64,000 bases of DNA from Bacteroidetes bacterium GWB2_32_14. GTDB taxonomy: Bacteria; Bacteroidota; Bacteroidia; Bacteroidales; UBA12077. The DNA lies in contig MENK01000019.1 of assembly GCA_001768235.1 (NCBI GenBank), positions 1-64,000 of the forward strand, given 5' to 3'. Of this stretch, positions 1 to 64,000 are shown one piece after another. The notes below the pieces were generated by a model, which was not told the DNA's origin, made no database searches, and saw only the letters and a program-made list of their open reading frames with translations. Both the position numbers and the translations under genes were made by a program. Each line of letters opens with the position of its first letter. Within the stretch, counting starts at the first letter, position 1.

Positions 1-49
1 CATGCTACTAATTTAAAAAAATTTAGTTAGCAAAGCTAAAACATACATT

Positions 50-75
50 ACCACCGTCAAAGACGGTGGTTTTTT
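50..75 (+). terminator. Rho-independent terminator of a gene left of the window
   Basis: A perfect 9-bp stem (50-58 with 62-70) closes an AAA loop and is followed at once by a run of six T on the plus strand (70-75). It points rightwards, so it should end a plus-strand transcript entering from outside the window. Confidence 0.85.
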
Positions 76-80
76 AGATT

Positions 81-117
81 CTAATAAAAAAAATCCGAAG
101 TTTTAGACTTCGGATTT
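81..117 (-). terminator. Terminator of the greA-HIT operon
   Basis: A 10-bp stem (91-100 with 108-117) around a 7-nt loop. On the minus strand it is followed by the complement of the A-rich stretch 85-90, giving a U-run. It sits 21 bp past the stop codon of the HIT gene and faces the plus-strand terminator at 50-75, so the two transcripts are separated back to back. Confidence 0.8.
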
Positions 118-138
118 GTAGTTTTACAACTATTTTTC

Positions 139-534
139 TTATTCGAATGCTTCCCTGATTTTCTGGGTAATTTCCTTAAATTCTGCTTCTGTAAGTTTGA
201 GTTTGGGCTTGGAAAAGCTGGCATCGGCTTCGCTGTTTAGCGGTATTAAATGAATATGTGCATGAGGTACTTCAAGTCCCAAAACCACCACTCCTACCCG
301 CTTGCAAGGAATCGTTTTGTCAATAGCTCTGGCTACCCGTTTTGCAAAAACAGTGAGGCCTGCAAGGGTTTGATCATCCAAATCGAACAGGTAATCGGTT
401 TCCTTTTTAGGAATAACCAGGGTATGCCCTTTTGCCAAAGGGAAAATATCTAAAAAAGCATAGTAGTTTTCGTCTTCGGCAATCTTGTACGAAGGAATTT
501 CGCCATTCACAATTTTTGTAAAAATAGTTGCCAT
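139..534 (-). CDS. HIT family (histidine triad) protein
   Basis: A 131-residue cytoplasmic protein of the HIT superfamily, small nucleotide hydrolases or transferases acting on phosphoramidates and dinucleotides. The signature HAHIHLIP lies at residues 91-98, giving His91, His93 and His95 in the canonical H-x-H-x-H spacing; the last of the triad is the usual nucleophile. The N-terminal block IFxKIVNGEIPSYKIAED is typical of HINT/YcfF-like members, and the length is normal. The gene starts 11 nt after the greA stop on the same strand and is followed by a terminator, so it is the second gene of a greA-HIT operon. The actual substrate cannot be read from sequence. Confidence 0.92.
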   Translation of the reverse strand: MATIFTKIVNGEIPSYKIAEDENYYAFLDIFPLAKGHTLVIPKKETDYLFDLDDQTLAGLTVFAKRVARAIDKTIPCKRVGVVVLGLEVPHAHIHLIPLNSEADASFSKPKLKLTEAEFKEITQKIREAFE

Positions 535-545
535 ATTTTCCGTTT

Positions 546-1019
546 TTAAAGTGAAATTTCCAAAACTTCAAACTCAGCAGTACCTGAAGGTATTTGCACC
601 TTAACCACGTCACCTACTTTCTTGCCCAATAATCCTCTTGCTATAGGCGTGTTTACCGATATCTTGCCTTCTTTCAGGTTTGCTTCACTCTCTGAAACAA
701 GAGTGTACTGCATTACTGCATTATTTAATTTGTTTTTTATCTTAACCTTATTCAGAATCTGAACCGTGGAAGTATTTAATTTTGACTGATCCAATATTCT
801 TGAATTGGCTATAACATCTTTCAGCTTGCTGATTTTCATTTCAAGCATCCCCTGTGCTTCTTTAGCTGCATCGTATTCAGCATTTTCCGATAAATCTCCT
901 TTATCACGGGCTTCAGCAATTTGTTGCGATATTTTGGGCCTTTCAATAAGTTCTAATTGTTCAAGTTCTTTCTTTAACTTTTCTAATCCTTGTTCTGTTA
1001 CGTAAGATATATTTGCCAT
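546..1019 (-). CDS. greA: Transcription elongation factor GreA
   Basis: GreA rescues backtracked RNA polymerase by stimulating cleavage of the transcript 3' end. The 157-residue product has the two expected parts: an N-terminal antiparallel coiled coil (about residues 1-75, with the conserved block RGDLSENAEYDAAKE near the tip, here DKGDLSENAEYDAAKE) and a C-terminal FKBP-like domain ending in a GxxVGDxVxVxxPxG stretch. Two in-frame ATGs are present at 1025 and 1019; the second gives MANISYVTEQ, which matches the normal N-terminus, so it is preferred. It is the first gene of an operon with the HIT gene, and a strong Bacteroidota-type promoter lies at 1095-1126. Confidence 0.95.
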   Translation of the reverse strand: MANISYVTEQGLEKLKKELEQLELIERPKISQQIAEARDKGDLSENAEYDAAKEAQGMLEMKISKLKDVIANSRILDQSKLNTSTVQILNKVKIKNKLNNAVMQYTLVSESEANLKEGKISVNTPIARGLLGKKVGDVVKVQIPSGTAEFEVLEISL

Positions 1020-1055
1020 AATCATTGATTTTTCTTATGTATATAATATAAAGAA

Positions 1056-1085
1056 AGAAGAATTCTGCCTGAGCAGAACTCTTCT
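1056..1085 (-). promoter_or_regulatory. Stem-loop at the expected 5' end of greA mRNA
   Basis: A 13-bp stem with one A-C mismatch (1056-1068 with 73-85 of the same hundred) closes the tetraloop CTGA at 1069-1072. It lies just downstream of the predicted greA start point (about 1088), so it would form in the greA leader. It could instead be the terminator of the minus-strand gene ending at 1167, since a moderately U-rich tract follows on that strand. Which role applies is not decided by the sequence. Confidence 0.5.
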
Positions 1086-1094
1086 TGTCTGTTA

Positions 1095-1126
1095 CAAATT
1101 TAACTAATTTTTTAAATCAACACAAA
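1095..1126 (-). promoter_or_regulatory. Promoter of greA-HIT
   Basis: Read on the minus strand this is TTTG (1126-1123), a 20-nt spacer, then TAAATTTG (1102-1095). Both boxes match the Bacteroidota primary sigma factor consensus TTTG / TAnnTTTG. Transcription would start near 1088, about 70 nt before the greA ATG. Confidence 0.7.
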
Positions 1127-1166
1127 ATTATTTCGTTAGATTTTTAATATATTAAAAATGTGCTGG

Positions 1167-1628
1167 TTAATATTTTTTTCGATTCAGTATTTCAGAATAA
1201 ACAATGGCATCACGTAAATCAAATTCTTCTATGTTTTCTTCCGTTTCATCATCGTGAGTTAAATCATTGTTTGTGATTGCATGATTAAATATTTCGTTGT
1301 TTTCCTGAACATGAACCGATGAAACATAACTCTTGGTTAAAAGTGAGTTTTTTTCAATTAACCGGGCCCTTCCTTCGGGTATATGAATTTTTTCAATGTT
1401 TTTTGGCTGTGGCTTTGTAACAGGTTCTTTTTCCACAACAGTATCCTGAATGTTAAAAATCTTCTCGAATTCTTTATATACAGGAATTTCATCATTAATA
1501 AGTGTATTAAATACGGATTGATCATTTTCTGATGGTTCCGGCTTTTTTTTCTTCTTCCCTATAGCCGATATAACAAAGGCAATTAATGCAATAATTATAT
1601 ATAGAATGGTATCGAAATTATCTTTCAT
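1167..1628 (-). CDS. Hypothetical single-pass membrane protein
   Basis: A 153-residue protein I do not recognise. Residues 8-23 form one hydrophobic segment (TILYIIIALIAFVISAIG) followed by a lysine cluster GKKKKKPE, so the bulk of the protein is probably cytoplasmic by the positive-inside rule. The rest is acidic, low in hydrophobics and probably disordered, ending in an acidic stretch DDETEENIEEFDLRDAIVYSEILNRKKY. It lies 7 nt after the lipoprotein-like gene at 1636-2031 and is probably cotranscribed with it. Similar N-terminally anchored acidic proteins are common and unnamed in Bacteroidota. Confidence 0.6.
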   Translation of the reverse strand: MKDNFDTILYIIIALIAFVISAIGKKKKKPEPSENDQSVFNTLINDEIPVYKEFEKIFNIQDTVVEKEPVTKPQPKNIEKIHIPEGRARLIEKNSLLTKSYVSSVHVQENNEIFNHAITNNDLTHDDETEENIEEFDLRDAIVYSEILNRKKY

Positions 1629-1635
1629 ATTAATC

Positions 1636-2031
1636 TTACTTTGTAAACATTCGTTTTAGAAAACATTTTTTCCTGCCTTTAACTTGTTTTTTTGTAAACA
1701 ACCCTCTTTCAGGTTTTGGTTCGCGTTTAAACAATTCGAGAAACTTTCGAAAATGATAAAACCCCGACTTGTTATGATAATAATCTTTTCTCCATTTTTC
1801 TGATTGCAGCTTATTCTGTTCCATTGATTCACGAGTACTTTCAGCTTGCCTGTCGTAATGTTTTTTTATTGCTGCATCTTTTTGCTTTTCTCTCTTAGCC
1901 TTTTGTTTTTTTGTTATTTCAGCTTTTACTTTCCCCGATTTTTCAGTACTTGAGAGATTTCGTGTATTACAACAATAAACTGAACCCAGCACAATAATTA
2001 TTAAGAACGTACGCTTTAAATTAACGAGCAT
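1636..2031 (-). CDS. Hypothetical small basic lipoprotein
   Basis: A 131-residue protein with a basic start and a hydrophobic run (FLIIIVLGSVYCC) ending in two cysteines at about residues 20-21, consistent with a signal peptide II lipobox although -1 is Tyr/Cys rather than the usual Gly/Ala. The remainder is very rich in Lys, Arg and Glu (KKQKAKREKQKDAAIKKHY) and predicted helical. No enzymatic motif is visible. It is the first gene of a minus-strand pair with 1167-1628 and is divergent from the lipoprotein at 2064, with only 32 nt between the start codons. Confidence 0.55.
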   Translation of the reverse strand: MLVNLKRTFLIIIVLGSVYCCNTRNLSSTEKSGKVKAEITKKQKAKREKQKDAAIKKHYDRQAESTRESMEQNKLQSEKWRKDYYHNKSGFYHFRKFLELFKREPKPERGLFTKKQVKGRKKCFLKRMFTK

Positions 2032-2063
2032 TTGCTTATTTTTGCTTAATAATTAACTTGAAA

Positions 2064-2519
2064 ATGAAACAAATAATCTCAAAATCAAAAATACGTATTT
2101 TTTTTATACCAATTTTAATCCTTCTGTTGTTTGTTCGTTGTGATGATGAAACAACAGATTTTCCATATGTTCATGTTGATGCTACTATTTATATTGATAC
2201 CCAGCTCGGAAATATTAACGAAGGCGAACATGCCTTTGTTGATGGATATGGCGTAGGTGGATTGATTATTTTCAGGGAAACCCAAACTACTTATTTAGCT
2301 TTTGATCGTGCATGTACTTACGAGGCCAATTCAGGCTGCAAACTAGAAGATGATACTTTTTATGGTATTCTTGTTTGTCCCTGTTGTGGCTCAAAATTCA
2401 TGATGTTAGGAGAAGATCAGGCAGGAACTATATATGCAGGCTTTGGCCCCGCGAAAAGCAGATTGATTGAATATAATGTTTATTTTAATGGACTAAACAC
2501 TTTAATTGTTCAAAATTAA
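2064..2519 (+). CDS. Rieske-like lipoprotein with substituted iron-sulfur ligands
   Basis: A 151-residue exported protein. The start is set at the ATG at 2064; a TTG two codons upstream is in frame but less likely. Residues 10-25 are hydrophobic and end in a cysteine at 26 (VRCDDE), a probable lipobox. The mature part resembles a Rieske [2Fe-2S] fold: the two ligand loops fall at C84-T-Y86 and C105-P-C-C108-G-S. A true Rieske protein has CxH and CxxH, so both His positions are replaced (Tyr86, Cys108). The site could bind zinc or a different cluster, or be purely structural. Cys92 and Cys107 are extra cysteines nearby. The gene stands alone and ends in a terminator shared with tsf. Confidence 0.65.
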   Translation: MKQIISKSKIRIFFIPILILLLFVRCDDETTDFPYVHVDATIYIDTQLGNINEGEHAFVDGYGVGGLIIFRETQTTYLAFDRACTYEANSGCKLEDDTFYGILVCPCCGSKFMMLGEDQAGTIYAGFGPAKSRLIEYNVYFNGLNTLIVQN

Positions 2520-2546
2520 AAAGGAGTTCGTTTCTGAACTCCTTTT
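2519..2546. terminator. Bidirectional terminator between lipoprotein and tsf
   Basis: An 11-bp perfect stem (2519-2529 with 2536-2546) with a 6-nt loop and A4/T4 ends, so both strands read a U-run. It separates the plus-strand lipoprotein from the converging minus-strand ribosomal operon. Confidence 0.85.
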
Positions 2547-2564
2547 CTTAATCATCTTATATTA

Positions 2565-3395
2565 TTACTGTTTAATTGAACATCTCTTAAATGCAGTAAC
2601 AGTAAGTTCTTTATTTACCTGTTGCAAATATTGTTTTACAGATATTTTACTTTCTTTTATAAAATCCTGGTTTAACAGGGTACTGTCTTTGTAAAACTTA
2701 CCCAGTTTACCCTGAGCAATTTTATCGACAAGTTCTGCTGCTTTACCTTCAGCAAGTGCTTGATTTCTTCCTATTTCAAGTTCTTTTTCAATAACTGATT
2801 GAGGAACAAAGTCTTTGTCAACTGCCACAGGATCCATTGCTGCAACCTGCATAGCTACGTCTTTACCTACTTGTTCGTCAAATCCTGCTTTATTAAAACC
2901 TACAAGAGTAGCTAATTTTTTATCGCTGTGAATATAAGTTGAAACATAAGCTGCATCAATTTTCTCGAAATAAGCTAATTCAATTTTCTCGCCGATAATT
3001 CCGGTTTGTTCAATAATTTTATCAGCTATAGAAACACCTTCGAAATCAAGTGCTCTTAATGCATCAAGGTTTGCAGGGGCATTTTTAATTGCAATACCGA
3101 TGATTTTCTCGGCAAATTTCACAAAATCAACATTTTTTGCAACGAAATCCGTTTCGCATTTTAAGGCTATGATTATACCTGTTGTACCATTTGCATTTGT
3201 AGATGCCAATACAACACCCTCGCTTGCCTCTCTGTCTGAACGTTTGTTAGCAACTGCTTGTCCTCTTTCTCTGATTATCTGAATTGCTTTATCGAAATCT
3301 CCTTCAGCTTCGGTAAGGGCTTTTTTACAATCCATCATACCTGCTCCGGTCATATGACGTAATTTACTTACATCTGCTGCTGTTATTTGAGCCAT
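2565..3395 (-). CDS. tsf: Translation elongation factor Ts
   Basis: EF-Ts is the guanine-nucleotide exchange factor that regenerates EF-Tu-GTP. The 276-residue product starts with the UBA-like helical domain (ADVSKLRHMTGAGMMDCKKAL, residues 6-26) and has the conserved exchange motif ETDFVAKN near residue 80. Length and domain order are normal for Bacteroidota. It is the last gene of rplM-rpsI-rpsB-tsf, 32 nt after rpsB, and ends before a bidirectional hairpin. Confidence 0.97.
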   Translation of the reverse strand: MAQITAADVSKLRHMTGAGMMDCKKALTEAEGDFDKAIQIIRERGQAVANKRSDREASEGVVLASTNANGTTGIIIALKCETDFVAKNVDFVKFAEKIIGIAIKNAPANLDALRALDFEGVSIADKIIEQTGIIGEKIELAYFEKIDAAYVSTYIHSDKKLATLVGFNKAGFDEQVGKDVAMQVAAMDPVAVDKDFVPQSVIEKELEIGRNQALAEGKAAELVDKIAQGKLGKFYKDSTLLNQDFIKESKISVKQYLQQVNKELTVTAFKRCSIKQ

Positions 3396-3427
3396 TATTG
3401 TATATTTTACTTATTTTTAATTAGAAT

Positions 3428-4306
3428 TTATTCTTCAACTTCTTCGATATCAGCGTTTGCTGTAATATCTTCGTCTTCTATATCTTCTGTTTCATCTACT
3501 TCAGGTTCATCAATTTCTTCCTGTTTCGATTTTCTTGCCCTTGTTTTCTTAAAATCAGGTCTTGAATTTTTAGAGTCGCCTTTTCTATCTTTCGAAGTAC
3601 CTTCTTTATCTTTTTCAAGTTTTCTTTCTTCAAGGCCTTCTTTTATAGCATCGGTTATCTTGTCGAGAATTAAAGAAATTGATTTTGAAGCATCATCATT
3701 TGCAGGAATTGGAAAATCAATTGGTGAAGGGTCTGAGTTGGTATCAACTATGGCAAATAATGGGATATTTAACCGTTTTCCTTCACGAACGGCTATATGT
3801 TCTTTGCTAACATCAATAATAAACATTGCCGCGGGAAGTCTGGTCATATCTGCAATACTGCCAAGCATTTTTTCCAGTTTGGCTCTTTGGCGTGTAATTT
3901 GTAATTTTTCTCTTTTTGCAAGATTGTTGAATGTTCCATCAACTGCCATTTTATCGATAGACGACATTTTTTTAACCGCCCTGCGAATAGTAGGGAAATT
4001 GGTTAACATTCCTCCGGGCCAGCGTTCGGTAACATATGGCATTTTGGTTGATGCTACTTTTTCTGCAACGATATCTTTAGCTTGTTTTTTTGTAGCTACA
4101 AATAATATTTTACGGCCTGATTTTGCAATCTGTTTAATTGCATTACAAGCTTCGTTTAACTTGGCTTCAGTTTTTTGAAGATCGATAATGTGAATCCCGT
4201 TTCTCTCCATAAAAATATAAGGAGCCATTGCCGGATTCCACTTTCTTTTAAGGTGGCCAAAATGCACACCTGCATCTAATAATTCATTAAAATTTGTTCT
4301 TGACAT
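3428..4306 (-). CDS. rpsB: 30S ribosomal protein S2 with acidic C-terminal tail
   Basis: S2 is the small-subunit protein that helps recruit S1 to the ribosome. The start is the ATG at 4306, giving MSRTNFNELLDAGVHFGH, which is the normal N-terminus; an in-frame ATG at 4366 would add 20 unrelated residues. The 292-residue product has the conserved KRKWNPAMAPYIF and RWPGGMLTNF blocks. After the S2 fold ends near residue 228 there is a tail of about 60 charged residues, first Lys/Arg/Asp-rich, then strongly acidic (ETEDIEDEDI). Such extensions occur in several Bacteroidota S2 proteins. A 125-bp spacer separates it from rpsI. Confidence 0.96.
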   Translation of the reverse strand: MSRTNFNELLDAGVHFGHLKRKWNPAMAPYIFMERNGIHIIDLQKTEAKLNEACNAIKQIAKSGRKILFVATKKQAKDIVAEKVASTKMPYVTERWPGGMLTNFPTIRRAVKKMSSIDKMAVDGTFNNLAKREKLQITRQRAKLEKMLGSIADMTRLPAAMFIIDVSKEHIAVREGKRLNIPLFAIVDTNSDPSPIDFPIPANDDASKSISLILDKITDAIKEGLEERKLEKDKEGTSKDRKGDSKNSRPDFKKTRARKSKQEEIDEPEVDETEDIEDEDITANADIEEVEE

Positions 4307-4431
4307 GTACTTAATTTTTTTAACGTTTACATTCTTTCTTACTAAGCAATTGCTGAGTAGCCCCATAGTCGGGAAGTCTCAACAATTTAGATACTAAACG
4401 GACTATTATCCTGTTATGGATAGCAATTATC

Positions 4432-4818
4432 CTATCGTTTACTAAATTGAAACTTCTTACGTGCTTTTGGCTGACCTGGTTTTTTACGTTCTACCTCACG
4501 TGGATCACGAGTTAAGAAACCTTCTTTTTTAAGAGCAGGCCTGAATTCAGGGTTCACTTCAATTAATGCACGTGCAACACCCAAACGAACAGCTTCTGCC
4601 TGACCTTTAACACCGCCACCAAAAATATTTACTTTAATATCGTATTTACCTAATATTCCAAGTACATTTAATGGTTGTTTAGCAATATACTGAAGTGTTT
4701 CTGTTGGGAAAAAATTCTCAAGTTCACGATCATTAACAGTAAAGCTTCCTTTTCCTTCGCTTAAATAAACTCGAGCCACAGCGGCTTTTCTTCTTCCTAA
4801 AGCATTTATTTTCTCCAT
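4432..4818 (-). CDS. rpsI: 30S ribosomal protein S9
   Basis: S9 binds the 3' domain of 16S rRNA, and its C-terminal tail reaches the P-site tRNA. The 128-residue product begins with the conserved ALGRRKAAVARV block and ends in the typical basic tail RKKPGQPKARKKFQFSKR, with the invariant terminal Lys-Arg. It follows rplM after 7 nt, the universal L13-S9 pairing, and precedes rpsB. Confidence 0.97.
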   Translation of the reverse strand: MEKINALGRRKAAVARVYLSEGKGSFTVNDRELENFFPTETLQYIAKQPLNVLGILGKYDIKVNIFGGGVKGQAEAVRLGVARALIEVNPEFRPALKKEGFLTRDPREVERKKPGQPKARKKFQFSKR

Positions 4819-4825
4819 ACAATAA

Positions 4826-5281
4826 TTATATAATTGTGTTTAAATCGATTAATTTCGGCTGCTGTGCTTCATGTGGATGCTCGCCACCTTCATAAACAAA
4901 AAGATTTCTGAAAAGAGCACTACCAAGTCTGTTTTTTGGTAACATCCCTTTTATTGCAACTTCCACAACCTTAATTGGCTTTTTAGTTAATAATTCTTCA
5001 GGGGTTGTAATTCTCTGACCACCTGGATAACCGGTATGACGAATATACTGTTTATCAGTCATTTTATTGCCGGTTAATTTAATCTGGCTAGCATTGATAA
5101 CGATTACATTGTCACCACAATCAACGTGTGGAGTGAACGAAGTTTTGTGTTTCCCTCTCAACATAAAAGCAACCTTAGAAGCTAACCGTCCTAAAACCTC
5201 ATCTTTTGCATCAACAAGTACCCATTCTTTTTGAACGGTTGCCTTGTTGGCCGATACTGTTTTGTAACTTAATGTATCCAC
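4826..5281 (-). CDS. rplM: 50S ribosomal protein L13
   Basis: L13 is an early-assembly protein of the large subunit. The 151-residue product has the conserved WVLVDAKDEVLGRLAS opening, GDNVIVINA and the GMLPKNRLG motif. The start codon is GTG at 5281, and the encoded MDTLSYKT N-terminus is the usual one for the phylum. It is the first gene of rplM-rpsI-rpsB-tsf. A -7 like box and a 25-nt palindrome lie upstream at 5346-5404. Confidence 0.96.
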   Translation of the reverse strand: MDTLSYKTVSANKATVQKEWVLVDAKDEVLGRLASKVAFMLRGKHKTSFTPHVDCGDNVIVINASQIKLTGNKMTDKQYIRHTGYPGGQRITTPEELLTKKPIKVVEVAIKGMLPKNRLGSALFRNLFVYEGGEHPHEAQQPKLIDLNTII

Positions 5282-5345
5282 TTTTACTCCTAACTTTTTA
5301 ATTAATACCTATATACAAATATTCCTTGCTGTAATTTGCGGATTG

Positions 5346-5404
5346 CAAAAATACAATTATTTTTTACAAATCAATTAAATTATTAACAAATAATTTGTTA
5401 ATAA
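5346..5404 (-). promoter_or_regulatory. Ribosomal operon upstream region: -7 box and palindrome
   Basis: The 301-bp gap 5282-5582 separates rplM from the divergent ligase gene. On the minus strand 5353-5346 reads TATTTTTG, a good -7 box, though no TTTG lies at the usual distance. Upstream, 5380-5404 is a perfect inverted repeat with 12-bp arms (left arm TTATTAACAAAT) around one central A. Its position behind the -7 box fits an operator or activator site, but AT-rich palindromes also arise by chance. Confidence 0.45.
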
Positions 5405-5529
5405 CTTGTCGCGTGATTTCTAAATATTTATTCGTTATAAAATTTCACATAACGAGCCGCAAAATTAATTAAAATATTTAAATCGAAAACTTTACTTACA
5501 AAAAGATTAACCTGTTTTGTAATATTTTT

Positions 5530-5558
5530 TTTGATTTTTAGTTTGATTCGTATCTTTG
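5530..5558 (+). promoter_or_regulatory. Promoter of the O-antigen ligase operon
   Basis: TTTG at 5530-5533, a 17-nt spacer and TATCTTTG at 5551-5558, followed by the ATG at 5583. The -7 box matches TAnnTTTG; the spacer is slightly shorter than the usual 19-21 nt. Confidence 0.5.
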
Positions 5559-5582
5559 TTTAAATTTGGAAGAAATAATTGA

Positions 5583-7178
5583 ATGGATATGACTCTGTGG
5601 GGAATACGTTTTAATCATCAAAAAATATATTTCTGGGGGTTAGTATTAACAGCTGTTAGCTTGCCTTTATCAAAATATACTCTTTCTATTTCATATATTG
5701 TTTTACTTACAAACTGGGTTTTGGAAGGCCATTTTGCCGAAAAATTGAACCGGTTAAAGAAAAATAAAGCTTTCTGGACATTTTTTATACTTTTTTTTGT
5801 TCACTTGCTTTGGCTCTTGAATACTTCAAATTTTGAATATGCCTTTCATGATTTAAAAAACAAAGTCATCCTGGTTCTTTTCCCATTCATTCTTTTCTCT
5901 TCGAAACCTTTATCGGGGAACGAATTTAAAAACATCCTGATTTGGTTTTCTGCCGCGGTTATTGCTTCAAGTTTAATAAGCATATCTATACTTCTTGGTT
6001 TTATTGATTTGCCCGTTACAAATTTCAGAGGTATCTCTGTTTTTATTTCACACATCCGGTTCAGTTTATTAATCAATATTGCCATTTTTTCTTTAGGTTA
6101 CCTGGTTTTCTCGGATGAATATCAATTTTCAAAAAAACAAATTGTACTATTTTCCTTTTGCCTGCTGTGGTTAATTCTATTTTTATTCGTATTGAAATCG
6201 CTTACCGGAATTATTATTTTTCTTTTTACTCTTATTATTATTATTGGATATCTTTCATTTAAAATAAAGTATGTCGTTTACCGCTTATTCTTACAACTCG
6301 CATTAATCACGATCTTTTTATTAAGCGCATCTTTTATAACCCATTCCATATCCAGATTTTACACAACAGAAAAAATCGATTTAAAACATCTTGAAACGAA
6401 TACTCCTAACGGGAATTCATACATTCATAATTTAAATGACAAGCAGATTGAGAACGGAAATTATGTTTGGTTATATTATTGTCCCGAAGAATTAGAAAAA
6501 GAATGGAGTAAACGAAGTGATGTACCATTTAATGGGAAAGACAATAAAGGTCAATATATTAAATATACAAGTGTCAGGTATTTATCGTCGAAAGGCCTGC
6601 GTAAAGATTCATTGGGTATTTCAAAACTTTCGAATTATGATATTAAAAATATTGAAAACGGAATTGCAAATTATATTTATACAGATAAATTTTCACTGTA
6701 TCCCCGTATTTATCAGATTTTATGGGAAATTGATGTATATAAGAAAGGTCAAAATCCTGCAGGAAACTCATTCACGCAACGAATAGTTTTTATGGAGACT
6801 GCCCTGGAAATTATAAAATCGGATTTTTTAACAGGTGTAGGAACCGGTGATGTTCAGGATTCTTTCAACGAACAATACGAAAAAGACAATAGCCCTTTGC
6901 CCGGAAACCGCAGACTCAGAGCTCACAATCAGCACATTACATTTTTATTAACTTTTGGAATTTTTGGATTTATTATCGTTTTAATTGCCCTGATTTACCC
7001 ATATATCCAGGCAAAAGGGTATCACGACTTTTTATTAACAGTATTCTTTTTAATTGCCATGTTATCCATGTTCAATGAAGACACGTTAGAAACCCAAACA
7101 GGTGTTTCATTTTTTTCGTATTTTTATACGCTTTTTCTTTTAGGAATTAAACAACGTGATAAGAAAACTATAGAATGA
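5583..7178 (+). CDS. O-antigen ligase / polymerase family membrane protein
   Basis: A 531-residue polytopic inner-membrane protein with about ten hydrophobic segments: several in residues 15-260, then a long non-membrane loop (about 265-420), then a C-terminal cluster. The large periplasmic loop, the RAHNQHITFLLTFGIFG block after it and the NEDTLETQTGVSFF stretch near the end resemble the Wzy_C/WaaL family, which transfers or polymerises undecaprenyl-linked glycans. Loop sequences such as the SVRYLSSKGLRKD block are common in Bacteroidota members. No other O-antigen genes are adjacent, so the substrate is unknown. The stop overlaps the start of the deaminase gene (ATGA), implying cotranscription. 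Confidence 0.75.
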   Translation: MDMTLWGIRFNHQKIYFWGLVLTAVSLPLSKYTLSISYIVLLTNWVLEGHFAEKLNRLKKNKAFWTFFILFFVHLLWLLNTSNFEYAFHDLKNKVILVLFPFILFSSKPLSGNEFKNILIWFSAAVIASSLISISILLGFIDLPVTNFRGISVFISHIRFSLLINIAIFSLGYLVFSDEYQFSKKQIVLFSFCLLWLILFLFVLKSLTGIIIFLFTLIIIIGYLSFKIKYVVYRLFLQLALITIFLLSASFITHSISRFYTTEKIDLKHLETNTPNGNSYIHNLNDKQIENGNYVWLYYCPEELEKEWSKRSDVPFNGKDNKGQYIKYTSVRYLSSKGLRKDSLGISKLSNYDIKNIENGIANYIYTDKFSLYPRIYQILWEIDVYKKGQNPAGNSFTQRIVFMETALEIIKSDFLTGVGTGDVQDSFNEQYEKDNSPLPGNRRLRAHNQHITFLLTFGIFGFIIVLIALIYPYIQAKGYHDFLLTVFFLIAMLSMFNEDTLETQTGVSFFSYFYTLFLLGIKQRDKKTIE

Positions 7179-7651
7179 TGGAAAAGAATGATGAATCAAA
7201 TATGAAACTGGCCATTGAGCTTTCAATAAAAAATATTGATGAAAATGGAGGCCCTTTCGGGGCTGTAATTGTTAAAAACGGCCAAATTATTGCCCGTGGT
7301 GTAAACAGGGTAACATCAAATAACGATCCTACAGCACATGCAGAAGTAAATGCAATTCGTGAAGCATCGAAAAAACTTGGTACATTCGACCTGAGTGGTT
7401 GTACAATATACTCGTCGTGCGAGCCTTGCCCCATGTGCCTTGGAGCTATATACTGGGCTCATATCGATAAACTGTATTATGCAAATACCAAACAGGATGC
7501 AAAAGCAATTGGTTTCGACGATTCGTTTATTTACGATGAATTGGATTTGCCAAAAGAAAAAAGAAAAATCCCTACTATTCAGTTATTACACGACGAAGCT
7601 TTAGAAGCATTTAATAAATGGCGTTTAAAAGATAATAAAATCGAGTATTAA
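7175..7651 (+). CDS. Nucleoside/guanine deaminase (cytidine deaminase fold)
   Basis: A 158-residue zinc hydrolase of the CDA superfamily. The catalytic motifs are HAE at 55-57 (His55 zinc ligand, Glu57 proton shuttle) and PCPMC at 84-88 (Cys85 and Cys88 zinc ligands). The overall sequence, including GGPFGAVIVKNG near 25-36 and a C-terminal segment ending in Trp-Arg, resembles Bacillus-type guanine deaminase (GuaD) rather than tRNA adenosine deaminase (TadA), but a TadA-like role is not excluded. The ATG overlaps the preceding stop, and the glycosylase follows after 4 nt. Confidence 0.85.
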   Translation: MMEKNDESNMKLAIELSIKNIDENGGPFGAVIVKNGQIIARGVNRVTSNNDPTAHAEVNAIREASKKLGTFDLSGCTIYSSCEPCPMCLGAIYWAHIDKLYYANTKQDAKAIGFDDSFIYDELDLPKEKRKIPTIQLLHDEALEAFNKWRLKDNKIEY

Positions 7652-7655
7652 CCCC

Positions 7656-8180
7656 ATGTTGAATAATCGATTATCACGGGAATTTTATACCCGCGATGTT
7701 CTTGAAGTTGCTCCCGGTTTATTAGGCCAGCTGCTGGTACGCAAATTTGATGATGGATCAATCCAGAAATTCATGATTCATGAAGTGGAAGCTTATCGTG
7801 GCGAAGAAGACCTGGCTTGTCATGCAAGTAAGGGCAGATCGAAACGAACAGAAATAATGTACCACGAGGGTGGTCATTTATATGTTTATCTTATTTATGG
7901 TATGTACTGGATGCTGAATATTGTAACCGGTAAAAAAGAAAACCCACAGGCTGTACTAATCCGAGGAATATCAAATTATACCGGGCCGGGGAAACTTGCT
8001 AAAAACCTTAAAATCGATAAAACGTTTTATGGTATGGATTTAACTTCTTCAGAGTTAATCTGGATTGAACCTGATTTAATAATACCTGGCAAGAATATTA
8101 TAACAACTCCACGAATTGGAATTGATTACGCTGGTAATATATGGAAAAATAAACCGTGGAGATTTATTCTAAAAACATAA
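7656..8180 (+). CDS. DNA-3-methyladenine glycosylase (AAG/MPG family)
   Basis: A 174-residue base-excision-repair enzyme that removes alkylated purines such as 3-methyladenine and hypoxanthine. It has the family blocks TRDVLEVAPGLLGQLLVR, HEVEAYRGEEDLACHA (the Glu of EAY, residue 45, corresponds to the catalytic glutamate of human AAG) and GGHLYVYLIYGMYWMLNIV. The length is slightly short but the fold is complete. It is the third gene of a compact operon after the ligase and the deaminase. Its stop abuts the stop of the converging gene at 8181 with no spacer. Confidence 0.9.
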   Translation: MLNNRLSREFYTRDVLEVAPGLLGQLLVRKFDDGSIQKFMIHEVEAYRGEEDLACHASKGRSKRTEIMYHEGGHLYVYLIYGMYWMLNIVTGKKENPQAVLIRGISNYTGPGKLAKNLKIDKTFYGMDLTSSELIWIEPDLIIPGKNIITTPRIGIDYAGNIWKNKPWRFILKT

Positions 8181-9299
8181 TTATTTTAACAAGAATCGAT
8201 CATTAAAAGTAATTATTAGTCCATAGCTATAATCCATATTGCCATTCAATAAGTCGGAATAGGTTTCCACCCGGAAAGAAAGATTTATTCCTTTATATAT
8301 ATTTTTCTGATAGTAAATTTTAGCCATAAAAAGTTCACGCACGGGATTATCTACCCACCACTTATTACGCGAGATTGATTCAAATAAAGGGTTTCCCAGG
8401 GGAGTTATATATTGCTCTGAATACCAGTATCCCAGGAATAATCCAAGATTGTCGGAAAAAAACTCCAGTGTTGTATAAACGGCTGTACCATCAATATAAA
8501 GTTGGTTTTTTGTTGGTGATAAATCCTGATAGTTTACAATGTAAGGCGTAAACCGGATCGAATTTATAAGCTTCGATTTTAAATAACAATTCACGGAAAT
8601 ACCTGTTGCATTATTATATACCGTGTATAAGGGTTTGTTTTTTTTATTAACCTGTCCGCCTTCGTGCCTCACCATATTTTGGAAATCGAAAGTAAAATCA
8701 ATTTTTTCAGATGGTTTGTATAAATTAATTCGCGATGACAACCCGACATTGAATTTTTCCTGGAAAGGATCGCCCTGTAAAATATATTGTTCCCAGTCGA
8801 GCCATAAATCGGCACGAATCCTTTTGCTATCCCACAAAAACTGAATCCCGTTTTCGGTATAATTATTCAGGTATCGCTCAAATTCGAACATGGGTTCAAT
8901 AATACCATGATTGGTTGTACCATAAATATTACCAAGAACCATGTTCAGGTATTTATATGGTTTATATTGAATACTTAACAAGGGTACCGCTTTTGTAAAC
9001 TCATCCCTGCCTGAGTATTTTAACAGGTGAACTCCTCCTGCAATCTTTAACTTTGGATTTAATGTATATTCTATTTGTGGCGTAACATGGAAGCCAAGAG
9101 CAGTATATCCGTCGGTTATTTCACCAAAATATTCATTGTTTTTAAAAAAGTTCGTATTATCAATTTTCAAGAAAATTTTTCCCGAATCTCCGGGTAAAAT
9201 TTGGCAGGATTGATTAAAAAACGAATTGCTGGTTTGCGAAAAGGATTTGCAAAATCCACTCAAAATAAGAGCCAATACTATGAATAAATTTCTTACCAT
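8181..9299 (-). CDS. Outer-membrane beta-barrel protein, unknown role
   Basis: A 372-residue protein with an N-terminal signal peptide (residues 1-21, ending CKSFSQ). The mature part alternates aromatic and polar residues in many short amphipathic strands (for example FFSDNLGLFLGYWYSEQY) and ends with an aromatic strand GLIITFNDRFLLK. This pattern is typical of outer-membrane barrels of Bacteroidota. No catalytic motif is visible. It is monocistronic and converges on the glycosylase gene. Confidence 0.65.
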   Translation of the reverse strand: MVRNLFIVLALILSGFCKSFSQTSNSFFNQSCQILPGDSGKIFLKIDNTNFFKNNEYFGEITDGYTALGFHVTPQIEYTLNPKLKIAGGVHLLKYSGRDEFTKAVPLLSIQYKPYKYLNMVLGNIYGTTNHGIIEPMFEFERYLNNYTENGIQFLWDSKRIRADLWLDWEQYILQGDPFQEKFNVGLSSRINLYKPSEKIDFTFDFQNMVRHEGGQVNKKNKPLYTVYNNATGISVNCYLKSKLINSIRFTPYIVNYQDLSPTKNQLYIDGTAVYTTLEFFSDNLGLFLGYWYSEQYITPLGNPLFESISRNKWWVDNPVRELFMAKIYYQKNIYKGINLSFRVETYSDLLNGNMDYSYGLIITFNDRFLLK

Positions 9300-9433
9300 T
9301 CATTTTTTTGTGTTTCCGAAAATAAGAAATTTTATGTTAAAAAGTCTTAATAAGCTCTTAATTTTGGTGATATGTTTTAATTTTGATAAAAAATTAGCGT
9401 TATTTGTTTAAACTTAACAAAAATTGTGTAGGG

Positions 9434-12400
9434 ATGAAAAGTTTTAGAATTTATAATATTGTTTTTGGATGGCTTGCTTTTTTTATTGCAGCCATAGTTT
9501 ATTTATTAACCATAGAACCCACGGCAAGTTTTTGGGATTGCGGGGAGTTTATATCAACAGCTTTTCGTCTTGAAGTAGGGCATCCTCCCGGTGCGCCATT
9601 TTTTATGATCCTGGGACGATTTTTCACCCTGTTCTCTGGCAATCCGGCAAGCGTGGCAAAAATGATGAATGTTTTATCGGCACTGGCAAGTGCTTTTACC
9701 ATATTATTTTTATTCTGGACAATTACTCATCTTACAAAAAAAATCCTTACATCAAAAAATGAAGAATTAGGTTTAAGCAAAGTTATTGTTATTATTGGAA
9801 CCGGCCTTGTTGGTGCATTAGCTTATACTTTTTCTGACTCTTTCTGGTTTTCGGCTGTTGAAGCGGAAGTATATGCAACATCATCACTATTTACAGCGAT
9901 AGTTTTTTGGGCTATTCTGAAATGGGAAAACGATGCCAATTCAAAATACGCAAACAGATGGCTGATTCTCATAGCTTATTTAATGGGATTATCAATTGGT
10001 GTTCACCTTTTAAACCTGCTGGTTATTCCTGCAATTGTTTTTGTTTATTATTTTAAAAAGTTTGAAATAAGTAAAAAAGGAATTTTTGTGGCATTTGTTG
10101 TTTCAGTGATTATACTGGGTTCAATAATATATGTTATAATTCCGGGAGTTATTACAGTTGCATCATGGTTTGAGCTGTTGTTTGTAAATGGATTTAAATT
10201 ACCTTATAACTCAGGAGTGCTCTTTTATATTGCAGTTTTAATAGCCTTAATCGTATGGGGAATAAAATATACTCAAAAGAAGGGAAAGGTAGTACTGAAT
10301 ACTATCCTGGTGGGGTTTACCGTAATAATGATAGGATATTCTTCATACTCCATGATTGTTATCCGATCTGCCGCCGATCCGCCAATGGATCAAAATAACC
10401 CGGATAATGTTTTCGACTTGCTCTATTACCTGAACCGGGAACAATATGGTGATCGTCCACTAATTCATGGGCAGAGTTTTGACGCCCCCATGATTGAAAA
10501 CAAGCTGACAAAACCTGTATATATTAAAGAAAATGGGAAATATGTAATTGTTGATCACAAAATAGAAGTTGAATACGACTCTCGTTTTACCAATTTTTTC
10601 CCCCGAATGTATAGCCCCGACCCAAACCATGTTAAAGAATATAAAAAATGGGTACATATTAACGGCCGCGAAATTCCTGTAAACACAATGGGTAAAACTG
10701 AAAAACGAACAACTGTTACATTTGGTGATAACCTGGAATTCTTCTTTAAATATCAACTTGGACATATGTACTTCCGATATTTCATGTGGAATTTTGCCGG
10801 AAGGCAAAACGACATTCAGGGGCATGGAAATATATTAAAAGGCAACTGGTTAAGCGGAATATCTTTTATTGATAATGCCCGCCTGGGAAATCAGGAACTT
10901 ATTCCTGAACACATGAAACAAAATCCTGCCCGGAACAAGTATTTTATGCTTCCATTACTTCTTGGATTTGTTGGCTTATTTTATCATTATAAAAAATCAA
11001 AAAAAGATTTTACTGTTGTAATGATGCTGTTTATATTAACAGGAATTGCTATTGTAGTATATTTGAACCAGTACCCTCTCCAGCCTCGTGAAAGAGATTA
11101 TGCCTTTACCGGCTCTTTTTACGCCTTTGCTATTTGGATAGGAATAGGTGTTGCTTCACTTTATGAACTTATTCATAAAAAAATACCTTCAGTAGTTTCT
11201 GCTATTTCAGTAGTAATTATTTCAATGGTTTTCGTTCCCGGAATAATGGCAAAAGAAAACTGGAACGATCACGACCGTTCCGGACGATACACGGCAAGAG
11301 ACCTGGCATACAATTATTTAAATTCCTGTAAAGAAAATGCCATTCTGTTCACTAATGGCGATAACGATACTTTCCCGTTGTGGTATGCGCAGGAAGTAGA
11401 AGGAATTAGAACCGATATTCGTGTATGTAACATGAGTTACCTGAGAGCTTCATGGTATATTGAGCAAATGAGCAGGAAAGCCTATAATTCAGACCCATTG
11501 CCGTTTACACTTACCCGCGATAAAGTACATAATGGAAATCGTGATATTTTACCTCTTATTGAGCGTGTAGGCCAACCTGTTGACGTGAAACAGGTTATCG
11601 ATTTTGTCGCGAGTGACGACTCAAAGGCCAAAATAAATTCTCCGTTTGTTGCAGGCGAAACCATTAACTATATTCCAACAAAACAATTTAAAATTTCAGT
11701 TAACCCTGATGAAATAATTCAAAAAGGAATCGTTTCTGAAGATATGAGAAACAGGATTGTTCCCGAAATGCAGTGGAATATCGGGCAAAGCTATTTATAT
11801 AAAGACGGGTTGATGCTACTTGATATTCTTGCCACCAACAACTGGGAAAGGCCTGTATATTGGGCAATGACAGTTTCAAGCTCAAAATATTACAATCTTC
11901 AAAAATACTTTAAGGTTGATGGCCTTACTTATCAGTTGGTTCCGGTTGAAGCCCGGAAGGATCGTTTCTTCGATGGTGAAGTGGATTCCGATGTGATGTT
12001 TGATAATATGATGAATAAATTCCGTTGGGGTGGAATTGAAAATGATATTTATCTCGATGAAAATAATGTAAGAATGTTTTCTAACCTGAGAAGCAGTTTT
12101 GGCCGATTGGCCGACAAGCTTGTTGAAGAAGGCAAAAAAGATTCTGCCTTACTTGTTCTTGACAAATGCATGAATCTTTTTCCTGAAAACAAAATTCCTT
12201 TTAACAGTACCTTACTTCCGGTAATTTCTTCTTATTATAATGCCGGGGCAATTGATAAAGCAAATCAGCTTGTTGAAGCCATTGCTGAAAAAATGTATAT
12301 TGAATTAGATTATTATTTTAGCTTAGACAAAAAATTTGCCGGTGACATTTCAAATGAGAAACAAATTAACCTGTACACTTTACAGGAGATTTACAGAATT

Positions 12401-12484
12401 ACTATAAATAATAAACAGGATGAAATAAGAAAGCAGATAGAAGAGAAATTTATGAATTACATGACTTTATATAATACCAAGTAA
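9434..12484 (+). CDS. DUF2723 / TMEM260-like membrane glycosyltransferase
   Basis: A large (1016-residue) inner-membrane protein. The start is set at the ATG at 9434; an in-frame TTG at 9404 would add ten residues. The first ~330 residues carry many transmembrane helices, and the first loop contains the acidic motif FWDCGEF (Asp35, Glu38) followed by GHPPGAP, as expected of GT-C glycosyltransferases of the DUF2723 family, whose eukaryotic member TMEM260 is a protein O-mannosyltransferase. More helices occur near 500-620. The C-terminal third is soluble, with a helical repeat-like end. In Bacteroidota this family may glycosylate exported proteins; the donor and acceptor here are unknown. The polysaccharide deacetylase gene follows after 7 nt. 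Confidence 0.8.
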   Translation: MKSFRIYNIVFGWLAFFIAAIVYLLTIEPTASFWDCGEFISTAFRLEVGHPPGAPFFMILGRFFTLFSGNPASVAKMMNVLSALASAFTILFLFWTITHLTKKILTSKNEELGLSKVIVIIGTGLVGALAYTFSDSFWFSAVEAEVYATSSLFTAIVFWAILKWENDANSKYANRWLILIAYLMGLSIGVHLLNLLVIPAIVFVYYFKKFEISKKGIFVAFVVSVIILGSIIYVIIPGVITVASWFELLFVNGFKLPYNSGVLFYIAVLIALIVWGIKYTQKKGKVVLNTILVGFTVIMIGYSSYSMIVIRSAADPPMDQNNPDNVFDLLYYLNREQYGDRPLIHGQSFDAPMIENKLTKPVYIKENGKYVIVDHKIEVEYDSRFTNFFPRMYSPDPNHVKEYKKWVHINGREIPVNTMGKTEKRTTVTFGDNLEFFFKYQLGHMYFRYFMWNFAGRQNDIQGHGNILKGNWLSGISFIDNARLGNQELIPEHMKQNPARNKYFMLPLLLGFVGLFYHYKKSKKDFTVVMMLFILTGIAIVVYLNQYPLQPRERDYAFTGSFYAFAIWIGIGVASLYELIHKKIPSVVSAISVVIISMVFVPGIMAKENWNDHDRSGRYTARDLAYNYLNSCKENAILFTNGDNDTFPLWYAQEVEGIRTDIRVCNMSYLRASWYIEQMSRKAYNSDPLPFTLTRDKVHNGNRDILPLIERVGQPVDVKQVIDFVASDDSKAKINSPFVAGETINYIPTKQFKISVNPDEIIQKGIVSEDMRNRIVPEMQWNIGQSYLYKDGLMLLDILATNNWERPVYWAMTVSSSKYYNLQKYFKVDGLTYQLVPVEARKDRFFDGEVDSDVMFDNMMNKFRWGGIENDIYLDENNVRMFSNLRSSFGRLADKLVEEGKKDSALLVLDKCMNLFPENKIPFNSTLLPVISSYYNAGAIDKANQLVEAIAEKMYIELDYYFSLDKKFAGDISNEKQINLYTLQEIYRITINNKQDEIRKQIEEKFMNYMTLYNTK

Positions 12485-12491
12485 TTTTAAA

Positions 12492-13109
12492 ATGATTAAA
12501 AAGGAACGTGTCGCGGCAAAAATTTTTAAAGACCTGGTATGGCATTTTGCCGGGTGTGAAAACGAATTGTTCCTCACGTTCGACGATGGCCCAACACCAG
12601 AAATTACTCCCTGGGTTCTCGATACGCTTAAACATTATAATGCTAAGGCTACTTTTTTTTGTGTTGGCGAGAACGTTTTGAACAATCCTGAAATTTATCG
12701 GCAGATTATCGATGACGGTCATGCCGTTGGAAATCATTCATTCTCACATTTAAAAGGATGGAATACAACCACCAAAAGCTATATTGATGATATAATAAAA
12801 GCAAAAGAATTTATCAAAACAAATCTTTTCAGGCCACCCTATGGCAGAATAAAACCTGCACAATCGTTTGAACTGAAAAAAGATTTTTACATTATCATGT
12901 GGGATGTTCTCAGCAAAGATTATGATGAAAGTATTGATAAACAAAAATGCCTGAATTATGTTTTAAACCACTCAGAAGAAGGCTCCATTATTGTTTTTCA
13001 CGATACCTGTAAAGCTAAAAAGAATCTCGAATTTGTTTTACCAAAAGTACTTGAGCATTACTCCGAAAAAGGATTTATTTTTAAAGCAATTGAATTTGAA
13101 ACGGATTAG
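12492..13109 (+). CDS. Polysaccharide deacetylase (NodB domain)
   Basis: A 205-residue metal-dependent carbohydrate esterase-4 family protein. Motif 1 is TFDDGPTP (Asp31, Asp32), motif 2 HSFSH (His82 and His86 as metal ligands), motif 3 RPPYGR near residue 115, and a late IIVFHDT block carries the catalytic histidine. It lacks an obvious signal peptide, so the active domain is either cytoplasmic or exported by another route. It is likely cotranscribed with the DUF2723 glycosyltransferase. It may act on peptidoglycan, N-acetylated glycans or an envelope glycoconjugate. Confidence 0.88.
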   Translation: MIKKERVAAKIFKDLVWHFAGCENELFLTFDDGPTPEITPWVLDTLKHYNAKATFFCVGENVLNNPEIYRQIIDDGHAVGNHSFSHLKGWNTTTKSYIDDIIKAKEFIKTNLFRPPYGRIKPAQSFELKKDFYIIMWDVLSKDYDESIDKQKCLNYVLNHSEEGSIIVFHDTCKAKKNLEFVLPKVLEHYSEKGFIFKAIEFETD

Positions 13110-13133
13110 TGCATGATTTAATAAAAAACGGGT

Positions 13134-14306
13134 TTATCTTTTCAGCGGGGAATTTTTATATATCAATAAAAAAGGCCTGAGAATATAGTACAAGAAAAAT
13201 AGTTTATTTGGTAATTTCAGTATTTCCCAATCTGAAAGATGTGTTCTTAATCTATAGGTTAAATCAAAATAATACTTTATATCGGGCTTTAATTTGAATC
13301 TGTATAATACATACTTAATTTTTCCTGTTACTCCCTGTTGTTTCAATTCGTTTAATTGAATTGATTTTAATGGAATTTGAATAAGATACTCTTCCCTTTT
13401 ATTGCTTTTAAAAAATGCAGGGATTTCGGTATTGTATATTACATGAGACATCAGGCATGCCTGGGAAAAACATTTTTCCAATTTCAAAAATCTTGATAAT
13501 TCAACCGCCTTTTTAAAATCTCCAGGATTGGTTTTTGATAATAAAACAGAAAAATCTTTTAACCAGAAAAGCCTGTACCATTGATGAATTGATCCATGCG
13601 CTGCCAAAAAAACAAGATTATCGACTCTTGAAATATAAGGAGCATCAATCGTGTTGATTTTGATTTTTTCTGATTTTGCAATAAGTTCAGATGTGTTTTT
13701 TCCAAAAAAAGATTGAGGATTCGTAATACTCCAATGTAATTCAATATCAATGTTTTTGTATTGATGTTTAAAATGGTAGTGATGGCTTATACTGTAGTTT
13801 GCATTTCTTTGACGTTCGGTAAGCTTCATTCGTGGGTAAATACAATTAAATCCCAGATTTTCTATTATTTGCCTTGCTTTTTCAACATTGTTTTTTTCAA
13901 CTAAAATATCAATATCTCCAAAGTTTCGAAAACCTGCATCGTTATATAAATCCAGCGATAATAATGGCCCTTTGAAAAAACAATGCAAAATCGAATTCTC
14001 GATTAACCGCTGATGTATCTGAATTAAATAAACTGTGTAATTCAGCGATTTACCTGATTGATCGATCTTGATTTGCTTAATCTTTTCAACTATTCCCGGG
14101 GGAATGAATTCTTCTAAGTATTGAGAATGTTTATAAATATGTGATACAAGCCTATGCTTTAAAGTTAATTCCAAAAATAAATCCCAGTCAATATTCTTTA
14201 CGAATAAAGATATTTCCTGCCTGGCTAATTCATCTCGCGAAAGAAGAATTAGCAGATTCACCTCGTTGGAGAATTTATTTTTAATATATGCTACGTAATC
14301 TTTCAT
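13134..14306 (-). CDS. Lasso-cluster nucleotidyltransferase (family 5 type)
   Basis: A 390-residue protein of the uncharacterised nucleotidyltransferase family often found in RiPP clusters (NTP_transf_5). The polymerase-beta-like active site is at residues 127-136 (RNFGDIDILV), with Asp131 and Asp133 as the probable metal ligands, preceded by KGPLLS at 112-117. Its ATG overlaps the stop of the cyclase gene (ATGA), so both are translated from one divergent transcript. Homologues accompany kinase-containing lasso clusters such as paeninodin's. By inference it may extend or alter a phosphorylated peptide; this is not shown by the sequence. Confidence 0.75.
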   Translation of the reverse strand: MKDYVAYIKNKFSNEVNLLILLSRDELARQEISLFVKNIDWDLFLELTLKHRLVSHIYKHSQYLEEFIPPGIVEKIKQIKIDQSGKSLNYTVYLIQIHQRLIENSILHCFFKGPLLSLDLYNDAGFRNFGDIDILVEKNNVEKARQIIENLGFNCIYPRMKLTERQRNANYSISHHYHFKHQYKNIDIELHWSITNPQSFFGKNTSELIAKSEKIKINTIDAPYISRVDNLVFLAAHGSIHQWYRLFWLKDFSVLLSKTNPGDFKKAVELSRFLKLEKCFSQACLMSHVIYNTEIPAFFKSNKREEYLIQIPLKSIQLNELKQQGVTGKIKYVLYRFKLKPDIKYYFDLTYRLRTHLSDWEILKLPNKLFFLYYILRPFLLIYKNSPLKR

Positions 14307-16183
14307 TTAAAAAGTGATGGATTCTGTTCAATAAATAATACCAGTTTTAAATAATTATAAAACGCTCCCGGATTTATATTCATTTGTTTTTGTCGCGATC
14401 GTTGACAAAGTTTTCCAAACCATTTTTCATAAGCATCTAAATCAATATAGCGGGTAATTTTGGGGTTCGTTTTTGATTTAATAATGATTTCGGCAACTTT
14501 TTCTTTGTCGTTGAGCATTCGCATAAATACCGTTGGTATTGTTGTCCCGCTTTTATCGTTTCTGCTATAAATTTTTTCGGGAACAAGCTCTTCAATTGCT
14601 TTTCGAAATGCATAACGGTTTATCCCGTTCCTGGCCTTTAATCGAATTGGCATAGATAAATAAAATTCTACAAGCCTTTTATCTAAAAGCGGATACCTAT
14701 ATTCTATCCCTAATTTTCTTGTTGCTGTTGAACAGTATTCCAGCCTTTGCGAAACATGAGGATGTGTAATTCGCTCAATATTTTTTCCCTGAAGAGTTGC
14801 CCATTCGTTTTTACCAAAATGCGAAGAATAGCGTTCTTTAATTTTCATCTCTTCAGAAAACAGGCTGTTTAGTGCAAGATTTTCGAACTTCCTCTGCCAC
14901 CAAACCTTCCCTTGCTTAACGTGATGAATTATATTGTATATCCCCTTACATTTCGTTTTCAGAAAACATCTTGAAAGTTTTAATAAAACTTTGATTTGAC
15001 TTAACTTTTGATTTTGTAAATCCTGTTTTAATTCTTTCCATAATCCTGATTGTGCAAGTTCTTTTTGATAAGATTCTGATTTGGAACTAATAACTTCATC
15101 GCCACCAAATCCTGACAACAATACCGTAACACCTTCCTGTTGAGCTTTTATGTATAAATAATCAGAAAAAGTGCTAAAGTTTTGCTGACTGATGTGTTTA
15201 AAATCTTGCACATTCTGATTTAAAGTATTTAAAAGTCCTGTATTTTCTGATGTTATAAAAAATCTATCCTGAATACCACAATAATCAGTTAAAAGACGAA
15301 TAAATTCACGCTCATCGTTAAACGGGTGAATTTTCCCTAACATATAATCGGGCATTATATGCGAGAATGTTTTTACTTTACAAAACCGGGAAGCAATTGC
15401 TACAATGGCTGAAGAATCGAGGCCTCCGCTTAATTCAGCTCCTGTTTTTGAATCTTTAGTTATCCTGCATTCTACGGCTTCTGTTAACAACTTTTTAAAT
15501 TGTTCTATTATCAGGGATTCGTCTATTTGCAGCGTTTTCTGAACAGTCAGTTTCCAATACTCTTTTACTTCTGCCTGGTTATTCTTTAAAACCAGGTAAT
15601 GCGCAGGTGGGAGTTTCTTAATTTCAGTGTAAGTTGTTCTGTTATTTTCCGATTTCACTATCGAAAGAGTGTCTGCAACATATTGTTGATCAATACCAAA
15701 ACTCAAATCTGTTTGCGAAAGAATAGCACGAATTTCTGATGAAAAAACAAATGTTTCTCCATTAAAAAAATAGTAGAATGGCTTTACCCCAAAATGATCC
15801 CGTGTACAAAAAAGCTCTTTGGTTTCATCATTCCAAATTACAAAAGCAAAATCTCCAAGAAGATATTTTGCACATTCGTGCTCCCACTTTTCAAATGCAT
15901 GAATTAATATCTCATCATCGGGTATGGATTCATTTTTAATCTCAAGTTTTTCAATCAGTTCATTCCTGTTATCCAATCTGCAATCCGAAAGAACTAACAA
16001 TCGATTATTGTGAATACATATTTTCGGGTGATCAGGATAAAAAGTAATTTGCCCAAATCCCGAATTTGTAAATCGTTTCGAATCCATTTCGGTTTGAGAA
16101 TAAACAGATAAACTTTCAAGCCCTTTTTCTAAAAGTTCTTTCGTCGGGTTCTTATTATCTATTCTTCCAAAAATGGATTTCAT
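14303..16183 (-). CDS. Lasso peptide cyclase (asparagine synthetase-like, C protein)
   Basis: A 626-residue asparagine-synthase homologue. Residues 1-~195 form a class II glutaminase-like domain, but the N-terminus reads MKSIFG where AsnB has MCGI: the nucleophilic Cys is missing, so ammonia cannot be made from glutamine. The ATP-pyrophosphatase motif SGGLDSS is intact at 252-258, followed by the helical synthetase domain (YRYPLLDKRLVEF and KSGTTIPT blocks). This combination fits lasso cyclases (McjC type), which adenylate an Asp/Glu side chain and join it to the core N-terminus. It is divergent from the kinase gene with 116 bp between starts. The best alternative, true AsnB, is disfavoured by the missing Cys and the neighbours. 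Confidence 0.85.
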   Translation of the reverse strand: MKSIFGRIDNKNPTKELLEKGLESLSVYSQTEMDSKRFTNSGFGQITFYPDHPKICIHNNRLLVLSDCRLDNRNELIEKLEIKNESIPDDEILIHAFEKWEHECAKYLLGDFAFVIWNDETKELFCTRDHFGVKPFYYFFNGETFVFSSEIRAILSQTDLSFGIDQQYVADTLSIVKSENNRTTYTEIKKLPPAHYLVLKNNQAEVKEYWKLTVQKTLQIDESLIIEQFKKLLTEAVECRITKDSKTGAELSGGLDSSAIVAIASRFCKVKTFSHIMPDYMLGKIHPFNDEREFIRLLTDYCGIQDRFFITSENTGLLNTLNQNVQDFKHISQQNFSTFSDYLYIKAQQEGVTVLLSGFGGDEVISSKSESYQKELAQSGLWKELKQDLQNQKLSQIKVLLKLSRCFLKTKCKGIYNIIHHVKQGKVWWQRKFENLALNSLFSEEMKIKERYSSHFGKNEWATLQGKNIERITHPHVSQRLEYCSTATRKLGIEYRYPLLDKRLVEFYLSMPIRLKARNGINRYAFRKAIEELVPEKIYSRNDKSGTTIPTVFMRMLNDKEKVAEIIIKSKTNPKITRYIDLDAYEKWFGKLCQRSRQKQMNINPGAFYNYLKLVLFIEQNPSLFK

Positions 16184-16199
16184 TTACATACAGTTTTAA

Positions 16200-16281
16200 C
16201 AAATATACGGATTTGATTAGATTTTGCTATGGTCAAAAAACTGAATAATTCATCGTATTAAAGTAAATTCGTGTAAATTTG
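16200..16281. promoter_or_regulatory. Divergent promoter region of the lasso cluster
   Basis: Between the cyclase (minus) and the kinase (plus). On the minus strand 16207-16200 reads TATATTTG and on the plus strand 16274-16281 reads TAAATTTG, both matching the TAnnTTTG -7 box. Neither has a convincing TTTG at 19-21 nt, so they may be weak or need an activator. Confidence 0.45.
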
Positions 16282-16299
16282 TATATTAAACACTGAAAA

Positions 16300-17196
16300 A
16301 TGCCTGCAATATATACATATAAAGCTTTTGGATTAATTATTCAGTCAGAATTTGAAATTCCCGAATTCATGACTTCTAAAGGAATTGCAGACATTGAGAT
16401 TAACCTAGGAAAAGTCCCTGAAAAACTAGATCGGGTTATTAAAAAAGGTGTTAAATACCAGGCTGCCAGGAATGAGTTTTTACTTGAAGTCGATCAAATA
16501 GCCAGGTATTATGTTAAAAACGGATGTGAAATCAGGGTTGAAACTTCAACAAATCATGCCGATAAGGAAGTCCGCTTATTCTTACTTGGTTCTGCATTTG
16601 GAGCATTATTTCTTCAAAGAGGATTGCTCCCTATTCATGGAAGTGCAATAAAATTTGGAAATTCTGCATGTATTTTTTCCGGAGTAAGTGGTGTTGGAAA
16701 ATCTTCCATTGCAGCAACATTTGTGTTAAAGGGATTTCAACTTTTAGCCGATGATATTTGTGTTATAGATAATAAATTAAGCGTGGCTCCCGGATTTCCG
16801 CATATGAAAATCTGGAAAGATATACTCGACAGTTTAAAAATTAAAACCGAAGCATTAACAGAAATCAGGCCCGAAATAAAAAAATACCATATGCCTGTAG
16901 ATGATGGTTTCTATAATGATTCATTACCCCTGTCCAAAATTTTCATCATCACTACAAAAAATACTCCCGGTTATGAGGTTGAAGAACTAAAGGGACTTCA
17001 AAAATTCAATGCTGTTAAGAGCAATACATACAGATATCGGTTTGTTGGCGGACTCGAAAAACAACTCGATCATTTTCAAACATTAAATAAACTTTTACCT
17101 GAAATAAAGGTTTATAGAGTTTCAAGGCCTCAATCACCCATCATGCTCGAAGAGTTTGCTGATTTTCTGATTAATACATTTAAACTCGATGTATAA
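16300..17196 (+). CDS. HPr kinase-like protein of the lasso cluster
   Basis: A 298-residue protein related to the C-terminal domain of HPr kinase/phosphorylase. The Walker A loop is GVSGVGKS at 128-135, preceded by the family HGS motif at 113-115 and followed by LLADDICVI (Asp151-Asp152), the metal and catalytic region. It lacks the HPr-kinase N-terminal domain. In the paeninodin family such kinases phosphorylate the C-terminal serine of the lasso precursor, and the precursor encoded here also ends in Ser50. Its 3' end overlaps the sulfotransferase gene by 8 nt, so it heads a plus-strand operon with B1, B2 and possibly A. Function on this peptide is an inference. Confidence 0.82.
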   Translation: MPAIYTYKAFGLIIQSEFEIPEFMTSKGIADIEINLGKVPEKLDRVIKKGVKYQAARNEFLLEVDQIARYYVKNGCEIRVETSTNHADKEVRLFLLGSAFGALFLQRGLLPIHGSAIKFGNSACIFSGVSGVGKSSIAATFVLKGFQLLADDICVIDNKLSVAPGFPHMKIWKDILDSLKIKTEALTEIRPEIKKYHMPVDDGFYNDSLPLSKIFIITTKNTPGYEVEELKGLQKFNAVKSNTYRYRFVGGLEKQLDHFQTLNKLLPEIKVYRVSRPQSPIMLEEFADFLINTFKLDV

Positions 17197-18055
17197 GAAA
17201 AATGTAATCTGGTTGGCAAGTTATCCAAAATCAGGCAATACTTGGTTTCGGGTTTTTATAACTAACCTGTTAAGCAACTCAGATGCTCCTGCAAATATTA
17301 ACGATTTGTCCGAGACAAGTATCTCCAGCTCGCGCAAAGTTTTTGATGATTATACCGGTTTATCATCTTCCGATTTATCCTTTGAAGAAATTGATAAACT
17401 TCGGCCGGAAGTATATCGCATGCAATCTGAAGAGTCGTCTGAACTCTTATTTAAAAAGGTTCACGATAAGTTTTATTTTGTTGCTGAAAATCAGCCCTTG
17501 TTTCCTCCTGAAATTTCAAAAGGAGTTATCTATTTAATCCGGAATCCTTTAGATGTGATAGTTTCATTCGCGTATCACAGTTCCAGGCCTGTAAATAAGA
17601 TGATTTCAGCATTGAATAATCCCGAATATGCTTTTTGCGATAAAAATGACAAACTCCAGAATCAGTTAAGGCAGATTCTCGGATCGTGGTCAGGGCACGT
17701 ACAGAGCTGGACCGAACAAAAACTCATTCCTGTTCATGTAATTCGATACGAAGATATGATTAACAACACCTTTGAAAGTTTTTCAAAAGCTATCCGTTTT
17801 TTAAGTATTGAGAAAACAGATCAGCAAATAAGAGATGCCATTCAAAAAAGTGATTTTCGAATCTTGTCAGGGCAGGAGAAAATAAGTGGGTTCAAAGAAA
17901 AAATGATTCAGTCAAAATCATTTTTCAGAAAAGGGAAAATTGGTGACTGGAGAAATCATCTTGACAAAGAAATACAAGATAAAATAATTGAAAATCATAA
18001 AGATGCTATGATTAAATTTGGATATTTAACATCTGAAAGTAAATTGATTTATTAA
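17189..18055 (+). CDS. PAPS-dependent sulfotransferase in the lasso cluster
   Basis: A 288-residue sulfotransferase (Sulfotransfer_1 type). The 5'-phosphosulfate loop is YPKSGNTW at 12-19, the 3'-phosphate site is RNPLDVIVS at 118-126, and the late RKGKIGDWRNHL block matches the conserved RxGxxGxW motif. These are the three landmarks of cytosolic-type enzymes using 3'-phosphoadenylyl sulfate. It overlaps the kinase by 8 nt and precedes B1 by 7 nt, so it is embedded in the biosynthetic operon. Candidate acceptors in the predicted core are Tyr45 (core 10), Ser44, Thr42, Thr46 and Ser50. The acceptor is not determined. Confidence 0.85.
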   Translation: MYKKNVIWLASYPKSGNTWFRVFITNLLSNSDAPANINDLSETSISSSRKVFDDYTGLSSSDLSFEEIDKLRPEVYRMQSEESSELLFKKVHDKFYFVAENQPLFPPEISKGVIYLIRNPLDVIVSFAYHSSRPVNKMISALNNPEYAFCDKNDKLQNQLRQILGSWSGHVQSWTEQKLIPVHVIRYEDMINNTFESFSKAIRFLSIEKTDQQIRDAIQKSDFRILSGQEKISGFKEKMIQSKSFFRKGKIGDWRNHLDKEIQDKIIENHKDAMIKFGYLTSESKLIY

Positions 18056-18062
18056 AATAAAT

Positions 18063-18350
18063 ATGAAAATAAATTTAGAGACTACAATTCAGCAAAATAA
18101 AGATATTTTAACCAGTGCTATCGATGGCGAAAAGGTAATGATGAGTATTCGTTTTGGAGAATATTACGGGCTGGGAATGACAGGGAGTTTTATCTGGGAT
18201 CATATTGAAAAGCCCATAAAAGTATCCGAATTAATCAACCTTATTACCGAAAAATACGCTGTTGATGAAGAAAAATGCTTTGGTGATATTGCTCCTTTCT
18301 TGAACGATTTGCTTGAAAAAGAACTAATCATTGCAACCAAGCAAGTTTGA
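18063..18350 (+). CDS. PqqD-family RRE protein (lasso B1)
   Basis: A 95-residue PqqD-like protein, the stand-alone RiPP recognition element that binds the leader peptide and presents it to the protease and cyclase. Typical features are the N-terminal beta-strand region (about 20-45, with the GEYYGLGMTGSFIW segment), then a helical part (LINLITEKYAVDEEKCFGDIAPFLNDLLEKELI) in which PqqD family members carry the V-x(5)-D-V-x-F-L-x-x-L pattern. Here the pattern reads DIAPFLNDLLEKELI. It sits directly before the B2 protease gene, the split B1/B2 arrangement common outside Enterobacteriaceae. Confidence 0.88.
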   Translation: MKINLETTIQQNKDILTSAIDGEKVMMSIRFGEYYGLGMTGSFIWDHIEKPIKVSELINLITEKYAVDEEKCFGDIAPFLNDLLEKELIIATKQV

Positions 18351-18380
18351 ATTTCGTTTAAATTTTAACGAACATACCTG

Positions 18381-18818
18381 ATGTTCAAATTGTTTAAAAA
18401 ATATATTAACTTAAAAAAAGCGGAACGGAAAATTTTAAATCAAACCTTTTTCTGGTTGGTTTATGCAACTGTTCTTGCAAGATTAATTCCCTTACGATGG
18501 TTTAACCATCTTTTAGGTGAATTTAGGAAAGAAGAATTTACTGAATTAGGATCAATTCAGATTGAAATAATTCAATTATTTAAAAAAAATCTGCGTCGTT
18601 GGAAACGCAATTTTCCGTGGAAAATAAAATGCTTTGAAGAGGCCATTGCTGCAAAAAAAGTTCTTGAAAAATATAAAATTAAAACTACCTTGTTTTTAGG
18701 TGTTGATAAAAACGATAAAAAGGAACTAACAGCTCATGCCTGGACAAAAGCAGGAAATACGGTTATTACAGGAGAAAAGGGATTTGAAAGATTTGTTGTG
18801 GTGGGATTCTACACATAA
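18381..18818 (+). CDS. Lasso leader peptidase (transglutaminase-like, B2)
   Basis: A 145-residue protein of the McjB C-terminal family, a cysteine protease with transglutaminase fold that removes the leader. The catalytic Cys is at 84 (KIKCFEEAIAAK) and His at 119 in TAHAWTKAG, in the expected order and spacing. A third acidic residue is not obvious from the sequence. N-terminal residues 20-45 are hydrophobic and aromatic, a normal feature of B2 proteins. It starts 30 nt after B1. A 145-bp gap with a possible promoter separates it from the precursor gene. Confidence 0.86.
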   Translation: MFKLFKKYINLKKAERKILNQTFFWLVYATVLARLIPLRWFNHLLGEFRKEEFTELGSIQIEIIQLFKKNLRRWKRNFPWKIKCFEEAIAAKKVLEKYKIKTTLFLGVDKNDKKELTAHAWTKAGNTVITGEKGFERFVVVGFYT

Positions 18819-18919
18819 ATTATTAGTCAAAAGAAAAACAGGATTAATCAATTTTTTAGTAAAAAACTTGTAGAAACAATATATCAATAATAAATTTACT
18901 ATATATAAACTAATTTAAA

Positions 18920-18927
18920 TAGTTTTG
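18920..18927 (+). promoter_or_regulatory. Possible promoter of the lasso precursor
   Basis: TAGTTTTG fits the TAnnTTTG -7 box and stands 37 nt before the precursor ATG at 18964. The upstream partner is weak (TTTA at 18895-18898, 21-nt gap). A separate promoter would let the precursor be made in excess over its enzymes, as is usual for RiPPs. Confidence 0.35.
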
Positions 18928-18963
18928 CATCAATTTTGAAGGTGAAAATAAAAATGTGAAGAA

Positions 18964-19116
18964 ATGGATGAGAAGATAAAGAACCCCGAAAGAAATAAAC
19001 TCAAAACGGGCGAGAAACTTGAGTGGGAAACTCCAAAACTGATTTGTTTGGATAAAGGAAAAACTGAAGGAGGCCCTGTGGCAGATACGGAATCTTATAC
19101 AGGTGATCTTTCTTAG
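18964..19116 (+). CDS. Lasso peptide precursor, predicted core GGPVADTESYTGDLS
   Basis: A 50-codon gene, read by hand because of its size. The leader (residues 1-35) is charged and contains W21-x-x-P24-x-L26-x-x-L29-D30-x-x-x-T34, the spacing of paeninodin-type lasso leaders, with the conserved Thr at position -2. Cleavage after Glu35 gives a 15-residue core from Gly36: GGPVADTESYTGDLS. Core residue 8 is Glu43, so an isopeptide bond from Gly1 to Glu8 gives an eight-residue ring and a seven-residue tail SYTGDLS; Asp6 is too close and Asp13 too far. Tyr45 and Ser50 are candidate sulfation and phosphorylation sites. It stands 145 bp after the B2 gene and 12 bp before a T9SS-secreted protein. The ring prediction is an inference from family rules. 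Confidence 0.8.
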   Translation: MDEKIKNPERNKLKTGEKLEWETPKLICLDKGKTEGGPVADTESYTGDLS

Positions 19117-19128
19117 AAAAATACAATT

Positions 19129-22100
19129 ATGAAAAAACAGAATTTTAGTATTAAAGTAATATTTTTTTTAAGTCTATTGATACAATCATTAATTATTAGT
19201 GGACAGGAATATTCATTATCAGCCTTACTTTCTGCAAGCAATGGAATAAATATATACAATATTAAAAAAGTTAGTGACGGAATTATTGTGTATGGAGACT
19301 ATAAAGGGACTCTAAATGCCAATGGGACACATATTGCTGATGATAGAGATGTCTATTTAGTTAAATATAATAATGATTTTCAAATACAATGGGCTAAACA
19401 AATAGGTGGAACTTTAATTGATCTCGCTTCTGATTTAAAAGTATCTGAAGATGGTTCAATCTATTTATTAAGCTCATTTACTGGCACATGCCTTTTCAAT
19501 GGGACGAATCAAATATCATCCACAGGTTCTTATGATGTTATATTAGCAAAATATAACAATTCAGGGGATTTTATTTGGGGTAAAAATATTGCATATAATC
19601 TTGCAGATCAATATGGAACATGTATGACTATTGATAAATTTGGAGATTTAATTATTGGAGGATATTACAAAGATTCTATAAGTTTTTCTGATACTAGTTT
19701 CGTTTCATCCTATGGAATGTATTATGCAAAATTAGATAATGGAGGTAATTTTCTATGGGCAAAAAATATACCTTCTACTTCTAGTAGTTCCCAATTAAGA
19801 TCATTGAGTGCTTTTAACGATGGTTATTATATAAATGGAATCTTTAAAGAAACATCAAGTTTTGATTTAGGAAATGAAATATCAAATACCGTAAGTTACA
19901 CTGACGTTTTTCTCTATAAAACAGATTTTTCAGGTGATGGTTTATGGTTGAGAAGGACTTATGGAGATAAAAATGCTTTTACAGGAACTATTACAAATGA
20001 TGAATATGATAATGTTTATTATACTGGTTATTTTGGTGGTTTGCAAATGGAAATCGACTTAAATGAAACTCAAAAGTCAAATACAATTTTATATAACAAT
20101 GGAGTTACTCAAGATATTTTTATATTAAAATATAATAAAGAAGGAAGCTTGATTTGGGCTATGGATTATGGTATGTCAGGAGATGACTTTGACAGGGATA
20201 TCAAATATCAAAATAATTTTTTATATATAACCGGATATTTTACTGATTCTTTAATATTTGGATCTGATACATTGTTCTCTGGTTCAACAACAGATATGGA
20301 TGCATTTTTAGGAATGATAGATAGAGGAGGAAATACTTTAAAGGCAATAAAAGTTACTGACTCTAATGATGGTTCTGAATCAGGAATGAAATTATCTTCA
20401 GACAGTTATAATAATGCTTTTTGGGGCGGTTATTTTAATTCAACATCTATTACAATAGGTGATAGTACATTTATTAATCCGTATTCTGGAAAGAGAAGTG
20501 TATTTGTATCAAAATACAAGCCTCCTTATGTCGCAGCATTTACTAAAAAAACAAATGTTTCCTGCAACCAGGGTTCCGATGGGGAATTAATTGTAACACC
20601 TTATTTTGGGGTGCTTCCATACACCTATTCCTGGAGCCACGATGCCGGGTTAAATGATTCTACAGCTACAGGTTTAACCGCGGGTACCTATACTGTAACG
20701 GTAACAGATTTTTTAGATTCTGTCGCTGTTGTTCAATATACTCTTACTGAACCCGATTCATTTATTTTTGACCCGGCAATTACCCAGGTTACTACATGTA
20801 GTTACAGTGCCGAAGGAGCAATTAATTTAAATGTTACCGGTGGAAATGGGGAAAATACCTATTACTGGTTCGAAGCAGATGGAGGTTCAGGTGTGCAATT
20901 AACAATGGAAGATCAGTTTAATTTAACAACCGGCAGTTACAGTGTAACAGTAACCGACTCGAAAGGTTGTACATCAGACACAACCATTTATATTACAGGT
21001 CCCGAGTCAATAACTTTTAGCAATACCATAGTAACAAATTATTCGGGGCCTATGGCCAAAGGAAAAATTGACCTGGTATATGAAGGCGGATTTGGTGATC
21101 CTGCATCGTATGCTTTTAGCTGGCAAGGGCCTTCTGGCTATACTTCATCCGAAGATAGTATTTCCAATCTCGATCCAGGAAACTATACTGTTACTGCTTC
21201 CGATGTTCATTCTTGTGATTTCGATACTACTTTTAATGTTAAAGACTTAGACACATTCTATGTATATATTTCGGATTACAAACATGCTTGCAATGGTACA
21301 ATAAATGGCCATGCAACTGCCAGCTATTATTCACCCGAAGGACACACAAATATTACATATCAATGGGATGCCAATGCAGACAACCAGATAACAGCCAAAG
21401 CAACAAACTTAGCACCGGGAAGATATTATTACGTTACAGTTACCGACCTTGATAACACTCCAAATAGCGTAATGGTAGATAGTATATATATTGATGAATT
21501 AAGTTACACGTTTAGCGGTTCAATTTCAGGTATATCAACAACTACACTGGGTTGTTATGGCGATACAGATGGATTTATCGATTTAAATATTACAGATGCA
21601 GGAACTCTTCCCTATTTATATCTGTGGAATACAGGAGCAACTACGCAGGACTTAATTAATTTACCTGTAGGCACTTATAGCGTAACAGCAACTGATGCAA
21701 ATGAATGCCAGTTTTCGGTTACAAACTATCAAATTAGTCAACCAACAGTTTTAGCTGCTACAGCCGAAATAGTAAGTAAACCAAGCTGCTACGGAGATTA
21801 CGATGGCGAAATTACGGTATTGCGTAACGGAGGAACAGGCCCTTACACCTATCAGTGGAATGATCCCGGTTTTCAAACAGAACAAAATGCAACGGGCCTG
21901 GATGTCGGTTATTACACTGTTACAGTTACTGATTACAATGGGTGTACAAAAAATGCTTCAGTAAATCTCACCCAACCAGACGCTTTAAGTGTTATTAAAA
22001 CCGTATATCCTGTTTCCTGTAACAGTGGAAACGATGGAACCGCATTGTTAATCGTAACAGGAGGAACTGTTTCCGGATCATATACTTATGACTGGTCAAC

Positions 22101-23247
22101 AACGAACGGCTCTGGTTTAGTCTTGGGCAACGAAGATCAAATTACTCTCACGACAGGAAACTATGATTTTACGATTACAGATGACAATGCTTGCACTTAC
22201 TTAGATAGTGTTGAAATAACAGAACCTGATATTTTAGAAATAACAAACGAATCTAAAACAGATGTTTCTACTTGTTTTGGTGATACTAACGGCACGATTA
22301 CAATCACTGCTTCAGGTGGTACGGGAACATTAACTTATACCTTAAACCCGGGTGCTATTCAAGTAAACAACACCGGCGTTTTTACAGGATTAACCGCAGG
22401 AACTTATACTGTAGATGTTGATGATATAAATGGTTGCGGGCCAGTAACATCTAACTCAATTACAATTGAAGAACCAATACAAATTAGTATTGAAGAAACA
22501 CTGACTACGAATGCTTCTTGCTTTAGCTTATCTGATGGCTCCGTTGATATTACTGTTTCAGGAGGTACAATTGCTTCTGATTATAATTACAATTGGTCAA
22601 CTGCCAATGGATCGGGTTTAGTTAATGGAAATGCTGACCAATCTGGTCTGTCAGCAGGAACCTATAATCTGACAGTTACAGACAATAACTCATGTTCCGA
22701 AACAACTTCAATAATCATTAATCAGCCCGACGAAATTGTTATTGATTCCACAAAAATTATTGATGCATCGTCCGAAATGGCAAATGATGGTTCAATTACT
22801 ATTTACGTGAAAGGCGGAGCAGGAACCTATAATTTTACTTTAAACCCGGGTGCTGTTCAAACAAATCAAACAGGGATATTCACAGGCTTATTACCAGGAG
22901 AATATACAATTGAAGTGGTTGATACAGATGGCTGTGGGCCGGTTACATCTGATGCCTTAACTGTTTCATACACTGTTGGACTTGATAATGTTAATTTTAC
23001 CGATAATATTAAAGTTTACCCAAATCCAACATCTTCTAAAATAACTGTCGAGATTAATAATATTCAAACAGATGGTTATACAATTTCTATTTTTGATGTT
23101 ACCGGAATGCAAGTTTACTCAGAAAAAATTAAAAAGGAAGGGTTAATTAAAAAGGAAATTGATTTATCGGGTTATGCAAAGGGTATTTATTCAATCCAGA
23201 TTATTATGCAAGATAGAATAATGAGCCAAAAAATAATATTACAGTAA
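19129..23247 (+). CDS. Secreted SprB-repeat protein with T9SS sorting domain
   Basis: A 1372-residue exported protein. A signal peptide (residues 1-26, ending ISGQ) is followed by a repetitive region (about 40-465) with recurring blades of the type DVYLVKYNNDFQIQWAKQIGG and DVILAKYNNSGDFIWGKNI, a beta-propeller-like SBBP pattern. From about 475 to 1290 there are about ten SprB-like Ig repeats (C-x-G-x(2)-DG...GG..PY.Y.W...GTYTVTVTD). The last 80 residues form a type A T9SS sorting domain (YPNPTSSKITVEI, GMQVYSEKI, KGIYSIQI). It is probably secreted and anchored at the cell surface. It begins 12 nt after the precursor stop, so it may be cotranscribed; any link to the lasso peptide is unproven. 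A terminator follows at 23271. Confidence 0.85.
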   Translation: MKKQNFSIKVIFFLSLLIQSLIISGQEYSLSALLSASNGINIYNIKKVSDGIIVYGDYKGTLNANGTHIADDRDVYLVKYNNDFQIQWAKQIGGTLIDLASDLKVSEDGSIYLLSSFTGTCLFNGTNQISSTGSYDVILAKYNNSGDFIWGKNIAYNLADQYGTCMTIDKFGDLIIGGYYKDSISFSDTSFVSSYGMYYAKLDNGGNFLWAKNIPSTSSSSQLRSLSAFNDGYYINGIFKETSSFDLGNEISNTVSYTDVFLYKTDFSGDGLWLRRTYGDKNAFTGTITNDEYDNVYYTGYFGGLQMEIDLNETQKSNTILYNNGVTQDIFILKYNKEGSLIWAMDYGMSGDDFDRDIKYQNNFLYITGYFTDSLIFGSDTLFSGSTTDMDAFLGMIDRGGNTLKAIKVTDSNDGSESGMKLSSDSYNNAFWGGYFNSTSITIGDSTFINPYSGKRSVFVSKYKPPYVAAFTKKTNVSCNQGSDGELIVTPYFGVLPYTYSWSHDAGLNDSTATGLTAGTYTVTVTDFLDSVAVVQYTLTEPDSFIFDPAITQVTTCSYSAEGAINLNVTGGNGENTYYWFEADGGSGVQLTMEDQFNLTTGSYSVTVTDSKGCTSDTTIYITGPESITFSNTIVTNYSGPMAKGKIDLVYEGGFGDPASYAFSWQGPSGYTSSEDSISNLDPGNYTVTASDVHSCDFDTTFNVKDLDTFYVYISDYKHACNGTINGHATASYYSPEGHTNITYQWDANADNQITAKATNLAPGRYYYVTVTDLDNTPNSVMVDSIYIDELSYTFSGSISGISTTTLGCYGDTDGFIDLNITDAGTLPYLYLWNTGATTQDLINLPVGTYSVTATDANECQFSVTNYQISQPTVLAATAEIVSKPSCYGDYDGEITVLRNGGTGPYTYQWNDPGFQTEQNATGLDVGYYTVTVTDYNGCTKNASVNLTQPDALSVIKTVYPVSCNSGNDGTALLIVTGGTVSGSYTYDWSTTNGSGLVLGNEDQITLTTGNYDFTITDDNACTYLDSVEITEPDILEITNESKTDVSTCFGDTNGTITITASGGTGTLTYTLNPGAIQVNNTGVFTGLTAGTYTVDVDDINGCGPVTSNSITIEEPIQISIEETLTTNASCFSLSDGSVDITVSGGTIASDYNYNWSTANGSGLVNGNADQSGLSAGTYNLTVTDNNSCSETTSIIINQPDEIVIDSTKIIDASSEMANDGSITIYVKGGAGTYNFTLNPGAVQTNQTGIFTGLLPGEYTIEVVDTDGCGPVTSDALTVSYTVGLDNVNFTDNIKVYPNPTSSKITVEINNIQTDGYTISIFDVTGMQVYSEKIKKEGLIKKEIDLSGYAKGIYSIQIIMQDRIMSQKIILQ
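22005..22975 (+). repeat. Duplicated pair of SprB modules
   Basis: Within the SprB-repeat gene, the two-module unit at about 22005-22475 is repeated at about 22510-22975. Shared wording includes WST-x-NGSGLV and NPGA-x-Q-x-N-x-TG-x-FTG and GCGPVTS in both. This looks like an internal duplication of a module pair that has since diverged. Confidence 0.65.
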
Positions 23248-23270
23248 AACCTGATTGTTTAAACAAATAT

Positions 23271-23302
23271 GAAGACTTCTGCATGGGAGTCTTCTTTTTT
23301 TT
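23271..23302 (+). terminator. Terminator after the SprB-repeat gene
   Basis: A 7-bp stem (23271-23277 with 23288-23294), 10-nt loop and eight T (23295-23302). It ends the lasso precursor/SprB transcript 24 nt after the stop. Confidence 0.85.
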
Positions 23303-23366
23303 GTAAAAGATCTCATAAAATAGTTAAGATTTTATAAGTTTACACAGAATTCAAAATCTTATTTAA

Positions 23367-24638
23367 ATGAACGTTTTACTTATAGGTTCGGGAGGCAGAG
23401 AAAATGCCATAGCCTGGAAAATTGCTAAAAGCCCCAGATTAAGTAAATTATTTATTACTCCTGGGAATGCCGGAACTGCCGGGTTTGGAGAAAATGTAAA
23501 TATAAATACGAACGATTTTTCAACCATTAAATCCTTTGTCCTTGAAAAACAAATTGAATTAGTAATTGTAGGGCCGGAACAACCCCTGGTTGATGGTATT
23601 CATGATTATTTCCTTGCAGATGATAAATTGAACGGTATTCCTTTAATTGGCCCGGTAAAAGCAGGAGCAATATTAGAAGGGAGTAAAGATTTTGCAAAAT
23701 TCTTCATGCAAAAGTACAATATACCAACAGCAAAATATAAAACTTTTACAAAAGATACATTAACCGAAGGCTATCGTTTTTTAGAACAATTGAAACCACC
23801 CTATGTTTTAAAAGCCGACGGGCTGGCTTCAGGAAAGGGAGTTATTATTCTTGATGATCTAAATAAAACAAAGGAAACACTCGAAGAAATGCTAAATGGT
23901 AAATTTGGTAAAGCGAGTAATAAGGTCGTTATTGAAGAATTTTTAGAGGGACTGGAATTATCGGTATTTATTATTACTGATGGGAAGAATTATAAAATAC
24001 TCCCTGAAGCTAAAGATTACAAAAGAATTGGCGAAGGTGATACCGGATTAAATACAGGCGGCATGGGAGCCGTTTCGCCAGTTCCTTTTGCAAATAATGT
24101 TTTCATGGAAAAAGTGGAAAAAAGAATAATAATTCCAACTATTGAAGGATTAAAAAAAGAAAATATCCATTACAAAGGATTTATTTTCTTTGGATTAATT
24201 TGTGTTAACGGCGAACCTTATGTTATTGAGTACAATGTCAGGCTGGGCGACCCTGAAACAGAAGTGGTAATTCCCCGGATAAAATCAGATTTTCTTGATT
24301 TAATGATGCATGTTGCCAATGAAACCCTTGATAAAGCATCGGTTGAAACAGACCCAAATGCAGCATCAACAATAATGTTAGTCTCGGGTGGATATCCCGG
24401 AAATTATGAAAATGGTAAAATTATTAAAAACTTAAATCTGGTTAATAATTCTTTGCTTTTTCATGCAGGAACGAGAATCGATGGTAACAGCGTTGTTTCA
24501 AACGGGGGAAGGGTTTTGGCTATTACATCTTACGGGGAAACTATTTTTGAAGCATTAAATAAAAGCAGGGAAAATGCAGATATAATTGATTTCGAAGGTA
24601 AATACTACAGAAAAGATATTGGGTTTGATCTAAAATAA
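23367..24638 (+). CDS. purD: Phosphoribosylamine-glycine ligase
   Basis: PurD (GARS) joins glycine to 5-phosphoribosylamine with ATP, the second step of purine synthesis. The 423-residue ATP-grasp protein has the N-terminal MNVLLIGSGGREN, the conserved KADGLASGKGV loop (about 148-158), the TGGMGAVSPVP block and YNVRLGDPETE near the active site. Length is normal for the family. The DUF6427-like membrane gene follows after 5 nt. Another pathway gene, purQ, lies 15 kb away at 39253. Confidence 0.97.
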   Translation: MNVLLIGSGGRENAIAWKIAKSPRLSKLFITPGNAGTAGFGENVNINTNDFSTIKSFVLEKQIELVIVGPEQPLVDGIHDYFLADDKLNGIPLIGPVKAGAILEGSKDFAKFFMQKYNIPTAKYKTFTKDTLTEGYRFLEQLKPPYVLKADGLASGKGVIILDDLNKTKETLEEMLNGKFGKASNKVVIEEFLEGLELSVFIITDGKNYKILPEAKDYKRIGEGDTGLNTGGMGAVSPVPFANNVFMEKVEKRIIIPTIEGLKKENIHYKGFIFFGLICVNGEPYVIEYNVRLGDPETEVVIPRIKSDFLDLMMHVANETLDKASVETDPNAASTIMLVSGGYPGNYENGKIIKNLNLVNNSLLFHAGTRIDGNSVVSNGGRVLAITSYGETIFEALNKSRENADIIDFEGKYYRKDIGFDLK

Positions 24639-24643
24639 TCATT

Positions 24644-25642
24644 ATGACATCAGAGATATTAAAAAGTAACAGGCCATTTGTACTAATTCTGGCTATTTTA
24701 TCAGGGTTCGCTCTTTGGTTTTTAACAATTGTTTACCCTCCTGTTTTAGATTTTAAAATGGATTCATCTTCAATGCCTTTATACAAATTAGCTCTCGGAT
24801 TTTTTAAAGGGAACATGATAATTCTCAACGTGTTCGCTTTCTTACTTATAATTATACAAAGCCTTCTGATTGTCAAATTAAATCAAAAGTATATTTTAAT
24901 AAATGCCAGAACTTTTTTACCTGCATTTTTTTATATACTAATTTCGAGTAGTCTTATTGATATTCAGGGGATTAATCCTGTTCTACTTGGTAATTTTTTT
25001 ATTTTCTTTGCCCTTGATTTAATATTTAAAATTTACCGGTCAGATTATGCTTTAAGTCAAATCTATCTTGCCGGATTTTTTATCGCGATAGCAAGTCTTA
25101 TCTGGGCTCCATTCGCTATTTTTCAATTATTAATTTGGGCTTCTTTAATTATTATGCGGCCATTTATTGGCAGAGAATGGATAGTAAGTATTTTGGGATT
25201 CCTCACTCCTGTTTTGTTTGCTTTTGTTATGTATTATGTTTTTCTGGACAATGTTGCTTTATATACTATTCTTTACAATATCAAAAATGAATTTATGATT
25301 GTAACGAATTTTAAAAGTATCTCTCTTTCTTCAATCCTCTTTTATTCATTTTTACTATTTATAATTTTAATAGCCAGTTACAATATAATTAGAAATTACC
25401 AAAACCGAAAAATTAAAACGAGAAAGTATTTTGTAATAAACCTCTTGTATTTCTTAATAGGCCTTTCAATATTTCTTTTCTTTAAAAGAGTATCTTATGA
25501 AATAATTTATATTTTAAGCATTCCCGTTTCGTTTTTGTTAACTGATTATTTTTATTCAACCAAGAAGAGCTTTTTTTTAAACATCGTATTATTACTACTA
25601 TACGCAGGACTTGTATATATGCAAATTGCTCATTCGAATTAA
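24644..25642 (+). CDS. Polytopic membrane protein (DUF6427-like)
   Basis: A 332-residue inner-membrane protein with about nine hydrophobic segments and almost no soluble regions. The organisation and sequence resemble a conserved Bacteroidota family annotated DUF6427, which has no assigned function; the match is by recollection. It follows purD after 5 nt, probably by read-through. A hairpin overlaps its stop codon (25623-25653). Confidence 0.65.
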   Translation: MTSEILKSNRPFVLILAILSGFALWFLTIVYPPVLDFKMDSSSMPLYKLALGFFKGNMIILNVFAFLLIIIQSLLIVKLNQKYILINARTFLPAFFYILISSSLIDIQGINPVLLGNFFIFFALDLIFKIYRSDYALSQIYLAGFFIAIASLIWAPFAIFQLLIWASLIIMRPFIGREWIVSILGFLTPVLFAFVMYYVFLDNVALYTILYNIKNEFMIVTNFKSISLSSILFYSFLLFIILIASYNIIRNYQNRKIKTRKYFVINLLYFLIGLSIFLFFKRVSYEIIYILSIPVSFLLTDYFYSTKKSFFLNIVLLLLYAGLVYMQIAHSN

Positions 25643-25653
25643 ATGAGCAATTT
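25623..25653. terminator. Hairpin overlapping the stop of the membrane protein gene
   Basis: A 12-bp perfect stem (25623-25634 with 25642-25653) whose loop contains the stop codon. The stem ends are A3/T3, so a short U-run exists on both strands. It lies between two converging genes and may end both transcripts; the U-run is shorter than usual. Confidence 0.5.
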
Positions 25654-25673
25654 AAAAACAGAATATAAAATAT

Positions 25674-26123
25674 CTAGAATTTCTTTACAAAAGATAAAAG
25701 TGCAACAGCCAGTCCCTGTTCTCCTTCCTTGAAATCAATAAAAATATGATAAACCCCTGTAGATTGGCATTGAAAATCGAATGACGGGTAATTTTTACCT
25801 GTAGCAACAATATAATTACTGCCTAATAACCTGTTGTTGTCGTATAGTTGAACAATTGCTTTACCGGGATAATCTTTTGAATTACAAATTGAGAAGCGAT
25901 AAATTGTATTTTTACTTAAAACAACCGAAAACCGTGATGAAGGTTTTTCCTCGCCAGGTTTTGCAGCATCAAGTTTAACCTGAAAATCTTTTAAGTATGT
26001 TGCATCATCTGCAATAATATTACAAATATCTACCAATTCCTGACCAGACTGAGCATTTGTTTTTAAACTATACCCAAATAAAAAAATTGCAAACAAAGCA
26101 AATAATATATACCTGTATTTCAT
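25674..26123 (-). CDS. Hypothetical exported protein
   Basis: A 149-residue protein with an N-terminal signal peptide (residues 5-25, KYRYILFALFAIFLFGYSL...NAQS). The mature part is probably a small beta-rich domain (YRFSICNSKDYPGKAIVQLYDNNRLLGSNYIV), ending with a YHIFIDFKEGEQG segment; the pattern recalls small prepeptidase-like or jelly-roll domains, but I cannot name a family. It follows the lipoprotein at 26126 by 2 nt on the same strand and is therefore probably cotranscribed with it. Confidence 0.6.
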   Translation of the reverse strand: MKYRYILFALFAIFLFGYSLKTNAQSGQELVDICNIIADDATYLKDFQVKLDAAKPGEEKPSSRFSVVLSKNTIYRFSICNSKDYPGKAIVQLYDNNRLLGSNYIVATGKNYPSFDFQCQSTGVYHIFIDFKEGEQGLAVALLSFVKKF

Positions 26124-26125
26124 AT

Positions 26126-27037
26126 TTACAATTGAATTATTTTATTACGTACATCAGCCGTTTTGTTGATTATTTTATTCCTGATTTCATCAGAAATTTC
26201 AATAAACTGTTTATCGTTCTGTTTAATTACCAACATTCCATCTTCTTCAACTGCTTCGGGTTCGCCTTTTTCGTATGTAATGATAACATTCTTAAATAAT
26301 TTCTGGATTTCTTCTAAGTCTTCAATAAGTTCCTTAAATTTTGGATCTTTTTCATAATTGTTAAGTAAAATCATTAAATTACTTAGTATAATCTTTTGCT
26401 CCCCAATTTTTTCAGATAACTCCGCGCTTGGAGATTTTCTGGCAACTTCACCCACAAGATACATCCCTTCAATCCAAACACCGGCAACAATCAAAGAACT
26501 TAAATTGCTTCGGTTATTCTCACGCAAATATCGGTCCATTTGATTAAAATTCTGAACTGAAATGTACATCAATGAATCAAGGTTTTGATTGTTCGTAGCT
26601 AATCGTTTAAGCGTGGTAAAATCAAAAAACTGGCCCACACGAATTCCATCGGCTAATGTTTTAATTGCTGAGATGTAGTCGATAACAGAACCTGTTTTAT
26701 TATACATGTTTAAGTATCCCAAATCAGCACCAAAGATTCCCAGGCCCAATGCTTTTTTAAAATTCGTGTCGTAATTATCAATATAATCAGTTGTGGCAAG
26801 ATAATCTTTTGAAAAAGGAACTCCCAGGCTTTTTATAAGGGCAGCCATTTCAACAGGGGAAGAAATATTTTGTACAATTTCATCCATTGCTGATTCTGAA
26901 ATTTCCAAATCGCCTTCATAAATAACCGAATCGGGAACATTAAATTCTGTTGAAAAATCTCCGTCTGCTTTTTTATCATTTTTACATGATGCAAAAATGA
27001 GAGTAAGTATGAATATATAAATCAAACGTTTAATCAT
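26126..27037 (-). CDS. Hypothetical lipoprotein
   Basis: A 303-residue protein, with the start set at the ATG at 27037 because this gives a clean lipoprotein signal: MIKRLIYIFILTLIFASC, lipobox FASC with Cys18. An upstream in-frame start at 27079 would add 14 charged residues in front of the signal. The mature part is helical and acidic and contains no recognised catalytic motif. It precedes the small exported protein at 25674 by 2 nt, and both lie downstream of the signalling block on the same strand. Confidence 0.65.
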   Translation of the reverse strand: MIKRLIYIFILTLIFASCKNDKKADGDFSTEFNVPDSVIYEGDLEISESAMDEIVQNISSPVEMAALIKSLGVPFSKDYLATTDYIDNYDTNFKKALGLGIFGADLGYLNMYNKTGSVIDYISAIKTLADGIRVGQFFDFTTLKRLATNNQNLDSLMYISVQNFNQMDRYLRENNRSNLSSLIVAGVWIEGMYLVGEVARKSPSAELSEKIGEQKIILSNLMILLNNYEKDPKFKELIEDLEEIQKLFKNVIITYEKGEPEAVEEDGMLVIKQNDKQFIEISDEIRNKIINKTADVRNKIIQL

Positions 27038-27119
27038 AGTTTTCTTTGGTTGATTTATCAATTTATGTAAATTAAACATATCCTATAAAGATATAAAAAT
27101 ATTCAATATTAAGAAACAA

Positions 27120-30100
27120 TTATTTTCTTAACTTAATGTACTCGGGTAAAGTTAGGACTTTTTTAAGAACTTCATAATATAATGTTACATAGAAAAACAA
27201 GGTCATTACCCAAATAAAAATCATGTTAAACCAGTACGTGTCACGGTATTGTCCAAGAAAATATTTCTGTGGAGCAAAAAAGTGAGATCTGAAATTCAAG
27301 AATCCCTCAATATCCGGGTCTTTATATACAGGATCAATTTGCTGTACCAGTTCATCTTTGTATCGTAAAATTTTATTTTTTTCAAAAACTTTTTTAACCT
27401 GATCTTCAACACTTTCGTTGTGATATGCATCTCGTTTAGCCCGGTATAATTCAGGTTGAGTTTTTAATAAATATCGTATTTTGTTTTCTTTTTCGTTGTT
27501 TGCTTTTTGAAATATTGTACTATAATAAGATTCCAGTTTGTTTAAATAATCGCTCGTTTTACCTAAAACTATCTCGTTAAACACGGAAGTATCAAGTTGA
27601 TGAGCAGACTCGAAAAAGATACCTGTTCTGTCTTGTTCTTTATTAAGCTCGTTTTTTAATAAGGCTAATGCGTCAGTAACCTGAACTTTAACATCAGGCT
27701 CATTAAAGCGGTACCAGTTATCTTCAATATATGTTAATTGTTTTGATAATTCGGGGAGATAATAAACCTGTTTAAAATCTGCATTACTTTCGCGTTTTTC
27801 GATATCGTAAAAATTTTTTTGAAATTCATTGTTTTTAAATTGATTTACCATTAAAGCTTCGAACGACCATTTGGTTGGCATAAATTCAGCAACCCAGGGT
27901 ACTTTTTTAACACTTCCTATAGACCGGTTCATTTTATCAAACGGGAACATTGCCCCGCTTAATATCATCATAGGAATCATTAATAATGGAATTAGTATAT
28001 AAATGGTTACAGCGGAATTAAACGATGCAGAAACGTTTAATCCCATCATGTTTGCAAACGCTGCTGTAGTAAATAAAGCAAACCAGTATTCGAAAAACAT
28101 TCCTCGCACACCCAGGATATTATTGGCTATTAAAACAAACAACAATGCCTGAATAGCCGATATACTAAACAGAATAAATATTTTTGATATTAAATAACTC
28201 GAACGGCTTAAATTAAGAAAAGCCTCGCGTTTTAAAATTTTCCTGTCGCGAAAAATCTCTTCGGCACTAATTGTTAATCCTAAGAACAGGGCAACAATTA
28301 AGCCCATGAAAATATAGATATGAATATTTTCGTTTTCCCTGAAAATATATTCTCTTGAATTTGGGTCGGCAATATACCGGATGATATATGAAAGAATAAA
28401 ACCCAGTACTGGTGCTTCAAGCAAATTAAGGGCAATATATTGTTTATTACTTATTTTTGATAAAAAGTCGCGAATAGTATAAATACTTAACTGTTTAATC
28501 CATGAAGGAATCCTTAATGTTGATGGTGGTGGTTCAACAACGGGTTCAACTAGTGACAGCTTTATATTTTCTTTAAAATTTTCTTCCCATTTCTGGGGCG
28601 ATATTTTTCGTTGTAAGGTGTATTTACCATACTCATCAACAACACGAGCTTCAATAATATTAAAAATAAGCTCTGGATTTACATTCCCGCATGTCGGGCA
28701 TTCACCCACTTCGCTATTTATCTGGGCATCGAGGCGTTTAAAATACATAACTCCTTCAACCGGGTTTCCATAATAAATCATATATCCCCCGGTATCGAGA
28801 ATCATCATATTATCAAACATTTTATAAATATCTGATGATGGCTGGTGAATAACTACAAAAATTAATTTCCCTTTAAGTGCTAATTCCCTTAGCAAGTCCA
28901 TCACATTCTCGGAATCGCGGGATGATAATCCTGATGTTGGTTCATCAACAAAAAGTATGGATGGTTCACGGATTAGCTCGAGAGCAATATTTAATCTTTT
29001 TCGTTGGCCCCCGCTAATCATTTTATTGAGTGGCGAACCTACTTTTAAATCTTTTCTCTCGTGCAAGCCCAGATTTACAAGGGTTTTATCAACTAATGCA
29101 TTGATTTCTTCTTCGGACTTATCGTTAAAACAAAGTTTTGCATTGTAATACAGGTTTTGATAAACCGTTAATTCTTCTATAAGTAAATCATCCTGGGGAA
29201 TATAACCTATAACACCTTCGAGTTTTTCTTTTTCAGTATGTAAATTTATTCCATTAATAAGAATTTCGCCACTTGTAGGCTCACTTATGCCTGCCAAAAC
29301 ATTAAGTAATGTGGTTTTACCAGCACCACTTGCTCCCATCAATCCAATAAGTTTACCCTGATCTTCTGAAAAGTTTATATCTCGTAACCCTATTCCTCCA
29401 TTAGGAAAAATGAAATTAACATTTTGGGTTGTGTACGAAATCTTTATTGATGTGCTGTCGGCAAGATAGTGTGCAACAATATCGCTGTAATATATTGGTT
29501 TTCCTTTAGGGAGCTTTATTGTTCCCCCGTTAGCAAATAAATAGATTCGTTTATAATTTACAGGCAGTCCGTTTAAAAATAAATCTTCCTGCCCCGTATA
29601 ACGCATAAAATAAAGGTCAACACTTTTTACCTGTAGAATAAGAATATGCCCGTTAAGAGCATCTACTTTTACCTGTTTACATTCTTTTGTATCAAGTTTT
29701 TTCTCACTTATTATTAAGTTACATGAGAAATCGAGTTTTTCTACTTCATTATTAATTACAAAACTTTCAATACTAACAAACTCTTCTTTAGTAAGCTTAA
29801 AAACTTCGGCAACAGTATTAATAATTGCCATACGTTGTTCCGAGAATTTTCTGTCGGCATTAATTAACTCGAAAAGACGAACAAGAACAATAACTTTTTG
29901 TTTTTGAGTTAATGTTTTATTGATTTTTTTACAAATACCTAAAATCCGGACAGAGTCTTTAACGGATGTAAGTTTAATTTTATCTGTTTTTTCTTCTTTA
30001 TCGTCTCCTGTTAAACCGGCCATTTCATCAAAAAGAGCCAGGTATTCAGGAACAGCTTCATCGTTTAATTGCTGAGTTAAAAAATTTTCTACATATTCCC

Positions 30101-30182
30101 TTTCATTAGACTCAACACCTTCGTCTTGTTTTACAATTAATGCAAATAATTGCATAAGGGCTTTTAATATCTCTTCACTCAT
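27120..30182 (-). CDS. ABCG-type transporter with TerB-like N-terminal domain
   Basis: A 1020-residue half-to-full ABC transporter. Residues 1-145 contain two TerB-like helical halves (QDEGVESNEREYVENFL; NADRKFSEQRMAIINTV). Residues 150-255 look like a beta-rich FHA-like domain. The ATPase domain (about 262-480) has Walker A GASGAGKTT at 283-291, signature ISGGQRKR at 389-396 and Walker B ILFVDEP at 409-415, followed by HQPSSDIY as in ABCG proteins. A CPTC motif (ECPTCGNVNPEL) follows, then a membrane domain of about six helices interrupted by a soluble region of about 200 residues before the last helix. It lies 47 nt after the SiaC gene, suggesting it is the output of the partner switch. Substrate unknown. 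Confidence 0.75.
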   Translation of the reverse strand: MSEEILKALMQLFALIVKQDEGVESNEREYVENFLTQQLNDEAVPEYLALFDEMAGLTGDDKEEKTDKIKLTSVKDSVRILGICKKINKTLTQKQKVIVLVRLFELINADRKFSEQRMAIINTVAEVFKLTKEEFVSIESFVINNEVEKLDFSCNLIISEKKLDTKECKQVKVDALNGHILILQVKSVDLYFMRYTGQEDLFLNGLPVNYKRIYLFANGGTIKLPKGKPIYYSDIVAHYLADSTSIKISYTTQNVNFIFPNGGIGLRDINFSEDQGKLIGLMGASGAGKTTLLNVLAGISEPTSGEILINGINLHTEKEKLEGVIGYIPQDDLLIEELTVYQNLYYNAKLCFNDKSEEEINALVDKTLVNLGLHERKDLKVGSPLNKMISGGQRKRLNIALELIREPSILFVDEPTSGLSSRDSENVMDLLRELALKGKLIFVVIHQPSSDIYKMFDNMMILDTGGYMIYYGNPVEGVMYFKRLDAQINSEVGECPTCGNVNPELIFNIIEARVVDEYGKYTLQRKISPQKWEENFKENIKLSLVEPVVEPPPSTLRIPSWIKQLSIYTIRDFLSKISNKQYIALNLLEAPVLGFILSYIIRYIADPNSREYIFRENENIHIYIFMGLIVALFLGLTISAEEIFRDRKILKREAFLNLSRSSYLISKIFILFSISAIQALLFVLIANNILGVRGMFFEYWFALFTTAAFANMMGLNVSASFNSAVTIYILIPLLMIPMMILSGAMFPFDKMNRSIGSVKKVPWVAEFMPTKWSFEALMVNQFKNNEFQKNFYDIEKRESNADFKQVYYLPELSKQLTYIEDNWYRFNEPDVKVQVTDALALLKNELNKEQDRTGIFFESAHQLDTSVFNEIVLGKTSDYLNKLESYYSTIFQKANNEKENKIRYLLKTQPELYRAKRDAYHNESVEDQVKKVFEKNKILRYKDELVQQIDPVYKDPDIEGFLNFRSHFFAPQKYFLGQYRDTYWFNMIFIWVMTLFFYVTLYYEVLKKVLTLPEYIKLRK

Positions 30183-30229
30183 AATCTAAAATTAAACGAT
30201 TCAAATAAGTAAAAACAAAGAATAAGCAC

Positions 30230-30610
30230 CTATAAAGTATAACTCACCTGTTCAAAAGGAACATCAACAATGTCGGCATATTCTTCGCCCGCTTCTTCCA
30301 TATCTTCGTCATCTTCGGGGAAGAACCATTTAATTAATACTTCTTTGCCATTTTCGTGCATTTCTTCAAGTTTCATTAAAATATCGAGAATGAGCTTTGA
30401 AGAGGCTGTATTAAAATAAACGAGTTTAAAAGAAAATACTGTTTTTGCATTTGCTTCTTCCTGGTATTCGTCGAGCCAGTTTAATATTGGTTCATAAAAG
30501 GTAGTCACATCTTCAGGGAGCGATCTGCCTGAGATTTCAAATATCCCGCTTTCTTTATCAAGAATTACAGTTGGAGTATCGTCGGTACCTTTGATCTTAA
30601 TTACTTCCAT
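30230..30610 (-). CDS. SiaC-family regulatory phosphoprotein
   Basis: A 126-residue protein of the DUF1987/SiaC family. In Pseudomonas, SiaC is phosphorylated on Thr68 by SiaB and dephosphorylated by the PP2C phosphatase SiaA, which controls its partner. Here the equivalent stretch is NTASSK at 67-72, so the Thr also falls at residue 68. The C-terminus carries an acidic insert DDEDMEEAGEEYADIVD. It is 21 nt after the SiaB-like kinase. No diguanylate cyclase (SiaD) is present; the next gene is the ABC transporter. Confidence 0.82.
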   Translation of the reverse strand: MEVIKIKGTDDTPTVILDKESGIFEISGRSLPEDVTTFYEPILNWLDEYQEEANAKTVFSFKLVYFNTASSKLILDILMKLEEMHENGKEVLIKWFFPEDDEDMEEAGEEYADIVDVPFEQVSYTL

Positions 30611-30631
30611 GGTATAATTATTATTATTATA

Positions 30632-31207
30632 TTAAGCAATTCTGGAAATTGATGATGTCAGAAGGAAAAACGAACTTCCCTCGTCGATAGGCAAAAAGTG
30701 GTAATCAAGTTTCTGGCTTGTTTTACGTGCTATATCAATAAAGCCAAGCCCCGCACCTCCTTTTTCCGATAATCTGCCTTCTTTCATCTGGTTTTTATAC
30801 AAATCTTTTAAGCCTTCTTTATCGAGGCTATTGATATGGTCCAGCATTTCGGTAAGTTCTTCGATTTTATCATTTTCAATTACATTACCGGTTGTAACAT
30901 GATAATCGTTTTTTCCTTTACTTACCATAAATATACCGCGCCCCGCGAATAAGAAATCATCAGAGCCGAATGAATCGGCATGTTTACTAATATTCTGCAG
31001 GCACTCAACCATAACATGAAATACTTTCTTCTGTACAGAATTTGCTTCTGACTCTTTGGCCATATTTGATTCTGTAAGAGAAGTAAATGCTTTGGTAATT
31101 TGGTGGGTTATTTCACCTTCATATACCAAAGTAATTTCGTGGGCCTTCATGGACCGGTAAAAATCATAAACGAATTCCAGAAAACCTTTTACATTACTTT
31201 TATCCAT
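30632..31207 (-). CDS. SiaB-family protein kinase (GHKL fold)
   Basis: A 191-residue stand-alone GHKL ATPase-fold kinase. It shows an N-box-like ECLQNISKHA motif (about 88-97) and a glycine-rich G-box KGGAGLGFIDIARK (about 149-162). The size and layout match SiaB, an anti-sigma-factor-like kinase that phosphorylates SiaC; there is no sensor or receiver domain. It is downstream of the PP2C phosphatase and directly upstream of SiaC, the expected order of a partner-switching module. Confidence 0.82.
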   Translation of the reverse strand: MDKSNVKGFLEFVYDFYRSMKAHEITLVYEGEITHQITKAFTSLTESNMAKESEANSVQKKVFHVMVECLQNISKHADSFGSDDFLFAGRGIFMVSKGKNDYHVTTGNVIENDKIEELTEMLDHINSLDKEGLKDLYKNQMKEGRLSEKGGAGLGFIDIARKTSQKLDYHFLPIDEGSSFFLLTSSISRIA

Positions 31208-31245
31208 AGATTGTAAAATTAATATTTATTAAATTTAATAAAAAA

Positions 31246-33849
31246 TTAAAATTCTATTCCAATTAATAACACGTCATCAATTTGTTTGTTTTTTCCTTTC
31301 CACTTTTTAAAATCAGTTGAAAACAGGTTTGCATATTGTTGCATTGTAAGGTCTTTGTTTTCTATGATATTAACGCGGATTCTCTGGGGAGAATATTTCC
31401 TGCCATCAGGGCCTCCAACCTGATCAGGCATACCATCGGAGAAGAAAAATATCTTATCTCCTTTTTTAATTTCAATAACATGATTTTCAAAATCTTTTTC
31501 TGCTTTTTTACGGTGAGGAATACCTCCAATAGCTTTTCTGTTTCCATCAAATTCTGTTAATCCCCCATCTCGCAAAAGGTATAATGGCCTGTGAGCACCG
31601 GCAAACTGGAGTTCTTTCTTTTTAAGATCAATTCGCAATAATGCTATATCCATACCATCTCTGGCTTCAGCATCTACCCTGTCTTGTTTTAAAGTAGTGC
31701 GAACACCAAAATGCAACTTGTCGAGTATTTGGCCTGCCGTAAAATTAATATCATGGTCAACGATATTATTTAACTGGAAATATCCTATAAATGACAGAAG
31801 TGCCCCGGGAACTCCATGCCCCGTGCAATCTACAGCCGCAATATAAATAATATCCTCTTTCTTAAAGAACCAGGGGAAATCACCACTTACCACATCGCGA
31901 GGTAAATAAAAAATAAATGATTTGGGCAAATATTCCTGAATGAGCGTATTGCTTGGAAGAATTGATGATTGAATTCTTTGAGCGTAATTTATGCTTTCAT
32001 TAATTTTATTGTTTTTTTCTTTTATCTCGAGCTCAATTTCTTTGGCTTCTGTAATATCATGCCCCACAAAGAGGATTGTTTCAAGTTCGTTCTCGTTAAA
32101 TTCAGGTATAGCATTAAAGCTCATAATACGATTGCCTTTAGAAATAGTGGGAATTGTAATTTCCTGATTTAATTTCTGGTTTGTCTTCCGGATATGACGA
32201 ATGGCATCTTTAAAAAAGTTAATCAGAATTTCGTCAATAGTTAAATCTTCGATTCTTGAGTTTATTACATCTTTAGATTTAGCACCAATAAAATCTTCAA
32301 CAACCGGGTTTGCATAGAAAAACTGTCCTTTCGTGTTCATTCGTAAAATTAAGTCCAAACTGTTTTCAGAAAGTGACTGCATTTTACTTTTCATTCGTTC
32401 TTCTTTTTCTGCGCGTTTACGTTCTGTAATATCCTGTGAGTTTAGGATTATTCCATTAATAGCCGAATCGTGAAGCAGGTTGCGTCCTGTTGTTTCTATG
32501 TGTATTTTTTTACCGTCTTTTTTAATATAAGTATATTGAATTGCACGCGGAGTATTTGGGTCATTAAGTAACAGGTCGAACATTTCTTTCATTGCTGCTT
32601 CACCTTTTGCCGTTAACCTGTCCATATCTTTTCCACTCATCATTTCTTCGGGAGTGTATCCTAAAATCTGGCTAACCGATGGACTCTGGTATTTAAGCTT
32701 CAGTTCTTTATCATAAATTGAAATAACCTCGGAAGCATTCTCGAGTAATGAATGTAATCTTTTTTGAGCATTTTCTACTTCTTTAATCTGAGCCTCCAGT
32801 TTCCTGTTCGATATTTCGAGCTCTTCCTGGGTTGCTCTCATCTCTTCGGCATTTTGACGAAGTTCTTCTTCGTTTTCTTTAAGCTCTTCGGTCATTTGTT
32901 GGGATTCTTGCAATAACCGCTCCGTTTTCTGATTCATCTTCAGATTATAAAGCGTACGGGCAATAATCTCGCCAAGCTCTTTTAACAGTGTAATTGTTAA
33001 GTTTGGAAATTCTGGTTTTATGGATGCAAATTCTAAAACACCTTGCAATTTTTCTTCTGTAATTAAAGGAACAATAAGAATGCTGGATGGTTTTTTATCG
33101 CCTAAAATTCCTGAAGTAATTGTAGCATAATCATCGGGTATTTCGGTTCTGTAAACGATATCCTTTTCATAAGCACACTGGCCAATCAATCCACTACCTA
33201 TTTTAAACTCCTGATTTATAAACCTGCGCCTATTGTACGCATATGTAGCAAGGTTTACAAGTTTGTCGCTTTCTTCTTCGTAAATATAAAATGCTCCTTG
33301 AATTACATCAATGTATTTAATTAATTGAACAATTATATCATAAGCAAGCTCATTAATATTTGTATGCATCCTGAGGATATTCTGGGTAATGTCTCTTCCT
33401 TCAGAAATCCAATTTTCTTCTTTTTCTTTTTTATTATTTGCCAGTAAATTGTCGCGCATTACCAATAACGATTTCCCAAGAATATCGTTATTATCAACAA
33501 CTTTATATTGAACATCGTATTTACCTTCGCCAATTTGCTTGGCAAATGTTGCATTTCTGCTTATATCGGCATTTCGCTGTTCAATAACTTTTTGAAATAC
33601 TTCTCTGTCTTTTTCTTGTTTAAGCAGGTAAATATAAATTATTAAGGATATTATAACGGGTGCAAAATCAATAATCCATATAACAGGATTGTTTTGATGA
33701 ATTTCTTTTATTGATGTAAACGTAACAGGTGAATTATGAGCAATAATATCAATCATCCAGGCTATAACAGGAAAAATAAGGGATATTCCTGCACCTATTA
33801 AAATATCATTGTACGATTTTGAACTCATGTTATGATTTCTGTTAACCAT
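31246..33849 (-). CDS. Membrane GAF-PAS-PAS-PP2C (SpoIIE) phosphatase
   Basis: An 867-residue sensor phosphatase. Two hydrophobic segments lie near residues 15-75, then a linker, a GAF domain (about 155-300), a Glu-rich coiled coil (300-365), two PAS domains (about 368-480 and 490-610) and a PP2C/SpoIIE catalytic domain (about 640-867). Metal-binding motifs are visible: AAVDCTGHGVPGALLSF and FFFSDGMPDQVGG. This is the position of SiaA in the Sia module: it should dephosphorylate SiaC in response to signals. An alternative start eight codons in (33828) is possible. The next gene upstream, 13 nt away, encodes a second GAF protein. Confidence 0.85.
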   Translation of the reverse strand: MVNRNHNMSSKSYNDILIGAGISLIFPVIAWMIDIIAHNSPVTFTSIKEIHQNNPVIWIIDFAPVIISLIIYIYLLKQEKDREVFQKVIEQRNADISRNATFAKQIGEGKYDVQYKVVDNNDILGKSLLVMRDNLLANNKKEKEENWISEGRDITQNILRMHTNINELAYDIIVQLIKYIDVIQGAFYIYEEESDKLVNLATYAYNRRRFINQEFKIGSGLIGQCAYEKDIVYRTEIPDDYATITSGILGDKKPSSILIVPLITEEKLQGVLEFASIKPEFPNLTITLLKELGEIIARTLYNLKMNQKTERLLQESQQMTEELKENEEELRQNAEEMRATQEELEISNRKLEAQIKEVENAQKRLHSLLENASEVISIYDKELKLKYQSPSVSQILGYTPEEMMSGKDMDRLTAKGEAAMKEMFDLLLNDPNTPRAIQYTYIKKDGKKIHIETTGRNLLHDSAINGIILNSQDITERKRAEKEERMKSKMQSLSENSLDLILRMNTKGQFFYANPVVEDFIGAKSKDVINSRIEDLTIDEILINFFKDAIRHIRKTNQKLNQEITIPTISKGNRIMSFNAIPEFNENELETILFVGHDITEAKEIELEIKEKNNKINESINYAQRIQSSILPSNTLIQEYLPKSFIFYLPRDVVSGDFPWFFKKEDIIYIAAVDCTGHGVPGALLSFIGYFQLNNIVDHDINFTAGQILDKLHFGVRTTLKQDRVDAEARDGMDIALLRIDLKKKELQFAGAHRPLYLLRDGGLTEFDGNRKAIGGIPHRKKAEKDFENHVIEIKKGDKIFFFSDGMPDQVGGPDGRKYSPQRIRVNIIENKDLTMQQYANLFSTDFKKWKGKNKQIDDVLLIGIEF

Positions 33850-33861
33850 AATACATTTACT

Positions 33862-34638
33862 CTATTTGTTAAAATTTGTCAGTGTTTCGCCGATTTTAAA
33901 CGAAACTGCTTCAACTATTTTCTGAGTGCTTTTATTAAATTCTTTAAATGATGCCAGTTCGATTATTGCTATTGTTTCATTATTACTTATAACCGGTATT
34001 ATTATTAATTGATTTGGAGAACTACTTCCCAAACCCGAAAGAATAGTAACATAATTTTCGGGAATTTCGCTAAGATAAAGTATTTTCATATTTTTTGCTA
34101 CCTGTCCTGAAAGAGTTTCCCCGGTTTTAAAGTTTTCAGGTTCTGTTTCTCCAAAGTAAGCATATTTACCACTAATTGAAAATTCGTTTGATTTTTTTTC
34201 TTTAATAAAAAACAAGCCCTGAACAATATCGAACTCTTTGGCAAGGTTGCTTAATATTTTTTCTGAAAACTTTTGCATGTTCATTTTTGAATCATCCTTT
34301 GGGATAATTTTTTTTAAATAATGTTCTATATCTATTTCTTCGGCGTTTTTTTCAAAGGAATCGTTCTCTGATTTTTGTTTATCTTCAAAAATGTCAATTT
34401 TATTTTCAAATTTCAGATCTATTGATTCATTCTTTTTGGAGAGCAATATTATTAAAATAAAAAGAATAAGGCTAATACATATATTTATTACCAGCATTAA
34501 GTAAATAAATGTTTTATTGCTATCAACATGATGTAAAACTGATAAATTCTGAATTTGAGAAAATAAAATAAAACACACAACAAGCTGAACAAACAGGGTG
34601 CAAAAAGCAATAATCTTATATTTTTTCAAGTTTCCCAT
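33862..34638 (-). CDS. Membrane-anchored GAF domain protein
   Basis: A 258-residue protein with two transmembrane helices (about 10-30 and 43-66), an acidic linker, and a GAF domain (about 110-255) whose DIVQGLFFIKEKKSNEFSISGKYAYFGE and LSGLGSSSPNQLIIIPVISN blocks closely resemble the GAF part of the phosphatase at 31246. It has no catalytic domain. It lies in the middle of the signalling operon, between CheB and the phosphatase, so a sensory or adaptor role is likely; the two GAF domains may be a duplication. Confidence 0.75.
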   Translation of the reverse strand: MGNLKKYKIIAFCTLFVQLVVCFILFSQIQNLSVLHHVDSNKTFIYLMLVINICISLILFILIILLSKKNESIDLKFENKIDIFEDKQKSENDSFEKNAEEIDIEHYLKKIIPKDDSKMNMQKFSEKILSNLAKEFDIVQGLFFIKEKKSNEFSISGKYAYFGETEPENFKTGETLSGQVAKNMKILYLSEIPENYVTILSGLGSSSPNQLIIIPVISNNETIAIIELASFKEFNKSTQKIVEAVSFKIGETLTNFNK

Positions 34639-34647
34639 GTTTTAAAA

Positions 34648-35205
34648 TCATTTAAGACTTTGTAAAAAGTTAATTATTTGTTGAGTTGTAAATATATGAT
34701 CTACCTGGGTCATTTTCAAGGATGCTTCAGTCATTGTTTTTACCTGGCATTCGTTTGGATCCTGAACAATGGCTAATCCTCCCAGTTGTTTAAGCTTTTG
34801 GAGTCCATAAGCTCCATCACGATTTGCTCCTGAAAGAATTATTCCTACAATTTTATCACGGTAAGCCTGTGCTGCCGTTTCGAAAGTTAAATCAATGGAT
34901 GGCCTTGAATGATTTACCGGTTCTTCGGTTGAAAGGGCAATCTTTTTGTTTAACTCAATATACATGTGATAGTTTGATGGGGCGAGGTATGCTTTTCCTG
35001 GTTTTATCGTGTCTTTATCGGAAGGTTCAACAACTTCAATAGCTGATTTAATTGATAATGCTTCCACAAAACCTGAACGAACATGTTTTAGCCTGTGTAA
35101 GCTAAGCAGAACAGGTAATGGGAAATTTTTTGGCAACGAATTTAATATCCGGGTTATTACCTGGAAACTACCTGCCGATCCACCTATTACTACTGCTTTA
35201 TACAT
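34648..35205 (-). CDS. CheB methylesterase domain protein without receiver
   Basis: A 185-residue CheB-type methylesterase/deamidase, which removes methyl groups from glutamates of chemoreceptors. The catalytic triad is visible: Ser10 in GGSAGS, His37 in LHRLKH and Asp130 in GANRDGAYG. There is no N-terminal receiver domain (normal in chemotactic CheB), so activity cannot be controlled by a CheA-type kinase here. The gene is preceded by two CheR-like genes and followed by the GAF gene. No receptor, CheA or CheW is encoded in the window. Confidence 0.85.
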   Translation of the reverse strand: MYKAVVIGGSAGSFQVITRILNSLPKNFPLPVLLSLHRLKHVRSGFVEALSIKSAIEVVEPSDKDTIKPGKAYLAPSNYHMYIELNKKIALSTEEPVNHSRPSIDLTFETAAQAYRDKIVGIILSGANRDGAYGLQKLKQLGGLAIVQDPNECQVKTMTEASLKMTQVDHIFTTQQIINFLQSLK

Positions 35206-35212
35206 TGAACTT

Positions 35213-36043
35213 TTATGATAATTTCTTTTTATATATACTTTCTGTATCGCTTATTAAAACAAAATCTTTATCCGAGTTCCAATAATCAATTTTTTCATTG
35301 TTCCCAATTAATAAATGGCCCGAAGGAACCAGACTATAATGCATTATTTTTAAATATCTTTCCTGTAGTATCTGGTTGCAATAAATCATTTGATTCCTGA
35401 ATATTATCATTTTAATACCTTTAGGATAATCATCAAATATAATATTTTGTTTAATAAGTTTAACATTTTCGATGAGTGATATATCCCAATATGCTCCATC
35501 TTCTTTTAAAGTGTAGTAATCAGATAAACTATTGTCGGTAAAAACACGGCTGAAGTTTGCATCATTTACTTCAATTTTTTTAGGATCGAAAATTCCCGCT
35601 TTAATTCGTTCCAGGTTAATATCGCTAATGCTTGATGCAATAATCTGGACTTTATCGAGTAATCGTAATTTTTTAAGTACAATTACCAAAGAGAAGAGTT
35701 CTTCGCCAGAAGAAACTTCGGGAATCCAGATTTTATAGTTTGGATTATTTACAATATTTTTGGGAAGTATGTCTTCTTTAAGAAGCCTCCACAGAGAAGG
35801 ATCCCGGAACATTTCGGTAGTCTCAACACAAATATCCTTTAAAAACACTTCAAAAAACGATCGATCTTTTTCAATTTTCTGAATAAATCCTTCTGTATCT
35901 TTCAGGTTCTGTGTTTTAATAAAGTTTTCTACTCTGCGTTTAAAAAAAGTAAGAGCGTGATTTTTAAAATCATAATTATACACATCATCTAATAATTTAA
36001 TGATGCTCCTTATATCTACTATGCCTAATTCGTACCTGCTCAT
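35213..36043 (-). CDS. Degenerate CheR-like methyltransferase
   Basis: A 276-residue CheR-family protein with helical N-terminal and SAM-binding C-terminal domains. Family landmarks are altered: the SAM motif I is PEVSSGEE at 108-115 instead of GCSTGEE, motif II reads ASSISD instead of ASDIN, and the late motif is IIFRNQMIYCN instead of LCRNVLIYF. The ETTEMFRDPSLW stretch (74-85) is kept. These changes suggest weakened or altered SAM binding. It is 7 nt before the CheB gene and 27 nt after a canonical CheR, so one copy may have become a regulatory partner. Confidence 0.7.
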   Translation of the reverse strand: MSRYELGIVDIRSIIKLLDDVYNYDFKNHALTFFKRRVENFIKTQNLKDTEGFIQKIEKDRSFFEVFLKDICVETTEMFRDPSLWRLLKEDILPKNIVNNPNYKIWIPEVSSGEELFSLVIVLKKLRLLDKVQIIASSISDINLERIKAGIFDPKKIEVNDANFSRVFTDNSLSDYYTLKEDGAYWDISLIENVKLIKQNIIFDDYPKGIKMIIFRNQMIYCNQILQERYLKIMHYSLVPSGHLLIGNNEKIDYWNSDKDFVLISDTESIYKKKLS

Positions 36044-36070
36044 TCTTAAATAAAAACGTGTAAATCAAAT

Positions 36071-36910
36071 TTATTTTTTCCTGTATGCTTGTCCTTTTTT
36101 ATCGAAACGTGATGCTATTTCGCCCAGCATGGTTTCGTGCATACCCAAAACCAAATACCCATTTGTATATAAATGATCGTGAAAAAGTTTAAATACTTTG
36201 TTTTGTAAGCTATATTTGAAATAAATAATAACATTCCTGCATAATATTAAATCGAATTTTGCAAAATACAGATTTTCTCCTTTAACCAAGTCGTGCTGAC
36301 GGAAAATAGGTTTTTTCTTTAAAAAGTCATTCATTAAAATAGAGTCGGAAACTTTATCAATTTTAAAGTATTTACTATAGGGAACATCGTTATACTCATC
36401 GTAATTAAATGGATTCTCTTTTATTACTTTATCAAAATTATCGAGATACCCAATGTTAAACCTGTATTTATAAACTCCTTTTTTTGCTGCATCCAGGGCA
36501 TCGGTATTAATATCGCTGGCAAAAATCTTGGCTTTATCGAGTAAATCCAGCTCATTTAATAAAATCATCATGGAATATACTTCTTGTCCTGTTGAGCAAC
36601 CGGCATGCCAGATGTTTATGTTTTTATTTTCCGAGAACTTGGGAAGGATTCTGTATTTTAATGTTTGCCATATTTGGGGATCCCTGAAAAGTTCAGTTGT
36701 ATTTACTGTAATATCTTTAACTGTTTGTTCGAGAAAGTCTTTACTTGTTTTGATTTTATTAATCAACCCGAGCAGATCAAGGTTGGTGTCGAGAAGAATT
36801 TTTTGCAACCTCCTTTTTAGTGATTTCTCCGAATACTCGCTAAAATCGTATTGCGAAGCATTTTTTATTGTTGTTACAAAAAATTGAACTTCCTGATCTG
36901 ATAAAATCAT
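36071..36910 (-). CDS. CheR-family glutamate methyltransferase
   Basis: A 279-residue chemoreceptor-type methyltransferase using S-adenosylmethionine. It shows NTTELFRDP at 70-78, motif I GCSTGQE at 104-110, motif II ASDINTDAL at 131-139 and a late LCRNVIIYF block; all are canonical. It is the first gene of the minus-strand signalling operon, followed by the degenerate CheR paralogue. A possible -7 box lies 65 nt upstream at 36975-36982. No cognate receptor is in the window; its target may be the sensor proteins of the same operon. Confidence 0.88.
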   Translation of the reverse strand: MILSDQEVQFFVTTIKNASQYDFSEYSEKSLKRRLQKILLDTNLDLLGLINKIKTSKDFLEQTVKDITVNTTELFRDPQIWQTLKYRILPKFSENKNINIWHAGCSTGQEVYSMMILLNELDLLDKAKIFASDINTDALDAAKKGVYKYRFNIGYLDNFDKVIKENPFNYDEYNDVPYSKYFKIDKVSDSILMNDFLKKKPIFRQHDLVKGENLYFAKFDLILCRNVIIYFKYSLQNKVFKLFHDHLYTNGYLVLGMHETMLGEIASRFDKKGQAYRKK

Positions 36911-37236
36911 TTAATTTCTTTATTAAAATTAAATAGTAATACGGCCTTTTATGAAAATAGTTTTTATACGAATGCAAAAATAGCTATTTAATTGTGTTAT
37001 TTAAAAAACCTGTTTAAATCTATTAAAAAAAATAACAAACAATTAAAATTTAAGTTCTATTTATTCATTTTTATTTAACTTAAGATACAATGTACAGCTG
37101 ATATTTATTGCGAAATTTCTATATCGGGAATAAAACAACAACTTGCATAGTATTTTGAAAATTAAAGATATTAAAAATGCTTTAATTGCAAAAGGTTTGA
37201 GAAAGAATTTTGAAAACCCAAATTATTTAATCAGAA
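36911..37236. other. 326-bp AT-rich intergenic region
   Basis: Separates the CheR operon (minus) from the minus-strand gene at 37237. On the minus strand 36982-36975 reads TATTTTTG, a possible -7 box for the CheR operon, but no TTTG lies at the usual distance. A short plus-strand reading frame (37134-37241) overlaps the end of the next gene and has no ATG; I do not consider it a gene. No clear hairpin was seen. Confidence 0.5.
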
Positions 37237-37956
37237 CTAAAGCGTAAATCCCATTGCCAGGTAAACCGAATCATTCATGGGGTTCACGAGAATAGATGAC
37301 TGTACCGGGATAGATTTTTTCCCGGAAAAAGATAAATTTCCAATTACTTTTATACCCGTGTTTATAATTCCGGACGATTCTCCATAGTAGCTTTTGTATG
37401 GATTTATTCCTAAAATATAATTAACCTTAATATTCTGAATATACTGTTCATAACCTATTTCAGCGTATGTTGAAAAGTAGTTCTTATTTGTTTCAGGATT
37501 AATATCATCACCATAAACCATTGTTGCCAGAAGAAATTTAAATGGTAATTTTTCAGTCCCATTATAATATAAATGAAAATCCAACGTGTGTTTTGTAGAA
37601 CCCTGATTGTAATCAAAAAAACCGCTTACCTGCTTAAATGTTGGCGGGCAATAATAATCGAAAATTCCTATTGAAATATTTTTATATGAATATTTTAAAT
37701 AAATATCGAGCTCGGAATATTTTCCATCAATACTCTGAGCCGCCCAAACTCCGGATGTAACATCTTTTACACGGATTTCAAATGAAGGTTCAAACGTGGG
37801 TAAATTACTCATGGTATATCCCCGCCAAAGGTGCTGGCTCATGATATCAATTTGGCAGTTCAGGTTAACAGGCTTATGATTATCTTCTAAATCATTTCCT
37901 TTAGTTATACAAGTGGTATCAAAAGCTAATAAAATCAGAAGAATTTTTTTAACCAT
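37237..37956 (-). CDS. Outer-membrane beta-barrel protein, unknown role
   Basis: A 239-residue protein with an N-terminal signal peptide (residues 3-20, KKILLILLAFDTTCITKG). The mature part has an early SQHLWRGYTMSNLPTFEPSF segment and alternating strands ending in AMGFTL, a pattern seen in small outer-membrane proteins of the type annotated in proteobacteria as TIGR02001-like (an RG-x(2)-S-x(2)-P stretch). No substrate-specific feature is visible. It stands alone, after a gap of 326 bp from the CheR operon. Confidence 0.55.
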   Translation of the reverse strand: MVKKILLILLAFDTTCITKGNDLEDNHKPVNLNCQIDIMSQHLWRGYTMSNLPTFEPSFEIRVKDVTSGVWAAQSIDGKYSELDIYLKYSYKNISIGIFDYYCPPTFKQVSGFFDYNQGSTKHTLDFHLYYNGTEKLPFKFLLATMVYGDDINPETNKNYFSTYAEIGYEQYIQNIKVNYILGINPYKSYYGESSGIINTGIKVIGNLSFSGKKSIPVQSSILVNPMNDSVYLAMGFTL

Positions 37957-38028
37957 TATTTTGCTTTACTTTATTTAGTTGGCAAAATTAGGTAAATTCC
38001 AATGTCAATAATTATGAAAAATATAGAT

Positions 38029-39081
38029 TTATTTAAGTTTTACAACACAAAAAACGGGTTGATGATCGGAATGTTTAAAATTTAAATCTGCTGCTTTTAC
38101 ATAAATGCTTTCAATATTAGGAGAAATCAGAAAAAAGTCAATAGTGATTTTTATACTTTCCTTTTCGTTATATGGCATATTTAAATACCTGTTTGTCGGA
38201 GTGCCAGGATCATAAACCCAGCTCCATCTTTCAGGAATGTAGTTGTCTGGCACGGAATTAAGAATGAACCGTTTTGCGGGGGAATTTTCTTTCAAATCTT
38301 CTCTTGCCATTTGGGGAGGATTTTGATTCCAATCGCCGCCAACAATTATGTAATTCCCTTTATTGTATTCATCGGTTAAAAACTTCTTTAAATATTCCAT
38401 TTGCTGAATTTTTAAGGAACCATCATCATAAGCAGAATTATGTGTATTAATCACGAGCAATTCTTTATTGTTAGTGGTTGGAAATCGCATTACCAGGAAA
38501 CACCTGTCAAGCATAAATAAGTTTGTTGGCCAGCTGAAATTTCCCGGAAAAGAATACCTGGTTACTGTTGAAGGATTGTAAACAGAATAGCCGGCTATTC
38601 CTGATTTAACTCTTCCCAGGGGGTTAAGTGGAGGTGTTGGAACAAACTTTACATCATAATTTTTTGCAAAAAATCCCTTGTGTTTACTTAGCCTGTTATT
38701 TAAAGTATCAAATTGATTCGTAAAATAACTTCTGCGTGAATATAAATCCACTTCTTGCAATAACACGAACGAAAGACTGTCGTTCTTACTAATAAATTTT
38801 ACATTTTGACTAATATTGTTTTTAACATTTTCTCCTGATGTTCTAATCTGTTTACCTCCATCGTAAAAAAAATCCATGTCGTCACTTAAACCACAATAAC
38901 CAATATTCCAAATCATTAAACTAAGATTAGTATTTACATCTATTAAATCTGGCGACTCAGACTCGTAAATAACTTCTGATGCAACTGGTTTAAAATCCGT
39001 AATTGTTGCAAATACTAAAAAGGCTATAAGAAAAATAACCAGGAAGGCAATCCCTTTTAAAATGATTTTCAATGCTTTCAT
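38029..39081 (-). CDS. Membrane-anchored endonuclease/exonuclease/phosphatase family protein
   Basis: A 350-residue EEP-superfamily protein. The start is set at the ATG at 39081, giving an N-terminal membrane anchor (residues 3-26: ALKIILKGIAFLVIFLIAFLV). An upstream in-frame start at 39252 would add 57 residues lying on top of the purQ promoter and is rejected. Family motifs are LMIWNIGYCG with the active-site Asn, LLQEVDLYSRR (Glu metal ligand), VGGDWNQNP and the terminal HSDHQPVFC (Asp-His pair). Members hydrolyse phosphodiesters; substrates include nucleic acid, inositol phosphates and sphingomyelin. The substrate here is unknown. Confidence 0.8.
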   Translation of the reverse strand: MKALKIILKGIAFLVIFLIAFLVFATITDFKPVASEVIYESESPDLIDVNTNLSLMIWNIGYCGLSDDMDFFYDGGKQIRTSGENVKNNISQNVKFISKNDSLSFVLLQEVDLYSRRSYFTNQFDTLNNRLSKHKGFFAKNYDVKFVPTPPLNPLGRVKSGIAGYSVYNPSTVTRYSFPGNFSWPTNLFMLDRCFLVMRFPTTNNKELLVINTHNSAYDDGSLKIQQMEYLKKFLTDEYNKGNYIIVGGDWNQNPPQMAREDLKENSPAKRFILNSVPDNYIPERWSWVYDPGTPTNRYLNMPYNEKESIKITIDFFLISPNIESIYVKAADLNFKHSDHQPVFCVVKLK

Positions 39082-39147
39082 AATCGATTGTTTATTATAA
39101 GTCGAAGGTAAGAAATATTTAAAACTGATAAAAAGTAAAAATGAATA

Positions 39148-39179
39148 TTTGTACGACATGTTTATTATCTCTATATTTG
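39148..39179 (+). promoter_or_regulatory. Promoter of purQ
   Basis: TTTG at 39148-39151, 20-nt spacer and TATATTTG at 39172-39179, a full match to both Bacteroidota boxes. A second TATATTTG at 39215-39222 has no TTTG at the right distance. Transcription would start about 65 nt before the purQ ATG. Confidence 0.7.
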
Positions 39180-39252
39180 AGATGTGAAAAAAATGCTGAT
39201 AAACACAGCAGTCATATATTTGAGTTAAAATAAATTTCAAAAACATTTTCAA

Positions 39253-39951
39253 ATGAAATTTGGTGTAGTCATTTTCCCGGGTTCAAATTGCGATATGGAC
39301 ATGATTTATGTACTTCGTAATATTATGGAACAAGAAGTAGTTGAATTGTGGCATAAAGATACTGATCTTCAAAATGTTGATGCAATAGTTTTGCCCGGGG
39401 GGTTTTCTTATGGTGATTATTTACGATCAGGCGCCATTGCCCGCTATTCGCCCATTATGGAAAAGGTGATTGAATTTGCACATCACGGAGGTTTTGTATT
39501 TGGTGTTTGCAATGGATTCCAGATTTTATGTGAATCAGGATTATTGCCAGGAGCATTGCTGCACAACGAGAATCAAAAGTTTATTTGCAAAAATGTTTAT
39601 ATTATTCCTGACAATACAACGAATGCAATAACTCATAAACTGGATAAACAAAAACCGTTAAAAATACCCATTGCACATGGCGAAGGCCGATATTATGCCA
39701 GTGAAGAAACACTTCAGCAAATGAGAGTAAATGGACAAATTCTTTTCAGGTATTGCAATCAGCATGGCGAAATTACATCAGAGGCAAATCCAAATGGGTC
39801 TATTGAAAATATCGCGGGTGTTTGTAATCAGAAAAAAAACGTTTTTGGTATGATGCCTCATCCTGAACGTGCTTCAGACGACGAACTGGGAAACACCGAT
39901 GGATATGCAATCTTTGAATCTATACTTTCACATTTAATTCATCACAAATAG
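39253..39951 (+). CDS. purQ: Phosphoribosylformylglycinamidine synthase subunit PurQ
   Basis: PurQ is the glutaminase subunit of FGAM synthase, delivering ammonia to PurL in purine biosynthesis. The 232-residue class I amidotransferase has the nucleophile Cys86 in FGVCNGFQIL and the His-Glu pair in MPHPER. The N-terminal KFGVVIFPGSNCD and LPGGFSYGDYLR are diagnostic of PurQ rather than other amidotransferases. It is single in this window; PurL and PurS are not nearby. The promoter lies at 39148-39179. Confidence 0.96.
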   Translation: MKFGVVIFPGSNCDMDMIYVLRNIMEQEVVELWHKDTDLQNVDAIVLPGGFSYGDYLRSGAIARYSPIMEKVIEFAHHGGFVFGVCNGFQILCESGLLPGALLHNENQKFICKNVYIIPDNTTNAITHKLDKQKPLKIPIAHGEGRYYASEETLQQMRVNGQILFRYCNQHGEITSEANPNGSIENIAGVCNQKKNVFGMMPHPERASDDELGNTDGYAIFESILSHLIHHK

Positions 39952-40055
39952 ATTTTTATAAAATTTAAACAATATTGCTCTTAATAATGTTGATTTAAAA
40001 AATCAATGTTATTTGTATTTTTCATAAATTTCATTAAAAATATAAACTATAAATT

Positions 40056-40673
40056 ATGGAATTAAAAAAAGCAATAGAGCTTAGAACAAGTATAAGAACT
40101 TTTACAAATGAAAAAGTTTCAGTTGATGATTTAAAAGAAATAGTACGACGGGCAGGATTAGCCCCGAGTGTTAACAATTACCAACCCTGGATGTTTACCG
40201 CCATAACAAAACCTGAAACCTTGAGCTTAATGGCCGATAAAGTAGCCAAAAAATTAAAAGAAGTACCTTCAAACAATTCAATTGCTTCAAAAAATGTACT
40301 CTCACAGGTTGAATGGTTTGCCACTTTTTTTGAAAATGCCCCAGCTGTAATTGCTATAGCTATGGAAAATTATGAATCAGTTCTCGAAATGGGTGTTAAT
40401 TTAAGCCACGACGAAATTAATAAGATGAGGAATTTCCCTGATATGCAAAGTGCAGGAGCTGCCATTCAGAATATATTACTTACGGCTGTTGACCTGGGGT
40501 ATGGAGCATGTTGGCTAAGTGCCCCAATGATTGCAAAAACAGAACTGGAAAAGATTATTGGAATTTCAGAACCTTATCATTTAATATCGTTTGTCGCCAT
40601 AGGAAAACCAAGTAAAACCATTCAACCCAAACCTAAAAAATCAATTGATGAAATTTTTAAGTTAATCGAATAG
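40056..40673 (+). CDS. Nitroreductase family FMN protein
   Basis: A 205-residue protein of the nitroreductase superfamily (NAD(P)H- or ferredoxin-dependent FMN oxidoreductases). The opening LRTSIRTFTNEKVSVDDLKEIVRRAGLAPSVNNYQPW carries the FMN-binding R-S-x-R-x(n) and N-x-Q-P-W motifs; GYGACWLSAP and a late GKPSKTIQPKPKKSI block complete it. Physiological substrates are diverse and not determined. The ArsC-like gene follows with only one base between, so the two are probably cotranscribed. Confidence 0.88.
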   Translation: MELKKAIELRTSIRTFTNEKVSVDDLKEIVRRAGLAPSVNNYQPWMFTAITKPETLSLMADKVAKKLKEVPSNNSIASKNVLSQVEWFATFFENAPAVIAIAMENYESVLEMGVNLSHDEINKMRNFPDMQSAGAAIQNILLTAVDLGYGACWLSAPMIAKTELEKIIGISEPYHLISFVAIGKPSKTIQPKPKKSIDEIFKLIE

Positions 40674-40674
40674 T

Positions 40675-41022
40675 ATGTCAATTAAGATTTATCACAATAC
40701 CAAATGCCAGAAAAGCCGGAATGGACTGAAATATTTAGAGAATAAGGGTATAAAGCCTGAAATTATTGGGTATTTAAAAGATAAACCATTCACACCGGAA
40801 AGTTTAAAAGAAATTTTAAAAAAACTTGGGCTTAAACCTGTTGATATTGTGAGAACTCAGGAAGCCGATTATAAACAACATTTCAAAGGTAAAGATTTAC
40901 CCGATGAGCAATGGATAAAGATTCTGGCTGAAAATCCAAAATTAATTCGTCGCCCGATAATAGTATCCGGAAACAAGGCCGTTTTAGGAGATATTTTAGA
41001 ACATATTGATACCTTATTATAA
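40675..41022 (+). CDS. ArsC/Spx-family thioredoxin-fold protein
   Basis: A 115-residue protein of the ArsC-like family (glutaredoxin fold). The N-terminal active-site motif C11-Q-K-S14 in NTKCQKSRNG matches the CxxS of the arsenate reductase/YffB group, and the RRPIIVSGNKAVLG stretch near the end matches the conserved substrate-binding region. True arsenate reductases are slightly longer; this may act as a thiol reductase or Spx-type regulator. It starts one base after the nitroreductase stop, implying a joint redox role. Confidence 0.8.
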   Translation: MSIKIYHNTKCQKSRNGLKYLENKGIKPEIIGYLKDKPFTPESLKEILKKLGLKPVDIVRTQEADYKQHFKGKDLPDEQWIKILAENPKLIRRPIIVSGNKAVLGDILEHIDTLL

Positions 41023-41078
41023 TTTTTGTATCTTTTCAGTTCTGTTTTTTTAAATAAAACTAACTTAAAAGATATCAA

Positions 41079-42698
41079 ATGGCAACTCCGGAATTTAACT
41101 ACCAGGAACCTTTTCCTCTCGGGAAAGATGAAACAGAATACTATTTACTCACCAAAGATCATGTTTCCGTTTCAAAATTTGAAGGAGAAACAATTGTTAA
41201 AGTCGAATCCGATGGACTTACAAAGTTAGCACAAGCAGCATTACGTGATACATCATTCATGCTTCGTACAGAACATGTAAAGCAGGTTGCTGCAATTCTT
41301 AATGACTCAGAAGCCAGTGAGAACGACAAATATGTAGCACTCTCTTTACTTCGAAATGCAGATGTATCGGCAAAAGGGGAATTGCCATTTTGCCAGGATA
41401 CAGGTACTGCAACAATTGTTGCAAAAAAGGGCCAACAGGTATGGACTGATGGAAAAGATGAAGAAGCTCTTTCGAAAGGAGTTTACAAAACATACACCGA
41501 AGAAAATCTGAGATACTCCCAAACCATTCCTCTGGATATGTACAAAGAAAAAAACTCCGGAACAAATCTTCCTGCACAAATAGATATTTACGCTACCGGT
41601 GGTGATGAGTATAAATTCCTTTTTATAGCTAAAGGAGGTGGTTCGGCAAACAAAACCACTCTTTACCAGGAAACAAAAGCCTTGTTAAATCCTGAAAAAC
41701 TTGAAAAATTCCTGATCGAAAAACTAAAATCATTAGGAACAGCTGCATGTCCGCCTTATCATGTAGCATTTGTTATAGGCGGAACTTCTGCCGAATCATG
41801 TTTAAAAACGGTTAAGCTGGCATCAGCAAAATACCTTGATCGTTTACCAACAAAAGGGAATGATGGCGGACAGGCTTTTCGAGATGTTGAGCTGGAAAAT
41901 AAAATTTTAGATGCTGCATATAAACTGGGAATTGGAGCTCAGTTTGGAGGAAAATATTTCGCGCTGGATATTAGAATAATCCGTTTACCAAGACATGGAG
42001 CTTCTTGTCCCGTGGGAATGGGTGTTTCGTGTGCAGCCGATCGTAACATTAAAGCCAAAATAAATAAAGATGGAATTTGGATAGAAAAGATGGAAAACAA
42101 TCCCGGAAAGTTTATTCCTGAAAAGTACCGCAAAGCAGACGAATCGGGAGGAATTACTATTGACTTGAATCAACCCATGAAGGTTATTTTAGCAGAGATA
42201 TCAAAACACCCTGTTGGTACACGATTATCACTCAATGGAACAATCATTGTTGGCCGCGATATTGCCCATGCTAAGTTAAAAGAACGAATCGATAGTGGTG
42301 AAGGATTGCCACAGTATATAAAAGATCACCCCATTTATTATGCCGGCCCGGCAAAAACGCCTAAGGGAATGCCTTCAGGATCGTTTGGCCCAACAACTGC
42401 AGGCCGCATGGATTCATATGTTGATCAATTCCAAAGTCTTGGTGGAAGTATGATAATGATTGCCAAAGGAAACCGAAGCCAGGCTGTTACCGATGCATGT
42501 AAAAAATATGGAGGATTCTATTTGGGAAGTATTGGCGGGCCTGCAGCATTACTGGCTAAAGAAAATATTACCAAGGTTGAATTACTCGAATATCCCGAGT
42601 TAGGAATGGAAGCCATTTACAAAATCGAAGTTAAAAACTTTCCTGCATTTATTCTTGTTGATGATAAAGGAAATGATTTTTACAGGATGATGGGATAA
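41079..42698 (+). CDS. Class I fumarate hydratase (iron-sulfur)
   Basis: A 539-residue fumarase of the [4Fe-4S] type, catalysing fumarate to malate, a step of the TCA cycle and of the reductive branch. Both domains are on one chain. Cluster-binding cysteines occur in [10 protein letters not shown], in [10 protein letters not shown] and in [16 protein letters not shown]; the RHGASCPVG block is diagnostic. The C-terminal part ([50 protein letters not shown]) is the beta-domain. A terminator follows at 42721. A class II fumarase is encoded 2.3 kb away (45040), an oxygen-tolerant iron-free isoenzyme. Confidence 0.94.
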
Positions 42699-42720
42699 AA
42701 TCAATATTGCAATTCTCTAC

Positions 42721-42765
42721 AAATGGTTTGATCAGTTTTTCTTAAAATACGCATCAAACCATTTT
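42721..42765 (+). terminator. Terminator after class I fumarase
   Basis: A 12-bp perfect stem (42721-42732 with 42753-42764) with a 20-nt loop, ending in four T (42762-42765). It ends the nitroreductase-ArsC-fumarase run. Confidence 0.75.
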
Positions 42766-42893
42766 ACTTTAAATTTGTTTTTAATAATAAACTAACAAAA
42801 TGATGTTCGTGTTAATTATTATATTAATATTTTAAATAATCCTAAAGTTAATTTCATAGAAAAAAGTTTGAAGAAGTATTACGCAGTGATCTT

Positions 42894-43406
42894 TTAAAGG
42901 ATTGTAAGTAACTTTTTAAATAGGTATGTTAATTCACTCCTGTAGACTAAAATAGTTATGATTATTCCAATAAAAGCTAATATTAGTATCCGCTTGTTCA
43001 ATTTTAAATTCTTTAGATTAAAATTCATTGTTGAATTAAACCTATAAGTATCTATATTCTCTCTTTCGTTAGATTTAGATAGATATTCGGTACTTTTTAG
43101 ATAAAATTCATTTTTCGTCTTTTCGTTTTCATTTTTCTCTTCTTCATCTTTATAGAATTTTTCAAAAGATTGAAATTCTCTTCCTTTCTTTGTAAGTTCG
43201 TACCTTTTTCTGGCTGTTTTAGCTAGCTTTAGTAAATCACAATCAAGTAAATAACCTATTAACTCATCGCTGATTTTAGCATTGTTTATATCCTCAATTG
43301 TGAATTTATACTTTAGATCAAAGCAAATTTCCTGTATTGTAAGTTTGGGTTTCTTTTTTAAATCTTTAATAATTGCCTCTCCAATTTTCTTTTGTAAATC
43401 TGTCAT
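42894..43406 (-). CDS. Winged-helix-like protein with C-terminal membrane anchor
   Basis: A 170-residue protein I cannot assign to a named family. The start is set at the ATG at 43406 (MTDLQKKIGEAIIKDL); a start at 43472 adds 22 hydrophobic residues and is less likely. Residues 1-95 look like a winged-helix domain (LTIQEICFDLKYKFTIEDI, GYLLDCDLLKLAKTARKRYELTKKGREFQ), a transcriptional-regulator-type fold. A charged linker follows, and residues 147-165 (RILILAFIGIIITILVY) form one transmembrane helix at the C-terminus. It lies next to the AlbA-like gene in the insert between the two fumarases. Confidence 0.55.
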   Translation of the reverse strand: MTDLQKKIGEAIIKDLKKKPKLTIQEICFDLKYKFTIEDINNAKISDELIGYLLDCDLLKLAKTARKRYELTKKGREFQSFEKFYKDEEEKNENEKTKNEFYLKSTEYLSKSNERENIDTYRFNSTMNFNLKNLKLNKRILILAFIGIIITILVYRSELTYLFKKLLTIL

Positions 43407-43481
43407 TTTTATAAAGTATTGTTTATTAATACAAAGATAGGACAAATAGATGCATGCATTTAGCAGGAACACCTAATAACT

Positions 43482-43497
43482 CAAGCGTTCTCGCTTG
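43482..43497. repeat. Short palindrome between accessory genes
   Basis: Arms CAAGCG and CGCTTG around TTCT form a 16-nt hairpin, in the 108-bp gap between the winged-helix gene and the AlbA-like gene. No U-run follows on either strand, so it is not a standard terminator; it resembles a repetitive extragenic palindrome. Confidence 0.4.
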
Positions 43498-43514
43498 TGC
43501 TATTATTATACAAA

Positions 43515-44900
43515 TTAATCAGGTTTAATAATCTCCCAATGACCTGTTTTTGGTTTTCCTATTCTTTTAAGTATTCCTTTTTCTTTAAGTTTGTTCAGGT
43601 TATTTTCAATAGCTGTAGTGCTAACTCCTACTTTCTCCGATAGTTTGGTTATGGATATGTTTTTATCTAAAAAAATCAGTTCTAAAATTTTCAATTCAGT
43701 ATCGCCCAACTTATCACCCAACCTATCACCCAACTTATCACCCAACTTATCACCCAACTTATTATTAATTTCTTCCACTTTTTCGGCAATTGGTCTTTTA
43801 AATAGAATGGTAAAAAAACCTGTAAATTCATACTGTGGCTCTTGTAGACCTGCATTTAAAACTTCTTGTTTCATTCGGTTGATACCTGTTCCCATCTTTT
43901 CAATAAATCGTACACGTTGAAAAAGATTTGCAATCAAAGGATTTCGTCGGACACTTTTTTTTCCAAAATCTTTTGGTTCAAGACCTTTGGGCAAACCACC
44001 AGGATTAGAGATTTCTACCCTGTCATCGAAAATCTCAATCATTACATTAGCTCCATCTTCAAAATAATTTCGGTGAGTAACTGCGTTTATTACGGCTTCG
44101 CGCAAAGCAATTTCAGGTATTTCAAGAATATCTTGTCGTTGAATACTTTCAATTTTATAGCTTACATTCAGGTGTTTGGTTAAGAATATAATGGCTTCGT
44201 TTATGGTGGTAATAAAATCAGCATTAATATCTTTTCTGTCAAGTATATGTATTTTCTCTGTTCCTTTATACAAACCACAGGTAACAATACACTGGTTAAT
44301 ATAATCGCCTGGTTTTTCAGTAAAAAATAATATTCCGGCATTATTTAAATAAAGATTGTCTTTGTTTAAAACATTCAAATTTCTTAAGATATCTTCATCT
44401 CCCATGATTTGCGGAATATTGGCAATCTTAAGAAAGGTTTTTAATAATTCGGGTTTGAAAATCTTTTTATAATTAGTTTTAACTTTTATTTGTTCATCGA
44501 ATTTAATTCTGCCTTCTTGTTGTACAAAATTGACAATTTGCCCGGTATCCATCTTTTGAGAATTGGCTCCATTACGAATATAGAAACCTTTGTTGCAACG
44601 ATAGGGTTTTTCTGTGCCTTCAGGAACATGAATAATCAAAACATTTTGAAAAGTTTCAAGCCTGATATCAATTCGTGGATCGCAATCATTAGCAATTGTC
44701 TGAATGCGTGACTTTAATTCGTTATTTATGGAAACACCTTTAAGTTTGGAGTCATCATCAATTCCAATAAGAATTCTACCACCAGAAGAATTAGCAAAAG
44801 CGACCATTTCCTTTGACAGATCAGAATTTACATTTTCTTTGAATTCTAATTGGTATTCTTCGCCTTCATGCAATATGGTTTCTAATTCTGTTTGTGTCAT
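43515..44900 (-). CDS. AlbA_2/Schlafen-like DNA-binding protein with HATPase-like domain
   Basis: A 461-residue putative regulator. Residues 1-~130 form an AlbA_2 (Schlafen-like) domain with the signature EYQLEFKENVNSDLSKEMVAFANSSGGRILIGIDDDS (early). The middle (about 180-370) resembles the HATPase_c_4 domain, with the EIALREAVINAVTHRNYFEDG motif and a conserved NPGGLPKGLEP block. The C-terminal 60 residues are a winged helix (ITKLSEKVGVSTTAIENNLNKLKEKGILKRIG). Between them a run of LGDK units is encoded by a 12-bp tandem repeat (43703-43762). Families of this type are scattered and often mobile; a role in stress or phage response is possible but not shown. Confidence 0.75.
   Translation of the reverse strand: MTQTELETILHEGEEYQLEFKENVNSDLSKEMVAFANSSGGRILIGIDDDSKLKGVSINNELKSRIQTIANDCDPRIDIRLETFQNVLIIHVPEGTEKPYRCNKGFYIRNGANSQKMDTGQIVNFVQQEGRIKFDEQIKVKTNYKKIFKPELLKTFLKIANIPQIMGDEDILRNLNVLNKDNLYLNNAGILFFTEKPGDYINQCIVTCGLYKGTEKIHILDRKDINADFITTINEAIIFLTKHLNVSYKIESIQRQDILEIPEIALREAVINAVTHRNYFEDGANVMIEIFDDRVEISNPGGLPKGLEPKDFGKKSVRRNPLIANLFQRVRFIEKMGTGINRMKQEVLNAGLQEPQYEFTGFFTILFKRPIAEKVEEINNKLGDKLGDKLGDRLGDKLGDTELKILELIFLDKNISITKLSEKVGVSTTAIENNLNKLKEKGILKRIGKPKTGHWEIIKPD
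43703..43762 (-). repeat. Five 12-bp tandem repeats in the AlbA-like gene
   Basis: Five head-to-tail units of the type CACCCAACTTAT (43703-43714, 715-726, 727-738, 739-750, 751-762), nearly identical, the first starting CG and the second having one C for T. They encode LGDK/LGDR on the minus strand. The unit length is a multiple of three, so copy-number change would lengthen the linker in frame. Confidence 0.85.
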
Positions 44901-45011
44901 CCGGACAGTATAATTAATAAATGAAACTCAAAGATATTTTAAACTTTTTTAATCGACAATTTTTAATTGATAAGGATGATGTAAAAACATAGTTTTCAAA
45001 CCTAATTCAAT

Positions 45012-45019
45012 TAAATTTG
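45012..45019 (+). promoter_or_regulatory. Probable -7 box of fumC
   Basis: TAAATTTG matches TAnnTTTG, 21 nt before the fumC ATG (45040). No clear TTTG partner lies at 19-21 nt (TTTT at 44993-44996 is too near), so the promoter is tentative. Confidence 0.4.
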
Positions 45020-45039
45020 TTTAATCTAATAAAAAAACT

Positions 45040-46425
45040 ATGTTCAGAACAGAATACGACACGATGGGCCCGGTTGATGTTCCTGCCGACAAATACTGGG
45101 GTGCTCAAACTCAACGCTCAATCACTAATTTTAAAATTGGGAAAGACAAAATGCCTGTTGAAGTTATTCATGCTTTCGGATATCTTAAAAAAGCTGCAGC
45201 CGTAGTAAATTACAAACTGGGCGTTTTACCAGAGAATAAAAAAGAACATATAAATCGGGTTTGTGACGAAATTATTTCCGGGCAACTTGATGATCAGTTC
45301 CCGTTGGTTGTATGGCAAACAGGTTCAGGAACTCAAACGAATATGAATGTAAACGAAGTGATTTCGAACCGGGCACATGTACTTTCAGGGAATAAATTAG
45401 GCGAAGGGAAATGCATCATTCACCCGAATGACGATGTGAACAAATCACAATCATCAAACGATACATTTCCAACAGCCATGCATATTGCTGCCTATAAAAT
45501 TTTAATTCAAAATACCATTCCATCATTAGAAAAGCTGAGAGATGCTCTAAAAACTAAAAGTGAAACATGGAAAGATATTGTAAAAACGGGCAGAACTCAT
45601 TTAATGGATGCAACACCTTTAACATTGGGACAGGAGTTTTCGGGTTATGTTTCTCAACTCGATCATGGATTAAAAACTTTAAAAAACTCACTTCCTCACC
45701 TATCCGAACTGGCATTAGGCGGAACAGCTATTGGAACAGGATTAAATACACCAAAAGGATTTGATATAGAAGTAGCAAAAGAAATAGCAGGTTTGACAGG
45801 ATTGCCATTTATTACTGCAGAAAATAAATTTGAAGCATTAGCCACGCATGATGCATTGGTTGAATCGCATGGAGCATTAAAAACGCTGGCAGCAAGTTTA
45901 ATGAAAATCGCGAATGATATTCGATTATTGGGTTCTGGCCCTCGCTGTGGAATTGGAGAATTGAATTTACCCGAAAACGAACCAGGCTCATCCATTATGC
46001 CCGGTAAAGTGAATCCGACACAGACAGAAGCTTTAACTATGGTTTGTACACAGGTTATGGGTAACGATGTTACAATAAATATCGGAGGAATGAATGGGCA
46101 TTTCGAACTGAATGTTTTTAAACCTGTTATTATCAAGAATTTTATTGAATCCGCCACATTGCTTGGTGATGCATGCCGTTCGTTTGCCGATAATTGTGTG
46201 ATTGGTATTGAACCTAACCTTTCGAATATTTCTAAGCACCTTAACAACTCACTAATGCTTGTTACGGCTTTAAATACACATATTGGTTACGACAAATCAG
46301 CTGAAATTGCAAAGAAAGCTCACGAAGAAAGAAAAACACTCAAAGAAACAGCAATCGAACTCGGTTACGTAAATGAAGAAGATTTTGACAATTGGGTAAA
46401 TCCAAATAATATGACAGGCAAATAA
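45040..46425 (+). CDS. fumC: Class II fumarate hydratase
   Basis: An iron-independent fumarase of the aspartase/fumarase superfamily, 461 residues. It has the conserved blocks GSGTQTNMN and [17 protein letters not shown] (substrate-binding) and the diagnostic [16 protein letters not shown], which carries the catalytic serine loop. The R-x-E-x-D-x-MG start of FumC is seen as [14 protein letters not shown]. It is stable in oxygen, whereas the class I enzyme at 41079 uses an oxygen-sensitive cluster. The two are separated by the accessory insert 42894-44900, suggesting the insert split the region. Confidence 0.96.
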
Positions 46426-46434
46426 AAAACCATT

Positions 46435-46524
46435 AAAAAAGGCTGCTCAAGAAAATTTAACTATGAAAGCACTCAATAGTTAATGGATTTTTTCAACAAA
46501 AATCTGACTTTTCTTTAAGCAGCC
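46435..46524 (-). other. Branched inverted-repeat structure, possible RNA
   Basis: Nested inverted repeats after fumC: an outer stem pairs GGCTGCT (46441-46447) with AGCAGCC (46518-46524) and AAGAAAA (46449-46455) with TTTTCTT (46509-46515); inside are an 8-bp hairpin (TTAACTAT/ATAGTTAA, 46457-46464 with 46476-46483) and a 7-bp hairpin (46486-46492 with 46498-46504). This draws a three-way junction. On the minus strand the outer stem ends in six U (46440-46435), as in an intrinsic terminator, so a small minus-strand RNA with this 3' end is possible. It could instead be a terminator for fumC. Confidence 0.5.
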
Positions 46525-46627
46525 CAAATATCTTAAATGCGAATGTAAATAATAATATCAATAGCTTCAACAAAGTCAGTAACTTTTTTTCTATTTTCTA
46601 ATACAAATCAATTTATGTTATAAATCA

Positions 46628-46668
46628 TTTGTATTAATGCTAAATGAGTTAATTTTGCACAAAATTAA
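46628..46668 (+). promoter_or_regulatory. Promoter of mutA with overlapping palindrome
   Basis: TTTG at 46628-46631, an 18-nt spacer and TAATTTTG at 46650-46657 make a Bacteroidota promoter 27 nt before the mutA ATG. The -7 box forms one arm of an inverted repeat with 9-bp arms and a CA centre (46649-46668, arms TTAATTTTG and CAAAATTAA), so the minus strand also carries a -7 box. The overlap could be an operator or allow divergent initiation. Confidence 0.65.
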
Positions 46669-46683
46669 TTTTAACCATTTGTT

Positions 46684-48555
46684 ATGGCAGACAAAACAAA
46701 AAAGATAAAATTGTTCGAAGAATTTCCTCCCATTACTACACAACAATGGGAAGAACAGATTCATAAAGATCTGAAAGGAGCCGATTACGAGAAAAAGCTT
46801 GTATGGAGCACTATCGAGGGATTCAGCGTGAGACCCTATTATCGTGCTGAACATATCGAAAATCTCAAACATGTTAAATATCTTCCAGGGGAGTTTCCTT
46901 ATGTTCGTGGGAATAAATCAAAATGCAATTGCTGGTTTATTCGACAAAACATCGATGCTTCAGACGTTGCCGCTGCAAATAAAAAAGCCATCGACGTTTT
47001 AATGAAGGGTGTTGATTCTATTGGATTCGATGTAACATGCAAAGAAAATTTTTCGAACCAGGATTTTGAAACCTTATTAAAAAACATCCACCTGGAAAGT
47101 ATCGAGCTTAATATAATGGGCGCAACAGCTGCACATCCATTTATTGATTTTCTAAACGAAAAAGTACAAACAAACAAAATCAACAAAAACGAAATTAAAG
47201 GATCGGTTAGCTTCGACCCTCTTTCGCATCTTTCACTAAATGGCAATTTCTGCAAATCGCAGGATGAAGTTTTTGAAACCGCTAAAAAGCTGGTTGAAAA
47301 AGCAAAAGACCTTCCAAATTTCAGGGTTATTGGGGTTAATGGTGAAATATTTAATAGTGCCGGGGCAACCATCGTTCAGGAATTAGCCTTTGCATTGTCG
47401 ATGGGAAATCAGTACTTAACACTATTAACTGAAACCGGCCTGGATATTGATACTGTTGCACAAAACATGAAATTCAATTTCGGTGTAAGCTCAAATTATT
47501 TTATGGAAATTGCAAAATTCCGTGCAGCACGAATGCTATGGGCACAAATTGTTGATGCTTACAAGCCAAAAAATAAAGAAGTAGCTAAAATGATTATTCA
47601 TGCTACTACATCTAAATGGAATCAAACCGTTTACGATCCTTATGTAAACTTACTTCGCGGAACAACAGAGTCTATGTCAGCAACAATCGCCGGTATTGAT
47701 TCATTAACCGTTACTCCGTTTAATAATGCTTTCGAAAAAGCGACAGATTTTTCAGATCGTATTGCCCGAAATACCCAAATTCTTTTAAAAGAAGAATCCT
47801 ATTTCGACAAGATAGCTGATCCTGCTGGTGGTTCATATTATATTGAAACCTTAACTGCTTCAATCGCTGAACATGCTTGGAAATTATTCCAGGAAATTGA
47901 ATCGAAAGGTGGATATATTGAAAGTTTTAAAGCAGGATTTATTCAAGAAAAAGTGAATGAAACTGCCAATAAGCGCAACTTAAATATTGCTTCACGCCGT
48001 GAGATTTTATTAGGAACAAATCAATACCCAAATGCTTTAGAAAAGGCTGACTCAAAAATAATTGCTGATACTATAATTTCAAAATCAGGTAAAAGAAACG
48101 ATGCAATTGCGGAACCCATAAAACCATATCGTGGTGCTGAGCAAATAGAATTAATGCGTTTAAAAACAGATAAAATTAAAGAAACACCCAGAGTATTCTT
48201 ATTAACTATTGGTGATTTAACCATGCGTAAAGCAAGAGCCGGATTCGCTTCAGGATTCTTTGCATGTGCAGGATTTAAAGTTATCGATAATCTTGGATTT
48301 AACTCTGTTGACGAAGGTATAAAAGCAGCACTTGATCAAAAAGCGAATATTGTTGTGGTTTGCAGTTCTGATGATGAATATCCAACTGTTGCACCGGCAG
48401 TATTTGAAAAACTAAAAGGAAAAGCAATTACTGTTGTTGCCGGGTATCCTGCAAGTGTTGAAGAATTGAAATCAAAAGGAATTAAGCATTTCATTCATAT
48501 GAAATCGAATTTGATTGAAACACTTCAAGGATTTCAAGCAGAACTTGGGATTTAA
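46684..48555 (+). CDS. mutA: Methylmalonyl-CoA mutase small subunit
   Basis: The small (beta) subunit of the heterodimeric mutase that interconverts succinyl-CoA and (R)-methylmalonyl-CoA in propionate metabolism; 623 residues. It has the barrel domain (conserved [23 protein letters not shown]) and a C-terminal B12-like domain that lacks the DxHxxG cobalamin-ligand motif, as expected of the non-catalytic subunit. Its start is preceded by a strong promoter (46628-46657). The large subunit follows 189 bp downstream on the same strand, with two repeat elements in the gap. Confidence 0.93.
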   Translation: MADKTKKIKLFEEFPPITTQQWEEQIHKDLKGADYEKKLVWSTIEGFSVRPYYRAEHIENLKHVKYLPGEFPYVRGNKSKCNCWFIRQNIDASDVAAANKKAIDVLMKGVDSIGFDVTCKENFSNQDFETLLKNIHLESIELNIMGATAAHPFIDFLNEKVQTNKINKNEIKGSVSFDPLSHLSLNGNFCKSQDEVFETAKKLVEKAKDLPNFRVIGVNGEIFNSAGATIVQELAFALSMGNQYLTLLTETGLDIDTVAQNMKFNFGVSSNYFMEIAKFRAARMLWAQIVDAYKPKNKEVAKMIIHATTSKWNQTVYDPYVNLLRGTTESMSATIAGIDSLTVTPFNNAFEKATDFSDRIARNTQILLKEESYFDKIADPAGGSYYIETLTASIAEHAWKLFQEIESKGGYIESFKAGFIQEKVNETANKRNLNIASRREILLGTNQYPNALEKADSKIIADTIISKSGKRNDAIAEPIKPYRGAEQIELMRLKTDKIKETPRVFLLTIGDLTMRKARAGFASGFFACAGFKVIDNLGFNSVDEGIKAALDQKANIVVVCSSDDEYPTVAPAVFEKLKGKAITVVAGYPASVEELKSKGIKHFIHMKSNLIETLQGFQAELGI

Positions 48556-48596
48556 GAAGTTAGATATTGTATCAATATAAAAATTAAAGTTAAACT

Positions 48597-48683
48597 TAAC
48601 CACAATGGACACAAAGAATTTCACTAAGCACACAAAGCAAAACCTTCGCGGTCATTGTGTGAACCTTGAGAACTTTGTGGTTA
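48597..48683. repeat. Inverted-repeat element in the mutA-mutB gap
   Basis: An 87-bp segment bounded by TAACCACAA (48597-48605) and TTGTGGTTA (48675-48683), containing ACACAAAG twice (48610-48617 and 48631-48638). It resembles the widespread non-coding repeats of the type CACAAAG...CACTAAGCACACAAAG seen in many genomes. No reading frame was found. Confidence 0.6.
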
Positions 48684-48696
48684 GAAAATCTTGATT

Positions 48697-48715
48697 CTTG
48701 CCTACCGCAGGCAAG
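48697..48715. repeat. Short REP-like palindrome before mutB
   Basis: CTTGCCT (48697-48703), ACCGC, AGGCAAG (48709-48715): 7-bp arms with a 5-nt loop. The sequence CTTGCCTGCGGTAGGCAAG-type palindrome, in both orientations, is typical of repetitive extragenic elements; here it lies 29 nt before the mutB ATG. Confidence 0.5.
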
Positions 48716-48744
48716 CTCATTATTATTAATCTAAATACTAAATA

Positions 48745-50892
48745 ATGAAACCAAACTTTACTAATATACAATTAAATCTTCCCGGTTCCGGATTTAAATC
48801 GGCGAAAGACTGGGAAAAAGAAAAGGGCATTGAGGCTGGCTGGAATACTCCCGAGCAAATAAAAGTTAAGAATGCTTATACCAAAGAAGATTTGGAAAAC
48901 ATGGAGCATTTGAATTATGCTGCCGGATTAGCTCCATTTCTTCACGGCCCATATTCAAGCATGTATGTAATGCAACCATGGACTATCAGGCAATATGCGG
49001 GATTTTCAACAGCTGAAGAATCAAATGCTTTTTATAGAAGAAACCTGGCAGCAGGACAAAAAGGATTATCTATAGCATTCGACCTTGCCACTCACCGCGG
49101 GTATGATTCAGATCACGAACGTGTTGTTGGCGATGTCGGAAAAGCAGGTGTTGCTGTTGACTCTATCTTGGATATGAAAATCTTGTTCGACCAGATTCCG
49201 TTAGATAAAATGTCTGTATCCATGACTATGAACGGAGCCGTACTTCCTGTTCTTGCGTTCTATATTGTTGCAGGATTAGAGCAAGGTGTTCGTTTAGATC
49301 AATTAAGCGGAACCATTCAGAACGATATCCTGAAAGAGTTCATGGTGCGTAACACATACATTTATCCACCTGAATTCTCTATGAAAATTATTGCTGATAT
49401 TTTTGAATACACATCGAAAAACATGCCCAAGTTTAACTCAATAAGTATTTCAGGTTATCACATGCAGGAAGCCGGGGCTACTGCTGATATTGAATTGGCT
49501 TATACATTAGCCGACGGACTGGAATATTTACGTACTGGTGTAAATGCAGGTATGGATATTGACACCTTCGCACCACGTTTGTCATTCTTCTGGGCTGTGG
49601 GGATGAATCATTTCATGGAAATAGCCAAAATGCGTGCTGCCAGAATGCTTTGGGCAAAATTGGTAAAACAGTTTAATCCTAAAAACCCAAAATCGATGGC
49701 TTTGCGAACACATTCACAAACATCGGGTTGGAGTTTAACAGAACAGGATCCATTCAACAATGTAGCAAGAACATGTATTGAAGCCATGGCTGCTGCATTG
49801 GGGCATACTCAGTCGCTGCACACCAATGCTCTTGATGAAGCTATTGCATTGCCAACCGATTTCTCGGCTCGTATTGCACGAAATACTCAGATTTACATAC
49901 AGGAAGAAACACAGATTTGCCGGGCTGTTGATCCGTGGGCCGGCTCTTATTATGTTGAGAAATTAACTGAAGAAATTGCCAATAAAGCCTGGGCGCTGAT
50001 TGAAGAGGTCGAGAAATTAGGCGGTATGGCTAAAGCAATTGAAACCGGTATTCCCAAAATGCGTATCGAAGAAGCCGCCGCACGTAAACAAGCAAGAATT
50101 GATACCCGCAAAGATACCATTGTTGGTATTAACAAATACCGCTTGGAAAAAGAAGATCCAATCGATATTTTAGATGTTGACAACACGGCTGTTCGTGAAG
50201 CACAATTAAAACGTTTGGCTAAACTACGTGCAGAAAGAAATGAAGCAGAAGTACAGGCTGCATTAAAAAACATTGAAGAATGTGCCCGTACAGGAAAAGG
50301 AAATCTTCTCGAGTTAGCTGTTGTTGCAGCTCAGAAACGAGCTACATTAGGTGAAATATCCGATGCATGCGAGAAACATGCAGGACGATACAAAGCAGTA
50401 ATCAGATCAATATCAGGAGTATATATGTCAGAATCAAAAGACGATGCAAATTATAATAAAGCAAAAGAGCTGGTAGAAAAATTTGCTGAAAAAGAAGGAC
50501 GCCAGCCTCGTATTATGATTGCAAAAATGGGTCAGGATGGGCACGACCGGGGAGCAAAAGTGGTTTCAACCGGGTATGCCGACTTAGGCTTCGATGTAGA
50601 TATCGGCCCATTATTCCAAACCCCTGCCGAAGCGGCTAAACAAGCTGTAGAAAATGACGTTCATATTATGGGTGTTTCGTCATTGGCTGCCGGACATAAA
50701 ACTTTAGTTCCCCAGGTAATTGAAGAACTTAAAAAACTTGGCCGTGAAGATATTATGGTTATTGTTGGAGGAGTTATTCCCACGCAAGACTACCAATTCT
50801 TATACGATGCAGGTGTTGCAGGTGTTTTTGGCCCGGGAACTTCAATTCCGGTTGCCGCAATAAAAATGCTCGAGATTATGCTTGAAGATTAA
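48745..50892 (+). CDS. mutB: Methylmalonyl-CoA mutase large subunit (catalytic)
   Basis: The catalytic, cobalamin-binding subunit, 715 residues. It shows the [19 protein letters not shown] block of the substrate-binding barrel, [47 protein letters not shown], and the B12-binding motif [12 protein letters not shown] in the C-terminal Rossmann domain (DxHxxG; His is the cobalt ligand). Length is normal. With mutA it forms the mutase heterodimer that links succinyl-CoA to propionate; no epimerase or MeaB chaperone gene lies next to it. A terminator follows at 50918. Confidence 0.96.
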
Positions 50893-50917
50893 TAATCATC
50901 AATATAAACTCACCAAG

Positions 50918-50943
50918 GACCCGGCAAGTATGTCGGGTCTTTT
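50918..50943 (+). terminator. Terminator after mutB
   Basis: GACCCG pairs with CGGGTC (50918-50923 with 50934-50939) around a 10-nt loop and is followed by four T (50940-50943), 25 nt after the mutB stop. Confidence 0.8.
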
Positions 50944-51011
50944 GCTGTAAATCTGTTTTATTAACTAAAAAAATGTTGTACTTTTAAAAAACAAAAAAAT
51001 AATCTATAAAC

Positions 51012-52013
51012 ATGAAAAAACTTTTATTTCTTTCTTTTTACTTGTTTTTTCTAAATCTCCTCTCTGCACAACAAAAAAATAACCAGATTTTGATTGAAAG
51101 CATGAGCTGGGGCAAGGATTTAAAGATACATCTCGAACTTTCGAACGACTCAAACTATATTCTCGATATTAAAGAACTACCACACAGTTCAGCCATAAGC
51201 GATTCACTTAATTCTGATTTTACTTATTATCCTGTTCGTTTAAGTGAAGATTTTATTGAAAAGCTAAAACAAAAAGAATTCAATCCCGAGTACGACACAT
51301 CATCTATTCAAAATCAACAATCGAATAAAACATTATGGAGTGCTATACACTATTCTATTGGAGGAGGATGGGTTCATTTTATCAATTGTTTTTTGTTTGC
51401 TTTAGAATCGGGAAACTTAAATATTACGGCTCCCTTAATGAAACGACCCGAAAGCAACTGGAAGCCAAGTCCTGTAACAGAATCGTACAGAAGAACCAGA
51501 AATTGGGACTATTATGTTCCTGTAAGCCAGAAACAAGCTGTTAAAGAATATTCTTTGAAAGAGAAAGAAAAAAGTTTAGGAGATTTAAAAGATGTTCCCA
51601 AGGAATTTATTGATTTATTTTTAAGTACTTCAGACAAGGAATATAAGAAAATGCAAACCGATGGGAATAAAAGAGACCTTGCTAAAATTGATATGATAAA
51701 AATCCTGCTGGGTGCTAATTACCTGGGTGAAACGCAAATAAAATATATCAAAAGTATGGTACTAAAAGCCGTTACCAAATTTGCTGAAAATCAGCTTCCT
51801 TCAGTAGTTATTTTCGATAATTTTAATGCGGCTGTAGCTTTAATTCTGAATGAATCGGGGTATCATATCGAAAAAATTGTTTTTGCTAAAGAAAAAGACC
51901 TTTCTCCTCTCGAAGTTGAGAATAGAATTATTATTATCAATGAAATAATAAAAAATATAAACGAGGTTAATAAAGAAGTTTTTCAGCAAAAGTTAAAAAC
52001 CTACTACAATTAA
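51012..52013 (+). CDS. Hypothetical exported protein
   Basis: A 333-residue protein with a signal peptide (residues 1-20: KKLLFLSFYLFFLNLLSA, cleavage near Ala-Gln). The mature part is hydrophilic with a glycine-rich ALHYSIGGGWVHFIN-like stretch near residue 115 and a helix-rich C-terminal half. I see no known catalytic motif and do not recognise the family. It stands alone after the mutAB operon. Its stop overlaps the stop of the converging aminopeptidase gene by three bases within TTAA. Confidence 0.6.
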   Translation: MKKLLFLSFYLFFLNLLSAQQKNNQILIESMSWGKDLKIHLELSNDSNYILDIKELPHSSAISDSLNSDFTYYPVRLSEDFIEKLKQKEFNPEYDTSSIQNQQSNKTLWSAIHYSIGGGWVHFINCFLFALESGNLNITAPLMKRPESNWKPSPVTESYRRTRNWDYYVPVSQKQAVKEYSLKEKEKSLGDLKDVPKEFIDLFLSTSDKEYKKMQTDGNKRDLAKIDMIKILLGANYLGETQIKYIKSMVLKAVTKFAENQLPSVVIFDNFNAAVALILNESGYHIEKIVFAKEKDLSPLEVENRIIIINEIIKNINEVNKEVFQQKLKTYYN

Positions 52014-53314
52014 GAAATATCAACCCGGGTTTTAACCATGAGCTGTTCTATCTCATCTACTTCTTTTGGAATAGCTCCCATCAAATCAACAGGTTTTAAA
52101 GCAACCAGGATATCATTTTCAATACGTATTCCAATATTTTCTTCCGGAATATACAAACCTGGTTCACAGGTAAGTACCATTCCCTCTTCAAGAATTACTG
52201 TTCTGTCTCCCACATCATGAACGTCTAACCCAATAAAATGACATGTTCCATGAGGATAGTATTTTTTCACCAGGGGTTTTTCAGGATCTTGTTTTTCAAC
52301 ATCTTCTTTAGAGTATAACCCAAGCTTTATGTGTTCTTCCTGGAACATACATTCTACCTGTTCGTTTAATTTATTAATTGTTGTTCCGGGAATCATTAAA
52401 GAAATTGCCTTTTTCATAACCCGTAAAACAGCTTCATAACATTCCTTTTGTCGTTGAGTAAATTTCCCGTTTACCGGAATAGTTCTTGTACAATCTGCCG
52501 CATAATTGGCATATTCAGCACCAAAGTCAATTAAAAGTAAATCTCCGTCATTACAAGCTTTGTTATTCTCAACATAATGCAACACGCAGGCATTTTTACC
52601 CGAAGCAACTATGGGTGCATAAGCATGCCCTGTTGCTTTGTTCCATAAGAATTCATGCGTGAGTTCTGCTTCAACTTCATATTCATTAACTCCGGGATTA
52701 ACAAATTTCATTATTCTAAAAAATGCTTTGTTTGTTATTTCACATGCTTTTTGCATGATTTCAATTTCTTCGGGCTCTTTTTTCAATCTTAGTTTTTTCA
52801 TTAACGGAGCCAGCCGTTCAATTTTGTGTGCCGGGAACTCAAATCTTAACCTGTTTAAAAATCGTTCATCGGCCGAAATAACATCCGGTTTAAATTTGGA
52901 ATTCTCGTTCAGGTTCAGGTAAATATTTTCAGCATATATAGCTAATTCACGGAAAATTTGTTCAAATTCGCTTAAATATTTAATATTCGTAATTCCCGAT
53001 GTTTTAATTGCTTCTTCCCTGGTATATTTATGACCCTCCCATACAGCAATTTTTTCATTACTCTCGATAATAAACAGTATTTCTCTTAAATCTTTATTCG
53101 GATGATTGGGACAAAGCGTGAGAATGGTTTTTTCCTGATCGATACCACTTAAATAGAATAAATCGGAGTTTTGCCTGAAAGGGAAATATTGATCCCCGTT
53201 TCTGGGCATTTGATCGTTTGAATGAACAATAACCAGCGAATTCGAATGTATAAATTTTATGAGTTTTTTCCTGTTTTTGTCAAAGAGAGTGCTTTCCAGC
53301 CGATCGTATTTCAT
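52010..53314 (-). CDS. Aminopeptidase P (Xaa-Pro aminopeptidase), paralogue 1
   Basis: A 434-residue metallopeptidase of the M24B family, cleaving an N-terminal residue before proline. The N-terminal creatinase-like domain precedes a pita-bread domain with the five metal ligands: Asp in LLIDFGAEY, Asp in ADCTRTIPVNG, His in HFIGLDVHDVGDR, Glu in LTCEPGLYI and Glu in IRIENDILV. Length is typical. It lacks a signal peptide, so is cytoplasmic. A second paralogue lies at 59625. The stop overlaps the converging gene. Confidence 0.92.
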   Translation of the reverse strand: MKYDRLESTLFDKNRKKLIKFIHSNSLVIVHSNDQMPRNGDQYFPFRQNSDLFYLSGIDQEKTILTLCPNHPNKDLREILFIIESNEKIAVWEGHKYTREEAIKTSGITNIKYLSEFEQIFRELAIYAENIYLNLNENSKFKPDVISADERFLNRLRFEFPAHKIERLAPLMKKLRLKKEPEEIEIMQKACEITNKAFFRIMKFVNPGVNEYEVEAELTHEFLWNKATGHAYAPIVASGKNACVLHYVENNKACNDGDLLLIDFGAEYANYAADCTRTIPVNGKFTQRQKECYEAVLRVMKKAISLMIPGTTINKLNEQVECMFQEEHIKLGLYSKEDVEKQDPEKPLVKKYYPHGTCHFIGLDVHDVGDRTVILEEGMVLTCEPGLYIPEENIGIRIENDILVALKPVDLMGAIPKEVDEIEQLMVKTRVDIS

Positions 53315-53345
53315 AACTTAGAACTATTTTAAATTAGCTTTAAAC

Positions 53346-53377
53346 ATTGAAATTACATATAGAAGCAGATATATTTG
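53346..53377 (+). promoter_or_regulatory. Promoter of sdhCAB
   Basis: ATTG at 53346-53349, 20-nt spacer and TATATTTG at 53370-53377, with the sdhC ATG at 53439. The -7 box is a perfect TAnnTTTG match and the spacer length is typical. Confidence 0.65.
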
Positions 53378-53438
53378 TATATATAGTCTTCTAAAAATGT
53401 TTTTGCAAGTTACGTAATTTCTATAAAAATTAAATTTT

Positions 53439-54119
53439 ATGAGTAAATTTTTCACATCATCTATTGGGCAAAAATTTTTCATGAGCATAACCGGGTTATT
53501 TCTCATGTTATTTTTATTAGTCCATTTAACTGTAAATTCTTTATTGCTTTTTGGCGATGGAGAGCTTTTTAACCGGGCTGCTAACTTTATGGGTAGTAAT
53601 CCTCTTATGAAAGTTATTGAACCCGTGTTAGCATTAGGATTTATCCTTCATATTGTTTATGCCAGTTACATTACACTTAAAAACATGTTGGCAAGGCCTC
53701 AAAAGTATAAAGTAACAAATAATACAAAAGTAAGCTGGGCTTCTAAAAACATGTATATTCTTGGCGGACTGATACTTACTTTTTTGGTAATTCATCTTAT
53801 CAACTTTTTCTGGAAAATTAAGTTTGGTACAATAACTGCAATTTCATACGACGGAGGTAAAACCGAATTACACGATGTATATGATTTGGTATCTGGTCTG
53901 TTTAAAGGATGGTGGTGGTATGATGCCATTTATATTTTAGGAGCTATTTTTCTGTTTTTGCATCTTACACATGGCTTCTGGTCTGCATTTCAAACCATTG
54001 GCTGGGACAATGACAAATGGATTTCCCGTTTAAAAACAATTGCATATATCTACGCGATTATTGTTGCAGGGGGATTTGCATTTATTCCAATCTTTTTTCT
54101 TTTAAAATATGTTGTGTAA
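53439..54119 (+). CDS. sdhC: Succinate dehydrogenase cytochrome b subunit
   Basis: The membrane anchor of succinate dehydrogenase/fumarate reductase, 226 residues with five hydrophobic segments (from about 12, 60, 100, 155 and 205). Its type is the single-subunit diheme cytochrome b found in Bacteroidota and epsilonproteobacteria, with histidines in conserved helix positions (FLLVHLTVNS, FILHIVYASY, FLVIHLINFF, FLHLTHGFWSAFQTIGWDND). It carries electrons between quinone and the flavoprotein. First gene of sdhC-sdhA-sdhB, with a strong promoter upstream. Confidence 0.92.
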   Translation: MSKFFTSSIGQKFFMSITGLFLMLFLLVHLTVNSLLLFGDGELFNRAANFMGSNPLMKVIEPVLALGFILHIVYASYITLKNMLARPQKYKVTNNTKVSWASKNMYILGGLILTFLVIHLINFFWKIKFGTITAISYDGGKTELHDVYDLVSGLFKGWWWYDAIYILGAIFLFLHLTHGFWSAFQTIGWDNDKWISRLKTIAYIYAIIVAGGFAFIPIFFLLKYVV

Positions 54120-54153
54120 CTCTATTGTCGAATATATTATATATAGCTAAACT

Positions 54154-56073
54154 ATGAGTAAATTAGATTCAAAAATTCCCGAAGGCCCGTTGGCTGAAAA
54201 GTGGAGTAAATATAAAGCTTCAATGAAGCTGGTTAGTCCGTTAAATAAGAAAAAACTCGATATTATTGTAGTAGGAACAGGTATTGCAGGAGCACCGGCT
54301 GCTGCAACTCTTGCAGAATTAGGATATAATGTTAAATCTTTTTGCTTTCAGGATACTGCCCGCCGTGCTCACTCCGTTGCAGCGCAAGGAGGTATAAATG
54401 CTGCCAAGAATTACAAAAGCGATGGAGATAGTGTTTATCGCTTATTCTACGATATGATAAAAGGAGGCGATTTTCGTGCCCGTGAAGCAAACGTGTATCG
54501 TATTGCCGAAGTAAGTAATGCAATTATCGATCAGCTTACGGCACAAGGTGTTCCTTTCGCCCGCGAATATGGAGGTACCCTGGCTAACAGAACCTTTGGA
54601 GGTGTTCAGGTTTCAAGAACTTTTTATGCACAAGGCCAAACAGGACAACAAGTATTACTTGGCGGTTATTCAGCACTTAAACGTCAGGTATCTTTAGGCA
54701 AAGTTAAAATGTATAGCCGACGACAAATGTTGGACCTGGTTATTATTGATGGCAAAGCACGAGGAATAATTACCCGGAACCTGGTTACCGGTGAAATTGA
54801 ACGCCATTCGGCTCATGCAGTTGTACTGGCTACCGGTGGTTATGGAACAATTTATTATTTATCAACCCTTGCTGTAAATTCTAATGGTTCAGCAGCATGG
54901 CAGGCGTACAAAAAAGGCGCGTTTTTCGGAAATCCAAGTTTCGTTCAAATACACCCGACAAGTATTCCTGTTTTAAATGATTATCAGTGTAAACTAACCC
55001 TGATGTCGGAATCTTTACGTAACGATGGCCGTATTTGGGTTCCAAAAGAAAAAGGGGATAAACGTGATCCTAACATTATACCTGAAGACGAAAGAGATTA
55101 TTTCCTTGAACGCCGTTATCCGGCTTTTGGAAACCTTGTTCCCCGTGATGTGGCATCACGTGCTGCCAAAGAACGTTGCGATGCGGGTTTTGGTGTTGGA
55201 AAAACAGGCTTAGCCGTTTATCTTGACTTCAGAGATTCTGTAAAGAAACAAGGAGAGAAAGCCATAAAAGGAAAATATGGAAATCTTTTCGACTTATATG
55301 AAAAAATTACCGGCGAATCTCCATATAAAACGCCAATGATGATATATCCTGCAGGACATTATACCATGGGAGGGCTTTGGGTTGATTACAACCTGATGAC
55401 CACTATTCCAGGGCTATTTGCAATTGGTGAAGCAAATTTCTCCGATCACGGGGCAAACAGGCTTGGTGCAAGCTCCCTGATGCAAGGTGCCGGTGATGGA
55501 TATTGCATCTTACCTTATACCATTACCAATTATCTTGCCGATGAAATTAAAACGAAACTCCCTTCAACAGATACTCCGGAATTTGAAGAAGCTGCTAAAA
55601 CAGCTAAAGAACGACTCGATAAATTTCTAAGTATCAACGGGAAACAAACAGCCACATCGTTTCATAAACGATTAGGCCATATTATGTGGAACTACTGTGG
55701 AATGTCAAGAAACGAAGAAGGCCTGAAAAAGGCACTACAAATGATTGATGATTTACAAAAAGAGTTCTGGAGCGATTTAAAAATACCCGGCAAAGTTGAA
55801 GAATTGAACCAGGAGCTTGAAAAAGCTTCCCGTATAGCAGACTTTCTGGAACTTGCAAAGCTAATGGCTCTTGATGCTTTAAACCGTAAAGAATCATGCG
55901 GGGCACATTTCCGCGAAGAAAGCCAGACCGAAGGAGGCGAAGCTCAACGTATCGATTCAGAATATTCGTATGTAGCAGCCTGGGAATACCAGGGCGATAA
56001 TAAAGAACCTAAACTGCATAAAGAAGAACTGAAATTCGAAAACGTGGAAGTTAAAGTAAGAAGTTATAAATAG
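54154..56073 (+). CDS. sdhA: Succinate dehydrogenase/fumarate reductase flavoprotein
   Basis: The FAD-containing catalytic subunit, 639 residues. The FAD-binding [17 protein letters not shown] motif lies near residue 42, and [15 protein letters not shown] carries the His that binds FAD covalently. The substrate-binding blocks (HTSIP-like [26 protein letters not shown] and the catalytic Arg in [11 protein letters not shown]) are complete. The enzyme may run in either direction: with the class I fumarase and methylmalonyl-CoA mutase it fits the fumarate-to-propionate branch. It starts 34 nt after sdhC. Confidence 0.95.
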
Positions 56074-56075
56074 CC

Positions 56076-56126
56076 ATGAGATATAAGATTTGAGACATGA
56101 GACAAAGGAATATCAATACTCAAATC
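56076..56126. repeat. Repeat-like spacer between sdhA and sdhB
   Basis: In the 81-bp gap, ATGAGA occurs twice (56076-56081 and 56097-56102) and an inverted pair GATTTGAG (56087-56094) / CTCAAATC (56119-56126) surrounds it. The wording ATGAGATATAAGATTTGAGA is typical of AT-rich repeats found between genes in this phylum. No reading frame is present. Confidence 0.45.
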
Positions 56127-56154
56127 CTGGTACTAAAATCTAAAATCTTTAAAA

Positions 56155-56904
56155 ATGAAAATAAAATTAAATATCTGGAAACAGGAGAATCCAAAAGCTA
56201 AAGGGAAATTTGTAAAATACGAGCTTGATGGAGTAGCCGAGGAAATGTCGTTTCTCGAAATGCTTGACTCTCTGAATGAGAAACTTATTAAAGAACATCA
56301 GGAACCAGTGGCATTCGAGCACGATTGCCGCGAAGGTATTTGCGGATCATGCGGTTTATATATCAATGGCAGGCCACATGGCCCCGGAGACGAGATAGGA
56401 ACATGCCAGTTGCACATGCGTGCTTTCAGGGAAGGCGATTCAATTACAATTGAACCCTGGCGTGCAAAAGGATTTCCTGTTATTAAAGACCTTATTGTCG
56501 ATCGCAATGCTTTCGATAAGATTATGGCTGCAGGCGGGTTTATTTCAATTGATATGGGCCAGGCAGCCGATGCAAATGCAATATTAGTTTCAAAAGAAGC
56601 CGCCGATAAGGCATTCGATGCTGCAGCATGTATCGGTTGCGGGGCATGTGTTGCTGCATGTAAAAACTCTTCAGCCATGTTGTTTGTTGCTGCAAAGGTT
56701 TCACAATTTGCATTATTGCCTCAGGGCAAGATAGAAGCAAAACGCCGTGCCCTGAACATGATAGCCAAAATGGACGAGCTTGGATTTGGAAGCTGCACCA
56801 ACACCGGGGCTTGCGAAGCTGAATGCCCTAAAGGAATTTCAATCGATTATATTGCTATGCTTAACAGAGAATATCTGTGCGCATCGTTCTCCGAAACGGA
56901 ATAG
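56155..56904 (+). CDS. sdhB: Succinate dehydrogenase/fumarate reductase iron-sulfur subunit
   Basis: The iron-sulfur subunit that passes electrons from the flavoprotein to the cytochrome, 249 residues. The N-terminal [2Fe-2S] ligands are in [14 protein letters not shown] with a later GTCQLHMR cysteine; the [4Fe-4S] and [3Fe-4S] ligands are in [13 protein letters not shown] and [16 protein letters not shown]. All expected cysteines are present. Third gene of sdhCAB; a bidirectional terminator follows at 56930-56964. Confidence 0.95.
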
Positions 56905-56929
56905 TATAAACAACGTTCCCTAATTTAAC

Positions 56930-56964
56930 ACAAGATGGAAAGTTCAACGAGCTTTCCATCTTGT
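56930..56964. terminator. Bidirectional terminator between sdhB and the RNA methyltransferase
   Basis: A 13-bp perfect stem (56930-56942 with 56952-56964) around a 9-nt loop; on the plus strand it is followed by ATTTTG. It lies between converging genes and should stop both. Confidence 0.8.
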
Positions 56965-56980
56965 ATTTTGAATAATATTT

Positions 56981-58147
56981 TTATTCTGTAGATTGTGCTC
57001 CTGATTTACTTGCTTTTTTACTTCCCTGGTACAGCTCGTATTTTTGTAACCTGCATTCCATTGGCCCATTGAATAGTTTTATCTTTCGCGATGTTCGTAG
57101 TCCAAAGAATTTTAAAGCTTCGTAGTTAGCACTAATAATCCAGGCATCGCAACCTTGATAAAAGTGTTTTAACCGGGAACCCATATCCTTATAAAAATTG
57201 ATGATGTCATCCATTTTTAAACGCTCACCATAGGGTGGATTAATAACCACTATTCCTTTTCCGGCGGTATGTGTGGTTTGGAAAAAATCAATACTTTCAA
57301 AGTCGATAAAATCCTGTACTCCAGCTCTTTTTGCATTTTCGATTGCGATGTCCATTATATTCTTATCAGAGTCTTTTGCAAATATTTTAACATCAGAATG
57401 AATAATTTTAGAATTCGCTTCATCTTTAATTTTATTCCATAAGTCTTCATCAAAGTCATTCCATTTTTCAAAGCCAAATTTTCGGTTTCGTCCCGAAGGT
57501 ATGTTGTTGGCTAATAAAGCTGCTTCAATTGGGAATGTTCCAGAGCCACACATGGGATCGATAAAATCACATGTTTTACCCCACTGCGAAAGCATAATGA
57601 TTCCGGCAGCAAGCACTTCGCTTATTGGCGCTTCGCTTTGAGCAAGCCTGTAATTGCGTTTACCTAACGACGAGCCCGAGCTATCGAGAGAAACAATCAC
57701 AGATCTGTCGTTAATATGCACATTAATTCGCATATCAGGATTTGCAGGATCAACAGATGGCCTGATTCGATATTTTTCCCGAAACTGATCGGCAATTGCA
57801 TCCTTTGATTTTAGGGCAACATATTTGGAATGATTAAATATATCACTGTGTGTGGCACCATCAATCGCAAAGGTATTGTTGTATGTAAAATATTCACTCC
57901 AGTCAATTTTTTTGATATTATCGTATAGCTGCTGCTCGTTGGCTGCAAAAAACGAATGAATAGGTTTTAGAATTTTTACAGCCGTTCTTAAAAGCAAATT
58001 GCTTTTGTAAAGCATTGCTTTATCGCCTTTAAACCGTACTGCGCGACTTAATAATTCAATATCGGTTGCACCAATTTCACGAAGTTCAGATGCAAGAATT
58101 TCTTCTAACCCAAATATGGTAGTGGCAATAATTTCAAACTTTTCCAA
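56981..58147 (-). CDS. THUMP-domain RNA methyltransferase (RlmL/K-like)
   Basis: A 388-residue SAM-dependent methyltransferase. An N-terminal THUMP RNA-binding domain (about 1-160) precedes a Rossmann methyltransferase with motif I (FIDPMCGSGTFPIEAALLA) and the N-methyltransferase catalytic motif NPPYGERL. The family methylates guanines in 23S rRNA (m2G) or tRNA. The start codon is TTG at 58147: an in-frame stop lies seven codons upstream with no ATG between, so this is the only plausible start. Converges on sdhB. Confidence 0.88.
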   Translation of the reverse strand: MEKFEIIATTIFGLEEILASELREIGATDIELLSRAVRFKGDKAMLYKSNLLLRTAVKILKPIHSFFAANEQQLYDNIKKIDWSEYFTYNNTFAIDGATHSDIFNHSKYVALKSKDAIADQFREKYRIRPSVDPANPDMRINVHINDRSVIVSLDSSGSSLGKRNYRLAQSEAPISEVLAAGIIMLSQWGKTCDFIDPMCGSGTFPIEAALLANNIPSGRNRKFGFEKWNDFDEDLWNKIKDEANSKIIHSDVKIFAKDSDKNIMDIAIENAKRAGVQDFIDFESIDFFQTTHTAGKGIVVINPPYGERLKMDDIINFYKDMGSRLKHFYQGCDAWIISANYEALKFFGLRTSRKIKLFNGPMECRLQKYELYQGSKKASKSGAQSTE

Positions 58148-58319
58148 TATTTTGTTTTTTTAATGATACCGGAAATTATCCGGCAGAAAATAGCTATTAT
58201 TTCCCAAAAGTAAAGATTTTAATCCTACGACCCAAAAAAAACAGTTCCTCCGGATTCTGGTAAATGAGAAAAAAGTACTTTTACGGATAGTTTAACGATT
58301 AAAAACCTATCAGAATAAA

Positions 58320-59534
58320 ATGAAAATTGCGATAATTGGAGGAGGCGCCGCCGGTTTTTTTTCTGCAATTTCTGTAAAGGAAAATTATCCTGATGCCCGG
58401 GTTATAATATACGAAAAGGCTCAAAAAGTTTTATCGAAGGTTAAAATTTCAGGAGGCGGAAGATGCAACCTGACTAATGGCTGTAATTCTATATCAGAAC
58501 TATGTAATGCATATCCCAGGGGTGGGAAAAGTTTAAAAAAAGCTTTTCATGTTTTTAGCAATAAAGATACAATGCGATGGTTCGAATCCAGAGGTGTTCC
58601 CTTAGTAATTCAGAGTGATAATTGTGTTTTTCCTGTTTCGCAAGATTCTCAAAGTATTATCGATTGTTTTTTACGTGAAACAAAGAAATTGAAGATTGAA
58701 ATAAAAACCGGAACTGGAGTAAAAGCAATTCATCCACGAAATGACTTATTGGAGTTGGAATTTATACATGAAGATATTGCTCCTGAAATTTTTGACAAGA
58801 TTATTGTTACAACCGGAGGTTCTCCAAAAAGAGATGGTTTAAACTGGCTTGAAAAACTAAATCACACAATCGAAAATCCGGTACCATCGTTATTCACATT
58901 TAAAATGTCGGCCGAACCAATAACCCAACTTATGGGAATTGTTGTTGAAAACACCCAGGTGAGTATTCAGGGAACAAGAATAAAATCCGATGGGCCTTTA
59001 CTTATAACGCACTGGGGCATGAGTGGCCCGGCGATTCTTAAATTATCGTCATTAGGGGCAAGGGAACTAAGTTCCATGGAGTATCATTTTAAAATCCAGG
59101 TAAACTGGGCAAATGAACAAAACAATGAAATAGTAATAAACGATCTCAATAATATTATTGATGTACATCCAAATAAAACCATTTCCAATTTCAGGCCTTA
59201 TGGTTTGCAGGAAAGATTGTGGTTGTTTTTATTAGAAAAAATAGATATCCCACCAAACAAAAAATGGAACGAACTTGGGAAAAAAGGACTAAATAAGTTG
59301 AGTGCCGTTTTAACCAACGATATTTATACGGTAAATGGAAAATCAACGTATAAAGAAGAGTTTGTAACCTGTGGCGGAGTGAGCCTACAAAGCATTGACC
59401 TGAATACAATGCAAAGCAAAACGTGCAAAAATGTTTACTTTGCCGGCGAAATATTAGATATTGATGCAATAACAGGAGGTTTTAATCTGCAAGCTGCCTG
59501 GACAACCGGATTTATTGCAGGGAAGCTTGCATAG
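58320..59534 (+). CDS. HI0933-family flavoprotein
   Basis: A 404-residue FAD-binding protein of the HI0933/BaiN family. The dinucleotide-binding motif GGGAAGFFSAI is at residues 7-17, SGGGRCNLTN at 44-53, and the late TGGFNLQAAWTTGF closes the FAD fold. The family is widespread and of poorly known role (BaiN members reduce bile-acid intermediates in gut clostridia). It stands alone; 172 bp separate it from the divergent methyltransferase gene. Confidence 0.88.
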   Translation: MKIAIIGGGAAGFFSAISVKENYPDARVIIYEKAQKVLSKVKISGGGRCNLTNGCNSISELCNAYPRGGKSLKKAFHVFSNKDTMRWFESRGVPLVIQSDNCVFPVSQDSQSIIDCFLRETKKLKIEIKTGTGVKAIHPRNDLLELEFIHEDIAPEIFDKIIVTTGGSPKRDGLNWLEKLNHTIENPVPSLFTFKMSAEPITQLMGIVVENTQVSIQGTRIKSDGPLLITHWGMSGPAILKLSSLGARELSSMEYHFKIQVNWANEQNNEIVINDLNNIIDVHPNKTISNFRPYGLQERLWLFLLEKIDIPPNKKWNELGKKGLNKLSAVLTNDIYTVNGKSTYKEEFVTCGGVSLQSIDLNTMQSKTCKNVYFAGEILDIDAITGGFNLQAAWTTGFIAGKLA

Positions 59535-59573
59535 CATCAGGATTTTATATTCGTAGATTCTTTAGGAAGAATA

Positions 59574-59605
59574 AAAAAAGCCAGATAAAAATTTTTTATC
59601 TGGCC
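59574..59605 (-). terminator. Terminator of the aminopeptidase gene
   Basis: A 10-bp stem (59581-59590 with 59596-59605) with a 5-nt loop; on the minus strand the A-run 59574-59580 gives seven U. It lies 19 nt past the stop of the gene at 59625. Confidence 0.85.
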
Positions 59606-59624
59606 AAAAACATTTTGAATTTAC

Positions 59625-61016
59625 TTATGATCTCATTGTTTCTTCAACCTCATCAATAGTTATTGGGATTCGTTTACCAATAATCTGATGCCCTGTTTCT
59701 GTAACCAAAATATCATCTTCTAAGCGAATACCTCCAAAACCTGAATATTCATTCAACACTTTGTCGTAATTAATAAAGCTTGAATTTATTTTTTCGGCTT
59801 TCCATTTTTGAATTAAATCAGGAATAAAATATATCCCCGGCTCATTCGTCAGTACAAATCCCGGTTGTAATCTTCGTCCAAGGCGTAATCCGCGTAACCC
59901 AAACTGTGTAGCCCGTTTAATTTCATTATCATAACCTACATAATCTTCACCCAGATTTTCCATATCGTGAACATCGAGGCCCATCATGTGCCCTAATCCG
60001 TGTGGCATAAACATGGCATGTGCGCCTTCACGAACTGCATCTTCAGGGTTTCCTTTCATTAATCCGAGCTCGGTTAAGCCTTTTGCAAGAACTTTGGCTA
60101 CTTCTAAATGTATGCTTTGGTATGTAACTCCTGGTTTTGTTAAGGAGATACCATGATTTATCCCGCTTAAAACAATAGAATAAATGTCTTTTTGTTTCTG
60201 CGAGAATTTTCCTCCAACGGGGCATGTTCTTGTATTATCACTTGCATAATGCATGTTGGTTTCAGCTCCTGTATCAGTTAGCAGCAACCGGCCTTCTTCC
60301 AGGATGTTCCCGTGAAAATGGTTGTGTAATGTCTCTCCATTTTGTGAAAGAATAATTGGAAATGAAAGTGATGCTCCATACGAAAGGGATATGCCCTCGA
60401 TCACACCTGCAATTTCCTGCTCAATTATCCCGGGTTTTGCCATTTTCATAGAAGTAACATGCATTTTGTAACCAATAGCAGCAGCTTTTATTAATTCTTC
60501 TACCTCGTATTTATCTTTAATTGAACGAAGCTCAACTACAGCTTTAATTAAATCTACAGAAATAAAATTTTCTGCTTCGGTATGATTTATCTGTAATAAA
60601 TTACAGAATTGAATTATAGTATCACCCCGGTAGAATGGTAAAACGTGAATAATCCGTTCCTGGTTGTTGGCATTACGTAAAAAATTACCCAAATGATCTA
60701 ATGGTTCGGTATATTCAATTCCTATTTCCGCGGCCAGCTCTTTTATTTCCGGTTGTTTACCCATCCAGATTATATCATCGATTGTAAAATCATTCCCAAA
60801 AAGATATTCTTTGCCTGAATCCAAATCAATTAACCCGGCCAGATTGGGTAAATCCAAACCGAAAAAGTACAAAAAGGAGCTATCCTGACGGAAATGATAG
60901 GTATTATCGGGATAATTGAAAGCTGATTCCTGATTCCCCATAAAAAGTATCAGCCCGCTTTTAATCTTGTTTTTCAGCCTGTTTCGGCGTTCGCTATAAA
61001 CTTCTTTCTTAAACAT
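59625..61016 (-). CDS. Aminopeptidase P (Xaa-Pro aminopeptidase), paralogue 2
   Basis: A 463-residue M24B metallopeptidase. The metal ligands are all visible: Asp in LLTDTGAETN, Asp in SDNTRTCPVGGKF, His in GHMMGLDVHDMENLG, Glu in LTNEPGIYF and Glu in IRLEDDILV. The N-terminal domain (residues 1-~170) starts with VYSERRNRLKNKI. It differs enough from the paralogue at 52010 to suggest different peptide preference. Monocistronic with its own terminator. Confidence 0.92.
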   Translation of the reverse strand: MFKKEVYSERRNRLKNKIKSGLILFMGNQESAFNYPDNTYHFRQDSSFLYFFGLDLPNLAGLIDLDSGKEYLFGNDFTIDDIIWMGKQPEIKELAAEIGIEYTEPLDHLGNFLRNANNQERIIHVLPFYRGDTIIQFCNLLQINHTEAENFISVDLIKAVVELRSIKDKYEVEELIKAAAIGYKMHVTSMKMAKPGIIEQEIAGVIEGISLSYGASLSFPIILSQNGETLHNHFHGNILEEGRLLLTDTGAETNMHYASDNTRTCPVGGKFSQKQKDIYSIVLSGINHGISLTKPGVTYQSIHLEVAKVLAKGLTELGLMKGNPEDAVREGAHAMFMPHGLGHMMGLDVHDMENLGEDYVGYDNEIKRATQFGLRGLRLGRRLQPGFVLTNEPGIYFIPDLIQKWKAEKINSSFINYDKVLNEYSGFGGIRLEDDILVTETGHQIIGKRIPITIDEVEETMRS

Positions 61017-61124
61017 AATATGTTTGATTTTATGATTGTTACTATTTTCTTTTGAAACTCTAAATTACAATGCATTTTCGAAAAAACAAAGCACATTGAA
61101 TTTTTATATAATAAAAGAAAAATA

Positions 61125-61247
61125 ATGAAATCTGACTTTAAAAATATATTTCCCCGGTTTAAAGTAACCATTCTGTTTTTCAATCTTTTCTTATTCATGT
61201 TGTTGAAATTGCTTCGTGATAACACGTTTGCGGGTTATGAACAGTAA
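61125..61247 (+). CDS. Possible small membrane protein (40 residues)
   Basis: A short ATG-initiated frame in the 350-bp gap 61017-61366. The product starts with MKSDFKNIFPRFKV, has one hydrophobic segment (about 16-30: ILFFNLFLFMLLKLL) and ends GYEQ. The pattern resembles single-helix small membrane proteins, but there is no clear promoter or ribosome-binding site, and a chance frame in AT-rich DNA is possible. Confidence 0.3.
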   Translation: MKSDFKNIFPRFKVTILFFNLFLFMLLKLLRDNTFAGYEQ

Positions 61248-61366
61248 TGATTTCAAAATCAGAAACAAAAAATAACAAAATTATTGCGAATGCGCTTGTC
61301 TTATTGTATTATTTTTATATATTCGCACTTTATGAACACTTTGTTAACAACCTAAATTTTTCAATT

Positions 61367-62098
61367 ATGCCTTACCGACGATTACCCAATACTGATAGTT
61401 CCCGTCTGAAAGCCATAAAAACAGCTTACAAAAAGGGAAAAGAAATTAATCCAATGGAACTGGCCTTTAAACAGAGTACCTTTCAGCGTGTTCAATCGTT
61501 TCTTCCTAAATGGGAAAAGGTAATAACAGAGCATAAAACCACTTATGATATCCAGATAAAAAACAACAAGGAGTACCTTAAAAAATTTAAAAAAGCCAAA
61601 TTATATATATCTCATTTTATTCAGGTAGTAAATATGGCTATTGTACGCGGAGAACTTCAGCCTTCGGTACGTTCGTTTTATGGCCTCGATGAGGATTTTA
61701 CAAAATTACCAACCCTAAATACAGAAAACGAAATTATTGATTGGGGTAAGAAACTGATTGACGGGGAAACATCGAGAAAAATGCAGGGTATTGCTCCTAT
61801 AACAAACCCGACTATTGCTTTGGTTAAAGTTCATTATGATAACTTTGTTGAAGCATATAAATTCCAGAAAATGCTTCAGAAAAACCATGCACGTGCCCTT
61901 GCAAGTCTTGCAGAACTTAGAACTGAAGCAGATGACATAATACTAAATGTCTGGAACGAGGCAGAAGAAAGTTTTTCTGCATTACCCGAAGATATTAAAC
62001 GAGAAAAAGCCCAGGATTATGGGGTAGTTTACGTTTATCGTAAAAACGAGATTGGCAGAATTAGTTTATTCAGAAATGCTGAAATTAATTTAGGTTAG
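61367..62098 (+). CDS. Conserved hypothetical helical protein
   Basis: A 243-residue protein. The start is set at the ATG at 61367 (MPYRRLPNTDSSRLKAIKTA), a typical opening for this conserved Bacteroidota family as I recall it; an in-frame start at 61247 would add 40 residues containing a hydrophobic stretch and is rejected. The protein is rich in helices with mixed charge and has no transmembrane segment or known motif. The role is unknown. It converges on the CPBP protease gene with a 5-nt gap. Confidence 0.6.
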   Translation: MPYRRLPNTDSSRLKAIKTAYKKGKEINPMELAFKQSTFQRVQSFLPKWEKVITEHKTTYDIQIKNNKEYLKKFKKAKLYISHFIQVVNMAIVRGELQPSVRSFYGLDEDFTKLPTLNTENEIIDWGKKLIDGETSRKMQGIAPITNPTIALVKVHYDNFVEAYKFQKMLQKNHARALASLAELRTEADDIILNVWNEAEESFSALPEDIKREKAQDYGVVYVYRKNEIGRISLFRNAEINLG

Positions 62099-62103
62099 TC
62101 TGT

Positions 62104-63036
62104 TTACTTATCTGCTTTTAGCATTCTACCGCGGGTTTCATTTTTATAAAACGACCACAACAAGGCCGTTAACAGGATTAAACTAATTACAAGGTAATAG
62201 TATGTACCTTCCGAAGCACCAAAACTATCGATTTGTTCAGCAACTTTATCGGCATAAAAATAATAGAAAACAACGGCAGTAGTGTTATTTACAAAATGTC
62301 CTGCTATTGGAAACCAAATTGAGCCGCTCCAATAAAACAAATAACCAAACAAAATTCCAAGCAGTAACCGGGGAACAAATCCATAAAACTGCATATGCAT
62401 ACCACTAAACAAAATAGCTGCGATCAGAATTCCCCAATGAATATTCTTTGTCCATTCGGTAAATAAACGCTGGAATATTCCTCGAAAAATTAATTCCTCC
62501 CCAATAGCCGGCAATACCCCAATCATGAAAATATTAAAAAACAAAGTCTGTATTGAATTCATTTCTAAAAATGCTTCCGTTATCTGTTGTGCACTGCTTT
62601 CTTTTTCTCTCATCCATAACTCAACATCCTTTAAAAACCCGGGTAAATGCATATCGGCATTCCACATTGCAAAAAAGTTGATTATAGGAACAGAACAAAA
62701 CATGATAAAAACAATCAGAATTAATGAAGTGCCATTTGCTTTTGAAGTAAACTTCAGATATGAAAAACTGTTGTTTGAAAACAAAAAAGCTATGATAAAT
62801 GAAGGGATTATAAATAATCCGACAGACTGTAATGTTTGAAGGTATTTTAGAAAACTTAAATTCCCCGGACTTTCAATATTTGAAATTATTTGTGGCAGTT
62901 CAGCTAAACGAATATGAAATATGGGTAGAGCAACAATTATCCCCACGAGGAAAATAAGTAAGAATACAGACAATATAATGAAAAGGGCAAATATAAATTT
63001 TGAAAAAGGGTGAGATTGATTTAATACGTTTCTCAT
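62104..63036 (-). CDS. CPBP-family intramembrane metalloprotease
   Basis: A 310-residue polytopic protein of the CPBP (Abi/Rce1-like) family. The motifs are GEELIFRGIFQRLF (EExxxR; the paired Glu binds metal), GMHMQFYGFVPRLLLGILFGYLF (second motif, with His) and GHFVNNTTAVVFYYFYADK (third motif with His-x(2)-Asn). About eight hydrophobic segments span it. Members act as CAAX-like prenyl proteases, bacteriocin-immunity or regulatory proteases; the substrate here is unknown. It converges on the helical protein at 61367. Confidence 0.85.
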   Translation of the reverse strand: MRNVLNQSHPFSKFIFALFIILSVFLLIFLVGIIVALPIFHIRLAELPQIISNIESPGNLSFLKYLQTLQSVGLFIIPSFIIAFLFSNNSFSYLKFTSKANGTSLILIVFIMFCSVPIINFFAMWNADMHLPGFLKDVELWMREKESSAQQITEAFLEMNSIQTLFFNIFMIGVLPAIGEELIFRGIFQRLFTEWTKNIHWGILIAAILFSGMHMQFYGFVPRLLLGILFGYLFYWSGSIWFPIAGHFVNNTTAVVFYYFYADKVAEQIDSFGASEGTYYYLVISLILLTALLWSFYKNETRGRMLKADK

Positions 63037-63093
63037 AAATGGTTAAATTTTTAATATTTTTGCCACTAAAAATAAGCATAATTTTACTATCAA

Positions 63094-64000
63094 GTGAAAA
63101 TCGGGAATATTGATTTAGGGGAAAAGCCACTTTTTCTGGCTCCAATGGAGGACGTAACCGATCCATCGTTCCGGTATTTGTGCAAGCATTTTGGAGCCGA
63201 TGTTGTTTATACCGAATTCGTCGCTTCGGAAGGATTAATCAGGGAATGTAAGAAAAGTGTTAAAAAGCTTGAGCTTTTTGAATTTGAAAGGCCTGCAGCT
63301 ATTCAACTTTATGGGCACCAGGTTGAGTCAATGGTTGAGGCGGCTAAGATGGCTGAAGAATCAAATCCTGATTTTATTGATTTGAATTTTGGCTGCCCTG
63401 TAAAAAAAATTGCTACACGCGGTGCAGGTGCCGGCATGTTAAAAAATATTCCCCTGATGCTTGAAATGACTGAAGCTATTGTAAAAGCTGTAAAAATCCC
63501 TGTAACTGTCAAAACCCGGTTGGGATGGGACGATAATAGTAAAATTATTGTTGATCTTGCCGAGCAATTACAAGACACGGGAATTCAGGCATTGGCCATA
63601 CACGGCAGAACCAGGGAGCAAATGTATAAAGGACAAGCCGACTGGACATTAATTGGTGAAGTAAAGAATAACTCCCGAATGAAAATACCGATTATCGGGA
63701 ATGGAGACATTACCGGGCCCGAATCGGCAAAGCTGGCTTTCGACAAGTATGGTGTTGATGCTGTAATGATTGGGCGGGCAACCGTTGGCCGGCCATGGAT
63801 TTTTAAAGAGATTAAAGACTATTTGCAAACCGGGCAAATGATGAACCCACTAACACTTAAAGAAAAAGTTGAACTGGCTAAATTACACCTTCAAAAATCA
63901 GTTGAGTGGAAAGGTGAACCTCGGGGTATATTTGAAATACGAAGGCATCTGTCGAATTACTTTAAAGCATTGCCTCATTTTAAAGAAACACGCATGAAAC
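63094..64000 (+). CDS. dusB: tRNA-dihydrouridine synthase, partial (runs off window)
   Basis: A flavin enzyme that reduces uridine to dihydrouridine in tRNA. The start is GTG at 63094; about 302 codons are inside the window and the 3' end is missing. Read by translation: KPLFLAPMEDVTDPSFR, NFGCPVKKI, GAGAGML, KTRLGWDD, AIHGRTREQMYKG and IIGNGDI are the standard DusB blocks, with the catalytic Cys of FGCP. FMN-binding residues in VMIGRA are kept. It is divergent from the protease gene. DusB is favoured over DusA/DusC by overall wording, but the assignment is tentative. Confidence 0.88.
   Translation, partial: MKIGNIDLGEKPLFLAPMEDVTDPSFRYLCKHFGADVVYTEFVASEGLIRECKKSVKKLELFEFERPAAIQLYGHQVESMVEAAKMAEESNPDFIDLNFGCPVKKIATRGAGAGMLKNIPLMLEMTEAIVKAVKIPVTVKTRLGWDDNSKIIVDLAEQLQDTGIQALAIHGRTREQMYKGQADWTLIGEVKNNSRMKIPIIGNGDITGPESAKLAFDKYGVDAVMIGRATVGRPWIFKEIKDYLQTGQMMNPLTLKEKVELAKLHLQKSVEWKGEPRGIFEIRRHLSNYFKALPHFKETRMK

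Follow-up and report, generated by a model that had tools for sequence, protein, structure and literature searches.

The window, that is, the whole 64,000-nucleotide stretch of DNA analysed, harbours on its plus strand a 50-codon gene (A; positions 18964-19116) that had been singled out by a sequence-only reading and was confirmed as an ATG-initiated open reading frame (ORF) of 50 aa. Its first 35 aa (18964-19068) form a predicted leader containing W-ETPKLICLDKGKTE, in which the motif W-x2-P-x-L-x2-L-D-x3-T described in that reading is indeed present, spanning W21 to T34 and placing Thr at position -2. The core (19069-19113) starts at residue 36 and reads GGPVADTESYTGDLS, with acidic residues at core positions 6, 8 and 13. 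A ring is predicted between Gly1 and Glu8, beyond which the tail comprises 7 residues, and Ser15 is the predicted kinase site.

The genes next to A were assigned by family searches. On the minus strand, a nucleotidyltransferase (N; 13134-14306; PF14907, 167.9 bits) and an asparagine synthase homologue, the putative lasso cyclase (C; 14303-16183; PF00733, 153 bits, cut-off 21), were found; the best NCBIfam match of C is the lasso cyclase model NF033535, at 371.8 bits and thus below the model cut-off of 525. Head-to-head with these, the plus strand encodes a putative HprK-like kinase (K; 16300-17196), a PAPS-type sulfotransferase (S; 17189-18055; PF00685, Sulfotransfer_1, 108.3 bits), a PqqD-type leader-binding protein (B1; 18063-18350; PF05402; NF033536, 93.5 bits, cut-off 80), a leader protease (B2; 18381-18818; Transglut_core3, PF13471; NF033537, 70 bits, cut-off 33), A and a propeller gene. 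The score of K on PF07475 (29.4 bits) is slightly below the cut-off of 33.3 and its HprK alignment is weak (E 0.072); its translation (HGS...GVSGVGKSS...LLADD) contains the lasso-kinase residues His, GxGKS and Asp-Asp reported in the accessible text of PMC9266682 and PMC10368454. Sequence matches of S in the PDB include estrogen sulfotransferase, Teg12/Teg14 and StaL, and Cys84 and His119 of B2 are kept in all 18 aligned B2 proteins. The spacings from K through the propeller gene are -8, 7, 30, 145 and 12 bp, which suggests that K-S-B1-B2-A-propeller form one operon. All three of the B1, B2 and cyclase genes that the sequence-only reading had placed around A were thus recovered in the same cluster, and the kinase, sulfotransferase, nucleotidyltransferase and propeller genes were additions to it.

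Among 20 genomes of the genus, 12 carry a close B2, and all 12 share one gene order, N-C-K-S-B1-B2-A. Homologous precursors with the leader motif were sought and 12 were found, all downstream of B2 and in the same gene order, so A is not a chance ORF; a second A was searched for in its own genome and none was found. The resulting 13 genus-type precursors (from the window, 11 same-genus genomes and contig L025, a partial 13th locus) all have Thr at -2 and Ser as last residue, and 12 of them carry an acid at core position 7-9, where lasso rings are closed on Asp or Glu according to the available text of PMC10368454. The acid is at position 9 in 11 precursors and at position 8 in the window alone; the predicted eight-residue ring is therefore an exception, that is, a variant in a family for which nine residues are mostly predicted. 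The core of L036 has no acid at 7-9 (its acids are at 3, 6 and 10), and that of L035 starts with Asn. Together with B1, B2 and C, the conserved Thr(-2) and the acids at 7-9 support the earlier proposal of a lasso precursor with Gly1 and Glu8 as predicted ring partners, and A very probably gives rise to a knotted (lasso) peptide. An ORF for an IS200-like transposase was seen between S and B1 at one genus locus (L030:13940-14455; PF01797), and ORFs like it occur in L025 (with no Pfam match) and, by likeness, in L034 and L038.

The gene that starts 12 bp 3′ of A (19129-23247, plus strand; 4.1 kb) encodes a 1372-aa secreted protein, the partner, with a propeller, SprB repeats (PF13573, in 7 stretches) and a type A T9SS sorting domain at its tail (23014-23238; PF18962, residues 1296-1370; 48.8 bits, cut-off 27). 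Its N terminus is signal-like by a simple pattern, and the T9SS translocon SprA is present in its own genome (2748 bits). With a signal-like N terminus, a sorting domain and a T9SS in the genome, the partner is a predicted T9SS cargo. The propeller domain (19198-20550) was modelled from a four-row alignment as an all-beta fold (pLDDT 84.7, pTM 0.87), whose best PDB match is CylK (7ron; E 1.8e-16, TMq 0.69); CylK is an alkylating enzyme, and no such activity is implied for the partner. A partner homologue follows A at 13 of 13 genus-type loci, some of them cut by contig ends, masking or a stop (L025). Partner matches reach 9e-71 or better in the 12 genus genomes with the cluster, whereas the 8 without it, 6 of which are <90% complete, have weak matches (E 1.2e-15 at best) or no match.

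Beyond these loci, B2 was found in 48 of 393 genomes of the order and in 36 of 395 of the phylum, and the order, phylum and first searches together yielded 80 other B2 loci (L040-L051, L057-L093 and L096-L126). Among them 79 are outside the genus, L043 being a divergent B2 of genus member G001, and genomes G127 and G287 contribute two loci each. Of the 24 loci with S, 12 have a propeller gene in the stretch that was fetched, versus 2 of the 56 without S (Fisher P=2.9e-6; as the loci are related by descent, this and the other Fisher P values are too small and indicative only). Each such propeller adjoins a lasso gene or is within ~2 kb of one, and the two propeller-bearing loci without S (L040 and L120) are both on short contigs. 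No propeller was found at the other 12 of the 24 S loci, some of them on short contigs, nor in any of the 37 phylum-sample stretches (L057-L093). The gene orders include B2-A-propeller (L049, L118, L124 and L126), C-A-propeller (L040) and K-S-B1-B2-C-propeller (L050, L107 and L125). The propellers of L110, L113 and L120 are contig-end fragments of <250 aa; these loci were counted as propeller-bearing, and the fragments are outside the 24 lasso-locus propellers considered below. At genome level, taking the B2 and propeller searches (393 order genomes each, with overlapping handles) as one sample, a hand tally gave a best propeller match of at least 280 bits in 26 of 48 genomes with B2 versus 10 of 345 without; leaving out 14 training or genus genomes, the figures are 12 of 34 versus 10 of 345 (P=1.3e-8, again indicative).

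Propellers on other contigs of B2-bearing genomes (orphans) were compared with propellers from genomes in which no B2 was found (controls). For this, 23 orphan and 14 control stretches were hand-picked from the upper part of the propeller listing (left out were, for example, G717 and G568:C6), and propellers cut at a 5′ contig end were dropped (orphans L135, L137, the first of L144 and L163; control L159). By regular expression, a small W-xx-P gene lies within ~200 bp upstream of 12 of 20 orphans versus 0 of 14 controls (P=2.4e-4, likewise indicative), against a background of 23 matches among 936 other ORFs of at least 250 aa, a few of which resemble true precursors (L084, L088, L132 and L143). 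On average the orphans have the higher scores (up to 433 bits, versus 331 for the best control), and of the 7 orphans that do not exceed this best control, 4 have an upstream precursor. A leader HMM trained on lasso-locus precursors only found a precursor within 400 bp of 11 of 20 orphans versus 0 of 14 controls; at 8 bits, this independent HMM also matches 1 of 14 control stretches (a 29-aa ORF in L159). An HMM trained on all precursors, in either position, gave 16 of 20 orphan pairs; as it was trained partly on the orphan precursors themselves, this number is partly circular, and the regular expression and the independent HMM were preferred.

The 16 orphan-pair precursors carry an acid at 7-9 in 16 cases, a terminal Ser in 14 and Thr(-2) in 13; the acid and the terminal Ser played no part in finding them. 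Several of the cores start with E, H, Q or D, which is unusual for lassos. No precursor was found beside 5 of the 24 lasso-locus and 4 of the 20 orphan propellers (L050, L107, L122, L125, L133, L134, L142 and the second of L144 lack a detected A). Cyclase genes flank the pairs in L127, L130, L131, L136, L139, L141 and L146, and the B2 of each genome is on another contig of the draft assembly, which suggests that orphan-pair precursors are matured partly in trans. In a propeller tree of 54 rows, from which seven genus rows were left out, 35 rows (16 lasso-locus, 19 orphan and no control) form one group (SH-aLRT 91), so that all but four of the 39 propellers from lasso loci or orphan contigs stand apart from the 15 controls; the four orphans outside the group include L148 and L143, which have a precursor nearby. 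At the level of sequence, then, gene content, its conservation, the pairing of precursor with propeller and the link of that pairing to B2 can be read off directly. A second kind of partner may exist in L132 (2619-3972), where the precursor is flanked on one side by the propeller and on the other by a 382-aa T9SS-tailed protein that matches NHL/Vgb-lyase models weakly; in L143 (7542-9000), the gene after a precursor-like ORF is of the M23 peptidase/Csd3 type.

The sulfotransferase gene occurs at 24 of the 80 other B2 loci, of which 23 belong to the order and L070 to the class. K accompanies it at 23 of these 24, versus 31 of the 56 loci without S; the single S locus without K (L049) is cut inside S at the contig start. 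Precursors were identified at 17 of the 24 other S loci and end in Ser at 13 of them, the exceptions being L110, L111, L121 and L124; no precursor was found at L050, L100, L102, L103, L107, L114 and L125. Among the cores from S loci, 10 of the 13 genus-type ones and 12 of the 17 others contain Tyr, which would allow the sulfotransferase to act on Tyr10 of the window core, and Tyr could be the sulfate site in the window peptide itself. Yet Tyr is missing altogether from 8 of the 30 cores (L033, L034, L038, L051, L086, L106, L108 and L113), so Tyr sulfation as a general rule was rejected, and across loci S tracks the kinase gene; Tyr10 sulfation is therefore held to be possible and rather doubtful. 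By analogy with pseudomycoidin (PMC8498205, accessible text), the sulfate acceptor is most likely the C-terminal Ser or a sugar phosphate put there by N. A supply of PAPS is plausible in the genome of the window, since CysN, APS kinase and a CysD-like ORF are encoded on its contig C24, and in a different family of the order, a lasso cluster with kinase and sulfotransferase genes has CysD and a bifunctional CysN/APS kinase gene next to its cyclase (L086:5152-7990). Several further features were seen near such clusters: two kinase genes, one on each side of the sulfotransferase gene (L048 and L111); phage-tail-collar type proteins near two sulfotransferase-type clusters (L070:10452-12210 and L086:13514-15251), with a PF07484 match in L070:10452-11090 and assigned otherwise by sequence likeness only; and a precursor (L049:1739-1924) in which Ile replaces Thr at -2 and Asn occupies core position 1.

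Parts of this gene set are known from characterized systems. The paeninodin-type clusters (PadeK, ThcoK and SyanK), as described in the accessible text of PMC8498205 and PMC9266682, share with the window the split B1/B2 and a C-terminal precursor Ser, and their HprK-like kinase with His-Lys-Asp-Asp residues has a putative counterpart in K; given this putative kinase and the Ser, the label paeninodin-type fits better than the sequence-only reading had argued. The window cluster differs from them in the added S and N, the propeller gene after A, the lack of a dedicated ABC exporter and its origin in Bacteroidota. Pseudomycoidin likewise combines a lasso cluster with a kinase and a nucleotidyltransferase, which places a hexose on the phospho-Ser (PMC8498205, available text); the window also has S and is from a different phylum, and the role of N here is predicted from its gene. 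A sulfotransferase gene in Firmicutes lasso clusters was noticed by Zhu et al. 2016c, as told in a passage of PMC8498205 that names no sulfated product for them; all three kinds of tailoring gene (kinase, sulfotransferase and nucleotidyltransferase) have already been noted in the literature for lasso clusters of Firmicutes, whereas here S is found at 12 of 12 genus clusters and together with a propeller. BsfA of Bradymonas (PMC10368454, accessible text) resembles the window in its kinase, nucleotidyltransferase and B1/B2 and has Ile(-2), as in the L049 precursor; its cluster includes an ABC transporter, and the residue modified by its kinase is Ser3, which means that phosphorylation at the C terminus cannot be taken for granted. 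Among the matches listed from the open-access literature, judged by title and the start of the abstract, no description of a lasso-propeller pairing was found, and in the available text of a 2026 review of interlocked peptides (PMC13352647) the words ‘propeller' and ‘Bacteroid-' are both absent by word search.

In the usual view, a lasso peptide is a free small molecule that has its own exporter. When the whole window was searched with an exporter HMM, no dedicated ABC exporter was found in the cluster, and the lone match was a TerB/ABC-2 protein (27123-30185; 94 bits), a possible exporter as judged from its sequence. Its ORF is on the minus strand, ~4 kb beyond the partner gene, and ORFs resembling it by likeness lie downstream in genus loci. 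Strong exporter matches (>600 bits) were found at 6 of the 80 other loci, none with a propeller; an exclusion between the two (0 of 6 versus 14 of 74; P=0.58) is not significant, and three propeller-bearing loci (L122, L123 and L126) have weak ABC matches (86-105 bits) in their stretches. The propeller as a strict substitute for an ABC exporter is thus not supported statistically. Given the lack of a dedicated exporter in the window cluster, display of the peptide on, or co-secretion with, the T9SS protein would be attractive, provided that the peptide can cross the inner membrane.

Taken together, A probably encodes the precursor of a lasso peptide that is further tailored, and forms with the T9SS propeller gene a two-gene cassette in which it comes first. 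From the genes we infer every chemical step, as well as any physical contact between peptide and propeller, whether the propeller would bind the lasso or display it. B1 would bind the W-x2-P-x-L leader, K would phosphorylate the C-terminal Ser15, and S would add sulfate to a hydroxyl, likeliest at or beyond the C-terminal site, on the Ser or on a sugar phosphate that N has added, Tyr not being obligatory. B2 would cleave after ...KTE and C would join Gly1 to Glu8; the propeller protein would exit the cell via Sec and T9SS, and the lasso may be its ligand or cargo at the surface. A more far-reaching version is put forward tentatively: each surface propeller may have its own cognate lasso, phosphorylated or sulfated at the C terminus, with several pairs per genome sharing one B1/B2 set and the propeller replacing an exporter or receptor by T9SS display or co-secretion.

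The cluster could instead be an ordinary tailored lasso cluster whose peptide acts alone, as an antibiotic or signal, next to a propeller that is a mere neighbour through synteny or shared regulation. Inherited synteny does explain the pair partly within the family, as purD and further downstream genes are syntenic across the genus and in G020, and propeller-like proteins are common, with matches of some kind in 268 of 393 order genomes. Pure synteny is insufficient, however, because orphan precursor-propeller pairs exist: they recur on other contigs and in several families, in the orders C-A-propeller, propeller-A-C and B2-A-propeller. Moreover, precursor pairs are absent from all 14 control propellers, and the lasso-locus and orphan propellers largely group apart from the controls in the tree, leaving a propeller that is a neighbour only as an unlikely explanation. 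As for the peptide itself, a simple Gly1-Glu8 macrolactam with an unthreaded tail, or a ring closed at another acid (Asp6), would accord with the short tail and with the unusual L036 and L035 cores; it is considered improbable, as B1 and B2 are of the lasso type over their cut-offs, the closest family of C is that of the lasso cyclases, and most cores have an acid at 7-9.

With the tailored lasso precursor and its propeller partner as the preferred reading, the recurrence of the cassette in one order of Bacteroidota suggests a pair formed by a peptide and a surface protein. The recurrent pairing is a direct lead to the role of lasso peptides in Bacteroidota: it points to B1/B2 acting in trans on several precursor loci, and offers a concrete, testable binding partner. 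Furthermore, the lasso clusters that combine a kinase with a sulfotransferase provide a set for working out the sulfate acceptor.
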